This document shows, one piece after another, positions 1 through 64,000 of a stretch of DNA of 64,000 nt. The stretch covers positions 124,001 to 188,000 of the forward strand of contig NZ_QVLS01000008.1 of assembly GCF_003417535.1 (NCBI RefSeq). Direction: 5' to 3'. The DNA comes from Hydrogenophaga borbori. GTDB lineage: Bacteria > Pseudomonadota > Gammaproteobacteria > Burkholderiales > Burkholderiaceae_C. The notes under the pieces were generated by a model. It had not been told where the DNA came from and made no database searches. It was given only the letters and a program-made list of their open reading frames with translations. The first letter of the stretch is position 1. Each line of letters starts with the position of its first letter. The position numbers and the translations under genes are program-made.

Positions 1-1
1 C

Positions 2-541
2 GCGCTGCGCGCGCGCCCGGGCCAGTACAACTTCGCCTCCACCGGCAACGGTTCCATCTCGCACCTGGGCGTGGAGCTGCTCAAGATCAAGACCAAGTCC
101 TTCGCGGTGCACATCCCCTACGCCTCGTCCTCGCAGGCGGTCACGGCCATGCTGCAGGGCGACGTGCACTTCGCCTGCCTGCCCGGCGCCACCGTGATGC
201 CGCAGGCCAAGGCCGGCAAGCTCAAGGTGCTGGCCATTACGTCGGCCGAGCGCTCGCCGCTGTTGCCCGAGGTGCCCACGCTCAAGGAGTCGGGCGTGCC
301 CGACATCCAGGCCGCGCCCTGGTTCGCCTACATGGCGCCGGCCGGCACGCCGCCGGCCATCGTGCAGCGTTTGAACCAGGCCCTGGTGGCCACGCTGCGC
401 GAGCCCGAGGTCGCCGAGAAGCTCAGGGCCCAGTACTTCGACGTGATCGCCAGCACCCCGGAAGAACTGGGCCGCTTCATGCGCGAGGAACAGGCGCGCT
501 GGCGCCCCGTGATCCAGCGGGCCGGCCTGACGCCCGATTGA
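2..541 (+). CDS. Bug/TctC-type solute-binding protein, 5' end missing
   Basis: This is the C-terminal part of a periplasmic substrate-binding protein of the Bug family (tripartite tricarboxylate transporter receptor). The reading frame is open from the window edge and begins with a typical Bug stretch around PGQYNFASTGNGS, followed by the central VPY.S..QAVTAMLQGDV region and the terminal LNQAL..TL..P.V..KL helix. About 140 residues with the signal peptide lie outside the window. Bug proteins bind small carboxylates for uptake or sensing; the ligand cannot be read from sequence. A Rieske ferredoxin follows 22 bp downstream and may share the transcript. Confidence 0.9.
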   Translation, partial: ALRARPGQYNFASTGNGSISHLGVELLKIKTKSFAVHIPYASSSQAVTAMLQGDVHFACLPGATVMPQAKAGKLKVLAITSAERSPLLPEVPTLKESGVPDIQAAPWFAYMAPAGTPPAIVQRLNQALVATLREPEVAEKLRAQYFDVIASTPEELGRFMREEQARWRPVIQRAGLTPD

Positions 542-563
542 CCCCGCGACGCAGGAGCACGAC

Positions 564-881
564 ATGACCACCCCCCGATGGACCGACGTGGCCGCCGAGG
601 CCGACCTGTTCGAGGGCGCCGGCATTCCCGTCGCGCCCGAGGGCCACGACATTGCCTTGTTCGCGATCGACGGCGAGGTGTTCGCCACCGACAACCTCTG
701 CACGCACGGCCACGCCAAGCTCTGTGACGGCTTCCTGGAGGGCCACGAGATCGAGTGCCCCTTCCACCAGGGCCGCTTCGACGTGCGCAGCGGCGCGCCC
801 ACCTGCGCGCCGGCCACCGAGGCCGTGAAGACCTGGCCGGTGAAGGTGGAGGGCGGTCGGGTCTACCTGGACCTGGGCTGA
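564..881 (+). CDS. Rieske-type [2Fe-2S] ferredoxin
   Basis: A 105-residue soluble ferredoxin of the naphthalene/biphenyl dioxygenase ferredoxin type. The cluster ligands are visible as C46-T-H48 and C65-P-F-H68. Such proteins carry electrons from a reductase to a Rieske ring-hydroxylating oxygenase. Length is normal for the family, and a GCAGGAGC ribosome site lies before the ATG. No oxygenase or reductase lies next to it inside the window, so its partner is either upstream of base 1 or elsewhere. Its place directly behind a Bug protein suggests the end of an aromatic or acid catabolic operon. Confidence 0.9.
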   Translation: MTTPRWTDVAAEADLFEGAGIPVAPEGHDIALFAIDGEVFATDNLCTHGHAKLCDGFLEGHEIECPFHQGRFDVRSGAPTCAPATEAVKTWPVKVEGGRVYLDLG

Positions 882-1014
882 GGCGGGCGGGGCGGCGCCC
901 GCAACTTGCGCCGCGTCAACATGGGTGGCACCGGCGCCTCCTAGGATGAATTCGAGGGTTCACCACTGCGGCGTGGTGGTGTGGCCTTCGCTTCAACCCC
1001 ACTGGAGGCATCCC

Positions 1015-1449
1015 ATGAAAAAGTCGATCAAGTACGCGGCCGTGGCGGCCAGCCTGCTGGGCGCCCTGGCCGCGCAGGCGCAGGCGCCCCAGGCCACCGT
1101 TGACCTGGGCAAACTGGAGTTCACCGACAACTGCGCCGCGTGCCATGGCGTGGACGGCAAGGGCAACGGTCCGCTCGGCGGCCTGTTGCAGAAGAGTCCA
1201 CCGGATCTGTCGCAACTGGCGAAGAAAAACGGCGGCGTGCTGCCGGTCAACCGCATGTATGCGGTGATCGAGGGCACCGCCGCCATACCCAGCCACGGGG
1301 TGCGCGACATGCCCGTCTGGGGACGGGAGTACCGCATCGAGGAGGGGCAGCGCCTGCGCGAGGCGCGCGGCCTCTACGAGCCGGCCGAGGTGGTGCGCGC
1401 GCGCATCCTGACGCTGATCGAGTACATCAGCCGGCTGCAAACGCCGTGA
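1015..1449 (+). CDS. Small periplasmic monoheme cytochrome c
   Basis: A 144-residue class I cytochrome c. An N-terminal signal peptide (about residues 1-23, ending AAQAQA) precedes a single CAACH heme motif at residues 40-44, and the VRDMPVW segment supplies a plausible distal methionine. The start was chosen at the ATG preceded by TGGAGG (1003-1008); the frame is open further upstream without a signal peptide. It is probably an electron carrier in the periplasm. The partner is unknown, since the gene stands alone between a ferredoxin and the convergent queA. Confidence 0.88.
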   Translation: MKKSIKYAAVAASLLGALAAQAQAPQATVDLGKLEFTDNCAACHGVDGKGNGPLGGLLQKSPPDLSQLAKKNGGVLPVNRMYAVIEGTAAIPSHGVRDMPVWGREYRIEEGQRLREARGLYEPAEVVRARILTLIEYISRLQTP

Positions 1450-1461
1450 GCCGCCGCGCGT

Positions 1462-2505
1462 TCAGCGCCGGCGCAGCAGCATCGCGTCACCGTAGCTGAA
1501 GAAGCGGTAGCGCTGTTCGATGGCATGGCGGTACAGCGCCATTACGCGCTCGTAGCCCGCGAAGGCGCTCACCAGCATCATCAGCGTGCTCTTCGGCAGG
1601 TGAAAGTTGGTGATCAGCCGGTCCACCACCTGGAAGCGAAAGCCCGGCGTGATGAAGATCTGCGTGTCGCCCTCGGTGCGGCCGAAGGCGGCCCAGCTCT
1701 CCAGCGTGCGCACGGTGGTGGTGCCCACCGCCACCACGCGCCCGCCGCGCGCGCGGCAGGCCTCGATGGCGGCGATCGTGGCATCGGGTACGCGGTACCA
1801 CTCGGCGTGCATGGTGTGCTCGGCGATGTTCTCGGTCTTCACCGGCTGGAAGGTGCCGGCGCCCACGTGCAGCGTGACCTCGGCCGTCTGCACGCCGCGC
1901 GCGCGCAGCGCGGTCAGCAGGGCCTCGTCGAAGTGCAGCGCGGCGGTGGGGGCGGCCACGGCACCCGGGTGTTTGGCGAACACGGTCTGGTAGCGGCGCT
2001 CGTCCTCGGTGGTGTCGCCGTGCTCGATGTAGGGCGGCAGCGGCACGTGGCCATGCGCGGCCATCAGGGCGTGCGGCTCGCCGCTGAAGCGCCAGCGGAA
2101 CAGGGCGCCCTTCTCGTCGGGCCAACGGCCGAGCAGTTCGGCGCTGAAGCCGCCGTCCATCTCCAGCACCGCGCCCACCGAGGGCTTTTTGCTCACCTTC
2201 ATGTGCGCCACCACCTCGTGGTTTTGCAGCACGCGCTCCACCAGCAGCTCCACGGCGCCGCCCGTGGCCTTGCGACCGAACAGGCGGGCCTTGATGACCT
2301 GGGTGTCGTTGAAGACCAGCAGGTCGCCGGGGTCCAGCAGGCCGGGCAGCTCGTGGAATACGCGGTCCACGGGCGCGTCGGCGCGGCCATCGAGCAGGCG
2401 CGAGGCGCTGCGCTCGGGCGCCGGGTGTTGGGCGATGAGTTCGGGGGGCAGAGCGAAGTCGAAGTCGCTCAGGGTGAAGCGGCGGTGGTCGGCGGGAGAG
2501 CTCAT
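1462..2505 (-). CDS. queA: S-adenosylmethionine:tRNA ribosyltransferase-isomerase
   Basis: QueA, 347 residues, transfers and isomerises the ribosyl part of S-adenosylmethionine onto 7-aminomethyl-deazaguanine in tRNA, giving epoxyqueuosine. The N-terminal [16 protein letters not shown] and the [21 protein letters not shown] and [17 protein letters not shown] segments are hallmark QueA sequences, and length fits the family. The start is the ATG followed by [16 protein letters not shown]. The frame stays open upstream through antisense recG, but that extension has no QueA similarity. It diverges from recG across 63 bp. queA-recG-oxyR adjacency is common in Burkholderiales. Confidence 0.96.
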
Positions 2506-2568
2506 GTCGCTTGAGGGCCGGACGGACCCGTTCCAAGGAAGGGGGAGGGGCGAAGGCAGAATTGTCCC

Positions 2569-4665
2569 ATGGCCGAACCCGCCGCCACCGCCGCCCCAAC
2601 CCCGCCCAAGGCCCTGTCCGCGCCGCAGAAGGCCATGCACAAGCTGGGCCTCAAGCGCGACATCGACCTCGCGCTGCACCTGCCGCTGCGCTATGAGGAC
2701 GAGACCCGGGTGATGGCCCTGCGCGAGGCGCGCGAGGGCTCGGTGGTGCAAATCGAGGGCACGGTCACGCACAGCGAGGTGCAGTACCGTGGCCGGCGCC
2801 AGCTGCTGGTGACGCTGGACGACGGCAGCGACACCTGCACGCTGCGCTTTTTCAGCTTCTACCCCTCGCACCAGAAAACGCTGGCGGTGGGCGCGCGCAT
2901 CCGCGCGCGCGGCGAACTCAAGGGCGGCTTCGCGGGCTACACCATGCTGCACCCGGCGTTCAAGCTGGCGGGCGGTGAGCTGCCGAACGCGCTCACGCCC
3001 ATCTACCCCACCAGCGCGCAGCTGCCCCAGGCTTACCTGCGCAAGGCCGTGGTGGGCGCGCTGGCCCGCGTGGACCTGCGCGAGACCCTGCCGCCCGATC
3101 TGCTGGCCTCGCTGCAGCGCACGGCGCGCGTGAGTCCCACGCTGCGCGAGTCGCTGCAGCAGCTGCACCACCCCGCGCCCGACGTGGCGCTGGCCGCGCT
3201 GGAGGATGGCAGCCACTCCGCCTGGCAGCGCCTCAAGGCCGAGGAGCTGCTGGCCCAGCAGCTGTCCCAGGCCCTGGCCAAGCGCGAGCGCGACGCCCTG
3301 CGCGCGCCCGCGCTGCCGCTGCGCCGCGAAGGCCTGCACGAGCAGCTGCTGGCGGCGCTGCCCTTCGCGCTCACGGCCGCCCAGCGCCGCGTGGGCGAGG
3401 AGATCGCGCTCGACCTGGGGCGCCAGGTGCCCATGCACCGCCTGCTGCAGGGCGACGTGGGCTCGGGCAAGACGGTGGTGGCCGCGCTGGCGGCGGCCAT
3501 CGCCATCGACGCGGGCTGGCAGTGCGCGCTGATGGCGCCGACCGAGATCCTGGCCGAGCAGCACTTTCGCAAGCTCATCGGCTGGCTGGAGCCGCTGCTC
3601 GAACCGCTGGGCAAACGCGTGGCCTGGCTCACCGGCAGCCAGAAGAAAAAGCAGCGCGCGGAGATGCTGGCGCTCATCGCCAGCGGCGAGGCCGCGCTGG
3701 TGGTGGGCACGCACGCGGTGATCCAGGACCAGGTGGTGTTCCAGCGCCTGGCGCTGGCCCTCATCGACGAGCAGCACCGCTTCGGCGTGGCGCAGCGCCT
3801 GGCGCTGCGCGGCAAGACCGGTGGCGCGCTGGAGCCGCACCTTCTGATGATGTCGGCCACGCCCATTCCGCGCACCCTGGCCATGAGCTACTACGCCGAC
3901 CTGGACGTCTCCACCATCGACGAGCTGCCGCCCGGGCGCACGCCCATCGTGACCAAGGTGGTGAGCGATGCGCGCCGCGCCGAGGTGGTGGCGCGCATCC
4001 GCGGCCAGATCGACGAAGGCCGGCAGGTCTACTGGGTGTGCCCGCTGATCGAGGAGAGCGAGGCCCTGGACCTGAGCAACGCCACCGCCACGCACGCCGA
4101 GCTGTCGCAGGCCCTGCCGGGCGTGCTGGTGGGCCTGCTGCATTCGCGCATGTCGCCGGCCGAAAAGAAGGCGGTCATGTCGCTGTTCGAGCAGGGTCAG
4201 ATGGGCGTGCTGGTGTCCACCACGGTCATCGAGGTGGGGGTGGATGTGCCCAATGCCTCGCTCATGGTGATCGAGCACGCCGAGCGCTTCGGACTGTCGC
4301 AGCTGCACCAGCTGCGCGGGCGCGTGGGACGCGGCGCGGCGGCCTCGGCCTGCGTGCTGATGTACTCGCCGCCTGAAGGCGGGCGCCTGGGCGAGACCGC
4401 GCGCGAGCGCCTGAAGGCCATGGTCGAGACCAACGACGGCTTCGAGATCGCGCGCCGCGACCTGGACATCCGTGGCCCGGGCGAGTTCCTGGGCGCGCGC
4501 CAGTCCGGGGCGCCGCTGCTGCGCTTCGCCGACCTGGCCACCGACACCCACCTGCTGGACTGGGCGCGCGAGGCCGCTCGGACCATGCTGGACCAGCACC
4601 CGCGCGAGGCCGAGCAGCACCTGGCGCGCTGGCTCGGCAGCAAGGCCGAGTACCTGAAGGCCTGA
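2569..4665 (+). CDS. recG: ATP-dependent DNA helicase RecG
   Basis: RecG, 698 residues, is the branch-migrating helicase that remodels stalled replication forks and Holliday junctions. The wedge/OB domain covers about residues 50-170. The helicase motifs follow: Walker A GDVGSGKT at residues 295-302, the DEQH box near residue 400, SATPIPRTL, the [15 protein letters not shown] segment, and [10 protein letters not shown]. The C-terminal FLGARQSG and TRG-type region are present. Nothing is missing. It diverges from queA and is followed by a hairpin before oxyR. Confidence 0.97.
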
Positions 4666-4679
4666 AGCCAGTCCGGCGC

Positions 4680-4773
4680 GCGTGTCTGATCCAGACACGC
4701 CGTGGAACCGGCTTCGCCGGGCCACTGGCGTGGTCCCCCTGGGGGGAAGACGCGCAGCGGCGCAGGGGGGCAC
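4680..4773. repeat. Hairpin and GC-rich extragenic repeat between recG and oxyR
   Basis: A perfect 9-bp inverted repeat, GCGTGTCTG/CAGACACGC with loop ATC, lies at 4680-4700, 14 bp after the recG stop. It has no T tract, so it is at best a weak or Rho-assisted terminator. It is followed by a C/G-run segment (GGCTTCGCCGGGCC, then a CCCCC/GGGGGG pair and GCAGCGGCGCAGGGGGG) of the kind scattered between genes in Comamonadaceae; a similar element lies at 62,797-62,936. The oxyR start codon follows within 10 bp. Confidence 0.6.
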
Positions 4774-4782
4774 AATAAGCCC

Positions 4783-5742
4783 ATGACGCTCACCGAACTC
4801 AAGTACATCGTGGCCGTGGCCCGCGAGAAGCACTTCGGCAAGGCGGCCGAGGCCTGCTTCGTCTCGCAGCCCACGCTGTCGGTGGCGATCAAGAAGCTCG
4901 AGGAGGAACTCGAGCTCAAGATCTTCGAGCGCAACGCCAGCGAGATCGCGGTCACGCCCCTGGGCGAGGACATCGTGCGCCAGGCCCAGACCGTGCTGGA
5001 GCAGGCCGCGGCCATCAAGGAGATCGCCAAGCGCGGCAAGGACCCGCTGGCCGGCCCGCTCAAGCTTGGCGTCATCTACACCATCGGCCCCTACCTGCTG
5101 CCCGAGCTGGTGCGCCAGGTGATCGAGCGCACGCCGCAGATGCCGCTGGTGCTGCAGGAAAACTTCACCACCAAGCTGCTGGAGCAGCTGCGCCTGGGCG
5201 AGATCGACTGCGCCATCCTGGCCGAGCCGTTTCCCGACACCAACCTGGCCATCGCGCCGCTGTACGACGAGCCGTTCATGGCCGCCGTGCCGCACACGCA
5301 CCCGCTGGCCGCGCAGGGCCACATCACGGCCGACGAGCTCAAGCGCGAGACCATGCTGCTGCTGGGCACGGGCCACTGCTTTCGCGACCACGTGCTGGAG
5401 GTCTGCCCCGAGTTCGCGCGCTTCTCCAACGACACCGAGGGCATCCGCAAGAGCTTCGAAGGCTCCTCGCTGGAGACCATCAAGCACATGGTGGCCGCCG
5501 GCATGGGCGTGACCCTGGTGCCGCGCCTGTCGGTGCCGCGCTCGGCCCTGGGCGGCCCCCAGGCGGCCCGCGACGACCTGGGCGATTCGCCCTACGTGCG
5601 CTACCTGCCGTTCCAGGGCGAGGCGCCCACGCGCCGCGTGGTGCTGGCCTGGCGGCGCAGCTTCACGCGCTACGAGGCCATCGCCGAACTGCGCAACGCC
5701 ATCTACGCCTGCGAGCTGCCGGGCGTGAAGAGACTGTCGTGA
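4783..5742 (+). CDS. oxyR: Peroxide-sensing LysR-type regulator OxyR
   Basis: OxyR, 319 residues, senses hydrogen peroxide by forming a disulfide and then activates antioxidant genes. The N-terminal HTH ([13 protein letters not shown]...[13 protein letters not shown]) is followed by the effector domain with both redox cysteines at C199 and C208 in [12 protein letters not shown], numbered exactly as in E. coli. The ATG at 4783 was chosen because it gives the canonical N-terminus; the open frame upstream runs through the repeat. Its stop overlaps the GTG start of ubiA, so the two are probably co-transcribed. Confidence 0.97.
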
Positions 5743-6617
5743 CGACCACCGCCCCCGCTCCGCGGGCGCCCTCGCGCCTGTCGCTCTGGCTCGACCTGAT
5801 CCGCTGGAACCGCCCCGCCGGCTGGCTGCTGTTGCTGTGGCCCACGCTGTCGGCGCTGTGGGTGGCGGCGGGCGGCTTTCCCGGCTGGCATCTGCTGCTG
5901 GTGTTCACGCTGGGCACCGTGCTGATGCGCAGCGCCGGCTGCTGCGTCAACGACGTGGCCGACCGCGACTTCGACCGCCACGTCAAGCGCACCGCCCAGC
6001 GGCCCGTCACCTCGGGCCAGGTGTCGGTGAAAGAGGCGCTGGCCGTGGGCGCGGTGTTGGCCTTGCTTGCCTTCGGCCTGGTGCTCACCACCAATGCGCT
6101 CACCATCGCGCTGTCCTTCGCGGCGCTGGCGATCACCCTGGCCTACCCCTTCGCCAAGCGGCTGGTGTCCATGCCGCAGGCGGTGCTGGGCGTGGCCTTC
6201 AGCTTCGGCATTCCCATGGCCTTCGCGGCGGTGCAGGGGGCCGTGCCCACGCTGGCCTGGGTGCTGCTGCTGGGCAACCTGTTCTGGGTGCTGGCCTACG
6301 ACACCGAGTACGCCATGGTCGACCGCGACGACGACCTTCGCATCGGCATGAAGACCTCCGCCATCACCCTCGGCCGCGCCGACGTGGCGGCGGTGACGGC
6401 CTTCTACCTGCTGCACCTGGCGATCTGGACCCTGGCCCTGTGGCCGCAGCTGCGCTCACTGGTGTGGCTGGCCGCGCTGGCCGTGGCGTTGGCCCAGGTG
6501 GCCTGGCACTTCACGCTGATCCGTGCACGCACGCGCGAAGGCTGTTTCGCGGCCTTCCGCGCCAACCACTGGCTGGGGTTCACGCTGTTCATCGGGGTGG
6601 CGGTCGGCCTGGTCTGA
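5739..6617 (+). CDS. ubiA: 4-hydroxybenzoate polyprenyltransferase
   Basis: UbiA, 292 residues, is an integral membrane enzyme that attaches the polyprenyl chain to 4-hydroxybenzoate in ubiquinone synthesis. Both aspartate-rich motifs are present: N71-DVADRDFD and D188[11 protein letters not shown]. Around eight hydrophobic segments alternate with short loops. The GTG start overlaps the oxyR TGA (GTGA), which indicates translational coupling. The DXD-type spacing and the RPVTSG loop are standard for UbiA rather than heme O synthase. Confidence 0.96.
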
Positions 6618-6666
6618 GGGCTTGGCTCGCCCAGGCAATGCTTCGCTGCCCTCCCTTTTTTCACAG

Positions 6667-7167
6667 ATGCCCATTCGCCGCCTGACGTCCGACGACGCGC
6701 CCGCCTACCGCGAACTGCGCTTGCGCGCGCTGCGTGAGCACCCCCAGGCCTTCACCTCCGATTGGGAAGAGGCGAGCGCGCGGCCACTCGAGGAATCGCG
6801 GCAGCGCCTGGGGTCGGGTGAGGTGCCTTTCTGGGGCGCGTTCGACGACGGCGGCGCGCTGGTGGGCATGGTCGGTCTCGACTGCCCGTCGCGCGCCAAG
6901 CAACGGCACCAGGGCACGGTGGTGGCGATGTACGTGGCCAGGGAAGCGGCCGGGCGCGGCTGGGGGCGCGGGCTGCTGCGGGCGCTCATGGCCCATGCGG
7001 CGTCCATCGGGCGGACGGACCTGGTGCTCACCGTCACCGAAGGCAACGCATCCGCCATCCGGCTGTACCAGGAGGCCGGCTTCGTCGCGTTCGGCACCGA
7101 GCCGCGTGCCATCGTGGTGGACGGGCGCCTGCACGCCAAGGTGCACATGCACCGCCGCCTGGCCTAG
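6667..7167 (+). CDS. GNAT-family N-acetyltransferase
   Basis: A 166-residue GCN5-related acetyltransferase. The acetyl-CoA pyrophosphate loop is visible as R92-EAAGRGWGRGLL, followed by the LTVTEGNASAIRLYQEAGF segment (beta-4/beta-5, the N..A..LY..GF signature). The substrate cannot be predicted. The start at 6667 gives MPIRRLTSDDAPAYRELR, the usual GNAT N-terminus. It lies 49 bp behind ubiA on the same strand and ends 12 bp before the convergent proC. Confidence 0.92.
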   Translation: MPIRRLTSDDAPAYRELRLRALREHPQAFTSDWEEASARPLEESRQRLGSGEVPFWGAFDDGGALVGMVGLDCPSRAKQRHQGTVVAMYVAREAAGRGWGRGLLRALMAHAASIGRTDLVLTVTEGNASAIRLYQEAGFVAFGTEPRAIVVDGRLHAKVHMHRRLA

Positions 7168-7179
7168 TGGGCGCCGGTC

Positions 7180-8013
7180 CTACCGGCCGAACTCCTGCCC
7201 CAGTTCCTCGGCGCGTCGCTGCGCCGCCTTCAGCGCCGTTTCGAACGACGCCTTCATGCCCGCGGCCTCCATGGCCGTGAGCGCGGCGTAGGTGGTGCCC
7301 CCCTTGGAGGTGACGCGCTCGCGCAGCACCTGTGGCGGTTCGGCCGAGCGTTGCGCCAGCGTGGCCGCGCCCACGAAGGTGCCCACGGCCAGTTGCAGCG
7401 CGGTGTCGGCCGGCAGGCCCATGCGCGCGCCGGCGTCGCGCATGGCCTCGAGGAAATAGAACACATAGGCCGGGCCCGATCCGGACAGCGCGGTGACGGC
7501 GTCCAGATCGCGCTCGGTGGCCACCCAGACCAGCTCGCCCGTGGTGCGCACCACGCGCTCGACCAGGGCGCGGTCGGCGGCCGAGGCGCCGTCGCGCGCG
7601 AACAAGCCGGTCATGCCCAAGCCCACGAGCGCGGGCGTGTTGGGCATGGCGCGCACGATGCGCTGCGTGCCCAGCCAGGCGGCCATGCTGTCGCTGGTGA
7701 TGCCGGCGGCCACGCTCAGGTGCAGGGCGCCGCCCAGGTGCGGGCCGGCGGCGAGCGCCGCGTCCTTGAAGGTTTGCGGCTTCACGGCCCAGACCACCAG
7801 GTCCGACGGCTTGAGCCCTGCGCCCGCCGCGCCGAACAGCGCCACGCCGGGGAACTGCTGAGCCAGGCGGGCGCGCTGCTCCTCCCAGGGTTCGACGATC
7901 TGGAGGGCGCTGGGCGCATGGCCCTGGCGCAGCAGGCCGCCGATGACGGCGCTGGCCATGTTGCCGCCGCCGATGAAGGTGATGAGGGGGGAGGGAGATG
8001 CGGGCGTGTTCAT
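7180..8013 (-). CDS. proC: Pyrroline-5-carboxylate reductase
   Basis: ProC, 277 residues, reduces 1-pyrroline-5-carboxylate to proline with NAD(P)H. The Rossmann loop FIGGGNMASAVIGGLL (residues 13-28), the RAMPNTPALVG segment and the ALSGSGPAYVFYFLEAM dimer/active-site helix are all present, as is the VTSKGGTT motif. Two in-frame ATGs lie three codons apart (8013 and 8022); I chose MNTPAS. The convergent GNAT gene ends 12 bp away, and glpK ends 30 bp upstream on the same strand. Confidence 0.96.
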   Translation of the reverse strand: MNTPASPSPLITFIGGGNMASAVIGGLLRQGHAPSALQIVEPWEEQRARLAQQFPGVALFGAAGAGLKPSDLVVWAVKPQTFKDAALAAGPHLGGALHLSVAAGITSDSMAAWLGTQRIVRAMPNTPALVGLGMTGLFARDGASAADRALVERVVRTTGELVWVATERDLDAVTALSGSGPAYVFYFLEAMRDAGARMGLPADTALQLAVGTFVGAATLAQRSAEPPQVLRERVTSKGGTTYAALTAMEAAGMKASFETALKAAQRRAEELGQEFGR

Positions 8014-8042
8014 GCGCGCCATTGTCGCCGCGCGCCGCGGCC

Positions 8043-9542
8043 CTAGGCAGCGGTCGTCTGCCGCACCGCGTGCTCCCAGGCCGCCATCTTCTCGGCCGCC
8101 CGCTCGCGCGAAATCTGCGGCTCGAAGCGGCGCTCGGCGCGCCACTGCGCGCTGAGTTCGTCCGTGCCCTGGTACACGCCCGCGTGCAGCCCCGCGAGGT
8201 AGGCCGCGCCGAGCGCGGTGGTCTCCACCACGGCCGGGCGCACCACGGGAATGCCGAGCAGGTCGGCCTGGATCTGCATCAGCAGGTCGTTGACGCTGGC
8301 GCCCCCGTCCACGCGCAGCTCGCTCACCGGCACGCCGCCCGCGGCCACGGCGTCGCGGCTCATGGCCTGCAGCAGGGCCGCGCTCTGAAAGGCGATGCTC
8401 TCCAGCGCGGCGCGCGCGATGTGCGCGATGGTGGTGCCACGCGTGAGGCCGGTGATGGTGCCGCGCGCATCGGGCCGCCAGTAGGGCGCGCCCAGGCCGG
8501 TGAAGGCCGGCACCACCACCACGCCGTCGGCGTCGGGCACGCTTTCGGCCAGGGCCTGCACCCCGCTGCTGGCTTCGATGGCGCGCAGGCCGTCGCGCAG
8601 CCACTGCACCACCGCGCCGCCGATGAACACGCTGCCTTCCAACGCGTACTGCGCCGGGCCCGGCGCCTGCGCGCAGGACGTGGTGATGAGGCCGTTCTGG
8701 CTGGTCTGGAAGCGTTCGCCGGTGTGCATGAGCATGAAGCAGCCCGTGCCATAGGTGTTCTTGGCCATGCCGGCCCGAAAGCAGGCCTGGCCGAACAGCG
8801 CGCTCTGCTGGTCGCCGGCCACGCCGCCAATGGGGAGGGTGCCGCCCAGCCAGTCGGCGTGCACCTGGCCGAAGTCGTCGCTGGACGGCAGCGTCTGCGG
8901 CAGCAGGGACCGCGGGATGCGCAGCAGCTCCAGCAGCTCGTCGTCCCAGTCGCGCGTGTTCACGTTGAACAGCATGGTGCGCGCGGCGTTGCTGTGGTCC
9001 GTGACGTGGCGCGCGCCGCGCGTGAGCTGCCAGATCAGCCAGCTGTCCACGGTGCCGAAGGCCAGCTCGCCGCGCTCGGCCTGTTCACGCGCGCCGGGCA
9101 CGTGGTCCAGGATCCACTGCAGCTTGGTGCCCGAGAAGTAGGCGTCGATGCGCAGGCCGGTCTTGCGCTGCACCAGGGCCTCGTGGCCCTGTTCGCGCAG
9201 CGCGGCGCAGGCGCCCTCGGCGCGCCGGTCCTGCCAGACGATGGCGTTGTACACCGGCTCGCCGGTGCGGCGGTTCCACACCAGCGTGGTTTCGCGCTGG
9301 TTGGTGATGCCGACCGCGCGCACCTCGCCGGCGCGCAGACCCGCCTTGGCCAGCACCTCGCGCGCGGTCTCCCGCTGGGTGTTCCACAGATCGCGCGGGT
9401 CGTGCTCCACCCAGCCGGGCTGCGGGTAGATCTGCGGGAATTCGCGCTGGGCCATGGCCACCACGCGGCCCTGGCGGTCGAAGACGATGCTGCGCGAGCT
9501 GGAGGTGCCCTGGTCCAGGGCCAGCAGGTGGGTGGGGTTCAT
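8043..9542 (-). CDS. glpK: Glycerol kinase
   Basis: GlpK, 499 residues, phosphorylates glycerol to glycerol 3-phosphate, the first cytoplasmic step after import by the divergent ABC system. FGGY-kinase signatures are clear: [13 protein letters not shown] at residues 10-22, the GWVEHDP segment, [15 protein letters not shown] and the [23 protein letters not shown] nucleotide region. Length matches E. coli GlpK. It lies directly downstream of glpR on the same strand (19 bp gap). Confidence 0.97.
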
Positions 9543-9561
9543 CGGTCGTGTTCCGGGGCTT

Positions 9562-10347
9562 TCAGGATGCGAGTGCCGCGCGCTCGCCGGCGACCACGCA
9601 TTCCACGTGGCTCTGCTCGATCAGCGCGTTGAAGGGGTCGGGCGGTGCCGCGTCGGTGAACAGGGCGTCGAGGTCGTCGAGCCGGGCCAGCTCCACCATG
9701 GCGGGTCGGTTGAACTTGCTGTGGTCGGCGGCCAGCCAGACCTGGCGCGACTGCGCCACGATGGCGCGAGCCACCTTGACCTCGCGGTAGTCGAAGTCGC
9801 GCAGCGTGCCGTCGGCTTCGATGCCGCTGATGCCGATCAGGCCGATGTCGACCTTGAACTGGTGCATGAAGTCCACGGTGGCCTCGCCCACGATGCCCTG
9901 GTCGGCCGCGCGCACCTGGCCGCCCGCGACGATGACCTCGCAATCGGGGTTGGTGCTCATGAGCGAGGCGATGTGCAGGTTGTTGGTGATCACGCGCAGG
10001 CCCCGGTGGCGCTGCAGCTCGCGCGCCACGGCCTCGATGGTGGTGCCGATGTTCATGATCAGCGAGCAGCCGTTGGGCACGCGCGCCGCCACGGCGCGCG
10101 CGATGCGCTGTTTGGCGTCGGCCTGCATGGCCTGGCGCTGGCGGTAGGCGATGTTCTCGGTGGTGGAGCCGGGCAGGCGCACGCCGCCATGAAAGCGGGC
10201 CAGCAGGCCGGCCTCGGCCAGGCGCTGCACGTCGCGGCGAACGGTCTGCAGGGTGACGCCGAAACGTTCGGCCAGGGCTTCGATGGTCTGGGGGCCGTGC
10301 GCGCGGACCTCGTCGAGCAGTTGCGTGTGGCGGGGATTCAGGTTCAT
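9562..10347 (-). CDS. glpR: DeoR-family repressor of the glycerol regulon
   Basis: A 261-residue DeoR-family regulator. The N-terminal winged HTH ([20 protein letters not shown], about residues 18-37) precedes the sugar-phosphate-sensing DeoR C domain with [15 protein letters not shown] and [16 protein letters not shown]. DeoR regulators in this context are GlpR, which bind glycerol 3-phosphate and repress glp genes. The position between glpK and the divergent glpSTPQUV-glpD operon supports the name. The intergenic region holds inverted and direct CGAA-type repeats suited to DeoR binding. Confidence 0.9.
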
Positions 10348-10502
10348 GTCGGGGTGGCCGGCGATCGGGTTCCGAACATATCGGAAAACACTGATGGACT
10401 TCTAAGGGTATTTACCGAACATAAAAGGAAAAAAAACGAACAAAGATACGCGAAAACGAAAGCGCGGCGCCGGACTTATTGCACGCCGCGTCCACCACGC
10501 CC
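10348..10502. promoter_or_regulatory. Divergent glpR / glpS control region with candidate GlpR operators
   Basis: This 155-bp AT-richer spacer separates glpR(-) from glpS(+). It contains an inverted repeat TTCCGA-N5-TCGGAA at 10,370-10,386 and a direct repeat of CCGAACATA at 10,372-10,380 and 10,415-10,423. Further CGAA repeats lie at 10,437 and, as CGAAAACGAAAG, at 10,451-10,462. DeoR-family operators often consist of repeated TTCG/CGAA units, so these are the likely GlpR sites. Promoter hexamers are not clear enough to call. Confidence 0.6.
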
Positions 10503-12667
<2,165 letters not shown>

Positions 12668-12725
12668 GCGCCGCACGGCCGCCCGAAGGCGCTCGCACCG
12701 CAGTGCGCCGCACGGAGGTTTTCCC

Positions 12726-13611
<886 letters not shown>

Positions 13612-13619
<8 letters not shown>

Positions 13620-14424
13620 ATCCCGTTTCCGCGCGCGCACGCTGTTCCTGATGGCCTACCTGGTGTTCGCGCTGCTGCCCATCTACTGGATGGTGAACAT
13701 GAGCTTCAAGACGAACGGGGAGATCCTGTCCTCGTTCACGCTGTGGCCCGAGACCTTCACCTGGGACAACTACCGCACCATCTTCACCGACGCCTCGTGG
13801 TACTCGGGCTACATCAACAGCCTGATCTACGTCGGCATCAACACCGCGATCTCGCTCACGGTGGCGCTGCCCGCGGCCTACGCCTTCTCGCGCTACCGCT
13901 TCCTGGGCGACAAGCACGTGTTCTTCTGGCTGCTCACCAACCGCATGACGCCACCGGCGGTGTTCCTGCTGCCCTTCTTCCAGCTCTACACCACGCTGGG
14001 CCTGATGGACACGCACATCGCCGTGGCGCTGGCGCACCTGCTGTTCAACGTGCCGCTGGCGGTGTGGATCCTGGAAGGCTTCATGAGCGGCATCCCGCGC
14101 GAGATCGACGAGACCGCCTACATCGACGGCTACAGCTTCCCGCGCTTCTTCTTCACCATCTTCCTGCCCCTCATCAAGGCCGGCGTGGGCGTGGCCGCGT
14201 TCTTCTGCTTCATGTTCAGCTGGGTGGAGCTGCTGCTGGCGCGCACGCTCACCAGCGTGAACGCCAAGCCCATCGTGGCGACGATGACGCGCACGGTGTC
14301 GGCCTCGGGCATGGACTGGGCCACGCTGGCGGCGGCCGGCGTGCTGACCATCGTGCCGGGGGCGATCGTGATCTGGTTCGTGCGGCACTACATCGCGAAG
14401 GGCTTCGCGATGGGCCGCGTCTGA
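13612..14424 (+). CDS. glpQ: Glycerol ABC importer permease GlpQ
   Basis: A 270-residue inner-membrane permease of the MalG/UgpE type, second channel subunit of the glycerol importer. Six hydrophobic segments are visible, with the EAA-like loop in REIDETAYIDGYSFPRFF. The name follows the Rhizobium glycerol transporter; it is unrelated to the glycerophosphodiesterase GlpQ. The start lies inside the 3' end of glpP. Confidence 0.92.
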
Positions 14425-14454
14425 CAAGCCCGTTCCCAACGATTGGAGGACCCC

Positions 14455-14763
14455 ATGTTCGACTGGATGGTCTGGACCCCGCCGGTGGCGATCTTCTTCA
14501 CCGCCATCGCGCTGCTGCTCTTTGGCATGACGGTGTGGGAAGTCCGTGCGCCCACCATCGAGCGCAAGGGCTTTCTGCCCATGAAGACCACGCGCGGCGA
14601 CCGGCTCTTCGTGGGCCTGCTCGGCGCCGCGTACATCAACCTGGCCTTCGTCGGCATGGCCGGCCGCTTCGCCGAATGGTTCCGGCTGGAGCAGGAGCCC
14701 TCGGCCTGGATCGGTTTCGCCGTCTCGATGCTGTGGCTCGCCCTGGTGATGCGCAAGGGCTGA
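14455..14763 (+). CDS. glpU: Small DUF2160-type membrane protein of the glycerol importer
   Basis: A 102-residue protein with three predicted membrane helices (about residues 8-24, 50-68 and 81-97). It matches the DUF2160 small integral membrane proteins that sit between the permease and binding-protein genes of GlpSTPQUV-type importers. Its role in transport has not been established as far as I know; it could be an accessory or assembly subunit. The ATG at 14,455 is preceded by TTGGAGGA, which decides the start over an in-frame TTG 12 bp upstream. Confidence 0.85.
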   Translation: MFDWMVWTPPVAIFFTAIALLLFGMTVWEVRAPTIERKGFLPMKTTRGDRLFVGLLGAAYINLAFVGMAGRFAEWFRLEQEPSAWIGFAVSMLWLALVMRKG

Positions 14764-14853
14764 GCGAGGTTCTCAACGACCGGACCGCCGCTTCCCCGGT
14801 GCCGTGTCGATCCGCTGGCGGGGAGGCACACCATCAACACCCAAGGAGACAAC

Positions 14854-16584
14854 ATGAAACTGCGACACACGGCGCTCGCTGCGCTGATCGCGACCGGCGC
14901 GGCGCTGCCCGCCTGGGCGGATGAGGCCGCCGCCAAGCGATGGATCGACAGCGAGTTCCAGCCGTCGACCCTGAGCAAGGCCCAGCAGGCGGCGGAGCTC
15001 AAGTGGTTCATCGACGCCGCCGAGAAGCTCAAGGCCAAGGGCATCAAGGAAATTTCTGTGGTGTCCGAGACCATCACCACGCACGAGTACGAGTCCAAGA
15101 CCCTGGCCAAGGCCTTCAGCGAGATCACGGGCATCACCGTCAAGCACGACCTGATCCAGGAAGGCGACGTGGTCGAGAAGCTGCAGACCTCGATGCAATC
15201 GGGCAAGTCCATCTACGACGGCTGGATCAGCGACTCCGACCTCATCGGCACCCACTACCGCTACGGCCAGATCCTCAACCTCACCGACTACATGGCCGGC
15301 GCGGGCAAGGACTTCACCAACCCGGGCCTCGACCTCAAGGACTTCATCGGCACCAAGTTCACCACCGGCCCCGACGGCAAGCTCTATCAGCTGCCCGACC
15401 AGCAGTTCGCCAACCTTTACTGGTTCCGCGCCGACCTGTTCGCGCGCCAGGACCTAAAGGACAAGTTCAAGGCCAAGTATGGCTACGACCTGGGCGTGCC
15501 GCTGAACTGGAGCGCCTACGAGGACATCGCCGAGTTCTTTACCAACGACGTGAAGACCATCGACGGCAAGCCCATCTACGGCCACATGGACTACGGCAAG
15601 AAGGACCCGTCGCTGGGCTGGCGCTTCACCGACGCCTGGCTCTCCATGGCCGGCACCGCCGACATCGGCACGCCCAACGGACTGCCGATCGATGAATGGG
15701 GCATCCGCGTGGCCGCCGACAAGTGCACGCCGGTGGGCGCCTCGGTGGCGCGCGGCGGCGCGACCAACTCGCCGGCGGCCGTCTACGCGCTCACCAAGTA
15801 CGTGGACTGGATGAAGAAGTACGCGCCCAAGGAGGCCACGGGCATGACCTTCGGCGAGGCGGGTCCCGTGCCCGCCCAGGGCCAGATCGCGCAGCAGATC
15901 TTCTGGTACACGGCCTTCACCGCCGACATGACCAAGCCAGGCCTGCCGGTGGTCAATGCCGACGGCACGCCCAAGTGGCGCATGGCCCCCGGCCCCAACG
16001 GCCCGTACTGGAAGCAAGGCATGCAGAACGGCTACCAGGACGTGGGCTCCTGGACCTTCTTCAAAAACCACGACGCCAACCGCACCGCGGCGGCCTGGCT
16101 TTACGCGCAGTTCATCACCGCCAAGACCACCTCGCTGAAGAAGACCATCGTCGGCCTCACGCCGATCCGCGAGAGCGACATCCAGAGCAAGGCCATGACC
16201 GACATGGCGCCCAAGCTGGGCGGGCTGGTGGAGTTCTACCGCTCGCCCGCGCGCGTGGCCTGGAGCCCCACGGGCACCAACGTGCCCGACTACCCCAAGC
16301 TCGCGCAGCTGTGGTGGCAGAACGTGGCGCAGGCCGTCACGGGTGAGAAAACGCCGCAGCAGGCCATGGACGGCCTGGCCGACCAGATGGACCAGGTGAT
16401 GGCCCGTCTGGAGCGCGCCGGCATGGAACGCTGCGCGCCCAAGCTCAATCCCAAGGGCGACCCCAACAAGTGGCTGAGCGACAAGGCCGCGCCCTGGAAG
16501 AAGCTGGCGAACGAAAAGCCCAAGGGCGAGACCATCGCCTACGATCAGCTGCTCAACGCCTGGAAGGCGGGCAAGGTCCGCTGA
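14854..16584 (+). CDS. glpV: Glycerol ABC importer periplasmic binding protein
   Basis: A 576-residue solute-binding protein, unusually large as is typical for the GlpV family. A Sec signal peptide (MKLRHTALAALIATGAALPAWA) ends near residue 22. The mature part is a two-lobe family 1 extracellular binding protein with a long C-terminal extension ending in GETIAYDQLLNAWKAGK. In GlpV the ligand is glycerol; the surrounding permeases, kinase and dehydrogenase support this. AAGGAGA precedes the ATG. The glpD start is 63 bp downstream. Confidence 0.92.
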   Translation: MKLRHTALAALIATGAALPAWADEAAAKRWIDSEFQPSTLSKAQQAAELKWFIDAAEKLKAKGIKEISVVSETITTHEYESKTLAKAFSEITGITVKHDLIQEGDVVEKLQTSMQSGKSIYDGWISDSDLIGTHYRYGQILNLTDYMAGAGKDFTNPGLDLKDFIGTKFTTGPDGKLYQLPDQQFANLYWFRADLFARQDLKDKFKAKYGYDLGVPLNWSAYEDIAEFFTNDVKTIDGKPIYGHMDYGKKDPSLGWRFTDAWLSMAGTADIGTPNGLPIDEWGIRVAADKCTPVGASVARGGATNSPAAVYALTKYVDWMKKYAPKEATGMTFGEAGPVPAQGQIAQQIFWYTAFTADMTKPGLPVVNADGTPKWRMAPGPNGPYWKQGMQNGYQDVGSWTFFKNHDANRTAAAWLYAQFITAKTTSLKKTIVGLTPIRESDIQSKAMTDMAPKLGGLVEFYRSPARVAWSPTGTNVPDYPKLAQLWWQNVAQAVTGEKTPQQAMDGLADQMDQVMARLERAGMERCAPKLNPKGDPNKWLSDKAAPWKKLANEKPKGETIAYDQLLNAWKAGKVR

Positions 16585-16647
16585 CTGTTGCCCCGCGCCG
16601 CGTTGCCCCGGGCGCCTCACGCCCGGGGCCCGTCCGCCCTGTTTCGC

Positions 16648-18192
16648 ATGAACCGAGAACAACGACTCGCCACCCTCGCCGGTACCGAACGCTTCGACCT
16701 GGTGGTCGTGGGCGGCGGCGCCACCGGCCTGGGCGTGGCGCTCGACGCCGCGCTGCGCGGCTTCTCTGTCGCCCTGTTCGAATCGCATGATTTCGCTGGC
16801 GGCACCTCCTCGCGCGCCACCAAGCTGCTGCATGGCGGCGTGCGCTACCTCGCGCAAGGCAACGTGGCCCTGGTGCGCGAGGCCCTGGCCGAGCGCACCA
16901 CGGTCATGGCCATCGCGCCCCACCTGGCGCAGCCGCTGCCTTTCGTCATGCCCAGCCACCAGTGGTGGCAGACGCCGTTCTACGGCATCGGGCTCAAGCT
17001 GTACGACCTGCTGGCCGGGCGCGCCGGCCTGGGGTCCACCGAGTTCCTGGACCGTGCCCGCACCCTGGCCGCCCTGCCGGGGGTGAACCCCCAGGGGCTC
17101 AAGGGCGGCGTGCGCTACTGGGACGGCCAGTTCGACGACGCGCGCCTGGCCATTGCGTTGGCGCGCACCGCCGAGGCCGCGGGCGCGGCGGTGTTCAACC
17201 ACGCCGAGGTCAGCGCCATCGCCGCCGACGGCAACGGGCACGCGCTCACCGTGAAGGACCGCGTGGACGGCGCCGAACACCGGGTGCGTGCGCGCTGCGT
17301 CGTCAACGCCACCGGCGTCTGGGTCGACGCCCTGCGCGAGGCCGCGGGAACCCCGTCGCACATGGTGCGGCCCAGCCAGGGCGTGCACCTGGTGGTCGAC
17401 CGCGACTTTCTGGGCGGGGAGCACGCGCTGCTGGTGCCCCGGACCCGCGACGGGCGCGTGCTGTTCGCCGTGCCCTGGCTGGGCAAGCTGATCCTGGGCA
17501 CCACCGACACGCCGCGCCAGGACCTGGCGCGTGAGCCCGAACCGTTCGCGCAAGAGCTGGGCTTCATCCTTGACGAAGCCTCGCGCGCGCTCAGCCGGCC
17601 GGTGCGCCGCGCCGACATCCGCAGCGCCTGGGTGGGCCTGCGCCCGCTGGTGGCGCCGCCGAGCGACGGCGGCGCCGGCACCAAGGCGCTGTCGCGCGAG
17701 CACACGGTGGTGGTCGACCGCAACGGGCTGGTCACGGTCACCGGTGGCAAATGGACCACCTACCGCGCCATGGCCGAAGACGTCCTGCAGCAGTGCTTCG
17801 ACGCCGGCCGCCTGCCGCCCCGCCCCGGTGGGCAGAGCGCCAGGCACCGCCTGGTGGGCGCGCCGGTGCGCGCATCGGTGCCCATCCACGCCGCGCCCGG
17901 CTGGCACCTGTACGGCACCGAGGCCGAGCGGGTGCGTGGCCTGCCCGGCGCCGATCAGGCGCTGGGCCTGGGCCTGCACGCCGCGATGGTGCGGTTCGCG
18001 GTTCGATGTGAGCATGCGCTCACTGTTGAAGATGTTCTGGCCCGCCGCTGGCGTGCGCTCTTTCTGGACGCCACCCAGGCGGCGCGCATGGCGGGCTCGG
18101 TGGCCGCCATCCTGCGCGAGGAGGGCATCGCCGACCCGCGCACCGACGACTTCCTGGCGCTCGCCCGTCGTTACGCCGCACCCGGTGTTTGA
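16648..18192 (+). CDS. glpD: Aerobic glycerol-3-phosphate dehydrogenase
   Basis: GlpD, 514 residues, is a membrane-associated flavoenzyme that oxidises glycerol 3-phosphate to dihydroxyacetone phosphate and feeds electrons to ubiquinone. The N-terminal FAD dinucleotide fold reads VVVGGGATGLGVALDAALRG (about residues 19-38), followed by SSRATKLLHGGVRYL and the TGGKWTTYRAMAEDV signature. The ATG at 16,648 was preferred over an upstream TTG because the family starts near MNREQRL. The -35 box of the downstream ribosomal promoter overlaps its stop codon. Confidence 0.96.
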   Translation: MNREQRLATLAGTERFDLVVVGGGATGLGVALDAALRGFSVALFESHDFAGGTSSRATKLLHGGVRYLAQGNVALVREALAERTTVMAIAPHLAQPLPFVMPSHQWWQTPFYGIGLKLYDLLAGRAGLGSTEFLDRARTLAALPGVNPQGLKGGVRYWDGQFDDARLAIALARTAEAAGAAVFNHAEVSAIAADGNGHALTVKDRVDGAEHRVRARCVVNATGVWVDALREAAGTPSHMVRPSQGVHLVVDRDFLGGEHALLVPRTRDGRVLFAVPWLGKLILGTTDTPRQDLAREPEPFAQELGFILDEASRALSRPVRRADIRSAWVGLRPLVAPPSDGGAGTKALSREHTVVVDRNGLVTVTGGKWTTYRAMAEDVLQQCFDAGRLPPRPGGQSARHRLVGAPVRASVPIHAAPGWHLYGTEAERVRGLPGADQALGLGLHAAMVRFAVRCEHALTVEDVLARRWRALFLDATQAARMAGSVAAILREEGIADPRTDDFLALARRYAAPGV

Positions 18193-18218
18193 CGGGCGCC
18201 GTCGACTCATGCCATAAT
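18189..18218 (+). promoter_or_regulatory. Sigma-70 promoter of the spc ribosomal operon
   Basis: TTGACG at 18,189-18,194 and CATAAT at 18,213-18,218, separated by 18 bp, form a good sigma-70 promoter. The -35 element overlaps the glpD stop codon. The expected start point near 18,225 gives a leader of about 170 nt before rplN. Confidence 0.75.
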
Positions 18219-18396
18219 GCGCGGCTTCGCTCCCTTTTTGGGGGGTGATGTATCTTGGCGAAAGCCTTCTGCCCACCGAAGGGTGGCCTCCGCCGCGGCA
18301 GCAGCCGCTTGCAGTGGAAGCCCTCCAACGACGGGCCCAAGACTGATCGCTGTTGTCCGTGGTGGACAACAGCATTCAAGTTGGGACTTAAATCAA
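18219..18396 (+). promoter_or_regulatory. Structured leader of the rplN operon
   Basis: The untranslated leader contains CCACC-GAAG-GGTGG near 18,275 and, close to the gene, a perfect 10-bp hairpin GCTGTTGTCC/GGACAACAGC with loop GTGGT at 18,350-18,374. The hairpin ends 22 bp before the rplN start codon and has no T tract. It is a plausible site for autoregulation by a ribosomal protein or for RNA processing; which protein would bind is unknown. Confidence 0.5.
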
Positions 18397-18765
18397 ATGA
18401 TTCAAACGCAATCTCGACTCGATGTTGCTGACAACACGGGTGCGAAATCCGTGATGTGCATCAAGGTGCTCGGCGGCTCCAAGCGCCGCTACGCCAGCGT
18501 GGGCGATGTCATCAAGGTCAGCATCAAGGAAGCAGCGCCTCGCGGCCGCGTCAAAAAGGGCGAGGTCTACAACGCCGTGGTGGTGCGCACCGCCAAGGGC
18601 ATCCGCCGCCAGGACGGCGCACTGATCAAGTTCGACGGCAACGCGGCTGTGTTGCTCAACGCCAAGCTGGAGCCCATCGGCACCCGCATCTTCGGCCCGG
18701 TGACGCGCGAGCTGCGCACCGAGAAGTTCATGAAGATCGTGTCGCTGGCCCCCGAGGTCCTCTGA
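18397..18765 (+). CDS. rplN: 50S ribosomal protein L14
   Basis: L14, 122 residues, full length, starting [20 protein letters not shown]. It binds 23S rRNA at the subunit interface. It is the first gene of the spc operon here; in most bacteria rpsQ (S17) precedes it in the S10 operon, whereas here glpD does. The ATG was chosen from the invariant L14 N-terminus, with only a weak ribosome site (GGGAC) upstream. Confidence 0.98.
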
Positions 18766-18775
18766 GGTAAGCACC

Positions 18776-19096
18776 ATGAACAAGATTCGTACCGGTGACG
18801 AAGTCATCGTGATCGCGGGGCGCGACAAGGGCAAGCGGGGCAAGGTGGCCTCGCGCACCGACGAGCAGCACCTCGTGGTCGAGGGCGTCAACGTCGTCAA
18901 GAAGCACGCCAAGCCCAATCCCATGAAGGGTGTGACGGGTGGCATCGTCGAGAAGACCATGCCCATCGATCAGTCCAACGTGGCGATTTTCAACGTGGCC
19001 ACTGGCAAGGCCGACCGCGTGGGCATCAAGGTTCAGGCCGATGGCAAGCGCGTTCGCGTCTACAAGTCCAGCGGCGAAGAGATCAAGGTGGCATGA
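18776..19096 (+). CDS. rplX: 50S ribosomal protein L24
   Basis: L24, 106 residues, an assembly initiator that binds 23S rRNA. The KOW motif is visible in [19 protein letters not shown]. It lies 10 bp after rplN with GAGGTAAG as ribosome site and touches rplE through an ATGA overlap. Confidence 0.98.
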
Positions 19097-19098
19097 CC

Positions 19099-19638
19099 AT
19101 GGCACGTTTCAAGCAACACTACGCCGAGAAGGTGGCGCCCGAGCTGACCAAGAAGTTCGGCTACAAGTCGCCGATGGAGGTGCCGCGCATCACCAAGATC
19201 ACGCTCAACATGGGCGTGAGCGAGGCGGTCGCCGACAAGAAGGTGATGGACAACGCCGTGGGCGACCTCACCAAGATCGCTGGCCAGAAGCCCGTCGTGA
19301 CCAAGGCCAAGAAGGCCATCGCCGGCTTCAAGATCCGTGAGCAACAGGCCATCGGCTGCATGGTCACGCTGCGCGGCGCCCGCATGTACGAATTCCTTGA
19401 CCGCTTCGTCACCGTGGCCCTGCCCCGCGTGCGCGACTTCCGCGGTATCTCGGGTCGTTCGTTCGATGGCCGTGGCAACTACAACATCGGCGTCAAGGAA
19501 CAGATCATCTTCCCCGAGATCGAGTACGACAAGGTCGATGCCCTGCGTGGCCTGAACATCAGCATCACGACGACCGCCAAGACCGACGAAGAGTGCAAGG
19601 CTCTGCTGGCGGGTTTCCGTTTCCCCTTCAAGAACTGA
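19099..19638 (+). CDS. rplE: 50S ribosomal protein L5
   Basis: L5, 179 residues, binds 5S rRNA and the P-site tRNA. Conserved segments include [15 protein letters not shown], the [13 protein letters not shown] loop and [14 protein letters not shown]. Two ATGs compete, one at 19,093 overlapping the rplX stop and one at 19,099; the second gives the family's usual 179 residues and MARFKQHY start. Confidence 0.97.
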
Positions 19639-19646
19639 GGTGGCGT

Positions 19647-19952
19647 GTGGCTAAACAAGCACTGCTCCAACGTGAACTCAAGCGCGAGAAGCTCGCCGCC
19701 AAGTTCGCCAAGAAATACAACGAGCTCAAGGCCATCGCCGGCGACGCCAAGAAGTCGGACGAAGAGCGCGAAGCCGCCCGCCTGGCGCTGCAAAAGCTGC
19801 CCCGCAACGCGAACCCGACCCGTCAGCGCAACCGCTGCGAGATCACCGGTCGCCCGCGTGGCACCTTCAACCACTTCGGCCTGGCCCGCGCCAAGGTCCG
19901 CGAAATGGCTTTTGCCGGCGAAATCCCCGGCATCACCAAAGCCAGCTGGTAA
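19647..19952 (+). CDS. rpsN: 30S ribosomal protein S14, zinc-free form
   Basis: S14, 101 residues, the long form without the CxxC zinc motifs. The start is GTG at 19,647 ([11 protein letters not shown]), 8 bp after rplE with GAGGTGG as ribosome site. The C-terminal [19 protein letters not shown] and [11 protein letters not shown] blocks are standard. Confidence 0.97.
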
Positions 19953-19970
19953 GCCTTAGGAGAACCCCAC

Positions 19971-20366
19971 ATGAGCATGAGTGATCCTATCGCCGACATG
20001 TTGACCCGTGTCCGCAACGCGCAGATGGTCGAGAAGGCCACCGTGGCGATGCCGGCGTCGAAAGTGAAGGCGGCGATCGCCCAGGTCCTGAAGGACGAGG
20101 GCTACATCGAAGACTTCAAGGTGGTCAACGAAGGCGGCAAAAGCGAGCTGGTCATCACCCTGAAGTACTACGCCGGCCGTCCCGTGATCGAGCGCATCGA
20201 GCGCGTGAGCCGTCCCGGCCTGCGCGTCTACCGTGGCCGCAACGCCATTCCCCAGGTCCAGAACGGCCTCGGCGTGGCGATCGTGACCACCCCGCGCGGC
20301 GTCATGACCGATCGCAAGGCGCGCGCCACCGGTGTCGGTGGTGAAGTGCTGTGCTACGTGGCCTGA
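19971..20366 (+). CDS. rpsH: 30S ribosomal protein S8
   Basis: S8, 131 residues, a primary 16S rRNA-binding protein and, in E. coli, the translational repressor of the spc operon. The N-terminus [18 protein letters not shown] and the C-terminal [22 protein letters not shown] blocks are typical. AGGAGA precedes the ATG. A second ATG two codons in (19,977) is possible. Confidence 0.98.
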
Positions 20367-20390
20367 TGCGGGCATCGAGGAGAGACTGAA

Positions 20391-20924
20391 ATGTCACGTA
20401 TTGGAAAACTGCCGATCACGGTTCCCACCGGGGTCGAGGTCGTCCTCAAGGACGGCCTGATCAACGTCAAAGGCGCCAACGGTGCCCTGAGCTTGGCCGC
20501 CAACGCGCTGGTCAAGATCGACATCAACGCCGGCAAGGTGACCTTCGCGCCGGTCGACGAGTCGCGCGAAGCGAACGCCATGTCCGGCACCATGCGCCAG
20601 CTGGTCAACAACATGGTCACCGGTGTCAGCAAGGGCTTCGAGAAGAAGCTCAACCTGGTCGGCGTGGGCTTCAAGGCCCAGGCCCAGGGCGCCAAGCTCA
20701 ACCTCACGGTGGGCTTCTCGCACCCGGTGATCATGGACATGCCCGCCGGCATCAAGGTGGAAACGCCCGCGCCCACGGAAATCGTGATCAAGGGTGCCGA
20801 CCGCCAGCGCGTCGGGCAGATTGCGTCGGAAGTGCGCGCCGTGCGTCCGCCCGAGCCCTACAAGGGCAAGGGCATCCGCTATGCGGATGAGAAGGTCGTG
20901 ATCAAGGAAACCAAGAAGAAATAA
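20391..20924 (+). CDS. rplF: 50S ribosomal protein L6
   Basis: L6, 177 residues, with the two repeated L6 domains and the C-terminal signature [14 protein letters not shown] that packs near the sarcin-ricin loop. GAGGAGAG lies before the ATG. Complete and colinear with the spc operon. Confidence 0.98.
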
Positions 20925-20935
20925 GGAGTCCGATC

Positions 20936-21301
20936 ATGCTGACCAAGAAAGAACAACGCCTGCGCCGCGCGCGCCAGACCCGCATCCGCATCGCCCAGCA
21001 GGGCGCGGTGCGCCTGACGGTGAACCGCACCAACCTGCACATCTACGCCAACGTCGTGTCCGCCGACGGTTCGCGCATCCTCGCCTCGGCTTCCACGGCC
21101 GAGAAGGAAGTGCGCGCCCAGTTGGGTGCCTCGGGCAAGGGTGGCAACGCCGCCGCTGCCGCCGTCATCGGCAAGCGCATCGCCGAGAAGGCGAAGGCCG
21201 CCGGCATCGAGAAAGTGGCGTTCGACCGCTCGGGCTTTGCCTACCACGGCCGCGTCAAGGCCCTTGCAGACGCCGCCCGCGAGGCCGGCCTGCAGTTCTG
21301 A
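20936..21301 (+). CDS. rplR: 50S ribosomal protein L18
   Basis: L18, 121 residues, a 5S rRNA-binding protein. The arginine-rich N-terminus ([16 protein letters not shown]), [15 protein letters not shown] and the C-terminal [24 protein letters not shown] are canonical. It starts 11 bp after rplF. Confidence 0.98.
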
Positions 21302-21319
21302 TGAAACGGGATCAACGAC

Positions 21320-21838
21320 ATGGCTAAGTTTCAGGCAAACATCAAGAACGAAGCGAACGAGGACGGTCTGCGCGAAAAGATGATCGCGATCAACCGCGTG
21401 ACCAAGGTGGTCAAGGGCGGTCGCATCCTCGGTTTCGCAGCGCTCACCGTCGTCGGCGACGGCGATGGCCGCGTGGGCATGGGCAAGGGCAAGGCGCGTG
21501 AAGTGCCGGTGGCCGTGCAAAAGGCCATGGAGCAGGCCCGCCGCAACATGATCAAGGTGTCGCTCAAGGATGGCTCCCTGCACCACGCGGTGCACGGCGA
21601 ACACGGCGCCTCGAACGTGATGATGCTGCCGGCCGTCAAGGGTACCGGCATCATCGCGGGCGGCCCGATGCGCGCTGTCTTCGAAGTGCTGGGCGTGACC
21701 GACGTCGTGGCCAAGAGCCACGGTTCGAGCAACCCTTACAACCTGGTGCGCGCCACGCTGGACGCGCTCGAGAAGTCCACCACCCCGGCCGAGGTCGCCG
21801 CCAAGCGCGGCAAGACGGTCGAGGAAATCCTGGGCTGA
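21320..21838 (+). CDS. rpsE: 30S ribosomal protein S5
   Basis: S5, 172 residues, needed for translational accuracy. The N-terminal double-stranded-RNA-binding domain reads [19 protein letters not shown], followed by [20 protein letters not shown], where spectinomycin-resistance changes occur in other bacteria; no change is evident here. Complete. Confidence 0.98.
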
Positions 21839-21849
21839 GAGGAATCCCC

Positions 21850-22032
21850 ATGAGCACTCCCAACACCCTGAAGGTCCAGCTCGTGCGCAGCCCCATCGGC
21901 TGCAAGCAGAGCCACCGCGACACCGTGCGCGGCCTGGGCCTGCGCAAGCTCAATAGCATCAGCGAACTGCAGGACACCCCGGCCGTGCGCGGCATGATCA
22001 ACAAGATCAGCTACCTGGTCAAAGTCCTCTGA
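21850..22032 (+). CDS. rpmD: 50S ribosomal protein L30
   Basis: L30, 60 residues ([25 protein letters not shown]), in its standard place between rpsE and rplO, with GAGAGGAAT as ribosome site. Complete. Confidence 0.97.
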
Positions 22033-22046
22033 TCGGAGACGACGAC

Positions 22047-22487
22047 ATGGAACTCAACAACATCAAGCCAGCCGAAGGCGCCAAGCACGTGAAGCGTCGC
22101 GTGGGCCGCGGCATCGGTTCGGGCCTGGGCAAGACCGCGGGTCGCGGCCACAAAGGCCAGAAATCGCGCGCCGGTGGCTACCACAAGGTGGGCTTCGAAG
22201 GCGGTCAGATGCCGATGCAGCGCCGTCTGCCCAAGCGTGGTTTCAAGTCCGCGCTGCTGCAGTTCAACGCCGAAGTGACCCTGGGCCAGCTCAACGCGAT
22301 CGAGGCCACCGAGATCGACGTTCTGGTGCTTAAGCAGCTCGGCCTCGTGCCCCAGCTCACCAAGCGCGTGAAGGTCATCAAGTCCGGTGAGATCACGCGC
22401 GCCGTGACGCTCAAGGACGTGCTGCCGACCGCTGGCGCCAAGGCCGCGATCGAAGCCGCCGGCGGCAAAGTCGCCGCGGCCGCCTGA
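22047..22487 (+). CDS. rplO: 50S ribosomal protein L15
   Basis: L15, 146 residues. The glycine- and basic-rich N-terminus ([26 protein letters not shown], seen in part as [15 protein letters not shown]) and [17 protein letters not shown] are diagnostic. It directly precedes secY with a 23 bp gap. Confidence 0.98.
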
Positions 22488-22510
22488 TCACGCCCGTTCG
22501 AAAGGACCTC

Positions 22511-23830
22511 GTGGCAACCGCTTCCCCGTCCCTGGCCAAGACCGGCAAGTACGGCGACCTGCGTCGCCGGCTGGTCTTCCTGCTGCTGGCGCTGGTGGTG
22601 TACCGCGTCGGCGCGCACATTCCTGTGCCGGGCATCAATCCGGAGCAGCTCCAGCAGCTCTTCCAAGGGCAGCAGGGCGGCATCCTGAGCCTGTTCAACA
22701 TGTTCTCGGGCGGCGCGCTCTCGCGCTTCACCGTGTTCGCGTTGGGCATCATGCCGTACATCTCGGCCTCCATCATCATGCAGCTCATGACGTACGTGAT
22801 CCCCACGTTCGAGCAGCTGAAGAAGGAGGGCGAAGCGGGCCGCCGCAAGATCACCCAGTACACGCGCTACGGCACGCTGGCGCTGGCGATCTTCCAGGCC
22901 ATGGGCATCGCGCTGGCGCTGGAAGGCCAGGCGGGCCTCGTGATCGATCCGGGTATGGGCTTTCGCCTGACGGCGGTGGTGAGCCTGGTGGCGGGCACGA
23001 TGTTCCTCATGTGGCTCGGCGAGCAGATCACCGAACGCGGCCTGGGCAACGGCATTTCGCTGCTGATCTTCGCAGGCATCGTCGCCGGCCTGCCGAACGC
23101 CATCGGCGGTCTGCTGGAGCTGGTCCGTACCGGTGCCATGAACGTGCTGGTGGCCCTGTTCATCATCGCGCTCGTGGTCCTGGTGACCTACTTCGTGGTG
23201 TTCGTCGAACGCGGCCAGCGCAAGATCCTGGTGAACTACGCGCGCCGTCAGGTGGGCAACAAGGTCTACGGCGGCCAGTCGTCGCACCTACCGCTCAAGC
23301 TGAACATGGCCGGCGTGATCCCCCCGATCTTCGCTTCGTCCATCATCCTGCTGCCCACCACGGTGGTGAGCTGGATCAGCACCGGCGATTCGACCCGCTG
23401 GCTGCGCGACCTGGCCTCGGCCCTGTCGCCCGGACAGCCGATCTACGTGGCGCTGTATGCGGCGGCCATCATCTTTTTCTGCTTCTTCTACACCGCCCTG
23501 GTTTTCAACAGCCGGGAAACCGCGGACAACCTGAAGAAGAGTGGCGCCTTCATCCCCGGCATTCGTCCGGGCGACCAGACGGCCCGCCACATCGACAAGA
23601 TCCTGCTTCGGCTGACGTTTGCCGGTGCGATCTATATCACCGCGGTGTGCCTGCTGCCCGAGTTCCTGATCCTGGAATACAACGTGCCCTTCTACTTCGG
23701 TGGCACGTCCCTCCTGATCATCGTGGTCGTGACCATGGATTTCATGGCCCAGGTGCAAAACTACATGATGTCGCAGCAGTACGAATCGCTGCTCAAGAAA
23801 GCGAATTTCAAGACTTCCCTCGGCAACTGA
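22511..23830 (+). CDS. secY: Protein translocase channel subunit SecY
   Basis: SecY, 439 residues, is the ten-helix channel of the Sec translocon. Conserved parts include [15 protein letters not shown], the plug region following it, [36 protein letters not shown] and [12 protein letters not shown]. It starts with GTG after AAAGGACC. It is in its usual place after rplO and 3 bp before infA. Confidence 0.98.
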
Positions 23831-23833
23831 ACC

Positions 23834-24052
23834 ATGGCCAAGGACGACGTGATCGAAATGCAGGGTGAGGTGGTTGAAAACCTCCCCAACGCGACTTTCC
23901 GCGTCAAGCTCGAAAACGGGCACGTGGTCCTCGGCCACATCTCCGGCAAGATGCGCATGCACTACATCCGCATCCTGCCCGGCGACAAGGTCAAAGTGGA
24001 GCTCACGCCCTACGACCTGACCCGTGCCCGCATCGTGTTCCGCGCCAAGTGA
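23834..24052 (+). CDS. infA: Translation initiation factor IF-1
   Basis: IF-1, 72 residues, a single S1/OB-fold domain ([20 protein letters not shown]...) that occupies the ribosomal A site during initiation. Location between secY and rpmJ is common in beta-proteobacteria. Complete. Confidence 0.97.
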
Positions 24053-24094
24053 AGCGCCTGTACTGAACGTTTACCGGATTTCTAGGAGAAGAAA

Positions 24095-24208
24095 ATGAGA
24101 GTTTCGGCTTCGGTCAAGAAGATGTGCCGCAACTGCAAGATCATCAAACGCCACGGCGTCGTGCGTGTGATCTGCACCGATCCCCGCCACAAGCAGCGTC
24201 AAGGCTGA
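24095..24208 (+). CDS. rpmJ: 50S ribosomal protein L36, zinc-binding form
   Basis: L36, 37 residues. It begins [14 protein letters not shown] and carries the zinc ligands C11, C14, C27 and H32. TAGGAGAAG precedes the ATG. This is the C+ (zinc) version; no zinc-free paralogue is in the window. Confidence 0.97.
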
Positions 24209-24230
24209 TCGATTCGTCAAGAGGATTCAC

Positions 24231-24596
24231 ATGGCTCGTATTGCAGGCATCAACATTCCGCCGCACAAGCACGCCGAGATCGGCCTGACGGCGATCTTCG
24301 GTATCGGCCGCACCCGCGCTCGCCAGATCTGCGACGCGTGCGGCATCGCGTACAGCAAGAAGATCAAGGACCTCTCCGACGCGGAGCTCGAGAAGGTGCG
24401 TGACCAGGTGGGCACGTTCACCATCGAGGGTGACCTGCGCCGCGAGACCACGATGAACATCAAGCGCCTGATGGACATCGGCTGCTACCGTGGCTTCCGC
24501 CATCGCCGCGGCCTGCCGATGCGTGGTCAGCGCACCAAGACCAACGCACGCACGCGCAAGGGTCCGCGCAAGGCCGCCCAGTCGCTGAAGAAGTAA
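24231..24596 (+). CDS. rpsM: 30S ribosomal protein S13
   Basis: S13, 121 residues, at the head of the 30S subunit contacting tRNA and the 50[23 protein letters not shown] and the C-terminal [19 protein letters not shown] are canonical. It opens the alpha operon segment rpsM-rpsK. Confidence 0.98.
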
Positions 24597-24614
24597 TCGG
24601 TTCGAAGGAAAACC

Positions 24615-25019
24615 ATGGCCAAGTCCCCCTCCAGCAGCGCCGCCGCCCGCGTTCGCAAGAAAGTCCGCAAGAACATCGCGGACGGCATTGCGCACGTGCA
24701 CGCGTCGTTCAACAACACCATCATCACCATCACCGACCGCCAGGGCAACGCGCTGTCGTGGGCGTCGTCGGGTGGCCAGGGCTTCAAGGGTTCGCGCAAG
24801 TCGACGCCCTTCGCGGCCCAGGTGGCCTCCGAAGTGGCCGGTCGCGCCGCGATGGAACAGGGCATCAAGAACCTCGACGTCGAGATCAAGGGCCCCGGCC
24901 CGGGTCGCGAGTCGTCGGTGCGTGCGCTGGGTGCCCTGGGCATCCGCATCACCTCGATTTCCGACGTGACGCCCGTGCCCCACAACGGCTGCCGCCCCCA
25001 AAAGCGCCGCCGCATCTGA
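24615..25019 (+). CDS. rpsK: 30S ribosomal protein S11
   Basis: S11, 134 residues, lines the mRNA exit platform. [19 protein letters not shown] and [17 protein letters not shown] are diagnostic. In E. coli rpsD follows at once; here a promoter-like element and an intrinsic terminator intervene. Confidence 0.98.
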
Positions 25020-25026
25020 GCCCGTC

Positions 25027-25056
25027 TTCACCGGGCATCTGGCTTCGCGCTAGAAT
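25027..25056 (+). promoter_or_regulatory. Candidate sigma-70 promoter upstream of rpsD
   Basis: TTCACC at 25,027-25,032 and TAGAAT at 25,051-25,056 with an 18 bp spacer. The predicted start near 25,063 would put the terminator hairpin at the very 5' end of the rpsD leader. The -35 element is imperfect. Confidence 0.5.
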
Positions 25057-25072
25057 GCCGGGTTCTCCGAGC

Positions 25073-25103
25073 GCCACCGCAGTCATGCTGCGGTGGCATT
25101 TTT
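25073..25103 (+). terminator. Intrinsic terminator between rpsK and rpsD
   Basis: A perfect 10-bp stem GCCACCGCAG/CTGCGGTGGC with loop TCATG is followed by A and five Ts. This is a textbook Rho-independent terminator inside what is normally one alpha operon transcript. It can end the rpsM-rpsK message or act as an attenuator for transcripts started at 25,063. Confidence 0.88.
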
Positions 25104-25189
25104 GCTAAGCCCACCGCCCCCGCCATCGCGGGATGGCTCCCGCAATCACAGTCCCTGTGGGTTGCGGCAGACGACAAAAGGAAACCAAC
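25104..25189 (+). promoter_or_regulatory. Structured rpsD leader
   Basis: The 86-nt leader holds a nested hairpin, CCGCAA (25,140-25,145) paired with TTGCGG (25,162-25,167), enclosing CACAG-TCC-CTGTG. It ends 22 bp before the rpsD GTG. S4 represses the alpha operon by binding mRNA in other bacteria, so this could be an S4 site; that is inference. A possible ribosome site, AAAGGAAA, lies just before the start. Confidence 0.45.
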
Positions 25190-25813
25190 GTGGCACGTTA
25201 CCTCGGCCCCAAGGCCAAACTGTCCCGTCGCGAAGCCAGCGACCTGCTGCTCAAGAGCGCGCGCCGCTCGATCAGCGACAAGGCCAAGTTCGACTCCAAG
25301 CCCGGCCAGCACGGCCGCACCTCGGGCCAGCGCACCTCCGACTTCGGCGTGCAGCTGCGCGAGAAGCAGAAGGTCAAGCGCACCTACGGCGTGCTCGAGC
25401 GCCAGTTCCGCCGCTACTTCGCCGAGGCCGACCGCCGCCGCGGCAACACCGGCGCCAACCTGCTGTTCCTGCTCGAGTCGCGCCTGGACAACGTCGTGTT
25501 CCGCATGGGCTTTGCTTCCACCCGTGCCGAAGCGCGCCAGATCGTGTCGCACAAGGCCATCACGGTGAACGGCCAGTCGGTCAACATCCCGTCCTTCCTG
25601 GTCAAGGCCGGTGACGTGGTCGCTGTGCGCGAGAAGTCCAAGAAGCAGGCCCGTGTGATCGAGGCGCTGGAACTGGCCAAGCAGATCGGCTTCCCCGGTT
25701 GGGTTGAAGTGTCGGTCGACAAGGTTGAAGGCGTCTTCAAGAAGACCCCTGACCGCGATGAATTCGGCTCGGACATCAACGAGTCGCTCATCGTCGAACT
25801 GTATTCGCGTTAA
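25190..25813 (+). CDS. rpsD: 30S ribosomal protein S4
   Basis: S4, 207 residues, a primary 16S rRNA-binding and assembly protein, and the alpha operon repressor in E. coli. It begins [21 protein letters not shown] from a GTG and lacks the N-terminal zinc cysteines, as in other beta-proteobacteria. The S4 RNA-binding domain covers [16 protein letters not shown] to INVPSFLV-like INIPSFLV. The frame is open further upstream but without S4 similarity. Confidence 0.97.
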
Positions 25814-25915
25814 TCCCGTCCCCGGCCGGGCGCGGCATCCGCTGCGTCGCCGGGCCATTCCATGCTCCGTCTGCCTTATCGGTGTAACGAGCCGAGGGAA
25901 CTGAAGGAAGTCTGA

Positions 25916-26899
25916 ATGCTGAACAACCTGCTCAAGCCCAAGTCCATCAACGTCGAGCAACTCTCGGCCAATCGCGCCAAGGTCACGCTGGAGCCCTTCG
26001 AACGCGGCTACGGGCACACCCTGGGCAACGCCCTGCGCCGCGTGCTGCTGTCGTCCATGGTGGGCCATGCCCCCACCGAAGTGACCATTGCTGGCGTGGT
26101 GCACGAATACTCGTCCATCGACGGCGTTCAGGAAGACGTGGTCAACCTGTTGCTCAACCTCAAGGGCGTGGTGTTCAAGCTCCACAACCGCGACGAGGTG
26201 ACCCTGAGTCTGCGCAAGGACGGTGAGGGGGTCGTGACGGCCGCCGACATCCAGACGCCGCACGACGTCGAGATCGTCAACCCCGACCACGTCATCGCCA
26301 CGCTGTCGGCCGGTGCCAAGCTGGACATGCAGATCAAGGTCGAAAAGGGCCGCGGCTACGTGCCTGGCACGCTGCGCCGTGGCGACGAAGCCGCCCGCTC
26401 GATCGGCCGCATCGTCCTCGACGCGTCCTTCTCGCCGGTCAAGCGCGTGAGTTACACGGTGGAAAGCGCCCGCGTCGAGCAGCGCACCGACCTCGACAAG
26501 CTGGTGCTCGAGATCGAGACCAACGGCTCCATTGGCCCCGAAGAGGCCGTGCGCGCCTCGGCCAAGATCCTCGTTGAACAGCTCGCCGTGTTCGCCCAGC
26601 TGGAAGGCGCCGACCTCTTCACGGAGGCGCCGCAACAGCGCAGCTCGCAGCAGTTCGACCCGATCCTGCTGCGCCCTGTGGACGAGCTCGAACTCACCGT
26701 GCGTTCGGCGAACTGCCTGAAGGCCGAGAACATCTATTACATCGGTGACCTGATCCAGCGCACCGAGAACGAGTTGCTCAAGACCCCGAACCTGGGCCGC
26801 AAGTCGCTCAACGAAATCAAGGAAGTGTTGGCCTCGCGTGGTCTCACGCTGGGCATGAAGCTCGAGAACTGGCCGCCCGCCGGCCTCGACAAGCACTGA
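25916..26899 (+). CDS. rpoA: RNA polymerase alpha subunit
   Basis: RpoA, 327 residues. The N-terminal assembly domain includes [21 protein letters not shown], and the C-terminal UP-element-binding domain shows [22 protein letters not shown] and [17 protein letters not shown]. The 102 bp before it carry only weak structure. AAGGAAGTC is the ribosome site. Confidence 0.98.
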
Positions 26900-26984
26900 T
26901 CTCAACCCCTGAGCCCTCGGGCCAGGCCATGACGAACCGCCGGTACCTGATACGGCCGGCGGCAAAAGACGGAAAGGAAACACC

Positions 26985-27380
26985 ATGCGTCACGGACACG
27001 GACTTCGCAAACTCAACCGCACCAGCGAGCACCGCCTCGCGATGCTGCGCAACATGATGAACTCGCTGCTCACGCACGAGGCCATCAAGACCACGCTGCC
27101 CAAGGCCAAGGAACTGCGCCGGGTCGTCGAGCCCATGATCACCCTGGCCAAAGAGCCGACGGTGGCCAACCGCCGCCTGGCCTTCAACCGCCTGCGCGAT
27201 CGCGACGTGGTGGTCAAGCTGTTCGACGAACTCGGCCCGCGCTTCAAGGCCCGTCCCGGTGGCTACACCCGCATCCTGAAGATGGGTTTCCGCGTGGGCG
27301 ACAACGCGCCCATGGCCCTGGTGGAGCTGGTTGACCGCGCCGAACCGGCCGCCGATGCCGGTGAAGCCGACAAAGCGTGA
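26985..27380 (+). CDS. rplQ: 50S ribosomal protein L17
   Basis: L17, 131 residues, starting [20 protein letters not shown] and carrying [22 protein letters not shown]. It closes the alpha operon. Its stop codon directly abuts the -10 box of the downstream tRNA gene. Confidence 0.98.
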
Positions 27381-27386
27381 TATAAT
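27381..27386 (+). promoter_or_regulatory. -10 box of the initiator tRNA gene
   Basis: A perfect TATAAT immediately after the rplQ stop codon, 11 bp before the mature tRNA 5' end. The -35 region inside rplQ (around CCGGTG) does not match the consensus, so the promoter may rely on the strong -10. Confidence 0.6.
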
Positions 27387-27397
27387 TTTTGGCTTGA

Positions 27398-27474
<77 letters not shown>

Positions 27475-27502
27475 AACAAACCCAGTGCCAGCTGGTGAAG
27501 AA

Positions 27503-27527
27503 GGCCCTCGAATCGAGGGCCTTTTTT
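27503..27527 (+). terminator. Intrinsic terminator after tRNA-fMet
   Basis: A perfect 8-bp stem GGCCCTCG/CGAGGGCC with loop AAT followed by six Ts. It isolates the tRNA and alpha operon transcripts from the riboswitch leader downstream. Confidence 0.92.
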
Positions 27528-27597
27528 CTTGGTGGCGCCGCGAATGCCTGCCGCGCGCGGCGTCGGCCGGCGACGGCCCGGATGCCATAATCGCCGC

Positions 27598-27765
27598 ACT
27601 GCGGGAGAGCGGGGCCCCGGGCCCCCGCCGAAGGCGCAAACTCCCATCATCGCTCAGGCACCAGGACCGCAGTCACCCATTTCGCCGACTGGAGAGCGGC
27701 CGTCGCACGGCCCACCGAAGGGGCAAGCCGCGTCAGCGGCTGAAACTCTCAGGTTCAAGGACAGG
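27598..27765 (+). ncRNA. Tandem glycine riboswitch
   Basis: Two consecutive glycine aptamers. Aptamer 1 (27,598-27,673) is closed by a perfect 7-bp P1, ACTGCGG/CCGCAGT, and contains GGGAGAGC, CCGCCGAAGGCGCAAAC and CTCAGGCACCAGGACCG. Aptamer 2 (about 27,688-27,765) contains CTGGAGAGC, CACCGAAGGGGCAAGC and AAACTCTCAGGTTCAAGGAC. The pairing GAGCG/CGCTC in the first and GAGAG/CTCTC in the second covary as expected. The order, linker and core sequences are those of the known tandem glycine riboswitch, which usually controls gcvT or a sodium-alanine symporter. Here a penicillin-binding protein follows. A -10-like CATAAT lies at 27,586-27,591. Confidence 0.92.
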
Positions 27766-27829
27766 GGGAGAGGCGCAGCAGGCATCACGTCCATGCGACG
27801 CGAGCCTGCGACCACCTCTCGGAGTCCTG
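27766..27829 (+). promoter_or_regulatory. Expression platform of the glycine riboswitch
   Basis: Between aptamer 2 and the GTG start of the penicillin-binding protein lie two pairs of complementary segments: GAGAGG (27,768-27,773) with CCTCTC (27,815-27,820), and GCAGGC (27,778-27,783) with GCCTGC (27,804-27,809). Together they form one long hairpin that ends at the Shine-Dalgarno GGAG (27,821-27,824). Its 5' arm begins three bases beyond the 3' end of aptamer 2, so the two could compete by stacking or extended P1 pairing. No T run is present, which points to translational rather than termination control. Confidence 0.6.
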
Positions 27830-30142
27830 GTGCCTCATCACATTCCCCACATTCCCCCGCGCAGGGGCGCGCCGACGCGTTTCCTGATCGGCCTCAGCCT
27901 GGGCCTGCTCACCGGCGCCTCGCTCGGCGGCGCCTACATGCTGCACCGCCTGTGGCAGGCACTGCCCAGCGTGGAAGCGCTGACCGACTACCAGCCCAAG
28001 TTGCCGCTGCGCATCCACGCCCGCGACGGCCGCCTGCTGGCCGAATTCGGCGAGGAGCGCCGCGAGCTCGTGGCCATCGAGCAGATCCCCAAGCGCATGC
28101 GCGAGGCGCTGTTGGCGATCGAGGACGCGAACTTCTACCAGCACCGTGGCGTGGACTTCTCCGGTCTGGCGCGCGCCGCCTGGCGCAACCTCTTCGCCGG
28201 CGGGCACGCGCAGGGCGGCAGCACCATCACCATGCAGGTCGCGCGCCTGTTCTTCCTCAGCCGGGAGAAGACCTACCACCGCAAGATCATGGAGGTGCTG
28301 CTGGCCTACAAGCTCGAAACGCGCTACGGCAAGGACACCCTGCTGGAGCTCTACATGAACCAGGTCTACCTGGGCGAGCGCGCCTATGGGTTTGCCGCCG
28401 CCGCCTCGGTGTACTTCGACAAGGGGCTGCACGAGTTGAGCTTGGCCGAGGCCGCGATGCTGGCCGGACTGCCCAAGGCGCCTTCGGCCTACAACCCCGT
28501 GGTCAATCGCGAGCGCGCGGTTGTGCGGCAGCGCCACATCCTGTCGCGCCTGCTGGCGCTCGGCTGGATCGACCAGGCCGCGCACGACCAGGCCCTGGCC
28601 GAGCCCCTGGTGCTGCGCGCGCCCGGGCGCTTCGCCGACCTGCACATGGGCCATGCCGTGGAGCAGGCCCGCCAGCGCGTGGTGGAGCGGTTCGGCGACG
28701 CGGCCTACACGCGCGGCCTGGACGTGGTGCTCAGCATCGACGCCGACCTGCAACGCGAGGCCATGCGCGCGCTGCGCACCGGCTTGCTGAGCGCGCAGCA
28801 GCAGCGCGGCTACGCCGGACCCGAGGCGCGACTGCCCGCGCCCTGGCGCTTCGACCGAGCCGGCCTGCGCCGTGCGCTGGCGGCCTTTCCCGACAGCGGC
28901 GCGCTGCAGGCGGCCCTGGTGCGCGAGGTGTCGTCCGAGGGCCTGCGGGCCCACCTGCGCGACGGCCGACTGGTCGCGCTGGCGCTGGGCCCGGGCCAAG
29001 GCCGGCGCATCGAGGTCGGGTCGGTGATCCGCGTGCAGCGCGACGCCACGCAGGGCTGGCGCCTGGCCCAGCTGCCGCGCATGGAGGGCGCTCTGGTGTC
29101 CATCGACATGGACAACGGGCACATCCTGGCCCTGGCGGGGGGCTTCGATCCGCGCCTGGGCCAGTACGACCACGCCTTGCAGGCGCTGCGCCAGCCCGGC
29201 TCCACCTTCAAGCCCTTTGTCTATTCCGCGGCGCTGGAGCGCGGCTACTTTCCTGGCACGCTGGTGGAAGACCGCCAGCGCGTGGTGACGCCGGCCGCGC
29301 CGGGGCGCCGGGCCTGGGCGCCGCGCAACTACGGCGGCCGTTACGACGGCTTCCTGACGGTGCGCGATGCCCTGGCCCGCTCCCGCAACGTGGCTACGGT
29401 GAACCTGATGGAGGCCGCGGGCCCGGCCCATGTGCGCGACTTCGCGGCGCGCTTCGGCTTCGACCCGCAACACAATCCGCCGACGCTGCCGCTGGCGCTG
29501 GGGGCGGGTGCGGTCTCTCCGCTGGGGCTGGCGCAGGCCTACGCGGTGTTCGGCAGCGGGGGCGAATGGCGTCCCGCCGTGCTGATCACCCGCGTCAGCG
29601 TGCGCGACGGCACGGTGCTGTTCGAGGCCGACGCGCGCGCGCCCGCCGTGCGGGCGGTCTCCGAGCGCAACGCCTACATCATGGACAGCATGCTGCGGGG
29701 TGTCGTGCAGCAGGGCACCGCGCGGCGCGCCCTGCGCCTGGCGCGGTCCGACGTGGCGGGCAAGACCGGCACCTCCAACCAGGCGCGCGACGTCTGGTTC
29801 GCGGGTTATTCGTCGGGGGTGTCCACGGTGGTGTGGATGGGCTACGACCAGCCGCGCAGCCTGGGCCGGGCCACCGGGGCCACGCACGCGCTGCCCGTAT
29901 GGACCGAGTTCATGGCGCGCGCGGTGGCCGATCGCACCCCGAGCGAGCGCGAGCGGCCGGCCGGTGTCGCGCTTCTCGCGGGCGACTACGCCTATGCCGA
30001 GTACGCGGACCGCGCTTGCGTGCGCGACGACAACGACCGGGTGGCGGGGCCTTTCGACTGCGCGCCGGGCGCTTCGCTGGCACCGCCCACGGGCGTTGCT
30101 CAGGAACGGGCGTCGCCGGCCAGGTGCTGCGCCGCGATGTAG
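27830..30142 (+). CDS. mrcA: Class A penicillin-binding protein (PBP1a family)
   Basis: A 770-residue bifunctional peptidoglycan synthase. One N-terminal membrane anchor (about residues 16-37) is followed by the glycosyltransferase domain with E98-DANFYQHRG and QGGSTITMQ (128-136), then the transpeptidase domain with S458-TFK, S518-RN and K645-TGT. The start is GTG at 27,830, set by GGAG five bases upstream; in-frame sequence further upstream is riboswitch RNA and not coding. It is the only gene behind the tandem glycine riboswitch. Its 3' end overlaps the convergent FAD dehydrogenase gene by 43 bp. The family is certain; the exact paralogue name is less so. Confidence 0.93.
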   Translation: MPHHIPHIPPRRGAPTRFLIGLSLGLLTGASLGGAYMLHRLWQALPSVEALTDYQPKLPLRIHARDGRLLAEFGEERRELVAIEQIPKRMREALLAIEDANFYQHRGVDFSGLARAAWRNLFAGGHAQGGSTITMQVARLFFLSREKTYHRKIMEVLLAYKLETRYGKDTLLELYMNQVYLGERAYGFAAAASVYFDKGLHELSLAEAAMLAGLPKAPSAYNPVVNRERAVVRQRHILSRLLALGWIDQAAHDQALAEPLVLRAPGRFADLHMGHAVEQARQRVVERFGDAAYTRGLDVVLSIDADLQREAMRALRTGLLSAQQQRGYAGPEARLPAPWRFDRAGLRRALAAFPDSGALQAALVREVSSEGLRAHLRDGRLVALALGPGQGRRIEVGSVIRVQRDATQGWRLAQLPRMEGALVSIDMDNGHILALAGGFDPRLGQYDHALQALRQPGSTFKPFVYSAALERGYFPGTLVEDRQRVVTPAAPGRRAWAPRNYGGRYDGFLTVRDALARSRNVATVNLMEAAGPAHVRDFAARFGFDPQHNPPTLPLALGAGAVSPLGLAQAYAVFGSGGEWRPAVLITRVSVRDGTVLFEADARAPAVRAVSERNAYIMDSMLRGVVQQGTARRALRLARSDVAGKTGTSNQARDVWFAGYSSGVSTVVWMGYDQPRSLGRATGATHALPVWTEFMARAVADRTPSERERPAGVALLAGDYAYAEYADRACVRDDNDRVAGPFDCAPGASLAPPTGVAQERASPARCCAAM

Positions 30143-31800
30143 GCGAAGGTCATGGCCGGGCCGATGGTGATGCCGGCTCCGGGGTAGGCGCCGCCCATCA
30201 CGCTGGCCATGTCGTTGCCGACCGCGTACAGGCCGGCGATCGGCGCGCCGTCCGCCTCGTGCAGCACGCGCGCGTGCGCGTCGGTGCGCAGGCCCTGGAA
30301 GGTGCCCAGGTCGCTGGGCTCCAGGCGCACGGCGTAGAAGGGCCCGTGCTCGATCGGCGCCAGGTTGGGGTTGGGCCGGCGCGTGGGGTCGCCGCCGAAG
30401 TGGTTGTAGACGTTGGAGCCCTTGCCGAAGTCTTGGTCCACGCCGTCGCGCGCGAAGCCGTTGTAGCGGCTGACCGTGGCCTCCAGCGCGCGGGGCTCGA
30501 TGCCGAGCCGCTGCGCCAGGTCGGCGATGGAGTCGCCGCGCACCAGGTAGCCCTGCTCGATGTAGCGCCCGATCGGCATCGGAAAGGGCGGCACCACGCC
30601 CATGCCGTAGCGGCGGATGGTCGCGTGGTCGCAGAGCAGGAAGGACTCGACGCGCTCATCGTCGGCGCAGGCCTTCACCATGGCGGGCACGAAGTCGTGG
30701 TACGAGTCCGCCTCGTTGGCGAAGCGCCGGCCTCGGCGGTCCACGGCGATGAAGCCGGGCTTGCAGCGGTCGATGAAGTGCGGGTAGGGCGTGAACGTGC
30801 CGTCGCCATTGGGCAGCTGGGATACGGGCGTCCAGGCCGCGGGGTTGGACGCGCCGCGCGAGAAGCCCGCGCCGTGCGCCTGCGCCAGCTGCGCGCCGTC
30901 GCCGGTGTTGCCGGGCGGCGCCAGGCTGACGTGGTTCTTGCCCGCGGCCACGTGCGGGTAGCGTTCGCGCCGCCAGGCCTCGTGGCGCGGAAAGCCGCCG
31001 CTGGCCAGCACCACGCCCCGGCGCGCGACGATCTCCACGGCGCGGCCGTTGCGGCGCACCAGCCCGCCGGTGATGCGGCCGTCGCGCTCGGTCAGGCGGA
31101 TCAGCGGCGTGTTCGTCCACAGCGGCACGTTCTTCTCGAACAGCGACAGCGCCAGGCGCGCCACCAGCGCGTTGCCATTGGCGATCGCCGTGCCGCGTGA
31201 CCAGCTCAGGCGATCGCGGGCGTAGCGGGCCAGCATGCGCAGCACGTGCAGGCCCGAGCGCGGCGAGCGCGTGGCATTGAACAGGTGCGGGATGTCCGCG
31301 CGCGAGACCGACATGCCGCCGAACAGCATCATGGTGGCGATGGGCACGCGCAGTTCGCGGAAGCGCTCGCCCAGGCGGCGGCCGTCGAAAGGCTCGGGCA
31401 GCAGCGAACGCCCGCCGCTGGAGGCGCCGGGGCGCAGGGGGTGGTAGTCGGCCCAGTTCGGGATCAGCTGGTAGCGCACGTGGCTGCGCGCCAGCATGTG
31501 GTCGAGCATGCGCGGGGCCTGTTCGACGAAGGCGCGTGCCTTGGCCTCGTCGAAGAACTCGCCAGCCTCTTCCTTCATGTAGGTGAGCGCGTCCTGCGGC
31601 GAGTCCTTCAGGCCCGACTCGCGGGCCAGGCGGTTGCCGGGGATCCAGATCACGCCCGCCGAGTAGGCAGTGGTGCCGCCGAAGAAGGCTTCCTTCTCCA
31701 CGACGAGGACATCCAGGCCGCTGTCGGCGGCGGTGAAGGCGGCGGTGAGGCCGGCGGCACCGGAGCCCGCGACCAAGACATCACATTCGATGATTTCCAT
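30100..31800 (-). CDS. FAD-dependent dehydrogenase, fumarate reductase/3-ketosteroid dehydrogenase type
   Basis: A 566-residue flavoprotein, last gene of the sigma-54 acyl-CoA operon. The FAD fold is VLVAGSGAAGLTAAFTAADSG near the N-terminus. A capping domain follows, then the C-terminal GLYAVGNDMASVMGGAYPGAGITIGPAMTFA block that closes the FAD site in fumarate-reductase-like and delta-1-ketosteroid dehydrogenases. The likely chemistry is desaturation of a cyclic or acyl substrate. The ATG at 31,800 was chosen for its GGGAG ribosome site; an ATG 21 bp upstream is possible. It starts 17 bp after the acyl-CoA dehydrogenase. Confidence 0.87.
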   Translation of the reverse strand: MEIIECDVLVAGSGAAGLTAAFTAADSGLDVLVVEKEAFFGGTTAYSAGVIWIPGNRLARESGLKDSPQDALTYMKEEAGEFFDEAKARAFVEQAPRMLDHMLARSHVRYQLIPNWADYHPLRPGASSGGRSLLPEPFDGRRLGERFRELRVPIATMMLFGGMSVSRADIPHLFNATRSPRSGLHVLRMLARYARDRLSWSRGTAIANGNALVARLALSLFEKNVPLWTNTPLIRLTERDGRITGGLVRRNGRAVEIVARRGVVLASGGFPRHEAWRRERYPHVAAGKNHVSLAPPGNTGDGAQLAQAHGAGFSRGASNPAAWTPVSQLPNGDGTFTPYPHFIDRCKPGFIAVDRRGRRFANEADSYHDFVPAMVKACADDERVESFLLCDHATIRRYGMGVVPPFPMPIGRYIEQGYLVRGDSIADLAQRLGIEPRALEATVSRYNGFARDGVDQDFGKGSNVYNHFGGDPTRRPNPNLAPIEHGPFYAVRLEPSDLGTFQGLRTDAHARVLHEADGAPIAGLYAVGNDMASVMGGAYPGAGITIGPAMTFAYIAAQHLAGDARS

Positions 31801-31817
31801 GCTGCTGCTCCCTGGCT

Positions 31818-32990
31818 TCACAGGCCCATGAGCTGGGCGATGATGTTGCGCTGGATCTCATTGGCACCGCCGCCCACGGGGCCGATGCGCGAGTCGCGGA
31901 AGAAGCGCTGCATGTCGTGTTCCATCATGTAGCCCGCGCCGCCCATGATCTGCATGCCGAGGTTGGCGCAGTCGAAGTCGTTGTCGGTGGACACCACCTT
32001 GGCCATCGCGGTCTCGATGCGCGGCTCGACACCGGCGTCCAGCATCTCGGCCACGCGGAAGGTGAGCAGGCGCGTGGTCTCGGCCTTGATGCGCATGTCG
32101 GCGAACTTGTGCGCCACGGCCTGGAAGCGGGTGATGGGCTGGCCGAACTGCACGCGCTGCGTGGCGTAGTCCTTGGCGTAGTCGACCACGTGCTGCGTGT
32201 TGCCAGCGCCCGCGGCGGCCAGGCACAGCCGCTCCATGTTCAGGCACTTCATCAGGCCGCGCCAGCCCTTGTTCTCGGGGCCGATGAGGTTCTCGGCCGG
32301 CACCTCCACGTTGTCGAAGAAGACCTCGTTGGCGCGGGTGCTGCGCCGACCCAGGGTGTCGAGCATGCGCACCGTGACGCCGGGTGCGTCGGTGGGGATC
32401 AGCAGCATGCTGATGCCCTTGTGTCCGGCGTAGGCCGGGTCGCCGGCCGGCCCGGTGCGCACCGCCGTGACCAGGTACTGCGACACGTGCGCGCAGGTGA
32501 TGTAGAGCTTCTGGCCATTGACCACGAAGCGGTCGCCACGGCGTTCGGCCTTGGTGGTGATGGCCGCCGCGTCGGAACCCGCGCCGGGCTCGGTCAGCGC
32601 GATCGCCATGCGGATGCTGCCGTCCATGATCCCCGGCAGGTAGCTGCTCTTGAGGTGTTCGCTGCCGTGCAGGGCGATGTGCTGGCCCGCGTAGATGGCG
32701 GTGGTGAGGTAGGCCGTGGCCACGCTGGCGTAGTGGTAGGCCATGGCCTCCACCAGCACGGCGAGGTCCTTGTGCGAACCGCCCGAGCCGCCGTCGGCCT
32801 CGCTGAAGGGCAGGCTCATCCAGCCGGCGTCGGCCAGGGCCTGGTAGGCATCCAGCGGGAACTCACCCGCGCGATCGAGTTCGCGGATCTTTTCCGCGGG
32901 CAGCTTGGACTCCAGCAGGTCCAGCACCGAGTCGCGGATCATGTTTTGCTGCTCGGTGAAGCCGAAGGTGTTCCAGTCTTGTCGTGCCAT
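31818..32990 (-). CDS. Acyl-CoA dehydrogenase
   Basis: A 390-residue flavin enzyme that introduces a 2,3-double bond into an acyl-CoA. The ALTEPGAGSDAAAI signature, the YITCAHVSQYLV substrate loop, the RVQFGQPITRFQAVAHKFADM helix and the terminal MQIMGGAGYMMEHDMQRFFRDSR block are all present. The general base is probably in the usual GGGANEIQRN region, but chain specificity cannot be read. Start MARQDWNTFGF at 32,990; the frame upstream is antisense read-through. Sixth gene of the operon. Confidence 0.94.
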   Translation of the reverse strand: MARQDWNTFGFTEQQNMIRDSVLDLLESKLPAEKIRELDRAGEFPLDAYQALADAGWMSLPFSEADGGSGGSHKDLAVLVEAMAYHYASVATAYLTTAIYAGQHIALHGSEHLKSSYLPGIMDGSIRMAIALTEPGAGSDAAAITTKAERRGDRFVVNGQKLYITCAHVSQYLVTAVRTGPAGDPAYAGHKGISMLLIPTDAPGVTVRMLDTLGRRSTRANEVFFDNVEVPAENLIGPENKGWRGLMKCLNMERLCLAAAGAGNTQHVVDYAKDYATQRVQFGQPITRFQAVAHKFADMRIKAETTRLLTFRVAEMLDAGVEPRIETAMAKVVSTDNDFDCANLGMQIMGGAGYMMEHDMQRFFRDSRIGPVGGGANEIQRNIIAQLMGL

Positions 32991-33016
32991 GGCGAAGGTC
33001 TCCAGGAATTGGGGGA

Positions 33017-33463
33017 TCAGGCGCGCGTGCGCACCAGGGTGGCGAAGAGGCCGGACTGAACCACCTCGTCGCGCTGGTTGAGGATTTCCATGTGGCGGCG
33101 CACCACGCCGGCCTTGCCGCTGGAGGCCAGTCGTTTGTCGGCCACACGCCAGCGCAGGCGGATGCGGTCGCCAAAGAACACCGGGGCCAGGAACTTCCAT
33201 TCCTCCATGCCCAGGAAGGCCAGGGCCGTGCCCTGCATCTGGCCGGCCTGGGCCGACAGGCCGGTGGCCGCCGACAGCACCAGCAGGCCGTGCGCCACGC
33301 GCTGCCCCATGGGCGTGCGGGCGGCGTACTCGGCATCGGTGTGCAGGGGGTTGTTGTCTTCCGACAGCTCGGCGAAGGCCATCACGTCGGCCTCGCTGAT
33401 GGTGCGTTCGGGTGTCAGAACGGGCTCGCCCTGCGGGTCGAAGTCTTCGAAGAACCATCCCAT
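33017..33463 (-). CDS. MaoC-type (R)-hydratase
   Basis: A 148-residue hot-dog-fold hydratase of the MaoC family, expected to add water across a trans-2-enoyl-CoA. The catalytic D-x4-H motif reads D-NNPLH within LSEDNNPLHTDAEYAARTPMG, followed by VAHGLLVLS. GGAGACAGACC precedes the ATG. It sits between the acyl-CoA synthetase (20 bp) and the dehydrogenase (26 bp), consistent with a beta-oxidation-like sequence. Confidence 0.9.
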   Translation of the reverse strand: MGWFFEDFDPQGEPVLTPERTISEADVMAFAELSEDNNPLHTDAEYAARTPMGQRVAHGLLVLSAATGLSAQAGQMQGTALAFLGMEEWKFLAPVFFGDRIRLRWRVADKRLASSGKAGVVRRHMEILNQRDEVVQSGLFATLVRTRA

Positions 33464-33483
33464 GGTCTGTCTCCTTGTCGTCG

Positions 33484-35649
33484 TCACTGGGCGGCGGGCG
33501 CTTCGGCCGGGCGGCGCACGATGAGCGCGTCCACGGCCACGAAGCGATCGCCACGGGCCATCACCGGGTTGAGGTCGATTTCCTCGACCTCGTCGCCGAG
33601 GTCCAGGCACAGGCGCGAGAAGCACGCCACCAGATCGGCCAGTGCGTCCAGGTCCACGCCGGGTTTGTTGCGGTAGCCCTTGAGCAGCGGGTAGACCTTG
33701 AGCCGTTGAAGCATGGAGGCGGCCTGCGCCGGGCTCAGCGGCGCCAGCTCGGTCGCGACGTCGCCGAACAGTTCGATCAGCACGCCGCCCAGGCCCACCA
33801 TCACCAGCGGGCCGAACACCGGGTCGCGCTTCATGCCGAGCACGAGTTCGAAGTCGCCGCGCTCCATGGGCTGCAGCAGAAAGCGGCCGGGCGCCGCGCC
33901 GGGCGAGCGCTCGCGCAGCGAGGCCAGCATCTGCGCGGCAGCCTGCGCCACCGCCTCGGCGCTGTCCAGGCCCACGCGCACCAGGCCCAGCTCGGTCTTG
34001 TGCGCGATGCCGGGCGCGTCGTACTTCAGCACCAGCGGCAGCGGCATCTCGCGCGCCAGGGCCTCGGCCTCTTGCGCGTCGGCCGCCGCGCGCTCGGCCA
34101 CCACGGGCAGCCCATAGAGCGCGACCACCTGCTTCGCCGCCTGCTCGGTGACCACCATCGGTTGCTGGCGCAGCAGGCTCAGCGCCTGTTCGCGCACGGG
34201 TTCGTGTGCCGTGGCTGCGGTGCGCGTGGGCGATGCCGAGGCGGCGTGCCAGCGGTGCCAGTCCTGCCAGGCAGCCAGCGCGCGGAAGCAGCGCTCGGTG
34301 TCGCGGAAGAAGCCGATGTGTTCGTCGCCCTGGTAGGTGGCGGCGCCCGGGCCTTCCAGCCAGTCGGGCAGCCAGACGATGCACACGGGCTTGCCGGCCT
34401 CGCGCGCCAGCGCCGACACCACCGGGCTGCGCTGATCGGCCATGCGCTGGCCGGCCGTGACCTGCGGCAGCACCAGGGCGCCGTAGTGGTCGTCGTGCAG
34501 CATGGCGCGCGCGCAGGCCTCGAAGGCCTCGGGGTTGTTGAGCACCTGGCCGGTGATGTCGCAAGGGTTGTGCGCGGAGCCGAACTCCGGCACGGTGGCA
34601 TCCAGCACGGCCTGCGCCTCGGCGTGCGGCTGCGGCAGCGTCAGGCCATGGTTGGCGCTGGCGTCGGCGCACATGATGGCCGCGCCGCCCGAGGTGGCCA
34701 TCACGGCCACGCCGCTGGCCCGTGGCGCTGGCGCCTTGGCCAGGAAGTCCGCCATTTCCGTGAGTTCGGCGAGCGAGTGCGCGCGCACGAAGCCGCCACG
34801 GCGCATCGCGGCCTCGAAGGCCTGAGCCGAGCCCGCCAGGCTGCCGGTGTGCGACTGCGCGGCGGCGGCCGCCGCCTCGCCCACGGCGGTCTTGTAGACG
34901 ACCACCGGCTTGGCGGCTTCACGCGCTGCTTCGGCCAGGGCCTGCAGCCGATCGGCATCGCCCGCGGCCTCGAACACGCAGGCCACGCTGCGGCAGTCGG
35001 GGTCCTGCACCAGGTAGTGGGCGAGGTCCAGCGCATCGACGTCGCAGGAGTTGCCCGCCGTCAGCAGGTGGGAATAGGCCATGCCGTGCTGGGCGCCTTG
35101 CTGCAGGGCGTAGCCCAGCGCGCCCGACTGGCTGACCAGGCCCACGCGGCCCCGGGGCCGGGGCAGTTGCGCGTAGCCCATCTGGAACAAGAGGCCCGCG
35201 CCCAGTGCGTTGTTGGCCATGCCCAGGCAGTTGGGGCCCAGGATGCGCAGACCGCTGTCGCGCGCGATCTCGCTCATGGCGCTCTGAAGCGCGATGCGCT
35301 CGGGCAGGCCGGTTTCGCTGAAGCCGGAGGCGTACACGATGGCACCGCCGGCACCGACCGCGGCCGCTTCGCGCACGGCCTCGAGCGCGGCTTGCCAGGG
35401 CACGGCGATGACCACGCAGTCGGGCACCGAGGGCAGGGCACTCAGGCTGGCGTGGCAGGGCCGGCCATCGAGTTGCTCATAGCGCGGGTTGACCAGGTGG
35501 ATCTCGCCCGCGTAGTGGGCCAGGTTTTCCAGCGTGCGGCCGGAGAAGGCGCCGGGTTTGGCGCTGGCGCCCACGATGGCGATGCTGCGCGGAGCGATCA
35601 GGCGCCGCAGTTCGTGCGGCGCGTAGAGGGGCCGGGGTGCAGAGGGCAT
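33484..35649 (-). CDS. NDP-forming acyl-CoA synthetase
   Basis: A 721-residue single-chain ADP-forming acyl-CoA synthetase. The CoA-binding domain (RSIAIVGASAKPGAFSGRTLENL), the succinyl-CoA-ligase-like domains with GPNCLGMANN, the phosphohistidine in SHTGSLAGS, and a C-terminal ATP-grasp domain (PLVLKYDAPGIAHKTELG, GGVLIELFGDVATELAPLS) are in the usual order. It would activate the free acid of the pathway to its CoA thioester, or run in reverse to conserve energy. It lies 12 bp behind the DUF35 gene. Confidence 0.92.
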   Translation of the reverse strand: MPSAPRPLYAPHELRRLIAPRSIAIVGASAKPGAFSGRTLENLAHYAGEIHLVNPRYEQLDGRPCHASLSALPSVPDCVVIAVPWQAALEAVREAAAVGAGGAIVYASGFSETGLPERIALQSAMSEIARDSGLRILGPNCLGMANNALGAGLLFQMGYAQLPRPRGRVGLVSQSGALGYALQQGAQHGMAYSHLLTAGNSCDVDALDLAHYLVQDPDCRSVACVFEAAGDADRLQALAEAAREAAKPVVVYKTAVGEAAAAAAQSHTGSLAGSAQAFEAAMRRGGFVRAHSLAELTEMADFLAKAPAPRASGVAVMATSGGAAIMCADASANHGLTLPQPHAEAQAVLDATVPEFGSAHNPCDITGQVLNNPEAFEACARAMLHDDHYGALVLPQVTAGQRMADQRSPVVSALAREAGKPVCIVWLPDWLEGPGAATYQGDEHIGFFRDTERCFRALAAWQDWHRWHAASASPTRTAATAHEPVREQALSLLRQQPMVVTEQAAKQVVALYGLPVVAERAAADAQEAEALAREMPLPLVLKYDAPGIAHKTELGLVRVGLDSAEAVAQAAAQMLASLRERSPGAAPGRFLLQPMERGDFELVLGMKRDPVFGPLVMVGLGGVLIELFGDVATELAPLSPAQAASMLQRLKVYPLLKGYRNKPGVDLDALADLVACFSRLCLDLGDEVEEIDLNPVMARGDRFVAVDALIVRRPAEAPAAQ

Positions 35650-35661
35650 GGTGCTTGCGTG

Positions 35662-36102
35662 TCAGGGGGAGTCGGACAATCGGGCCGCGAACAGCGGGCC
35701 GTCCTCATAGGCCAGCACGACCAGTTCCACCTCGCGGTCCAGGGCCTGGGCCGTGGGGGTGTCGCCCACCAGGCGCGTGGCGATGCGCAGGCCGGCGTGC
35801 AGGTCGACGATGGCGACCTGGTAGGGCGCCTCGGCACCGAAGACCTTGGGCGCGGCGTAGATGGTGGTGGCCGAATACAGCACGCCACGCGGCGCGATGG
35901 CGCGCCACTCCACGCCACGCTGCCAGCAGTGCGGGCAGAAGGGCTTGGGCGGGAAGGCCAGGCGCTCGCAGTGCGGGCAGTGCGTGGCGAGGAACTGCCC
36001 TTGGTCCAGGGCTTGCCAGAAGCGCTGGGTGAAGGCCGACTGCGCGGGGGGGAAGGGGCGCGAGCCGGTCATGGGCAGGCGCGGCATGGGATTCGTATTC
36101 AT
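35662..36102 (-). CDS. DUF35 zinc-ribbon/OB-fold acyl-CoA-associated protein
   Basis: A 146-residue protein with a rubredoxin-like zinc ribbon (C42, C45, C56, C59 in CPHCERLAF...CPHC) and a C-terminal OB-fold. DUF35 proteins bind acyl-CoA and work as obligate partners of thiolase-like enzymes, for example ChsH2 with the aldolase Ltp2 in steroid side-chain breakdown. Its start overlaps the stop of the thiolase-like gene (ATGA), which strongly supports a complex of the two. Confidence 0.9.
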   Translation of the reverse strand: MNTNPMPRLPMTGSRPFPPAQSAFTQRFWQALDQGQFLATHCPHCERLAFPPKPFCPHCWQRGVEWRAIAPRGVLYSATTIYAAPKVFGAEAPYQVAIVDLHAGLRIATRLVGDTPTAQALDREVELVVLAYEDGPLFAARLSDSP

Positions 36103-37292
36103 GCTGCAGCCTCCAAAAGATGCACCAGCGCAGCGTTGTAGTTGCCGAGCTCGCAGGCCGCCATCGCGATGTGCGCATCGGCCACCTGGCGCTCACCGGC
36201 GCGGCGCGTGAGCTGCTCGAAGACCTCGATGTAGGAGTACAGCGGCGTGATGAAGGGCGGGTGGCCGCGCGCGAGCAGGCCGCCCGAGGTGCAGATGGGC
36301 AAACGCCCGCCCAGCGAGGTCTCGCCGGCCGCCGCCTGCGCGGCGCCGCGCCCGCGCGGCGTGAGGCCCAGGGCCTCGCTCACCAGCACCTCGACGATGG
36401 TGCAGGGCGCATACAGCTCGGCCACGTCCACGTCGGCGGGCTGCAGGCCCGCGGCCTGGTAGGCCTGTGCGCCCGCGCGCACCGCGGCGTTGAAGGCGAT
36501 CATGTCGGACGGCACTTCGGAGATCTGGTGCGCGCCCTCGTGGTGGAAGCCGCGCCCGATCACGCGAGCATGCGGGCGGCCCAGGGCGCGCGCCGCGTCC
36601 TCGCTGGCCAGCACGATGCAGGCCGCGCCGTCGGAGCGTGGTGGTACCTCGAACAGGCCGAAGGGCTCGACGATGGGGCGCTGCGCGAGCACTTCGTCCA
36701 AGGTCACCGGATCGCGGTACTGCGCCAGCGGGTTGAGCGCTGCGTGGCGCCGGTTCTTCACCGCCACGCTGGCGATCTCGGCGCGCGTGGCGCCGGTCTC
36801 GTGCATGTAGCGCATCGCGTCCATGGCGTACCACGAGATCGGCGTGAAGCCGAAGGGCGTGTGGAAGGCCACGTCGCCGGTGGCGCGCATCGAGCGGTTC
36901 ATGTGCTCGGCGCTGCCGATGGCCGTCTCGAAGTTCACGCCCAGCGCCAGCGCCACCTCGGCGCGCCCGCTGGCGATCATCTGCGCCGCCTGGTCGAAGG
37001 CCAGCCCGCCGGTCATGCCATTGCCCACCACCTCCATCACCACGCCGTTGCTCGGCAGGCGCAGGTAGTTGGCCATGAAGGTGCCGAAGTACAGCTGCTG
37101 GGTGTAGGGGCGCGGGTGGCAGAACACCATGGCGTCGATGGACGCCTTGTCCACGCCGGCCTGGGCGACCGCGTCCAGCACGCAGCCGGCCAGCACCTCG
37201 TGCTCCAGCACCTGCCGGTCCAGGCCGGGCGCGGTCTGCACCCGGCCGCAGGGGATGCCGGCGGCGCCGACGATGGTCACGGCTCGGTTCAT
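36099..37292 (-). CDS. Thiolase-like protein without the nucleophilic cysteine (probable Ltp2-type retro-aldolase)
   Basis: A 397-residue protein of the SCP-x/lipid-transfer thiolase superfamily. The position of the canonical acyl-binding cysteine reads N91-G-M-T-G-G, with no cysteine from residue 83 to 100. The C-terminal catalytic loop keeps LLARGHP and AACELGNYNAA. An ELYAPCT segment may hold the tyrosine used by Ltp2-type aldolases. Loss of the first cysteine together with a coupled DUF35 partner fits a CoA-dependent retro-aldolase better than a thiolase. Start at the ATG of MNRAVTIVGA, 16 bp after the Bug gene. Confidence 0.85.
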   Translation of the reverse strand: MNRAVTIVGAAGIPCGRVQTAPGLDRQVLEHEVLAGCVLDAVAQAGVDKASIDAMVFCHPRPYTQQLYFGTFMANYLRLPSNGVVMEVVGNGMTGGLAFDQAAQMIASGRAEVALALGVNFETAIGSAEHMNRSMRATGDVAFHTPFGFTPISWYAMDAMRYMHETGATRAEIASVAVKNRRHAALNPLAQYRDPVTLDEVLAQRPIVEPFGLFEVPPRSDGAACIVLASEDAARALGRPHARVIGRGFHHEGAHQISEVPSDMIAFNAAVRAGAQAYQAAGLQPADVDVAELYAPCTIVEVLVSEALGLTPRGRGAAQAAAGETSLGGRLPICTSGGLLARGHPPFITPLYSYIEVFEQLTRRAGERQVADAHIAMAACELGNYNAALVHLLEAAA

Positions 37293-37308
37293 GGGATTCG
37301 CGCGCGCC

Positions 37309-38277
37309 TCAGGGCTTCTTGGCCAGCAGGCCGGCGCGCTCGACGAAGTCGCGCTCTTGCAGGTAGGCCTCGCTGGCCCATTTCGCGTATTGCTCGGAAG
37401 ATCGGTACCAGGCGACCTGGTACAGGGTGTCCAGCAGGGCCTTGTTCTCGGGGCTTTCCATCGCCGCCTTGAAGGCGTCGTGCAGGCGCTTGACCACCGC
37501 CGGCGGCAGGTTGCGCGGGCCCACCAGGCCATAGGGCGAGGAATAGACGATGTCGTGGCCCAGCTCCTTCGCGGTGGGCACCTCGGGCAGGCGCGACAGG
37601 CGCTCGGCGTCGAAGATGTTGAGGATGCGGACCTTGCGCGCCTCGGCCTGCGCGATCACGCTGCCCACGTTGTTGAGCGTGACCATGACATGGCCGCCCA
37701 GCATGGCGGTGGTGGTTTCGCCGCCGCCTTTGAAGGGTACGTGAATGGCCTTGAAGCCGGCCTGGTGGGCCAGGGCCTCCATCAGCAGGTGCAGCGACGA
37801 GCCCGGGCCCGGCGTGCCATAGGTCAGTTGGCCGGGATTGGCCTTGGCCCAGGCGATCATGTCCTTCAGGGTCTTGAAGGGCGAGTCCTCGCGCACCGCG
37901 ACGGCGAAGGTGTAGCCGCCCAGGCCGATGATCCAGCTGAATTCCTTGAGCGGGTCCCAGTCCACGTTCTGCACATGGGGCTGGCGCAGCAGCGACACCG
38001 TGCTGGCGGCGATGGTGTAGCCGTCGGGCTTGGCCAGGCGGGCCATCTGGATCGGGCCGATGGTGCCGTTGCCGCCCGGCTTGTTCTCGATCACGACGGG
38101 CTGCCCCAGCGAGCGCGAGGCCAGTTCGGCCAGCTTGCGGTACTGCGCGTCCGTGGGACCGGTGGTGTAGGGCACGACCAGGGTGATGGGCCGAGCCGGG
38201 AAGTCCTGGGCCGCCGCGGGGCCCATGGCCGCCAGCAGCAGGGATGCGATGCAAAGCTGTCTGCGCGAGAGGGTCAT
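37309..38277 (-). CDS. Bug/TctC-type solute-binding protein
   Basis: A 322-residue periplasmic binding protein with signal peptide MTLSRRQLCIASLLLAAMGPAAAQ. Bug signatures are YTTGPTDAQYRKLAELASRSLGQPVVIENKPGGNG and LTYGTPGPGSSLHLLMEAL. It is the first gene behind the sigma-54 promoter and probably captures the pathway's carboxylate substrate. No TctA/TctB membrane subunits lie beside it, as is usual for Bug genes in Burkholderiales. Confidence 0.93.
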   Translation of the reverse strand: MTLSRRQLCIASLLLAAMGPAAAQDFPARPITLVVPYTTGPTDAQYRKLAELASRSLGQPVVIENKPGGNGTIGPIQMARLAKPDGYTIAASTVSLLRQPHVQNVDWDPLKEFSWIIGLGGYTFAVAVREDSPFKTLKDMIAWAKANPGQLTYGTPGPGSSLHLLMEALAHQAGFKAIHVPFKGGGETTTAMLGGHVMVTLNNVGSVIAQAEARKVRILNIFDAERLSRLPEVPTAKELGHDIVYSSPYGLVGPRNLPPAVVKRLHDAFKAAMESPENKALLDTLYQVAWYRSSEQYAKWASEAYLQERDFVERAGLLAKKP

Positions 38278-38346
38278 TGCGTCTCCTGTGTTTGTGGTGG
38301 GGCGGGCCGGGCCCGCTCGCCCGACGGGCGCGGGCCGGACCCTTTT

Positions 38347-38362
38347 TGCAAAGCCTGTGCCA
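38347..38362 (-). promoter_or_regulatory. Sigma-54 promoter of the acyl-CoA operon
   Basis: On the minus strand the sequence TGGCAC-AGGCT-TTGCA matches the -24/-12 consensus TGGCAC-N5-TTGCA at every fixed base, with GG and GC ten bases apart. Transcription should begin near 38,335, 58 nt before the Bug start codon. The divergent gene encodes a sigma-54 activator. Confidence 0.88.
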
Positions 38363-38395
38363 GGCCCTGGGCGCCGGGAATCGGGGGGGTTTGCC

Positions 38396-38442
38396 TAGAA
38401 TGTGTATTCATTGAAGACATTTTGGTGTCCCTTATGAAGACA
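38396..38442. promoter_or_regulatory. Two dyad sites and regulator promoter at the activator start
   Basis: A 17-bp dyad TGTATTCA-T-TGAAGACA (one mismatch between arms) lies at 38,403-38,419. A weaker copy, TGTCCCTT-A-TGAAGACA, lies exactly 23 bp further on at 38,426-38,442 and overlaps the activator's start codon. They lie 41-80 bp upstream of the -24 box of the divergent operon, a usual activator distance. A TAGAAT -10-like box at 38,396-38,401 would place the activator's own start point inside the first dyad, which suggests autorepression. Confidence 0.65.
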
Positions 38443-40107
38443 GATCAAAAAAGTGTCCCTCCTGAGAACGCTGTGAGCGAGACCGAATCCCTGGGCATCT
38501 GGTGGCGCGACGCGCGCGGCGGCCAGGAGCAGGCGCACGGCAGCGCGCGCCTGGCCGCCGTGCGGCAGCAGGTGCTGCCGGCGCTGGAGCGCTGGCTGCG
38601 GCGCGGCCTGGCCTCGGGCCTGTTCGCCGTGGAGGCCGAGCCCACGCCCCTGGTCGTCATGGCCTGGACCGTGGGCCCGGCGCAGCTGATGCTGATCCGG
38701 CCCGTGGGGGAGGACGACGACGCCCTGACGCGCTTCCTGGCCACGGTGCCCTTCGCCACCGCCGTGCTGGGCCATTTTCTGGCCAGTCCGCACGACGCCA
38801 TCTCGGTCGTCGACCGCGCCGGGCGCCTGTGCTACATCAGCCCGACCCACGAGCGCTGGCTGGGCCTGCGCCCGGGCGAGGCCCTGGGGCGGCCGGCCAA
38901 CGAGGTCATCCCGAACTCGCGCATGGCCGAGGTGGTGTCCTCCGGCATCGCCGAGATCGGCCACCCCTACTCGGCCGACGGCGTGGCCACGCGCATCGTC
39001 AGCCGCATCCCCATCCACGCGGACGGGGCGGTCGTGGGCGTGGTGGGCCGTACGCTGTTCAAGGGGCCGGAGGTGGTGCAGCGCATGTACCGCGAGGTCT
39101 CGCGCCTGCAGAGCGAGGTGGCGCGCTACCAGCGCACCCTGGGCGTGATCGCGCCCGAGCCCGAATCGCTGGCGCGCCTGGTCGGCCACAGCGCGCCCAT
39201 GCAGGCGCTGAAGAAGGAGATCCGCCTGGTCGCCGAGCTCGACGTGCCGGTGCTGATCCTGGGCGAGAGCGGCGTCGGCAAGGAGCTGGTGGCCCAGGCC
39301 CTGCACGACCTCAGCCCGCGGCGCGAGCAGCAGCTGGTCTCGCTCAACCTGGCTGCCTTGCCCGCGAGCCTGCTGGAGTCGGAGCTGTTCGGTTACGCCC
39401 CGGGCAGCTTCACCGGCGGCCACAAGCAGGGGCGCATCGGCAAGTTCGAGCTGGCCGACCGCAGCACAGTGTTCCTCGACGAGGTGGGCGACATCCCGGC
39501 CGACATCCAGGTCAAGCTGCTGCGGGTGCTGGAGGACCACCAGGTCGAGCGCCTGGGGGCACACCGCTCACGCAAGGTCGACTTCCGGCTGGTGGCCGCC
39601 ACCCACCACAAGATGGACGAACTGGTCGCGGCCGGGCGCTTCCGCCTGGACCTGTTCTACCGGCTGGCCGGCGTGACCCTGCACGTGCCCAGCCTGTCCG
39701 AGCGGCTGGAGGACATCCCCGAGCTGCTGACCCGCTTCGTGCAGCAGTTCTGCGCCCGCAACCGCTGGGAGGTGCCGGAGCTGCACGCCGAGCTCGCGCC
39801 CTTCCTGGCGCAGCAGGCCTGGCCCGGCAACGTGCGGCAGCTGCGCCAGCGCATCGAGGAGGCCCTGGTCTTCTCGGCCGGTCAGGCGCTGGAGCGGCGC
39901 CACTTCGAGCGCCACGGCGCGGGCCGCCCGGCGCGCGCCCAGGCCCCGGCCTTGGCCAGGGCGGTGCTGGCCGACAGTCAGCCGACCATGGCCCAGGTGA
40001 TGCAAAGGGCGGCGCGCCAAGCGGTCGAGGACCTGGGCGGCAACAAGCAGAAGGCGGCCAGGGCGCTGGGCATTTCCCGTTCGCACCTGTACCGCCTGCT
40101 CGGCTGA
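38434..40107 (+). CDS. PAS-domain sigma-54-dependent transcriptional activator
   Basis: A 557-residue enhancer-binding protein. After about 115 residues of unknown fold comes a PAS domain (from D121[16 protein letters not shown]), a short coiled linker, the AAA+ domain with G277-ESGVGKE and FLDEVGDIP, and a Fis-type HTH at the end ([20 protein letters not shown]). The sigma-54 contact loop GAFTGA is altered to GSFTGG (324-329). There is no receiver domain, so it probably responds to a ligand or CoA ester through the N-terminal part. It is divergent from the acyl-CoA operon and is its likely activator. Start chosen at [10 protein letters not shown]. Confidence 0.9.
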
Positions 40108-40123
40108 GGCGGCGCCTCAGCCG
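40101..40123. terminator. Bidirectional hairpin between the sigma-54 activator and norB
   Basis: A perfect 10-bp inverted repeat CGGCTGAGGC/GCCTCAGCCG with loop GGC, containing the activator's stop codon and lying 5 bp from the norB stop. Without a T tract it is a likely but unproven terminator for both convergent genes. Confidence 0.55.
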
Positions 40124-40127
40124 CCGT

Positions 40128-42410
40128 TCAACCGCGCGCTTCGCTCAGCCGCGGCCCCGGCCGGGCCGGCGCGCCGGCGCCGCCCATCAGCCCCAGCACC
40201 ACCTGCAGTGCCACCGACACGGCGCCGCCGATGAACACCAGGTCGCCGAAGGTGCGCACCCAGCGCAGCGTCTGCAGCAGCGGCTGCTGCATGAAGGCCT
40301 CGCTGCGGGCGTACCACAGGCCCTCGCCCACGCTGGCCATGAACTGGATGAAGCCGATCGGCAGCAGGCTGGTGAAGATCATCAGCACCAGGCCCCCGTT
40401 CAGGCCCCAGAAGCCAGCCTTCATCAGCGGCTCGCTGAACACGAAGGCGGGCCGCAGGTAGCGCAGCACCATCAGCGTGAAGCCCAGCGCCAGGAAGCCG
40501 TAGACACCGAACAGGGCGGCGTGCGCGTGCACGGGCGTGGTGTTCAGGCCCTGGATGTAGTACAGCGAGATCGGCGGGTTGATCATGAAGCCAAAGACGC
40601 CCGCGCCCAGCATGTTCCAGAAGGCCACGGCGACGAAGCACAGCAGCGGCCACTTCAGGCCCTCCATCCAGGGCGCGCGCGTTTTCAGGCGCCAGTTCTC
40701 GAAGGCCTCGTGGCCCAGCACGATCAGCGGCACCACCTCCAGCGCGCTGAACGAGGCGCCCACGGCCATCACCGGCGTGGTGGTGCCCGCGAAGTACAGG
40801 TGGTGGAAGGTGCCCGGGATGCCGCCCAGCAGGAACAGCGAGGCCGAGGCCAGGCTGGCCGTGGTGGCCATGCGGCGCGACACCAGGCCCATGCTGGAGA
40901 ACACGAAGGCCAGCGCCGTGGTGGCGAACACCTCGAAGAAACCCTCCACCCACAGGTGCACCACCCACCAGCGCCAGTACTCCATCACCGACAAGTGGGT
41001 GCGCTCGCCGTAGAACAGGCCGGCACCGTAAAACAGGCCGATGGCGCCGACCGAGGCGGTGAGCAGGGCCAGCAGGTTCTTGTCCTCGCCGTTGCGGGCG
41101 AACAGTGCGGGCAGCACGCCGCGCAGCATCAGCACCAACCACAGCAGAATGCCGGCCCACTTGAGGATCTGCCAGATCCGTCCCAGGTCCACGTACTCGT
41201 AGCCCTGGTGGCCAAGCCAGAAGCTCCACGCGGCCGGCATCTTGTGCGCGATGGCCAGGTAGTTGCCCACGAAGGAGCCGACGCAGACGAAGACCAGCGC
41301 CCAGAACAGCGCGTCCACGCCCAGCTTCTGGAACTTCGGGTCCTTGCCGCCGTTGATGACGGGCGCCAGGAACAGGCCCACGGCCAGGAAGCCGGTGGCG
41401 ATCCAGAACAGCGCGGCCTGGATGTGCCAGGTGCGCGTGAGCGAATACGGGAACCACTGCGACAGGTCGATGCCGTAGAAGCTGCGCTCCACGGTGTAGT
41501 GCGCGGTGAAGCCACCGATGAAAACCTGGAAGACGAACAGCGCCACCACCAGGAACAGGTACTTGCCCAGCGCGCGCTGCGAGGGCGTGAGCCCGACGGC
41601 GGTCAGTGGATCGCGCGCGGGCGCGGCGGGCAGCGGCCCGTCGTGGTCGCGCAGGAAGGCCCAGGCCCAGACCAGCAGGCCGATGCCGGCCAGCAGGATC
41701 ACCACGCTGGCGATGGACCAGACCACGTTCTCCTTGCTGGGCACGTTGTTGATCAGCGGCTCGTGCGGCCAGTTGTTGGTGTAGGTCACCTTCGAGTTCG
41801 GCCGCTCGGTGGCCGCCGCCCAGGCGGTCCAGAAGAAGAAGTGCGTGAGCTGCTGGCGCCGTTCGGCGCTGGGCAGGGTGTTCTCCTTCATCGCAAAGCG
41901 CTCACGGCTCTTCACCAGCGCGGGCGCGTCCGAGAACAGCTGGTCGTAGTAGGCCGCCGTCTGCGCCATGGCCGTCGCGCGGCGCTCGCTCACCACCAGC
42001 GCGCCGTCGGTGCCGGCGCGGTTGGCGCGGTACTCGGCCTGCAGCTCGGCGCGCAGCGCGCCTTGCTGGGCGGCGTCGAGCTGAGCGAAGGGCCGCGCAT
42101 GCCGCTCCATCGCGGCCAGGTCCAGCCAGGCCGTGAGTTCGCGGTGCAGCCAGTCGGCCGTCCAGTCCGGCGCCTGGTAGGCGCCGTGGCCCCAGATGGA
42201 GCCCAGCTGCATGCCACCCACCGACTGCCAGGCGGTCTGGCCGTCCAGGATGTCCTTCTGTGTGAACAAGGCCTTGCCTGCGGCGGTGCTCACCTGCGTG
42301 GGGACCGGCGGCGCCGAGCGGTAGACGTCGGCGCCGAAGTAGCCCAGCAGCGAGAACATCACGATGCACACGCCGATCAGCGCGAACCAGTACTTCTTGT
42401 AAATGCCCAT
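40128..42410 (-). CDS. norB: Quinol-dependent nitric oxide reductase
   Basis: A 760-residue single-subunit qNOR that reduces two NO to N2O with quinol electrons. The N-terminal cytochrome-like extension (about residues 1-210, without a CxxCH heme site) is fused to the 12-helix NorB domain. The histidine-rich HLWVEGFFEVFATT, PGTFHHLYFAGTTTP and TPVHAHAALFG segments supply heme and FeB ligands. Start MGIYKKYWFALIGV at 42,410. It follows norA by 17 bp under a sigma-54 promoter controlled by NorR. Function is NO detoxification or denitrification. Confidence 0.95.
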   Translation of the reverse strand: MGIYKKYWFALIGVCIVMFSLLGYFGADVYRSAPPVPTQVSTAAGKALFTQKDILDGQTAWQSVGGMQLGSIWGHGAYQAPDWTADWLHRELTAWLDLAAMERHARPFAQLDAAQQGALRAELQAEYRANRAGTDGALVVSERRATAMAQTAAYYDQLFSDAPALVKSRERFAMKENTLPSAERRQQLTHFFFWTAWAAATERPNSKVTYTNNWPHEPLINNVPSKENVVWSIASVVILLAGIGLLVWAWAFLRDHDGPLPAAPARDPLTAVGLTPSQRALGKYLFLVVALFVFQVFIGGFTAHYTVERSFYGIDLSQWFPYSLTRTWHIQAALFWIATGFLAVGLFLAPVINGGKDPKFQKLGVDALFWALVFVCVGSFVGNYLAIAHKMPAAWSFWLGHQGYEYVDLGRIWQILKWAGILLWLVLMLRGVLPALFARNGEDKNLLALLTASVGAIGLFYGAGLFYGERTHLSVMEYWRWWVVHLWVEGFFEVFATTALAFVFSSMGLVSRRMATTASLASASLFLLGGIPGTFHHLYFAGTTTPVMAVGASFSALEVVPLIVLGHEAFENWRLKTRAPWMEGLKWPLLCFVAVAFWNMLGAGVFGFMINPPISLYYIQGLNTTPVHAHAALFGVYGFLALGFTLMVLRYLRPAFVFSEPLMKAGFWGLNGGLVLMIFTSLLPIGFIQFMASVGEGLWYARSEAFMQQPLLQTLRWVRTFGDLVFIGGAVSVALQVVLGLMGGAGAPARPGPRLSEARG

Positions 42411-42427
42411 GAGGCTTCTCCCTTGTG

Positions 42428-43105
42428 TCAGTGCACTTCTGCCGGCGCGAAGCGCTCGAACAGCACGTTGTTTTCCAGGTGGATGTGCGCGATCAGGTCG
42501 TCGCGGAAAGCGCGCAGGCCGGTGTAGAGCGCGCGCCAGGTGGTGCAGGCGCCGCGCGGCGGCGTGAAGTCCTGCGTGAGTTCGAGCAGGCGGCGCAGCG
42601 CCACGCCGTGTTCCTCGTGCTCGCCGCGCATCACGCCGATGGGCATGCCGGTCAGCGCACCGTGGCCGCGAGCGATCAGGGGGAACAGCACCAGCTCTTC
42701 CTTGCGCATGTGGCTTTCCAGTTCCTGCGCCATGACCATGAGGTGGCCGGCCAGGCCCTGCGGGCAGTCCTCGCGATCGCCGTGCACCTGCTCCACGCGG
42801 CGCGCCAGGCGGATCAGCTCGGGCAGCTGCTCGCGGTGCACCGCGTGGTAGCGCGCCAGGACGTGGTCCACCAGTTCGGTGTCGGTGGCGCGGCTCCAAT
42901 CAAACGCCTCGGACGGTGCCTCGCGCGCCTGCAGCGCCAGCAGCTCGGCCGCGATGGCCTCGCCGTCGACGCCGGCGGCCGTGGCCGCCGTGCGCAGCGT
43001 GCGGTTGCCCGCGCAGCAGAAGTCGAACCGGTGCGCGTCGAACACGCGGGTGGCGCCGGGAATGCGCCGGGCCAACTGGCCCAGGGATTGGTCCATCAGG
43101 TCCAT
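42428..43105 (-). CDS. norA: Di-iron NO-response protein (NorA/YtfE/RIC family)
   Basis: A 225-residue di-iron hemerythrin-like protein. The ScdA_N domain holds FDAHRFDFCCAGNRTL near residue 23-38, and the C-terminal domain carries the HxxxE iron ligands (YHAVHREQLPELIR, ESHMRKEELVLFPL, GEHEEHG, HIHLENNVLF). The family repairs nitrosylated iron-sulfur clusters or binds NO. Ralstonia eutropha has the same norR-norA-norB order, and the gene is called norA there. AAGGAGC sets the ATG. First gene of the norAB operon. Confidence 0.93.
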   Translation of the reverse strand: MDLMDQSLGQLARRIPGATRVFDAHRFDFCCAGNRTLRTAATAAGVDGEAIAAELLALQAREAPSEAFDWSRATDTELVDHVLARYHAVHREQLPELIRLARRVEQVHGDREDCPQGLAGHLMVMAQELESHMRKEELVLFPLIARGHGALTGMPIGVMRGEHEEHGVALRRLLELTQDFTPPRGACTTWRALYTGLRAFRDDLIAHIHLENNVLFERFAPAEVH

Positions 43106-43139
43106 GCTTGCTCCTTGGTGAATGGGTCGCCGGGCGATA

Positions 43140-43155
43140 TGCGATCCGCGTGCCA
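43140..43155 (-). promoter_or_regulatory. Sigma-54 promoter of norAB
   Basis: Minus-strand TGGCAC-GCGGA-TCGCA keeps the -24 GG and -12 GC at the right ten-base spacing; the -12 element differs from TTGCA at one base. The start point is expected near 43,128, 23 nt before the norA ATG. Confidence 0.8.
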
Positions 43156-43194
43156 AAAAAATTCCCTTGCCAATCAAAGGCTTGGATTGACCAG

Positions 43195-43233
43195 GGTCAA
43201 ATCCACCCTGGGCGCGCCACGGTACAAATCACC
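43195..43233. promoter_or_regulatory. Two NorR binding boxes
   Basis: GGT-N7-ACC occurs at 43,195-43,207 and again at 43,221-43,233, 26 bp apart, between the norAB promoter and norR. This is the NorR core site described for R. eutropha, where three copies are found. They lie 40-78 bp upstream of the -24 box. The first box overlaps a TTGACC-AG-GGTCAA dyad. Confidence 0.8.
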
Positions 43234-43246
43234 GCATGGGGTACGA

Positions 43247-44797
43247 ATGACCATCGACACGACGCAACTGCTGCTGCTGACCGACCTGGTGGCCGAGCTG
43301 CCGGCCGCGGTGCGGCTGCAGCGCCTGGTGGGCAGCCTGCGCGCGCACTTCGCCTGCGGGGCGGTGGCGCTGCTGCGGCTCGAGCAGGAGCACCTGCGGC
43401 CCCTGGCGGTGGACGGCCTGGCCAGCGACGCGCTGGGCCGGCGCTTCGCGGTGAAAGACCACCCCCGGCTGGCGGCCATCCTCGCGCGGCGCGGCGCCAC
43501 CCGCTTTCCCCACGACAGCGCGCTGCCCGATCCCTACGATGGCCTGGTCGATGGCCACCCCGGCCAGCCCCTGCCGGTGCACGACTGCATGGGCATGGCG
43601 CTGGACGTGGAGGGGGAGCGCTGGGGCGTGGTGACGCTGGACGCCTTGGACATCGGCCGCTTCGACGCCCAGGCCCAGCGCGATCTGGAACAGCTCGCCA
43701 GCGCGATCGAAGCGGCGGTGCGGCTCACGCGGCTGGAGGTCGAGGTCCGCGCCCTGCGCACGGCGGGCTGGCCGGCGCCGTCCGGTGCGCGCGCCCACCC
43801 GCGCGAGGACAGCGACATCGTCGGCCAGAGCGAGGCCATCGTGCACCTGCTGCACGAACTGCAGGTGGTGGCCGATTCCGAACTGCCCGCGCTGCTGCTG
43901 GGCGAGACCGGCGTCGGCAAGGAACTGTTCGCGCACCGCCTGCACCAGCTGTCGCGCCGCGCCGGCAAGCCGCTGGTGCACGTCAACTGCGCGGCCTTGC
44001 CCGAGTCGCTGGCCGAGAGCGAGCTGTTCGGCCACGCCAAGGGCGCCTTCTCGGGCGCGATGAGCGAGCGACCGGGCCGCTTCGAGGCCGCCGATGGCGG
44101 CACGCTGTTCCTTGACGAGGTGGGCGAGCTGCCGCTGGCCATCCAGGCCAAGCTGCTGCGCACGCTGCAGAACGGCGAGATCCAGCGCCTGGGCACCGAC
44201 CGCCCGCGGCGCGTGAATGTGCGCGTGATCGCGGCCACCAACCGCCAGTTGCGCGAGCTGGTGCGCGAGGGCGCGTTCCGCGCCGACCTCTACCACCGCC
44301 TCTCGGTCTACCCCATTCCCATTCCGCCGCTGCGCGAACGCGGCAACGACGTGCTGCTGCTTGCCGGCCGCTTCCTCGAGCTCAACCGTGCCCGGCTGGG
44401 GCTGCGCAGCCTGCGCCTGTCCGCCGAGGCCGACGCCGCGCTGCGCCGCTACCGCTGGCCTGGCAACGTGCGCGAGCTGGAGCACGTGATCAGCCGCGCG
44501 GCGCTCAAGGCGGTGAGCCGGGGCGCCGACCGCCGCGGCATCGTGACCCTGGAGCCGGACATGCTGGACCTCGACGAGGGGGACGCGCCGGCGCAGGACC
44601 GCGCCGTGCCGGGCGCCAGCGCCGCACCGGTGCCCGCGCCGGCGCCGCTGCATGAGACGGTGGCGGCCACGCAGCGCCAGGCCATCCAGCAGGCGCTGGC
44701 GCTGCACGGCGGCAACTGGGCCGCCGCGGCCCGCGCGCTGGACCTGGACGCCAGCAACCTGCACAAGCTGGCCCGCCGGCTCGGGCTCAAGGCCTGA
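43247..44797 (+). CDS. norR: Nitric oxide-sensing sigma-54 activator NorR
   Basis: NorR, 516 residues. The N-terminal GAF domain holds a mononuclear iron that binds NO; the D-PYDGLVDG and HDC-MGMALDVEG segments contain the aspartates and cysteine expected as ligands. The AAA+ domain has G219-ETGVGKE, the GAFTGA loop as GAFSGA (266-271), and FLDEVGELP. The C-terminal Fis HTH is NWAAAARALDLDASNLHKLARRL. Divergent from norAB with two NorR boxes between. The start at 43,247 gives MTIDTTQLLLLTDLV; the frame upstream is antisense norA. Confidence 0.95.
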   Translation: MTIDTTQLLLLTDLVAELPAAVRLQRLVGSLRAHFACGAVALLRLEQEHLRPLAVDGLASDALGRRFAVKDHPRLAAILARRGATRFPHDSALPDPYDGLVDGHPGQPLPVHDCMGMALDVEGERWGVVTLDALDIGRFDAQAQRDLEQLASAIEAAVRLTRLEVEVRALRTAGWPAPSGARAHPREDSDIVGQSEAIVHLLHELQVVADSELPALLLGETGVGKELFAHRLHQLSRRAGKPLVHVNCAALPESLAESELFGHAKGAFSGAMSERPGRFEAADGGTLFLDEVGELPLAIQAKLLRTLQNGEIQRLGTDRPRRVNVRVIAATNRQLRELVREGAFRADLYHRLSVYPIPIPPLRERGNDVLLLAGRFLELNRARLGLRSLRLSAEADAALRRYRWPGNVRELEHVISRAALKAVSRGADRRGIVTLEPDMLDLDEGDAPAQDRAVPGASAAPVPAPAPLHETVAATQRQAIQQALALHGGNWAAAARALDLDASNLHKLARRLGLKA

Positions 44798-44806
44798 GCA
44801 CCACGG

Positions 44807-44825
44807 CCCCGCGGGGACCGCGGGG
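44807..44825. terminator. Hairpin between norR and the LigA gene
   Basis: A perfect 8-bp inverted repeat CCCCGCGG/CCGCGGGG with loop GGA lies between the convergent norR and ligA-like genes. There is no T tract. Confidence 0.45.
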
Positions 44826-44835
44826 TGAAGGCGCC

Positions 44836-45144
44836 CTAGGGGTGCTCGCCCACCGCCTTGTAGATGCCCGCGCGCACCGGGCCATGCTCACGCAAGCCGG
44901 TGCGCATGGCTTCCAGGTAAGCGTTCCAGTCGTAGCCGGCGGCGGCGGCGAAGTGCATCAGCAGCTGCCCGTTGACACCGAGCACGTACAGCAGACCGAT
45001 GTCGGGCCGCTGCAGGGCCTGCGTCTCCTGCGGATCCAGCTCGTGGGCCGACAGGTACTCGCCGGGCGCTGACCGGAACCGCCGCAGCGCCTCGGGGCTG
45101 CGGTTGAGTTCGTAAATCACCTTCTGCACGCCATAGAGGCTCAT
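44836..45144 (-). CDS. Extradiol dioxygenase small (LigA-type) subunit
   Basis: A 102-residue all-helical LigA-family protein, the small subunit of class III extradiol dioxygenases such as protocatechuate 4,5-dioxygenase. It starts MSLYGVQKVIYELNRSPEALRRF and contains AHELDPQETQALQRPDIGLLYVLGVNG. It caps the active site of the catalytic LigB subunit. The LigB-type gene is 6 kb away in a separate operon. GGAGAAG precedes the ATG. It is last in the oxygenase operon, behind the reductase. Confidence 0.88.
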   Translation of the reverse strand: MSLYGVQKVIYELNRSPEALRRFRSAPGEYLSAHELDPQETQALQRPDIGLLYVLGVNGQLLMHFAAAAGYDWNAYLEAMRTGLREHGPVRAGIYKAVGEHP

Positions 45145-45178
45145 CGTCTTCTCCGGTTCGGGCGCCGCCGCCGTGGCC

Positions 45179-46147
45179 TCACAGGTCCAGCACGAGCCGC
45201 GGCGAGCGGGCCCGCGACACGCAGATGACCATCGAGCGGCCCGCGTCGCGCTCCTCCTGCGACAGCACGTAGTCGTGGTGGTCGACCTCGCCCTCGAGAA
45301 CCGTGGTCTCGCAGGTGCGGCACAGGCCCTCCCGGCACGAGCACGGAACGCCGATGCCATGGGCTTCCAGCACGTCCAGGATGCTTTTGTCCGGCGGCAC
45401 CTGCAGGCGCAGGCCGCGCCGGCGCAGTTCGACCTCGAAGGCGCCGGCGGGACCGGCCGCTTCGACGCTGGGCGCGGGCGCCGAGAAGTACTCGAAGTGC
45501 AGGCGCTCGGGCGGCAGGTGCGCGCCCTGGGTCCGCACGGCGTCCATCAGCGCGCTCGGACCGCAGCAGTAGACGTGCTCGCCCTCGCGCACGTCGGCCA
45601 GGGCCTCGCGCACGTCCAGCGCCGCCCCGCCGCACAGGGCGTCGAAGTGGAAGCGCACCGCGGCGCCGTGCGGGCCCAGGGTGTCATAGAAGGCCGCGCG
45701 CTGCGGACTGCGGGCGGCGTACACCAGGCGCCAGGGGCGCTGGTGCGCGACGCACCACTGCACCATGGACATGATGGGCGTGATGCCGATGCCCCCCGCC
45801 ACGAACAGGTAGCTGTCCAGGCCCGGGTCCAGCCGGAAGTGGTTGCGCGGCGCGCTGGTCTCCAGGCGATCGCCGCAGCGCAGGCTGCGGTGCACGAACG
45901 CCGAGCCGCCCCGGCTGGCCGGCGACAGGCCCACGCCGATGACGTAGCGATCGCGCTCGCGGCAGTCGTTGCTGATCGAGTAGTGGCGCACCAGCCCGCC
46001 GGGCAGCCGGATCTCCAGGTGCGCCCCGGGCTCGAAGGCGGGCAGCGGGGCGCCCTGCGGGTCCCGCAGCTCCAGCAGCAGCACGCCCCCGGCCTCGGCC
46101 CGCACGTCGCTGACCTGGAGCACCAGGCCGTCCTTCTGATTCGACAT
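45179..46147 (-). CDS. Oxygenase reductase (phthalate dioxygenase reductase/VanB type)
   Basis: A 322-residue reductase with an FMN/ferredoxin-reductase barrel (HYSISND flavin motif), an NAD(H) domain (VAGGIGITPIMSMV, YCCGPSALM) and a C-terminal plant-type [2Fe-2S] domain with C-SCREGLCRTC and a distant cysteine in ICVSRA. It moves electrons from NADH to the neighbouring Rieske oxygenase, 8 bp upstream in the same operon. Length and domain order match VanB-like class IA reductases. Confidence 0.94.
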   Translation of the reverse strand: MSNQKDGLVLQVSDVRAEAGGVLLLELRDPQGAPLPAFEPGAHLEIRLPGGLVRHYSISNDCRERDRYVIGVGLSPASRGGSAFVHRSLRCGDRLETSAPRNHFRLDPGLDSYLFVAGGIGITPIMSMVQWCVAHQRPWRLVYAARSPQRAAFYDTLGPHGAAVRFHFDALCGGAALDVREALADVREGEHVYCCGPSALMDAVRTQGAHLPPERLHFEYFSAPAPSVEAAGPAGAFEVELRRRGLRLQVPPDKSILDVLEAHGIGVPCSCREGLCRTCETTVLEGEVDHHDYVLSQEERDAGRSMVICVSRARSPRLVLDL

Positions 46148-46155
46148 CGCGCGCC

Positions 46156-47262
46156 TCAGGCCGTGGCCCGCTGGGACATCGGCATGGCCATCGGCTGGGC
46201 CGCGGACTTCGCCGCCTGCTGCTCGGCCTTCACGCGCTCATCGAATACCCAGCGAAAGTGCGACAGCGCCGCGTCGGCGCCGATCGCCAGCATCTTGAAT
46301 TCGGGGTCGGCGTCGAGCAGCTTCTGCTGCCCTTCGATGAAGGCCTTGTCCTCCATGAAGCCTTCCTCGATGCTGTTGCGAAGCGAGCGTGCGATGTTGG
46401 GGTCGTCGAGGTCGAAGTCGTGCAGGTAGTTCCAGAAGAAGTGGGTGCTGCGGCGCGTCTCCGGGGTCATGAACTGGCAGTTGCAGTAGCTGCGCGCGCC
46501 TTCCTTGTTGCCGTCCTTGAGGCCGCTGCCGGCCGGGGCGAAGGTGGTGTAGAGGAAGAACATGCCGGGGATCTGCATGTGGCCGATGTTCTTGCGGTCC
46601 ACCTTGTCCGTCTTGTTCGGGATGACCTTGCGGTGGTAGGGCGGCGGGTCCGAATCCAGGTGCCAGCGCTCCACGCGAAAGCCGTCCTCCAGCCGCTCGA
46701 TGGCCACCGGCTTGGTCTTGTAGGCGTACTCTTCCGAGCCGCCCAGCGTATTGGTGTGCACGAAGGCCAGGTGCGCGAAGTCGCTGAGGTTGTCGACGAT
46801 CAGCATCCAGTTGGCGTCGTAGTGCATGTAGTCGGGGATGCCGCGCCAGGCCGGGTCGCGCATGGCCGGGAAGTCCACGATCTTGGCCGGATCGGCCTGG
46901 TCCTCGTCGCCCATCCAGATCCACACGATGCCGTCGCGCTCGACCACCGGGTAGCTGCGCACGCCGAGCTTGGGCGGCACCCGTTCCTGGCCCGGGATCT
47001 CGATGCACTTGCCGGACGGGTCGAACTTCATGCCGTGGTACATGCAGCGCAGGCAGTCGCCCTCGATGCGCCCCAGGTCCAGCGGCGCGGCCCGGTGGCA
47101 GCAGCGATTGTCCAGCGCCACGACACGACCGCTGTCGCCGCGGTACAGCACGACCGGCACCTCCAGCAGCGTTCGCGCCAGCTTCCTGCCGTCGATGAGG
47201 TCGTGCGACCACGCCGCGACGTACCAGCAGTTCATGAGAAAGATCCCGTCCTTGTGTGCCAT
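46156..47262 (-). CDS. Rieske non-heme iron oxygenase, VanA/phthalate 4,5-dioxygenase type
   Basis: A 368-residue oxygenase alpha subunit without a beta partner. The Rieske ligands are C54-C-H56 and C73-M-Y-H76. The mononuclear iron site is D-NLSDFAHLAFVH with the D..H....H spacing. The fold class includes vanillate O-demethylase and phthalate 4,5-dioxygenase; the substrate is probably a carboxylated or methoxylated aromatic whose product is cleaved by the LigAB-type dioxygenase of this locus. First gene of its operon; GGAGAAGC precedes the ATG. It diverges from the LysR gene. Confidence 0.93.
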   Translation of the reverse strand: MAHKDGIFLMNCWYVAAWSHDLIDGRKLARTLLEVPVVLYRGDSGRVVALDNRCCHRAAPLDLGRIEGDCLRCMYHGMKFDPSGKCIEIPGQERVPPKLGVRSYPVVERDGIVWIWMGDEDQADPAKIVDFPAMRDPAWRGIPDYMHYDANWMLIVDNLSDFAHLAFVHTNTLGGSEEYAYKTKPVAIERLEDGFRVERWHLDSDPPPYHRKVIPNKTDKVDRKNIGHMQIPGMFFLYTTFAPAGSGLKDGNKEGARSYCNCQFMTPETRRSTHFFWNYLHDFDLDDPNIARSLRNSIEEGFMEDKAFIEGQQKLLDADPEFKMLAIGADAALSHFRWVFDERVKAEQQAAKSAAQPMAMPMSQRATA

Positions 47263-47284
47263 TGCTTCTCCTGATGTGGGGTTG

Positions 47285-47300
47285 ATCCAAGCGTTTGGAT
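47285..47300. promoter_or_regulatory. Inverted repeat near the oxygenase start
   Basis: ATCCAA-GCGT-TTGGAT is a perfect 6-bp dyad, 23 bp upstream of the Rieske oxygenase start codon. Its position downstream of the probable promoter suits a repressor or LysR recognition site. Chance occurrence cannot be excluded. Confidence 0.4.
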
Positions 47301-47347
47301 GGCGCCGAGATTAGGGTTCGCCAGCCCTGGCATCTACGGGGTCTCGG

Positions 47348-47376
47348 TGGACACACTGTCCCCTGCGCTGGACAAT
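47348..47376. promoter_or_regulatory. LysR-type operator, copy 1 (oxygenase/lysR promoter)
   Basis: TGGACA-N3-TGTCC followed by seven bases and TGGACAAT. The GGACA-N3-TGTCC core is a perfect dyad and GGACA is repeated as a third half-site. It lies 7 bp before the LysR ATG and about 86 bp from the oxygenase start. The same arrangement and spacing recur at 52,856-52,884. Confidence 0.7.
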
Positions 47377-47382
47377 CGATGC

Positions 47383-48351
47383 ATGACCAGCAACTGGGAC
47401 GACTACGACCTCTTCTGCCACGTGGTCGAGCACGGCAACTTCTCCGCCGCGGCGCGCGCGCTGGACCGTCCCAAGTCGAGCCTGAGCGCGGCGGTGATCC
47501 GCCTCGAAACCTCGCTGCAGGCGCGCCTGCTGGAGCGCACCACGCGCCGGCTGCGCATGACGGAAGCCGGCGAGGCGCTCTTCCATGGCATGGGACCCCT
47601 GTTCGCCGCGCTGCGCGAGGCCCACCTCGCGGTTCTCGAGCAACGGCAGGGCGTGAGTGGCACGCTGCGCATCGCCGCGCCCTACGAGTTCGGCGCCGAG
47701 CACCTGGCGCCGGTGGTGTGCGCGATGATGGAGCGCTACCGGCAGTTGCGCATCGAACTCGACGTGCACCACGCCTCGCTCAACCCGCTGGAGCAAGGCC
47801 ATGACCTGGCGTTCGCGATGCTGGAGTCGGCCCTGCCGGCCTCGACCATCGTGGTGCGCCGGGTGATGTCGCTGGAGCGCAAGCTCTACGCCGCGCCCGC
47901 GCTCATCAAGGCCCACCGCTCGCCCGCCACGCCGCGGCAGCTGGCCAAGATGCCCATGCTGGCGGGGCTGAGCGACACCGAGTGGCGCTTCCGGGGGCCC
48001 GATGGCGGCACCGAGAGCATCACCCTGCAGTCGCCTCGACTGGTCAGCGGGAACGCCGACGTGCGGCTGCAGGCGGCCATCGCCGGCCACGGCGTGCTGC
48101 GGGTGGCCGAGCCCTTCGCCACGCCCGCCATCGGCGCGGGCCTGCTGCAGCGCCTGCTGCCGGACTACAGCTGCGACCCGCTGCGCGTGTACGCCTTGTT
48201 GCCGGCCAAGCGCCTGATGCCGGAGAAGGTGCGGCTGTTCCTCGAGACGCTGGAGCAGCAGGTGCGGCAGGACGTGACTGGTCGGGGCAGCCTCATGGGC
48301 TGGACCAGCCGGCGGCTCATAGGCGCAGCGCCTGAGGCAGCCACAAGGTGA
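47383..48351 (+). CDS. LysR-type regulator of the aromatic locus
   Basis: A 322-residue LysR-type regulator. The winged HTH (MTSNWDDYDLFCHVVEHGNFSAAARALDRPKSSLSAAVIRLE) precedes a type 2 periplasmic-binding-like effector domain. It resembles the CrgA/DsdC-like group rather than BenM. It is divergent from the oxygenase operon and convergent with the TRAP transporter operon, overlapping dctM by 35 bp. The operator-like repeats at both operons suggest it controls both. Confidence 0.9.
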   Translation: MTSNWDDYDLFCHVVEHGNFSAAARALDRPKSSLSAAVIRLETSLQARLLERTTRRLRMTEAGEALFHGMGPLFAALREAHLAVLEQRQGVSGTLRIAAPYEFGAEHLAPVVCAMMERYRQLRIELDVHHASLNPLEQGHDLAFAMLESALPASTIVVRRVMSLERKLYAAPALIKAHRSPATPRQLAKMPMLAGLSDTEWRFRGPDGGTESITLQSPRLVSGNADVRLQAAIAGHGVLRVAEPFATPAIGAGLLQRLLPDYSCDPLRVYALLPAKRLMPEKVRLFLETLEQQVRQDVTGRGSLMGWTSRRLIGAAPEAATR

Positions 48352-49609
48352 TGGCGGGCACGGCGATCAACAGGCCCAGCCGCACCAGGTCCACCAGCAC
48401 GAAAGGCGTGACGCCGCGCCAGATGGCGCCCGTGGGCACTTCCGGCAGCATGCTGCGCAGCACGAAGACGTTCATGCCCACGGGTGGCGTGATCAGGGAG
48501 ATTTCGGCGACGCAGACGATCAGCACGCCGAACCAGACCGGGTCCAGGCCCATGTGCGTGATCAGCGGAAAGAAGATCGGCACCGTGAGCAGGATCATCG
48601 ACAGGGTTTCCATCGCCGCGCCGAGCACCACGTAGATCAGGCAGATGCCCACCACCACCATGAGAGGCGACAGCCCCAGGCCGACGACCGCGTCGCGCAG
48701 GTCGGTGGGCATGGTGGTGTAGTTGATGAAGTTGGCGAACAGCGAGGCGCCGATCAGGATGGTGAAGAGCATGGCCGAGGTGCGGCCCGATTCGCCCAGG
48801 ATCTCGATGAGCCGGCCCCAGGACAGGGTGCGCCGCAGCGCGGCGAACAGCAGGCCGCCCATGGCGCCCACGCCGGCGGCCTCGGTGGCGGTGAACAGCC
48901 CGCCGTACAGGCCCCCCATGACGACGCCGAACAGCAGCAGCACCGCCCACACCTTGCGCAGCGCCTGCCAGCGCTCGCGCCAGGGCGTGTGCTCGCCCGG
49001 CGGGCCCAGTTCGGGCGAACGGGCCGTGACCACCGCCGCGGCCACCATGTACAGCGCCATCGCCAGCAGGCCCGGCAGCAGGCCGGCGGCGAACAGGGCG
49101 CCGATGCTCTGCTCGGTCATGATGCCGTAGATGACCAGGATCACGGACGGCGGGATCAGGATGCCCAGCGTGCCGCCGGCGGCGATGGTGCCGGCCGCGA
49201 AGGAGTCGGCGTAGCGGTAGCGCCGCATCTCGGGCATGGCCACCCGGGCCATGGTGGCCACGGTGGCGAGCGAGGAGCCGCAGATCGCGCCGAAGCCCGC
49301 GCAGGACACCAGTGTCGACAGCGACAGCCCGCCGCGGCGGTGTCCGAAGAAGGCGAACGAGGCGCGAAAGAGCTCGCGCGACATCCCGGCCTGCGTCACG
49401 AGCTGGCCCATGAGGATGAACAGCGGCACCACCGACAGGGTGTACTTGGCGACGTCCAGCACCTCCGTGGTGGCCGAGGCACCGGCCGCCGGCCAGCCGC
49501 GCATGAAGCCCATGCCCGCCACGCCCACGATGCCCATGGCGAAGGCCAGTGGCACGCGCAGGAACATCAGCAGGAAGAGGCCTCCGAACCCGAGCATGGC
49601 TTCGTTCAT
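48317..49609 (-). CDS. dctM: TRAP transporter large permease (DctM)
   Basis: A 430-residue permease with about 12 membrane segments, the sodium-coupled channel of a TRAP importer. GTLGILIPPSVILVIYG and ITPPVGMNVFVLRSML are the paired signature loops. Its start overlaps the dctQ stop (ATGA). Last gene of the GST-LigB-DctPQM operon; the convergent LysR gene overlaps its 3' end. Probably imports the aromatic acid degraded here. Confidence 0.94.
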   Translation of the reverse strand: MNEAMLGFGGLFLLMFLRVPLAFAMGIVGVAGMGFMRGWPAAGASATTEVLDVAKYTLSVVPLFILMGQLVTQAGMSRELFRASFAFFGHRRGGLSLSTLVSCAGFGAICGSSLATVATMARVAMPEMRRYRYADSFAAGTIAAGGTLGILIPPSVILVIYGIMTEQSIGALFAAGLLPGLLAMALYMVAAAVVTARSPELGPPGEHTPWRERWQALRKVWAVLLLFGVVMGGLYGGLFTATEAAGVGAMGGLLFAALRRTLSWGRLIEILGESGRTSAMLFTILIGASLFANFINYTTMPTDLRDAVVGLGLSPLMVVVGICLIYVVLGAAMETLSMILLTVPIFFPLITHMGLDPVWFGVLIVCVAEISLITPPVGMNVFVLRSMLPEVPTGAIWRGVTPFVLVDLVRLGLLIAVPAITLWLPQALRL

Positions 49610-50145
49610 GGGGTGGTCTCCGGTGGGGTGTCGTCGATGGAAGGGGCGGGGGCGAACGCCAGGCCCAGGTGCATCGCGGCCGTCAGCAGCAGCAGCGCCG
49701 CGATCGCATAGTGGAAGTTCGCCAGCCCGATGGACAGGATGGGCGTGGTGTCGCCGTACGAGGCGGTGCGGGCCGCCCGCGCGAACAGCAGCACGCCGAT
49801 GCCGGCGAGGATCGCCGCGCAGCACAGGTCGGCGAGCCGTGACTGCAGGTGCTTCAGGCGGGCGGGCAGCCAGGGGTCGAACAGGTCGAACAGCACGTGC
49901 TCGCCTTGGAGGGAGGCCAGCGGCAGCCCGGCGAACACCGTCACGAGCATCAGCAGTTCGACCAGTTCCACCACACCGGGCAGGCCGATGCCGAGCAGCT
50001 TGCGCGCGACCACGTCGGCGCATTGCAGCAGCATCATGGCGAAGATCGCGGCGGCCACCGCCCAGGTCAGCAGCTTCTGGATCCGCGCCGTGACCGCGAT
50101 CCGTGGCGTGGGCGCGGCCGCCGGCGTGGCGGGGCTCGCGAGCAT
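49606..50145 (-). CDS. dctQ: TRAP transporter small permease (DctQ)
   Basis: A 179-residue protein with four predicted membrane helices, from LLTWAVAAAIFAMMLLQ to FHYAIAALLLLTAAMHLGL. It links binding protein and channel in the TRAP system. Start and stop overlap dctP (TGATG) and dctM (ATGA), so the three subunits are translationally coupled. Confidence 0.9.
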   Translation of the reverse strand: MLASPATPAAAPTPRIAVTARIQKLLTWAVAAAIFAMMLLQCADVVARKLLGIGLPGVVELVELLMLVTVFAGLPLASLQGEHVLFDLFDPWLPARLKHLQSRLADLCCAAILAGIGVLLFARAARTASYGDTTPILSIGLANFHYAIAALLLLTAAMHLGLAFAPAPSIDDTPPETTP

Positions 50146-51161
50146 CAGCGCTGCTGCTTCGCGATTTCGGCGCGAAGCTCCTGCAGGACCTGGGCCGCGT
50201 TCGGCAGGCCCTTCTGTTTCGCCGCGTCCACCCATTGCTGCTCCAGCGGCGCGGTCTTCTGGCGGATCGCCTCGATCAGCGCCGGCGAGGAGGGCGAGGA
50301 GTCCACGCCGATGGCGTCCAGCGCGGCGCGGCCACGCTGGTCGGCGGCGTCCCATTCGCGGCCGATGCGACGGGCCAGCGGTTCGCCCGACAGCTTCTCG
50401 ATGGCCGCGCGGTCGGCGGCGGAGAGCCGCCCCCAGGTGCCTTCGTTCATGAACATCGCGAAGCTGGTGTTGTAGAGGCCGCCCGGGATGTTCGTGCGGT
50501 ACTTGATGAACTTCTCCAGGCGGTACACGGGCACGGATTCGGCCGGGAAGAAGACGCCGTCGACCACGCCGGCCGACATCAGCTCGTAGGACTCCACCGA
50601 AGGCTTGAGGATGGCGCTGGCACCCAGGGCCTGGGCCACGTCCTTGACCATGCCCCCACCCACACGGAACTTCAGGCCGCCGAGGTCCGCGAGGGTCTTG
50701 ATCGGGCGCTTCGACAGGTAGATGTCGGCCGGCCCGTGCGTGAAGACCGAGAGCACCTTCAGGCCCTTGTGCTCCTTCGCGAAGGCGTCGTGGCGCTCGA
50801 AGATGCGCTGGTAGGCGACGGAGTTGATCTCGGCCGAGTGGCCCAGGAAGGGCAGTTCGGCCACCGAGGTCAGCACGAAGCGGCCCGGCGTGTAGCCGTG
50901 GATGCCGAAGGACAGGTCGGCGAGCCCGTCGCGCACGGCGTCGAAGGTGGCGGCCGGGCCCGCCACCGGCTTGGGCAGGATGTTGCAGCTCACGCGCTTG
51001 TCCGTGGCCTGGGCCACGTCGTCGCACCACTGGCTGACGGCCTTCATCACGGGATGGGTCTGCGGCACGAACATCGAGGTCGTGAGCACCGTCTGCGCCG
51101 ATGAGAGCAAGGGCGCCAGGGCCAGTGCGAGCAGCAGCGTGCGAGGGGTCGCCAATTTCAT
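50145..51161 (-). CDS. dctP: TRAP transporter substrate-binding protein (DctP)
   Basis: A 338-residue periplasmic binding protein with signal peptide MKLATPRTLLLALALAPLLSSA. DctP-family landmarks include LADLSFGIHGYTPGRF, LKFRVGGGMVKDVAQALGA and VVDGVFFPAESV. The conserved arginine that binds the ligand carboxylate is probably in the KFRVGGG segment. GGAGACAACACC precedes the ATG. It lies 53 bp after LigB. Confidence 0.92.
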   Translation of the reverse strand: MKLATPRTLLLALALAPLLSSAQTVLTTSMFVPQTHPVMKAVSQWCDDVAQATDKRVSCNILPKPVAGPAATFDAVRDGLADLSFGIHGYTPGRFVLTSVAELPFLGHSAEINSVAYQRIFERHDAFAKEHKGLKVLSVFTHGPADIYLSKRPIKTLADLGGLKFRVGGGMVKDVAQALGASAILKPSVESYELMSAGVVDGVFFPAESVPVYRLEKFIKYRTNIPGGLYNTSFAMFMNEGTWGRLSAADRAAIEKLSGEPLARRIGREWDAADQRGRAALDAIGVDSSPSSPALIEAIRQKTAPLEQQWVDAAKQKGLPNAAQVLQELRAEIAKQQR

Positions 51162-51214
51162 GGTGTTGTCTCCTGGAGAATGCGGCACGGCTGTGCCTCG
51201 TGGGGAAAGGGTTG

Positions 51215-52075
51215 TCAGGCCAGCGCGGCGCTCGCGCGCGCGGTCGTGGCCTCTGCTCCCGTGGCCATCACGCCGATGGAGCAGCCGCAGGCGAAGATGG
51301 GGATGGGCTCGTAGCACCAGACCTCGCCGGTGTGGCCCGCGCAGGCGCCGGCCACCGCGATGAAGGTGCGAATTTCGTAGCCGCCCTGGCCGCCGTCGCG
51401 CTGGGTCTCTTCGTCGGTGTAGGCGCACAGGGCCTCGCGGTCGTTGCGCGTCCAGCGCGCCAGGAACTCGCGGTCCCAGGCCTCGTTGATGCGCCCGGAG
51501 TCCGGCGTGCAAGGCCAGTGCGAGATGCCGCCGGTGCCGATCAGGGCGACGCGCGCCGGCATGGCGTCGGCGGCGCGCCGGATGGCCTCGCCGAGCGCGT
51601 AGGCGCGCTGCAGCGGCGCCAGCGGAGGGCCCTGGCAGTTGATGTTGACCGGAATGATGGGCAGGTCGTTCTGCGGCACCAGGTGGTGCAGCGGCACCAT
51701 GATCCCGTGGTCCAGCTTCCACTCCTCGCAGAAGCTCAGGTCCACCGTGGCCGACATGCCTTCGATCAGCTGCAGCGAGAGCGCGCTGTTGCCGGGCACG
51801 CGGCGGCGTGCAATGCCCAGCCACTCGGGGTCCTCGATGGGGCCTTCGTAGTGGTCGGCCATGCCGACCGCGAACGCCGGCATGTTGTTTATGAAGAAGT
51901 TGGCGAAGTGCTCGGCGGCGATCACCACCAGCACATCGGGCCGGCTCGCGCGCAGCGCCTCGCGCTGGGCCTGATAGGCCGCTTCCAGCCGCGCGAGTTG
52001 CCGGGGGTCGGCGCGATCGCGCCGCGCGGTGATGCCGGGGCCATGGCTGCAAACGCCCGCGAAGACGAGGCTCAT
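51215..52075 (-). CDS. Extradiol dioxygenase catalytic (LigB-type) subunit
   Basis: A 286-residue class III extradiol ring-cleavage dioxygenase. Expected Fe(II) ligands are present: a histidine in GVCSHGPGI near residue 10, one in AAEHFANFF, and a glutamate in WCYEPIP. The family includes protocatechuate 4,5-dioxygenase, gallate dioxygenase and related enzymes. Its small subunit is encoded behind the Rieske reductase, 6 kb away. It overlaps the GST stop by four bases (ATGA). Confidence 0.9.
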   Translation of the reverse strand: MSLVFAGVCSHGPGITARRDRADPRQLARLEAAYQAQREALRASRPDVLVVIAAEHFANFFINNMPAFAVGMADHYEGPIEDPEWLGIARRRVPGNSALSLQLIEGMSATVDLSFCEEWKLDHGIMVPLHHLVPQNDLPIIPVNINCQGPPLAPLQRAYALGEAIRRAADAMPARVALIGTGGISHWPCTPDSGRINEAWDREFLARWTRNDREALCAYTDEETQRDGGQGGYEIRTFIAVAGACAGHTGEVWCYEPIPIFACGCSIGVMATGAEATTARASAALA

Positions 52076-52788
52076 GCCAGGTCCGCCAGGGGCGCATCGG
52101 CGCCCGCCATCTCGGCCGGCAGCTCGTAGGCGCGCACGCCGCGTTCGCGGGCCACCACGCGACGCACGGCACCGCGTTGCCAGACCCGCTGTGCCAGGGC
52201 GCGGTAGCGGGGCCGGGGCGGCATCTCGCCGCTCAGCCGCTCGTCGAAGCTCCAGAGGTAGAACACGAAGAGGTAGGCGTCGACCGCGCTGAAGGCCTCG
52301 CCCAGCGCATAGGGCGTGTCGCCCAGGCGCCGCTCCACGGTCTGCAGCGCGCGCGCCAGGCGCTCGTGGCCCTGGGCGCGCACGGCCTCGACCACCTCGG
52401 GGCGGTCGCCGCCGTAGCTTTGCGGACGGAAGACCGAGCGGTAAGCGGCGTGCAGACTGCTGGAGATGAAGTTCATCCACTCGTGGGCCCGCGCCCGCGC
52501 CAGCGTGCCGGGCCGCGGCAGCAATCCGCGCTCGGGGACCAGGTCGGCGAGGTAGCTCAGCAGGGCCTGCGACTCGGTCAGGATCTGCCCGTCGATGGCC
52601 AGGGCGGGCACCGTGCCGCTGGGGTTGAGCTGCAGGTACTCGGGGCGGAGGTGTTCGCCAGCGCGGATGTTGACGGCGCGGGCGGCGTAGGGGAGCCCGG
52701 ACTCCTCCAGCACGATGTGGGGCGCCAGGGAACAGGCCTTGGGGCTGTAGTAGAGGATGAGCTCGGGGGGAAAGGGTGGGGCGTTCAT
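52072..52788 (-). CDS. Glutathione S-transferase
   Basis: A 238-residue GST with an N-terminal thioredoxin fold (LILYYSPKACSLAPHIVLEE, the beta-class active cysteine in ACSLAPH), the NPSGTVPAL cis-proline and a C-terminal helical domain. GSTs in aromatic gene clusters act as beta-etherases, isomerases of ring-fission products or dehalogenases. It is first in the operon with LigB and the TRAP transporter, downstream of operator copy 2. Confidence 0.9.
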   Translation of the reverse strand: MNAPPFPPELILYYSPKACSLAPHIVLEESGLPYAARAVNIRAGEHLRPEYLQLNPSGTVPALAIDGQILTESQALLSYLADLVPERGLLPRPGTLARARAHEWMNFISSSLHAAYRSVFRPQSYGGDRPEVVEAVRAQGHERLARALQTVERRLGDTPYALGEAFSAVDAYLFVFYLWSFDERLSGEMPPRPRYRALAQRVWQRGAVRRVVARERGVRAYELPAEMAGADAPLADLA

Positions 52789-52855
52789 GGGGTGGTGGCG
52801 TCGGCTGCGGGCGCAGTTTTATGGAGGGGGCCGGCCGCGATAAGGGGGGCGGACG

Positions 52856-52884
52856 TGGACAAACTGTCCACCCACTTGGACAAT
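52856..52884. promoter_or_regulatory. LysR-type operator, copy 2 (GST-LigB-TRAP promoter)
   Basis: TGGACA-N3-TGTCC-N7-TGGACAAT, the same dyad, third half-site and spacing as at 47,348-47,376, in the same genomic orientation. It lies 67 bp upstream of the GST start codon. Confidence 0.7.
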
Positions 52885-52984
52885 GGCCACGCTTCGCGGT
52901 GCACCCGCGCCCGGTCGCGCGCGGTGGGGTGGCGCTGGCCTCGCCCCCGGGCCAGCGCCTTCGGCCTCTGCGGCCTCGGCGGCC
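52885..52984. other. GC-rich spacer with a long hairpin behind the MFS gene
   Basis: GGCGCTGGCC and GGCCAGCGCC form a 10-bp stem around a short loop near 52,929-52,957. It could end transcription of the MFS gene, but no T tract follows. Confidence 0.4.
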
Positions 52985-54586
52985 TCAGCCGCCCCGGACC
53001 GTGGTCTCCATCAGATGGCGCGTGACGCGCGGCGGCTCCAGGCCGATGTGGAAGGCCAGCCGGCGGTCGCGCAGGTCGACGTCGGCGGCGGTGGAGCGGT
53101 CGAAGCGGCGCAGGTGGTCCGTCCACGACTCGTCCACGATGACCTCGACGAAACGCCCGGGCTTGTTGATGTCGTGCAGCAGCTCCCAGGACAGCGCGCC
53201 CTGGCGCAGGCGGCTGCGCCGGCTTTCGTTGAACATCAGGTCGCGGAATTCCTTGGCGCGCGCCGGGTCGATCAGGTACTCGATGGTCAGCATGATGTGA
53301 CCGCGCTGGGGCGGCGACTCGACGCTGGTTGCCGTGGTGAGCACGCGCTGGGGCGTGAGGTCGCCCTCCGGGCCGCGGTCGGGCATCCAGCGGTTGGCCA
53401 GGGCCATGGCCACCCAGCCGCTCGCGGCCGCGATGCCCAGGGCCACCGACAGGCTGGTCCAGGTGGCGATCTGGCCCCACAGGGCGGCGCCGCTGGCGCT
53501 CGCGCCCATGATGGACATCTGGTAGATCGACATGCCACGCGCGCGCACCCAGTCGGGCAGACCCATCTGGATGGACACGCTCAGGGTGTTGGCGGTGGTG
53601 ATCCAGGCCGCGCCGCCGAAGAACATGGCGGGCACGGCCACCCAGACGCGGTCGGTCAGGGCCATCACCGCCATGGCCGCGGCCTGCAGCAGCGCGCCGC
53701 GCAGCACCAGCGCATCGCGCGGGTAGCGGCGGCGCAGGCGCGGCAGGAAGAAGGTCGACACGATGGCCCCTGCGCCCATGGAAGCCAGCAGCAGCGTGAA
53801 GGTGCCCGCGCCGCCGCCCTGCATGCCGCGCGCCAGCAGCGCCAGCAGGGCCAGCAGCGCCGTGGAGTGGAAGAAGAAGATGCAGATGCGCAGCAGCACG
53901 CCCTTGAGAAGGTAGGACTGCGAGACGTACTGCCAGCCCACGCGCATGGCCGTGCCCAGCCGCTCGCGCCCGAGCGGGTGGGGCTTGTGCTCGCGGTGCC
54001 AGCGCGCGATGCCGGCCGCCGCCACCAGCGAGAGCACCGCGTTGAGCAGAAAGACCCAGGCGCTGCCCGCGCCCGCGATCAGCGCGCCGGCCACCAGCGG
54101 GCCGATGATGCGCGAGGCGTTCATGGCCACGCCATTGAGGGCCAGCGCCGCCGGCAGCTGCGGGCGCGGCACCAACTCCGGCACGATGGCCGAGAACACC
54201 GGCCAGCGCATCGCGAAGCCGATGCCGTTGGCGAAGGTCAGCGCCAGCAGCAGCAGCGGTGACATCACCCCGAAGAAGACGAAGCCGCTGAGCACCATGG
54301 CCACCACCGCCACCCAGAGCTGCGTGACCAGGTAGTAGCGTTTGCGGTCCAGGTTGTCGGCCAGCGCCCCGCTGGGCAGGCCGAGCAGGAACACCGGCAG
54401 GGTCGAGGCCGTCTGCACCAGCGCCACCCAGATGGGGGTGGTGGTCAGCGAGGTCATCATCCACGCCGCCGCCACGTCGTTCATCCACATGCACAGGTTG
54501 GCCACGAGCCAGGTGCTCCACAGCAGGCGGAACACGGGCAGGCGCAGGGGGGCGATAGGGGAGAGGCTGTCGTCGGTGGCGGGCAT
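52985..54586 (-). CDS. MFS_3-type exporter with C-terminal ABM-like domain
   Basis: A 533-residue transporter. The first ~400 residues form a 12-helix MFS_3/EntS-like exporter (LPSGALADNLDRKRYYLVTQ between helices 2 and 3). A C-terminal cytoplasmic domain of about 110 residues (from GHIMLTIEYLIDPARAKEFRDLM) resembles dimeric antibiotic-biosynthesis-monooxygenase folds. This fusion is recurrent in the family. Substrate unknown. The ATG at 54,586 (MPATDDSLSPIAPL) was preferred to one six codons upstream; neither has a clear ribosome site. Confidence 0.85.
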   Translation of the reverse strand: MPATDDSLSPIAPLRLPVFRLLWSTWLVANLCMWMNDVAAAWMMTSLTTTPIWVALVQTASTLPVFLLGLPSGALADNLDRKRYYLVTQLWVAVVAMVLSGFVFFGVMSPLLLLALTFANGIGFAMRWPVFSAIVPELVPRPQLPAALALNGVAMNASRIIGPLVAGALIAGAGSAWVFLLNAVLSLVAAAGIARWHREHKPHPLGRERLGTAMRVGWQYVSQSYLLKGVLLRICIFFFHSTALLALLALLARGMQGGGAGTFTLLLASMGAGAIVSTFFLPRLRRRYPRDALVLRGALLQAAAMAVMALTDRVWVAVPAMFFGGAAWITTANTLSVSIQMGLPDWVRARGMSIYQMSIMGASASGAALWGQIATWTSLSVALGIAAASGWVAMALANRWMPDRGPEGDLTPQRVLTTATSVESPPQRGHIMLTIEYLIDPARAKEFRDLMFNESRRSRLRQGALSWELLHDINKPGRFVEVIVDESWTDHLRRFDRSTAADVDLRDRRLAFHIGLEPPRVTRHLMETTVRGG

Positions 54587-54949
54587 GCGTGGACACGAAG
54601 GCATGCGAAGACTGCGGAGCCTACCGCAGTTCAACCCCGCACTCACGTGCGACATTGCGCGGCCCGTTTGACGCCCCGCCGCCCCTTGCCTAGACTCGCC
54701 GCATGCCTTCTCGCCGGATCCACGCCCATTCGCATCGCGCCACCGCGCGTGCGCTGCCGTGCGCGCGTCACGTCCAGGGCCCTTCCGCGGCTCTGCGCGG
54801 CCACCGACTGCTGGCCGCACATTCCTCCGCCCGGCGATAACCCTTCCCCCTCGAACGCACACCTTCCATCGCCGGGCCCAGCAGCCAGTGCGATCCCTGC
54901 CGCGCGCCTGTTCCCTTTTTCTGGCGTCGGCGACCCGAAGGAGCCGTTC
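54587..54949. promoter_or_regulatory. 363-bp intergenic region with the rnk promoter
   Basis: It holds a good sigma-70 promoter, TTGACG (54,668-54,673) and TAGACT (54,691-54,696) with a 17 bp spacer, giving rnk a leader of about 245 nt. A 45-codon ATG frame at 54,703-54,840 has no ribosome site and I do not call it a gene. The rnk frame is also open through the region but shows no protein-like pattern. Confidence 0.65.
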
Positions 54950-55351
54950 ATGTCTTCCATCGTCCGCAGTGAGTGTGTTCTCACCGAGCTGGACCACGCG
55001 CGCCTGAGCAAGCTGCAGGACGCCGCGCGTGGCGGTGCCCTGGCCGATCTCCTGGCCGAGGCCGACCTCGTGCCCTCGCAGCGCGTGCCCGCCGACGTGG
55101 TCACCATGTATTCGCAGGTGCTCGTGCGCGACCACGCGTCGGGCGAGGTGCGCAAGCTGACGCTGTGCTACCCGAGCGACGCCGAGCCCGACGCGGGCTT
55201 TATCTCCGTGCTGTCTCCCATGGGCGCCGCGCTCATCGGGCGGCGCGTGGGCGAGCGCGTGCGCAGCGCGCTGCCCGCCGGGCTGGAGCGTGAGATGACC
55301 CTCGAGGCCATCCTGTTCCAGCCCGAAGCCAGCGGCGACTACAGCACCTAG
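54950..55351 (+). CDS. rnk: Rnk/GreA-C-domain nucleoside diphosphate kinase regulator
   Basis: A 133-residue protein with a short N-terminal coiled coil and a GreA/GreB C-terminal FKBP-like domain. VTMYSQVLVRDHASGEVRKLTLCYPSDA and LSPMGAALIGRRVGE are typical. Rnk binds RNA polymerase and was named for restoring nucleoside diphosphate kinase levels. The ATG is set by GAAGGAG eight bases upstream. An 80 bp gap separates it from the Usp-like gene. Confidence 0.88.
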   Translation: MSSIVRSECVLTELDHARLSKLQDAARGGALADLLAEADLVPSQRVPADVVTMYSQVLVRDHASGEVRKLTLCYPSDAEPDAGFISVLSPMGAALIGRRVGERVRSALPAGLEREMTLEAILFQPEASGDYST

Positions 55352-55431
55352 GCGCGCCCGCCGCGCCTTCCCCCTTGTTGGCCGACGGTGGCATGTCCAC
55401 CGGGTTGGGCCCTGCCTGGGAGTTACCTGCC

Positions 55432-56424
55432 ATGAAATTCTCTTCCCTCATTGCCTGGGACGACGCGGCCCTGCGCGAGTCGCTGCCCGCCAGCGCCGGC
55501 GCGACGGACGACCGCGCGCAACGGGGCGCGCGCGCGAACGACACGGTCGCGCCGCCCTGGCTGCTGGTGCTGACCACCCTGTCGGCGGTCACCGGCGACC
55601 ACCTGGCGAAGGTGGCGCGCGCGGCGGCGGAACTGGGCGTGGGGCTGCGGCTCGCGTACTACGCGGGCGAGCAGCCCATCGGTCTGGTCGATCCCCTGGC
55701 GCGGCTGGCGCAGCGCGCGCGCTTCGTGCGCCGCCAGCACGGCATCGGCGTCGAGGTGGTGGCCCACGAGGTGCGCAGCCGCTACCAGCTGCTGCGGCTG
55801 TCGCGCGCGGCCGGCCTGACCTGTCTGCTGGACGCCAACGAACGGCCGCGGCGCTCGCGCCTCGGGCCCGACCTGCTGTCGCTGCTGCTGCGCGAGGGCC
55901 AGGGGCCGCTGTGGGTGGTGAACGCGTCGGACACCGCCTCGGCGGCGCCGCTGTGCTGCTTCGCGCGCACGGCGCCGCTGTCGCGCGAGCGCGATCTGAT
56001 GCGCTGGTCGCGCGTGTTCGCCCAAGGGCGCGCGGTGCAGCTGGTGCACGTGCTGCAGACCGCGGTGTCACCGCCCGACTCGGGCGACGCCGCCGAACTG
56101 ACGGTGTTCGACCACGTCTTCCGGCAGCTGCGCCTGCAGGCCTTCCAGGCGCTGGACACCTTGTCGCGGCCGCTGCGCGAGGCCGGCTGCGAGACCACTT
56201 TCACCGTGCTCGCGGGCGATGTCGAGCAGCAGCTGCGCCAGCACCTGCGCGCCACGAGGCCCGCGATGGTGCTCATCGGCCACCGCTGGCGGCCGTGGTC
56301 GGTGGGCGCGGCGCGCTCGCGCGTGCAGGGCATCGCAGAGCAGGGCGCCGACGCCCTGGTGGTGCCGCTGCCGCGTGGCGCCTGGTGGTCGTGGATCGCG
56401 CGCGCGATCGGCTGGCGGGGGTGA
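55432..56424 (+). CDS. Divergent universal stress protein-like protein
   Basis: A 330-residue protein with two alpha/beta halves. The second half ends MVLIGHRWRPWSVGAARSR...GADALVVPLP, which resembles the ATP-loop and last strand of UspA domains, although the G-x2-G-x9-G(S/T) motif is degenerate. The first half looks like a more decayed copy. No membrane segment is present apart from a hydrophobic tail WWSWIARAIGW. Function unknown. GGGAG precedes the ATG. The stop overlaps the start of the beta-helix gene, so the two are coupled. Confidence 0.6.
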   Translation: MKFSSLIAWDDAALRESLPASAGATDDRAQRGARANDTVAPPWLLVLTTLSAVTGDHLAKVARAAAELGVGLRLAYYAGEQPIGLVDPLARLAQRARFVRRQHGIGVEVVAHEVRSRYQLLRLSRAAGLTCLLDANERPRRSRLGPDLLSLLLREGQGPLWVVNASDTASAAPLCCFARTAPLSRERDLMRWSRVFAQGRAVQLVHVLQTAVSPPDSGDAAELTVFDHVFRQLRLQAFQALDTLSRPLREAGCETTFTVLAGDVEQQLRQHLRATRPAMVLIGHRWRPWSVGAARSRVQGIAEQGADALVVPLPRGAWWSWIARAIGWRG

Positions 56425-57299
56425 TGGCCATGGAACTCTCCAAAGCCTTCGTGAAGGCCAAGAACCCGTGCGCCGACGGCTTCCGCTGGTTCCTGCGCCA
56501 CCGCCCGCAGGGCGAGGACTACCAGCCGCTGCTGGACGCGCTGGTGGCCGACGGCCGAGTCGACGACGCCTGCTGGCTGCTGGCGCAGTTCGGCCCCACC
56601 AGCGCGGTGCTGCAGCTCGACGAGCTGTCCTGCGAGTCCATCGTCTTCGCGGGCGCCATCGAGGTGCGCGGCGGCATCGACGCCGGCGCGCGTGTGCGCG
56701 CCGGCCGGGGCATCCGCGCGGGCGGCGACATCCAGGTCGGGCGCGAGCTGGTGGCGGGCGAAACCATCGCGGCCGGCGGCGTGGTCGAGGCCACCACCCT
56801 GGAGGCCGGCGGAGACCTGCTGGCCGGGGCCGCGGTCGTCGAAGGTGCCCTGCGCGTGGGTGGCCAGTTGAGGATCGCGCGCGACCTGGTGTGCCGCCGC
56901 GACCTCGACGTGGGCGCGCAGGCCAGCGTGGGCGGCGTGCTGGTGGCGCAGGGTGAGGTGCGCGTGGCCCGCAGCCTGCGCGTGCGCGGCACGCTGCGCA
57001 CGGGCGGCGGCGTGCGCGCGGGCGATGGCGTGCTGGTCGATGGCGCGATCGATTGCGGCTCGCACCTCGACGCGGGCTGGGGCATCAAGGCCGGCGGACC
57101 CATCACCGCGCGCGGCGCGATCCGCGCCGGCGAAAGCCTCTGCGCCGACGGCGAGATCGCGGCCGGCGCGGGCTACGGCGTGTACGCCGGCCTGTGCGTG
57201 CAGCGCGAGGACTGGGCCGGCAGCGCGCGCGTGATCGCCACCGAGCGGCCGGCCGAGCTGTTGAGCGGTTGCTGGGTCGGCCCGGCCGTGCTGGCGTGA
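56424..57299 (+). CDS. Beta-helix repeat protein of unknown function
   Basis: A 291-residue protein. An N-terminal helical domain of about 65 residues (NPCADGFRWFLRHRP...VDDACWLLAQFGPT) is followed by about 200 residues of short repeats of the type I.AGG.I.AG..V.AGG, with Gly, Ala and Val or Ile at fixed intervals. This pattern suggests a right- or left-handed beta-helix like that of bactofilins or DUF342/FapA-type proteins. It has no signal peptide or membrane helix. Translationally coupled to the Usp-like gene through GTGATGG. I do not recognise a characterised relative. Confidence 0.65.
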   Translation: MAMELSKAFVKAKNPCADGFRWFLRHRPQGEDYQPLLDALVADGRVDDACWLLAQFGPTSAVLQLDELSCESIVFAGAIEVRGGIDAGARVRAGRGIRAGGDIQVGRELVAGETIAAGGVVEATTLEAGGDLLAGAAVVEGALRVGGQLRIARDLVCRRDLDVGAQASVGGVLVAQGEVRVARSLRVRGTLRTGGGVRAGDGVLVDGAIDCGSHLDAGWGIKAGGPITARGAIRAGESLCADGEIAAGAGYGVYAGLCVQREDWAGSARVIATERPAELLSGCWVGPAVLA

Positions 57300-57358
57300 G
57301 CGCGGCGGCACGGGTGGGGAGCGCCTGAGCGCGCCCGGCCGGCGCCAAGCGGGCCGCC

Positions 57359-57541
57359 TCAGCCGAGCGCGCCCGGCGCCTTCAGGGCGATGAAGGCCAG
57401 CGTGCCGAGGAAGACCAGCACCAGCACGAAGGCCACGGCGATCAGCACCAGCGGGTGATCGCTCGGCGCCTCCAGCCGGCTGCGCCGCGCCACGCCGATG
57501 AGGCCCCACAGCACGGTCCTGATTTCGCGGGTGATGCGCAT
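57359..57541 (-). CDS. Small DUF2970 membrane protein
   Basis: A 60-residue protein with a basic N-terminus and one membrane helix (PLVLIAVAFVLVLVFLGTLAFIAL). It matches DUF2970 proteins, often encoded beside cytochrome or respiratory genes in beta-proteobacteria. Its role is unknown. It follows the triheme cytochrome by 14 bp and shares its strand. Confidence 0.75.
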   Translation of the reverse strand: MRITREIRTVLWGLIGVARRSRLEAPSDHPLVLIAVAFVLVLVFLGTLAFIALKAPGALG

Positions 57542-57555
57542 GGCGGGGCGCTCCT

Positions 57556-58818
57556 TCACCGGACCTTCTGCACGTCCAGCGGCAGCACGCGCGAGGCGGT
57601 GTTGCCCCAGGCGCCGCGCACGTAGCTGGCCAGCGCCGCGATCTCGGCGTTCGACAGCTCCTGCCCGAAGGGCGGCATGCCATAGGGCCGGGGATTGCCG
57701 GGCGTGCTGGGCGGGAAGCCGCCGCTGACGATCACGCGCACCAGGTTCGCGCTGGAGGCCATGGTCACCGTGCGGTGCCCGGCCAGCGAGGGGAACTCGG
57801 GCGCGGCGCTGGTGCCGTTCTCTCCGTGGCATTGCGCGCACTTGGCCTCGTACAGGCGCTGGCCGAGCACCAGCACCTGGGGTTCGGCCCGCTCCGTGTC
57901 GGGCGCGGCCGGCGCCACCACGGGCAGCGACTTCAGGTAGGTGGCCATGGCGTTGAGGTCCGCCTCGTCCAGGTGGCGGGTGCTGCCGGCCACCACGTCG
58001 GCCATGGGGCCCAGGGTGGCACCGCGCGCGCTGTGGCCGTCGCGCAGCAGGCGAACCACCTCGGCCAGCGGCCAGTCCTGCACGCCGGCTTCCCGGGGCG
58101 AGGCCAGCGAGGGCGCGTACCAGCCCTGCATGGGGATCTGTCCGCCGCTGAAGTCGGGCTCGCTCGCGGTGGCGCCCAGCGCGTTGCGCGGCGCGTGGCA
58201 GGCCATGCAATGGCCCAGGCCCAGGGTCAGGTAGGCGCCGCGGTTCCACTCGGCCGACCGCGTGTTGTCCGGGCGGAACGGCTCGGGCGAGAAGAACAGC
58301 GTGCGCCAGGCCACCAGCGCGGTCTGCGTGCCGTAGGGGAAGCGCAGGTCGTGCACGCGGTTGGGCGCGCGCACCGGCGGCAGGCTCATCAGGTAGGCGT
58401 GCAGGGCATCGCTGTCCTCGCGCGTCACGCGGGCGTAGTCGGGGTAGGGGAAGGCGGGGTAGAGCAGGCGGCCGTTGCGCGACTGGCCGTGGTGCAAGGC
58501 GCGCCAGAGGTCGTCGGCGCTCCAGCGGCCGATGCCGGTGTCGGCGTCGGGCGTGAGGTTGGAGGCGTACACCGTGCCGAAGGGCGTGGCGATGCCCAGG
58601 CCGCCCGCGTAGGCCGCGCCGCCGCGCTCGGTGTGGCAGGCCGCGCAGTTGCCGGCCCTGGCCAGATAGGCGCCGCGTTCCACGAGTTCGGCGGTGACCG
58701 GCACGGCCGCGCCGGGCTCGATGGGCAGCAGCGCGGTGGCCTGGCGCACCCACAGCGCGCCCGCGCCCACGAGGCCGAGCAGCAGCACGGCGGCGAAGGT
58801 CCAGCGGCGGGCGCTCAT
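57556..58818 (-). CDS. Membrane-anchored triheme cytochrome c
   Basis: A 420-residue cytochrome c with an uncleaved N-terminal anchor (WTFAAVLLLGLVGAGALWV) and three CxxCH sites: CAACH, CMACH and CAQCH. This is the layout of the cytochrome subunits of membrane alcohol, gluconate and aldehyde dehydrogenases, which pass electrons to quinone or oxidase. No such dehydrogenase is adjacent. It overlaps the stop of the diheme cytochrome (ATGA) and is followed by DUF2970. Confidence 0.9.
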   Translation of the reverse strand: MSARRWTFAAVLLLGLVGAGALWVRQATALLPIEPGAAVPVTAELVERGAYLARAGNCAACHTERGGAAYAGGLGIATPFGTVYASNLTPDADTGIGRWSADDLWRALHHGQSRNGRLLYPAFPYPDYARVTREDSDALHAYLMSLPPVRAPNRVHDLRFPYGTQTALVAWRTLFFSPEPFRPDNTRSAEWNRGAYLTLGLGHCMACHAPRNALGATASEPDFSGGQIPMQGWYAPSLASPREAGVQDWPLAEVVRLLRDGHSARGATLGPMADVVAGSTRHLDEADLNAMATYLKSLPVVAPAAPDTERAEPQVLVLGQRLYEAKCAQCHGENGTSAAPEFPSLAGHRTVTMASSANLVRVIVSGGFPPSTPGNPRPYGMPPFGQELSNAEIAALASYVRGAWGNTASRVLPLDVQKVR

Positions 58819-59564
58819 TTCAGCACCTCCGCGCTGCCGCAGCGCATGGGCCAGGGGTCGGGCGCGGCGCTGGCCGGCGCGGGCCCGCCCGTGACGGGCT
58901 GCGAGGACAGCCACACCGCCATCGCGCTCACGTCCTCGGGGCTCAGGCGGCGCGCGATCTCGCCCATGCAATCGGGCGCGCTGGCCTGGCGCTGGCCATT
59001 GCGCCAGGCACCGAACTGGCCCAGCAGGTAGTCGCGCGGCAGGCCCAGCAGGCCGGGCATGGCGGGCTGGATGCCGGTCATCGCGGCGCCGTGGCAGGAC
59101 GCGCAGGCGGGGATGCCCAGGGCCGGGTCGCCCAGGCGCACCAGCTGCTCGCCGCGCGCCAGCACGGGCGGCGGCGCGCCGGTGGTCTGCGGCGCGGGGT
59201 AGGGCAGGTCCAGGCCGGCGAAGTAGTCGGCGATCTCGCGCAGGTAGGCGTCGGACATGTGGTCGACCAGGTAGGTCATGGTCGGGTTGATGCGCCGGCC
59301 CGCGCGGAAATGCTGCAGCTGGTTGTAGAGGTAGCCCGCGGGCTTGCCCGCGATGCGCGGGAAGTAGCCCTGGTTGGTGGCGCGCCCGTCCTGACCATGG
59401 CAGGCCACGCAGGCCAGCATGCGCCGCGCCATCGGGTCGGTGGGCAGGGGCTCGGCGGCCTGAGCGCTCAGCCCGGGCAGGGCCAGGGTGGCGGCCAGCA
59501 GCAGGCCTTTCCAGAAAGGGGTGCGCGGGCCCCGGGGCGCGTGGAGGGTCTTGTCGGCGGTCAC
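58815..59564 (-). CDS. Diheme cytochrome c4-like protein
   Basis: A 249-residue periplasmic cytochrome with signal region LLLAATLALPGLSAQA and two heme sites, CVACH and CASCH, each in a cytochrome c4-like half. PRIAGKPAGYLYNQLQHFRAGRR is characteristic of c4. The start is a GTG at 59,564; a later start is possible because the signal-peptide core begins near residue 18. First gene of the cytochrome operon and divergent from the MocR gene. Confidence 0.88.
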   Translation of the reverse strand: MTADKTLHAPRGPRTPFWKGLLLAATLALPGLSAQAAEPLPTDPMARRMLACVACHGQDGRATNQGYFPRIAGKPAGYLYNQLQHFRAGRRINPTMTYLVDHMSDAYLREIADYFAGLDLPYPAPQTTGAPPPVLARGEQLVRLGDPALGIPACASCHGAAMTGIQPAMPGLLGLPRDYLLGQFGAWRNGQRQASAPDCMGEIARRLSPEDVSAMAVWLSSQPVTGGPAPASAAPDPWPMRCGSAEVLK

Positions 59565-59671
59565 GGCCCCGACTGTGCGCCCGGCGCGGCGCCGGCGGTA
59601 GGCTCAGATTGCGTTCAAATCGACCGGATCAGCCGCATCAGATCGGCCGCCCACCGAGAGAGCCCCGCCCC

Positions 59672-61075
59672 GTGACCACCAAATACGAAGCGCTCGCCAA
59701 GGACATCGAAGCGCTCATCGCCAGCGGCACGCTGGCCATCGGCGACCGCCTGCCCTCGGTGCGCGACACCGTGGCCGCGCGCGGCCTGAGCCCGGCCACG
59801 GTGTTCGAGGCCTACTACCTGCTGGAGGCGCGCGGCCTGGTCGAGGCCCGCCCGCGCGCGGGCTACTTTGTGAAGGCCGTGCCCGCGCCGCGCGAGGAGC
59901 CGCGCAGCGCCACGCCGCACCAGGGCTCGCGGCCGGTGGCCATCCACGACGTGGCGCAGGCCGTGCTGGGCCCCGTGCGCAACCGCCAGGTGGCGCCACT
60001 GGGCTCGGCCTTTCCCGCGCCCGAGCTGTTCCCGCTCGATCGCCTGGCGCGCGGCATGGGCGCGGCCATGCGCCGGCTCGACCCGCGCCAGCTGCTGGAA
60101 GACCTCACGCCCGGCAACGCCGAGCTGCGCCGCCAGATCGCGCTGCGCGGCGTGGCGCAGGGCGTGAGCACCGGCGTGGACGAGGTGGTGGTCACCAGCG
60201 GCGCGATGGAGGCGCTCACGCTCGCCCTGCAGGCGGTGACGCAGCCGGGCGACGTGGTGGCCATCGAATCGCCCGCCTTTTATGGCTGCCTGCTGACGCT
60301 GGAGCGGCTGCAGCTGAAGGCGGTGGAGGTGGCCACGCACCCGCGCACGGGCGTGCAGCTGGACTCGCTGGCCGAGGTGCTGCGGCGCCACCCCGTGAAG
60401 GCCTGCTGGTTCATGCCCAATTTCCAGAACCCGCTGGGCGCGCTCATGCCCGAGGACGCCAAGCGCGAGATGGTGGCGCTGCTCGCCCGCCACGGCGTGC
60501 CGCTGATCGAGGACGACGTCTACGCCGAGCTGTACTTCGGCGCGCAGCGCCCGCTGCCGGCCAAGGCCTGGGACCGCGAGGGCGGCGTGATGCACTGCAG
60601 CTCGTTTTCCAAATCGCTGGCGCCGGGCTACCGCGTGGGCTGGGTGTCGGCGGGGCGTTTCGCGCCGCAGGTGAACCGGCTGAAGTTCATGAGCACGCTG
60701 GGGGTGTCGGTGCCCTCGCAGCTGGCGGTGCTGCACTTTCTGCAGCACGGCGCGTTCGACAAGCACCTGCGCCAGCTGCGCGCCGCGCTGGCCGCGCGCC
60801 AGCAGCGCGCGCTGCTCGCCATCGAGAAGCATTTTCCCGATGGCACGCGCGTGACGCGGCCCGAGGGCGGCTACTTCCTGTGGGTGGAGCTGCCGGACGC
60901 GGTGGACGCGATGGCGCTGCAGCAGGCGGCGCTGGCGCGGCACATCAGCGTGGCGCCGGGTTCCCTGTTCTCGGCGGACAAGCGCTTTCGCCACCACCTG
61001 CGCCTGAACGTGGGGCATCCCCGGCTGGAGCAGCTCGACGCGGCGCTCAAGACCCTGGGGCGCCTGGTGGGCTGA
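59672..61075 (+). CDS. MocR/PdxR-type GntR regulator with aminotransferase domain
   Basis: A 467-residue fusion of a GntR winged HTH (TLAIGDRLPSVRDTVAARGLSPATVFEAYYLLEARG) and a fold-type I aminotransferase domain. The PLP lysine is in SSFSKSLAPGYRVGW. Such regulators sense PLP or amino-acid adducts. Target genes are not evident here. The start is GTG at 59,672 (MTTKYEALAKDIEAL) with GAGAG upstream; a TTG 63 bp upstream is unlikely. Confidence 0.9.
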   Translation: MTTKYEALAKDIEALIASGTLAIGDRLPSVRDTVAARGLSPATVFEAYYLLEARGLVEARPRAGYFVKAVPAPREEPRSATPHQGSRPVAIHDVAQAVLGPVRNRQVAPLGSAFPAPELFPLDRLARGMGAAMRRLDPRQLLEDLTPGNAELRRQIALRGVAQGVSTGVDEVVVTSGAMEALTLALQAVTQPGDVVAIESPAFYGCLLTLERLQLKAVEVATHPRTGVQLDSLAEVLRRHPVKACWFMPNFQNPLGALMPEDAKREMVALLARHGVPLIEDDVYAELYFGAQRPLPAKAWDREGGVMHCSSFSKSLAPGYRVGWVSAGRFAPQVNRLKFMSTLGVSVPSQLAVLHFLQHGAFDKHLRQLRAALAARQQRALLAIEKHFPDGTRVTRPEGGYFLWVELPDAVDAMALQQAALARHISVAPGSLFSADKRFRHHLRLNVGHPRLEQLDAALKTLGRLVG

Positions 61076-61110
61076 CGCCGTCCCGGTCCCGCGCCGCCGC
61101 GGCGGCGGGC

Positions 61111-61449
61111 TCAGCGCGCGTCGGTCAGCACCGCCCGCAGCGGCTCCGGAATGGCGCGCGGCGGCAGCCGGTGCAGCTGCGCCACCGCCGCCAGGAAGCC
61201 CTCGCGGTCCGCGCGCACCGGCCCCAGGTAGCGCAGCACGCCGGCCGGCCGGCAGATCGCCACGCTGGGAAACGCGGTGATGCCCAGCTCGTCCGCGTCC
61301 AGGCCCTCGTCCTCGATGTCCACCCAGAGCAGCGCCTCGGCGGGCAGGCCGGCGGCCACCTCGCGGAAGGCGCGGCACTGGGTGCACCACTCGGCGCAGA
61401 GGACCACGATCGAGACCTCGGGCGGCAGGGGAAGGGCACTGGGGTTCAT
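61111..61449 (-). CDS. Thioredoxin-like protein
   Basis: A 112-residue cytoplasmic thioredoxin-fold protein with the redox pair W21-C-T-Q-C25 and the cis-proline loop ITAFPSVAI. The CTQC motif differs from CGPC, so its redox potential probably does too. It is convergent with the MocR gene and divergent from the ROK gene. Confidence 0.85.
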   Translation of the reverse strand: MNPSALPLPPEVSIVVLCAEWCTQCRAFREVAAGLPAEALLWVDIEDEGLDADELGITAFPSVAICRPAGVLRYLGPVRADREGFLAAVAQLHRLPPRAIPEPLRAVLTDAR

Positions 61450-61516
61450 GGCGGAGGTGGAGTCGCCGATGGGCCGGTCGTTCCCCGGCCCGCCTCAATT
61501 TGGCCTGAGTTGGGTC

Positions 61517-61548
61517 AAAGTTCGGACTTTTCGGGCCGAATTCGGCCC
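61517..61548. promoter_or_regulatory. Two adjacent palindromes upstream of the ROK gene
   Basis: AAAGT-TCGG-ACTTT (61,517-61,530) and the perfect 16-bp palindrome GGGCCGAATTCGGCCC (61,533-61,548) lie with centres 17 bp apart in the promoter region of the ROK repressor. They are likely operators for autoregulation, but only one of the two palindromes may be the true site. Confidence 0.6.
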
Positions 61549-61599
61549 ACTAGCATCCCAGGCAATGCCAGGCCGCCGCGCCGGCAGAGGAGACAAAAC

Positions 61600-62796
61600 G
61601 TGAGCTGGAAAGGCCTCAAGAACGGCGAGAAGACACTGCTCGACCACGTGTTCTGGTCGAGTGGCATCTCGCGCGACGCGCTCGCGGCGGTGTCCTCGTA
61701 TTCCAAGAGCCGCGCCAACGCCGCCGTGGCCGAGCTGCTCGAACAGGGCCTGCTGGAGCCGACCGGCGAACTCGCCAGCACCGGCGGGCGTCGCGCCGAA
61801 ACCCTGCGCCTGAGCCGGGGCCTGGGCGTGCTCATCGGCGTGGCCGTGGGCGCCACCGGCCTGGAGGTCGGCGTGCTCAGCCCCGACCTCACCGTGCTCG
61901 CCCACCACAGCGAACCCGCGGACGTGCGCGACGGCCCCGCGCCCGTGCTCTCGCGCATCCGCGCGCTCATGCGCGAGCTGCTCGCGCGCTGCGGCGTGCC
62001 GCCGCGCCAGGTGATCGCCATCGGCATCGGCCTGCCCGGCCCGGTGGACTTCGACACCGGCCAGCTCGTGAACCCGCCGCTGATGCCGCAGTGGGACGCC
62101 TACTCCATCCGCGACGACCTGGCGGCCGACTTCAGCGCGCCCGTGTTCGTGGACAACGACGTCAACGTGATGGCGCTGGGCGAGCTCTGGCGCATGCAGC
62201 GCGGCCTGCAGAACTTCCTGGTGGTGAAGGTGGGCACGGGCATCGGCTGCGGCGTGGTCTGCCACGGGCAGGTCTACCGCGGCGCCAACGGTTCGGCCGG
62301 CGACGTGGGCCACATCTGCGTGGTGCCGGACGGTCCGCGCTGCCACTGCGGCAACCTCGGCTGCGTGGAGACGCTGGCCGCCGGCCCCGCCATCGCGCGC
62401 ATGGCCACCGAGGCGGCCGAGGCCGGCCAGAGCCCGCGGCTGGCGCGCCTCATTGCCGAGCGCGGCCCGCTGCGCCTGCAGGACGTGGCCGAGGCCAGCC
62501 GCGCGGGCGACATGGCGGCCAACCAGGTGGTGCAGCGCGCCGGCGCGCTGGTGGGGCAAATGCTGGCCTCGGTGGTGAACTTCTTCAATCCCTCGCACGT
62601 CTTCATCGGCGGCGGCATCACGCGCGTGGGCCCGCTGTTCCTGGCCGCCGTGCGCCAGAGCGTGTACCACCGCTCGCTCGCGCTCTCCACGCGGCACCTG
62701 GAGATCCAGTACACGCCGCTGGGCGAGCGCGCCGGGCTCATCGGCGCGGGCGTGCTGGCCATGCAGGAAAGCCTGCGGCAGATGGAGGCGGCGTAA
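61600..62796 (+). CDS. ROK-family transcriptional repressor
   Basis: A 398-residue ROK protein. The N-terminal winged HTH (GISRDALAAVSSYSKSRANAAVAELLEQGLL) precedes a sugar-kinase-like domain with AIGIGLPGPVDFDTG, a VGTGIGCGVV phosphate loop and the zinc site CHCGNLGCVE. The HTH makes it a NagC/Mlc/XylR-type repressor rather than a kinase. GAGGAGA sets the GTG start. The sugar ABC transporter that begins 140 bp downstream is the probable target. Confidence 0.92.
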   Translation: MSWKGLKNGEKTLLDHVFWSSGISRDALAAVSSYSKSRANAAVAELLEQGLLEPTGELASTGGRRAETLRLSRGLGVLIGVAVGATGLEVGVLSPDLTVLAHHSEPADVRDGPAPVLSRIRALMRELLARCGVPPRQVIAIGIGLPGPVDFDTGQLVNPPLMPQWDAYSIRDDLAADFSAPVFVDNDVNVMALGELWRMQRGLQNFLVVKVGTGIGCGVVCHGQVYRGANGSAGDVGHICVVPDGPRCHCGNLGCVETLAAGPAIARMATEAAEAGQSPRLARLIAERGPLRLQDVAEASRAGDMAANQVVQRAGALVGQMLASVVNFFNPSHVFIGGGITRVGPLFLAAVRQSVYHRSLALSTRHLEIQYTPLGERAGLIGAGVLAMQESLRQMEAA

Positions 62797-62936
62797 GTGA
62801 AACACCCCGCGCGCCGCTTCGCGGCTCCCCCCTCTCTCGCCTGCGGCGGGAGGGGGGCGCACCCTGAGGCCTGGCGGAGCCAGTTCCTCGGGTGCATTGG
62901 GGGCGAGGCTTGCGCTCGCCGGCGGGGGGCGCTGAC
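62797..62936. repeat. Extragenic hairpin repeats between ROK gene and sugar ABC ATPase
   Basis: This 140-bp spacer contains CCCCCCT/AGGGGGG arms around CTCGCCTGCGGCGG, then a bulged cruciform GCACCCTGAGG/CCTCGGGTGC enclosing CTGGC-GGA-GCCAG, and a GCGAG/CTCGC arm pair. It resembles the element at 4,702-4,773 and is typical of Comamonadaceae intergenic repeats. It may influence expression across the ROK-ABC boundary. Confidence 0.5.
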
Positions 62937-64000
62937 ATGAATGGCGTGCGGGTGGCGCTGGGGGGCATCGTCAAGCGCTTCGGCGCGGTGCAGGTGCTGC
63001 ACGGCGTGGACCTGGCCTTCGAGCCCGGCCGCATCGTCGGCCTGCTGGGCGAGAACGGCGCCGGCAAGTCCACGCTGATGAAAATTCTGGCCGGCTACGA
63101 ATCGCCCAGCGCGGGCGAGCTGCGGGTCAACGGCCGCCCGGTGCGCTTCGATGGGCCGCGCGCCGCCGAGGCCGAAGGCATCGTGCTGATCCACCAGGAA
63201 TTCAACCTGGCCGAGGACCTCACGGTGGCGCAGAACATTTTCCTGGGCCACGAGAAGCGGCGCGGCGGGTGGCTGGACGACGCCGCCATGCGCGCCGTGG
63301 CGCGCCGCGTGCTGGACGACGTGGGCCTGCGCCAGCTGGACCCCGACGCGCGCGTGCGCGAACTCATCGTGGCGGAGCGCCAGCTGGTGGAGATCGCCAA
63401 GGCCCTGTCGCGCCGCGCGCGCGTGCTCATCATGGACGAGCCCACGGCCACGCTCACGCCCGGCGAGACCGGCCGCCTGTTCGAACTCGTCGCGCGTCTC
63501 AAGGACGAGGGTGTCGCGGTTGTCTTCATCTCGCACAAGCTCGACGAGGTGGAACGCCTCACGGACGAGGTGGTGGTGATGCGCGACGGCCGCGTCGTGG
63601 CGCGCGAGCCCACGGCCGCGCTCACGCGCGCGCAGATGGCGAAGCTGATGGTGGGCCGCGAGTTGGCCGACCTCTACCCGCCGCGCGCCGAGGTGCCGGC
63701 CGGCGCGCCGGTGCTGCTCTCGGTGCAGGGGCTCAGCGTGCCCGGCTGGGCGCAGGACGTCAGCTTCGAGGTGCGCGCGGGCGAGATCCTGGGCTTCGCC
63801 GGCCTGGTGGGCGCGGGGCGCACCGAGCTGTTCGAAGGCCTGCTGGGCCTGCGCGAGCGCACCGTGCGCGCGATCGACATCGCGGGCGTTCCCTGCCGGC
63901 CGCGCTCGCCGCGCGAAGCGGCCAACGCCGGCCTCACCTACCTGAGCGAGGACCGCAAGGGCCGCGGCCTGCACGTGCGCTTCGGCCTGCGCGAGAACCT
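62937..64000 (+). CDS. Sugar ABC transporter ATPase (RbsA/XylG type), 3' end missing
   Basis: The first 354 residues of a tandem-domain sugar importer ATPase. Domain 1 has Walker A GENGAGKST, Q-loop IHQEFNL, a signature-like VAERQLVEIAKAL and Walker B VLIMDEPTATLT. Domain 2 begins with the atypical GLVGAGRTE seen in RbsA-like proteins and reaches LSEDRKGRGL at the edge. Start MNGVRVALGGIVKRFG at 62,937. The upstream ROK regulator suggests a carbohydrate substrate; permease and binding protein must lie beyond base 64,000. Confidence 0.93.
   Translation, partial: MNGVRVALGGIVKRFGAVQVLHGVDLAFEPGRIVGLLGENGAGKSTLMKILAGYESPSAGELRVNGRPVRFDGPRAAEAEGIVLIHQEFNLAEDLTVAQNIFLGHEKRRGGWLDDAAMRAVARRVLDDVGLRQLDPDARVRELIVAERQLVEIAKALSRRARVLIMDEPTATLTPGETGRLFELVARLKDEGVAVVFISHKLDEVERLTDEVVVMRDGRVVAREPTAALTRAQMAKLMVGRELADLYPPRAEVPAGAPVLLSVQGLSVPGWAQDVSFEVRAGEILGFAGLVGAGRTELFEGLLGLRERTVRAIDIAGVPCRPRSPREAANAGLTYLSEDRKGRGLHVRFGLREN

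Follow-up and report, generated by a model that had tools for sequence, protein, structure and literature searches.

The gene pair for a Usp-like protein and a β-solenoid protein studied here stands at the far end of a probable stress operon headed by an unusual leader and by rnk, the gene of an RNA-polymerase-binding protein. The order rnk-usp-solenoid recurs in four other members of the genus, which speaks for the operon reading. The window, a stretch of 64,000 nucleotides (positions 124,001-188,000 of its contig), belongs to the 4.58 Mb genome of Hydrogenophaga borbori, and the nearest named relatives of the solenoid gene are those of Hydrogenophaga. The explanation that best accounts for the data, and that we regard as fairly probable, is a stress-adaptation operon leader-rnk-tandem usp-β-solenoid in which an upstream open reading frame (uORF) would gate hairpin H1 of the leader and the solenoid protein would act as a soluble, rod-shaped scaffold or adaptor. 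The leader lies outside the finding of the preliminary description, which concerned the Usp-like and solenoid proteins. Leaders of rnk and greA are known as such; what is added here is this leader and the assignment of the N-terminal domain of the solenoid protein to a phage/YdhT type.

Table 1 Coordinates of the leader elements and genes within the window.
Feature	Position	Strand	Basis or remark
σ70-like promoter, TTGACG - 17 nt - TAGACT	54668-54696	+	-35 at 54668, -10 at 54691
Apparently leaderless uORF, 45 codons and TAA	54703-54840	+	ATG 6 nt past the -10
Hairpin H1, GCCCGGCGAT (54829-54838) / ATCGCCGGGC (54868-54877), 10 bp	54829-54877	+	Pyrimidine-rich loop
Hairpin H2, before the ribosome-binding site	about 54899-54931	+	Folding alone in the window; covariation in relatives
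Rnk (GreA/GreB family)	54950-55351	+	Pfam GreA_GreB 7.2e-20; NCBIfam nucleoside diphosphate kinase regulator 104.5 bits (cut-off 109); upstream gene conserved
Degenerate tandem Usp (UspE-like fold), 330 aa	55432-56424	+	Fold model, alignment
Helical domain (about residues 1-57), β-solenoid and C-terminal cap	56424-57299	+	Start probably 56430

Both open reading frames of the preliminary description exist, and their third-position GC is 0.95 in each case. The solenoid gene can start at ATG 56424 or at ATG 56430. Relatives use the equivalent of ATG 56430, and this methionine is nearly invariant in the alignment. The overlap that had been described between the two genes amounts to one base (TGATG) if the first ATG is used and vanishes with the second, the start of the relatives. 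Two cytochrome c genes lie downstream of the solenoid gene on the opposite strand.

The leader has a fixed order: σ70-like promoter, ATG, short ORF, stop codon at H1, loop, 3′ arm of H1, the sequence AGCGCGAT (common in leaders at this place), H2 and the start codon of the gene. An independent scan of positions 54600-55000 returned the promoter as the sole promoter-like site (shuffles mean 0.0); a stricter promoter scan found none in loci L067 and L090. The ATG lies 6-8 nt past the -10 in 66 of 71 uORFs, in a search that required an in-frame ATG, and such closeness to the -10 leaves little space for a ribosome-binding site. The frame was also counted without this bias, by taking the best-scoring promoter with an ATG in any frame, the -10 standing 4-9 nt before the ATG, in 80 distinct elements. 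A -10/ATG pair was found in 66 of the 80, each time in frame with the H1 stop; these do not count as 66 independent trials, since the elements are related by descent. The other 14 have no recognisable -10/ATG pair. Of the 66 uORFs, 50 share one stop position, 15 end 12 nt further along, and one runs on. The control stretch, 430-620 nt upstream, contained any -10/ATG pair in 3 of the 80 elements, none of them in frame. Promoter scores range from 5 to 11 of 12 (at least 8 in 42 of the 66, below 8 in 24).

Lengths of the uORF take 16 values, with a mode of 41 codons (36/71, an in-frame ATG again being a condition of the search), and as the frame is intact the changes in length must have kept it. 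The uORF was rejected as a conserved protein, because differences at codon positions 1, 2 and 3 number 366, 328 and 448 (55 pairs with less than 30% divergence, last 8 codons excluded), which shows little constraint at the protein level. Its third-position GC in the window is 0.73, against 0.91-0.95 in the genes. Inspection by eye found no conserved run of one amino-acid codon in the uORFs. The C-terminus A-A-H/D-S does recur (..LLAAHSSARR in the window), and a conserved GCA codon near the end of the uORF is fixed at its third base too, that is, as nucleotides. The pattern is read as suggesting selection on the uORF being translated rather than on its product.

The end of the uORF touches H1. 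In the window lineage its stop codon (54838-54840) starts at the last base of the H1 5′ arm, and across the leaders the stop either abuts this arm or overlaps its last base. The loop of H1 commonly contains GCGCA. Covariance model R1 gives the window leader 78.3 bits, the window being one of its 30 members. All ten pairs of H1 form in 71 of 79 distinct elements, a count that favours pairing since it takes the best-pairing 3′ arm within 75 nt; three of the 79 (L071, L093, L138) did not pass and are perhaps not genuine elements. Where eight or more of the ten pairs form (76 elements), the final pair is T-A in 63 cases and C-G in 11, the sixth is G-C in 67 and G-T in 7, and the arms are identical in 61. 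The 30-sequence alignment has nine of the ten pairs invariant and one compensated sequence. Judged from these alignments, H1 is under strong sequence constraint as well. The 3′ arm of H1 can also be matched with a downstream GCGAT: 94.7% of cells pair, with compensation only in L068.

H2 was counted by script, because RNAalifold run on the leader alignment found H1 and missed H2, whose 3′ arms were not lined up. The full 6-bp stem is present in 30 of 48 elements, against a shuffled mean of 18.4 and a maximum of 25 in 500; the count drops five of 53 elements that have no anchor, its anchor falls at the wrong place in the window and in L039, and the shuffle ignores relatedness. Elements with a non-consensus arm have the full stem in 11 of 25 cases. 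Compensated stems occur in separate lineages: GCGGGC/GCCTGC in Rhodoferax and other Comamonadaceae-type loci, GCGTAC/GTACGC in Macromonas and GCGTGC/GCACGC in Malikia. In Malikia, and in L076, pairing with the consensus arm would also be feasible. The window shows no H2 stem at the anchor used; its hairpin folds a few bases on. Neither H1 nor H2 coincides with a terminator-like site in the four leaders scanned (window, L057, L067 and L090), and single terminator-like sites occur elsewhere in L067 and L090.

The distribution of the leader was followed in 81 solenoid loci, namely the window and 80 loci kept of 127 relatives (one scan of genome contigs). The titles of the 80 name mostly genera that we assign to the orders Burkholderiales and Rhodocyclales; two say Gammaproteobacteria. 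The leader is present in 54 of the 81, of which 53 were found by pattern and one, L084, was added (twice) by the covariance model among 28 others. A leader call in L079 was spurious (8 substitutions) and was dropped. The 27 loci without leader include L038, which is cut by a contig end. No Rnk-profile gene is nearby in 34 of the 53 loci with a pattern-found leader. Four Bordetella loci (L104, L105, L110, L116) have lost rnk and carry the leader directly before the solenoid gene; elsewhere, for example in L057 and L086, rnk is reduced to an apparent short remnant and the leader again precedes the solenoid gene. At 54 of 81 loci, the leader is more constant than the Usp, Rnk or GNAT-like neighbours of the solenoid gene.

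Within the genus the element occurs at 24 places in 23 of 36 genomes, followed by rnk at 22 places, by usp-solenoid at one and by a contig end at one. Outside the genus, four more genomes of the order have the leader, in each case before rnk; one of these also has a solenoid gene. Since rnk follows at 22 of the 24 places and in four of four genomes of other genera, the leader is, on this comparative evidence, an rnk leader at root. Model searches with strict filters found the element in 2 of 274 genomes class-wide and 6 of 200 order-wide; five order-level genomes have a full-length solenoid gene, and two of these gave a leader match under the same filters. The spread outside the genus is probably underestimated, as the filters were strict, few candidates were scored per genome, and named loci elsewhere (Herminiimonas, Thiobacillus, Aromatoleum, Bordetella and others) do have the leader. 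Rfam gave no match at E ≤ 1 in positions 54500-57600 of the window, nor at the leader in L050, L057 and L072 (E ≤ 1) or in L050, L067 and L072 (E ≤ 10). Searches of an open-access literature collection listed nothing on this leader, and the phrase ‘rnk leader’ occurs in none of its papers.

Comparison among relatives brings out the gene order, the predicted folds, the putative promoter, the in-frame uORF beside the -10, H1 and H2. We propose that a ribosome would start on the 5′ AUG, end at the uORF stop, cover the H1 5′ arm and so hold H1 open. If initiation or termination on the uORF falters or recycling slows, H1 would close and the leader refold, and rnk and the genes that follow would be expressed differently. 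The freed 3′ arm of H1 could pair with the downstream GCGAT, and H2 sits before the ribosome-binding site. According to reports cited in PMC7298713, E. coli under stress translates leaderless messages preferentially. On that basis, the leader could sense the condition of the translation machinery itself rather than one metabolite. That a leaderless ORF, with its frame and nearly its length kept and its peptide not, gates a near-invariant hairpin controlling an operon of Rnk, Usp, a phage-related solenoid and GNAT, and thereby defines a new leader class, is a claim we put forward tentatively, at somewhat less than even chances.

Two other readings of the leader deserve consideration. The inverted repeat of H1 might be a DNA operator or roadblock for a transcription factor, the uORF being incidental. 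The near-invariance of its arms (61 of 76) is what a protein-binding palindrome would show, but H1 of the window stands some 130 nt past the promoter, within what should be the transcript, its pairing survives changes from T-A to C-G at one pair and to G-T at another, H2 covaries as RNA, and in all 66 cases the ATG is in frame with the H1 stop; we consider an operator unlikely. Less likely still is that the uORF encodes a small trans-acting protein and the hairpins merely separate it from rnk. Such a product would fit the recurring C-terminus and the promoter-proximal start, and has a precedent in the trans-acting leader peptide peTrpL of Sinorhizobium described in PMC7298713; against it, the body of the uORF is nearly unconstrained at the codon level and the conserved GCA is kept as nucleotides.

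The first protein of the pair had been described as a two-half Usp-like protein with a degenerate ATP loop, and both parts of that description are borne out. Its AlphaFold2 model (18 sequences) has a pLDDT of 81 and a pTM of 0.78, with residues 1-40 below 50. Foldseek ranked tandem Usps best (3loq, 6.4e-11; UspE 4r2k, 9.1e-11): the best 22 rows are chains of tandem length from the Usp family (E 6.4e-11 to 2.7e-7), and C-terminal domains of transporters come next, from 7.9e-7. PA1789 (3mt0, an entry titled function unknown) aligns with the model at TM 0.61/0.70. The homologue at the same place in L067 reaches 93.8 bits with the Pfam Usp profile, in two stretches. In the alignment, relatives keep GS/GT residues (..TGSVAQRLAK.., ..RGTTLDQ..) that we take to belong to the Usp ATP loop, and the window protein has GAARSRVQ and LGPDLLS in their place. 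UspE-type tandem Usps such as PA1789 have the tandem fold in common with the window protein, which differs from them in the loss of the ATP-loop residues and in scoring only 15.3 bits with Pfam Usp (PF00582), below the curated cut-off of 24. Its own genome has eight places above this cut-off, two of them in one frame. From its sequence, a Usp that lacks the ATP-loop residues is likely to be a binding subunit and not an ATP-dependent sensor.

For the second protein, structure prediction, which the preliminary description had proposed as a check, gave an ordered β-solenoid and not a disordered chain (AlphaFold2, 65 sequences, mean pLDDT 93.0, pTM 0.88), in agreement with the β-helix proposed there. 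The model begins with helices at residues 5-10, 15-24, 31-40 and 44-54; a series of 29 short strands then reaches residue 239, and a cap closes the C-terminus. It is less certain over the first 30 residues (pLDDT 67-73). Hydrophobic residues recur every 6 and glycine every 18 residues, the Gly-18 maximum being matched by 2 of 1000 shuffles. The repeat noticed earlier is thus beyond chance, and is better described as about 10-11 coils of 18 residues than as some 20 separate short repeats. No signal peptide is evident, as had been stated, the highest 15-residue hydropathy mean in residues 1-60 being 0.76.

No enzyme family matched the solenoid protein in profile and fold searches, and its nearest Pfam family is FapA, which matches 52 of 65 family members (E ≤ 0.01). 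Against the FapA cut-off of 31 (PF03961), the window protein scores 31.1 bits from start 56424, 27.3 from 56430 and 21.2 in the genome search. The bactofilin profile (PF04519) matches 10 of the 65 members (E ≤ 0.01) and not the window protein. FapA and bactofilin have the Gly-rich β-solenoid in common with the window protein; it differs from FapA in its N-terminal domain, and its best stretch covers about 84 of 272 FapA positions. The best PDB profile match, 9e5c (LIM domain-containing protein, 4e-17, profile positions 82-248), falls in the repeat part. A left-handed hexapeptide acyltransferase was rejected: VIA-align gave Z of about 18-20 to YdcK, LpxD and GlmU but an rmsd of about 11-12, against an rmsd of 3-4 to β-helices such as 3p4g and 6n2c. 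Foldseek returned no match to the solenoid model at E ≤ 0.001. The N-terminal helices also gave PPR-like matches (6een, E 1.4e-8 to 1.6e-7); these are to designed repeats, over residues 27-53, and are not counted as homology. Most likely the protein forms a soluble rod in the cytoplasm, akin to FapA and bactofilin, and would act as a scaffold or adaptor through its N-terminal helical domain.

That domain, which the preliminary description could not place, is helical in the model as described there, and it can now be related to other proteins. It occurs also in phage and prophage proteins. A search of a viral collection gave ten loci, and in six (L158-L161, L164, L167) the proteins match both the whole-family and the N-terminal profiles. 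Pfam identifies ERF and a PD-(D/E)XK nuclease of DUF3799 as neighbours in L158 and YqaJ in L161; three of eight viral-locus neighbour genes scanned had no Pfam match. A gene of Edwardsiella phage GF-2 annotated as collagen-like protein, directly 3′ of one annotated antitermination protein N, shows 46% identity over the first 54 residues only. E. coli YdhT matches the N-terminal domain in hhalign (probability 94.4, E 9.3e-8), and in a profile search of YdhT, 2000 shuffles and 8678 ORFs it is the best non-family sequence (E 8.3e-5, the next 0.61). With one template sequence, there is moderate support for the presence of this N-terminal domain in YdhT. YdhT has in common with the family an N-terminal domain with RWFLRHFP-G--Y followed by a repeat-rich region; it differs in lacking the CxxG part of the motif, in its repeat sequence and in its neighbours (ydhU, X, W, V, Y). 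The phage-type protein of L164, in which the N-terminal domain is present, and YdhT both match phrog_4433 and phrog_18079 in their repeat part, that of L164 matching several tail-fibre families as well.

The neighbours of the solenoid gene vary. Within about 2.5 kb on the same strand, Usp is found upstream in 15 of the 81 loci and Rnk in 15, a GNAT-like gene downstream in 40 and upstream in one, and a Rnk-profile gene downstream in five. The downstream Rnk gene of L101, which was scanned, is a GNAT-Rnk fusion; those of L056, L095, L106 and L108 cluster with it, and L056, L106 and L108 visibly have both parts. Pfam gives the separate GNAT-like gene weak support, with Acetyltransf_1 matching 10 of 30 at E ≤ 0.1 (7.5e-4 at best), and a PDB profile search reached an acetyltransferase only at E 0.41. 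Its alignment shows by eye a Q/R-x-x-G-x-A motif, which we take to be that of GNAT. A search of the window's genome, run without a positive control, gave no match to the GNAT-like gene. The solenoid protein is possibly acetylated by the neighbouring GNAT in relatives. Of the 36 genomes of the genus, eight carry a strong homologue of the solenoid gene and a further two carry a weak one; Rnk-Usp stands without a nearby solenoid gene in genomes G001 and G213. The coupling of Usp and solenoid proposed earlier holds as adjacency in the window; with Usp upstream in so few loci, GNAT-like neighbours commoner and Rnk-Usp found alone, the two are not an obligate unit.

This bears on what the solenoid protein does. 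The preliminary description suggested a cytoplasmic scaffold or filament with a stress-sensing partner, which we take as a bactofilin-like filament former regulated by Usp. The solenoid fold and the FapA and bactofilin matches across the family speak for a filament, but the window protein itself has no bactofilin match, Usp is upstream only in the 15 loci, and an N-terminal domain common to phage proteins beside early genes does not suggest a cytoskeleton. We give this reading a low probability. An early protein acquired from a phage, captured beside rnk and acting on transcription or recombination complexes, is about equally improbable in our estimate. The viral homologues beside ERF, nuclease and YqaJ and the GF-2 homologue behind the antitermination gene point that way; the GF-2 match is limited to its first 54 residues. 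Because the phage relatives belong to the early genes where checked, action on such complexes is the main alternative to the scaffold or adaptor that we prefer.

The role of Rnk is described as unknown in PMC4598747. A conserved leader that unites rnk, Usp, solenoid and GNAT would offer a testable handle on that role, and a candidate case of control by a leaderless uORF in Burkholderiales and their kin. Through its N-terminal domain, a so far unstudied family of cellular proteins is linked with phage proteins and, at moderate support, with YdhT of E. coli.

Leaders of rnk and greA with terminator/antiterminator structures have been described from Enterobacteria, Pseudomonas, Yersinia and, for greA, bacilli (Naville & Gautheret 2010, PMC2965389), the two kinds sharing no common feature according to that account. 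The present leader resembles them as an RNA leader before rnk or greA for which alternative structures are proposed. Compared by description rather than sequence, it differs: theirs are given as terminator/antiterminator leaders with no uORF named in that account, whereas here a short ORF touches the hairpin and H1 and H2 of the four leaders scanned carry no terminator-like site. The other likeness is to trpL of Sinorhizobium meliloti, described in PMC7298713 as an RNA that begins directly with the AUG of a small ORF, the regulated gene lying further downstream. Here, in contrast, the RNA start is predicted, the uORF has no conserved codon run, and the genes behind are rnk, usp and the solenoid gene.

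The GNAT-like gene that commonly lies downstream of the solenoid gene in its relatives separates the solenoid gene from the cytochrome c genes in the window's nearest relatives (L038 and L039); the corresponding interval of the window lacks it. At another locus, L101, the gene 3' of the solenoid gene encodes an Rnk domain fused to a GNAT domain (Pfam GreA_GreB and Acetyltransf_3), and the genes in the same position at L056, L095, L106 and L108 were placed with this fusion by sequence cluster.

The leader is present twice in Azohydromonas australica, each copy followed by an rnk-cluster gene, and two Usp genes come after these pairs. In Aromatoleum buckelii (L095) the solenoid gene and its leader are on a record titled plasmid pU120. 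A separate RNA match, to 5' ureB small RNA, was found in a Rhodoferax MAG.

Solenoid homologues in three genomes of the order (G216, G141, G089) each match in two separate pieces, which suggests that the solenoid may be shorter there. One match in G089 contains a TGA. Among phage-type relatives (L158, L159, L160, L161, L167) total length varies from about 195 to 305 aa while the N- and C-terminal ends alike match the family, pointing to a variable number of predicted solenoid coils. Edwardsiella phage GF-2 encodes a collagen-like protein with the family's N-terminal domain, immediately 3' of a gene annotated antitermination protein N.

Coordinates of the features discussed
Locus	Positions	Feature	Score (bits)
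Window	57299-57359	interval lacking GNAT-like gene	
L101	10927-11835	GNAT-Rnk fusion	
L084 (A. australica)	6525-6623	leader copy	31.2
L084 (A. australica)	7270-7372	leader copy	80.5
L050 (Rhodoferax MAG)	14106-14419	Rfam 5' ureB small RNA	93.3
L168 (phage GF-2)	4001-5047	collagen-like protein
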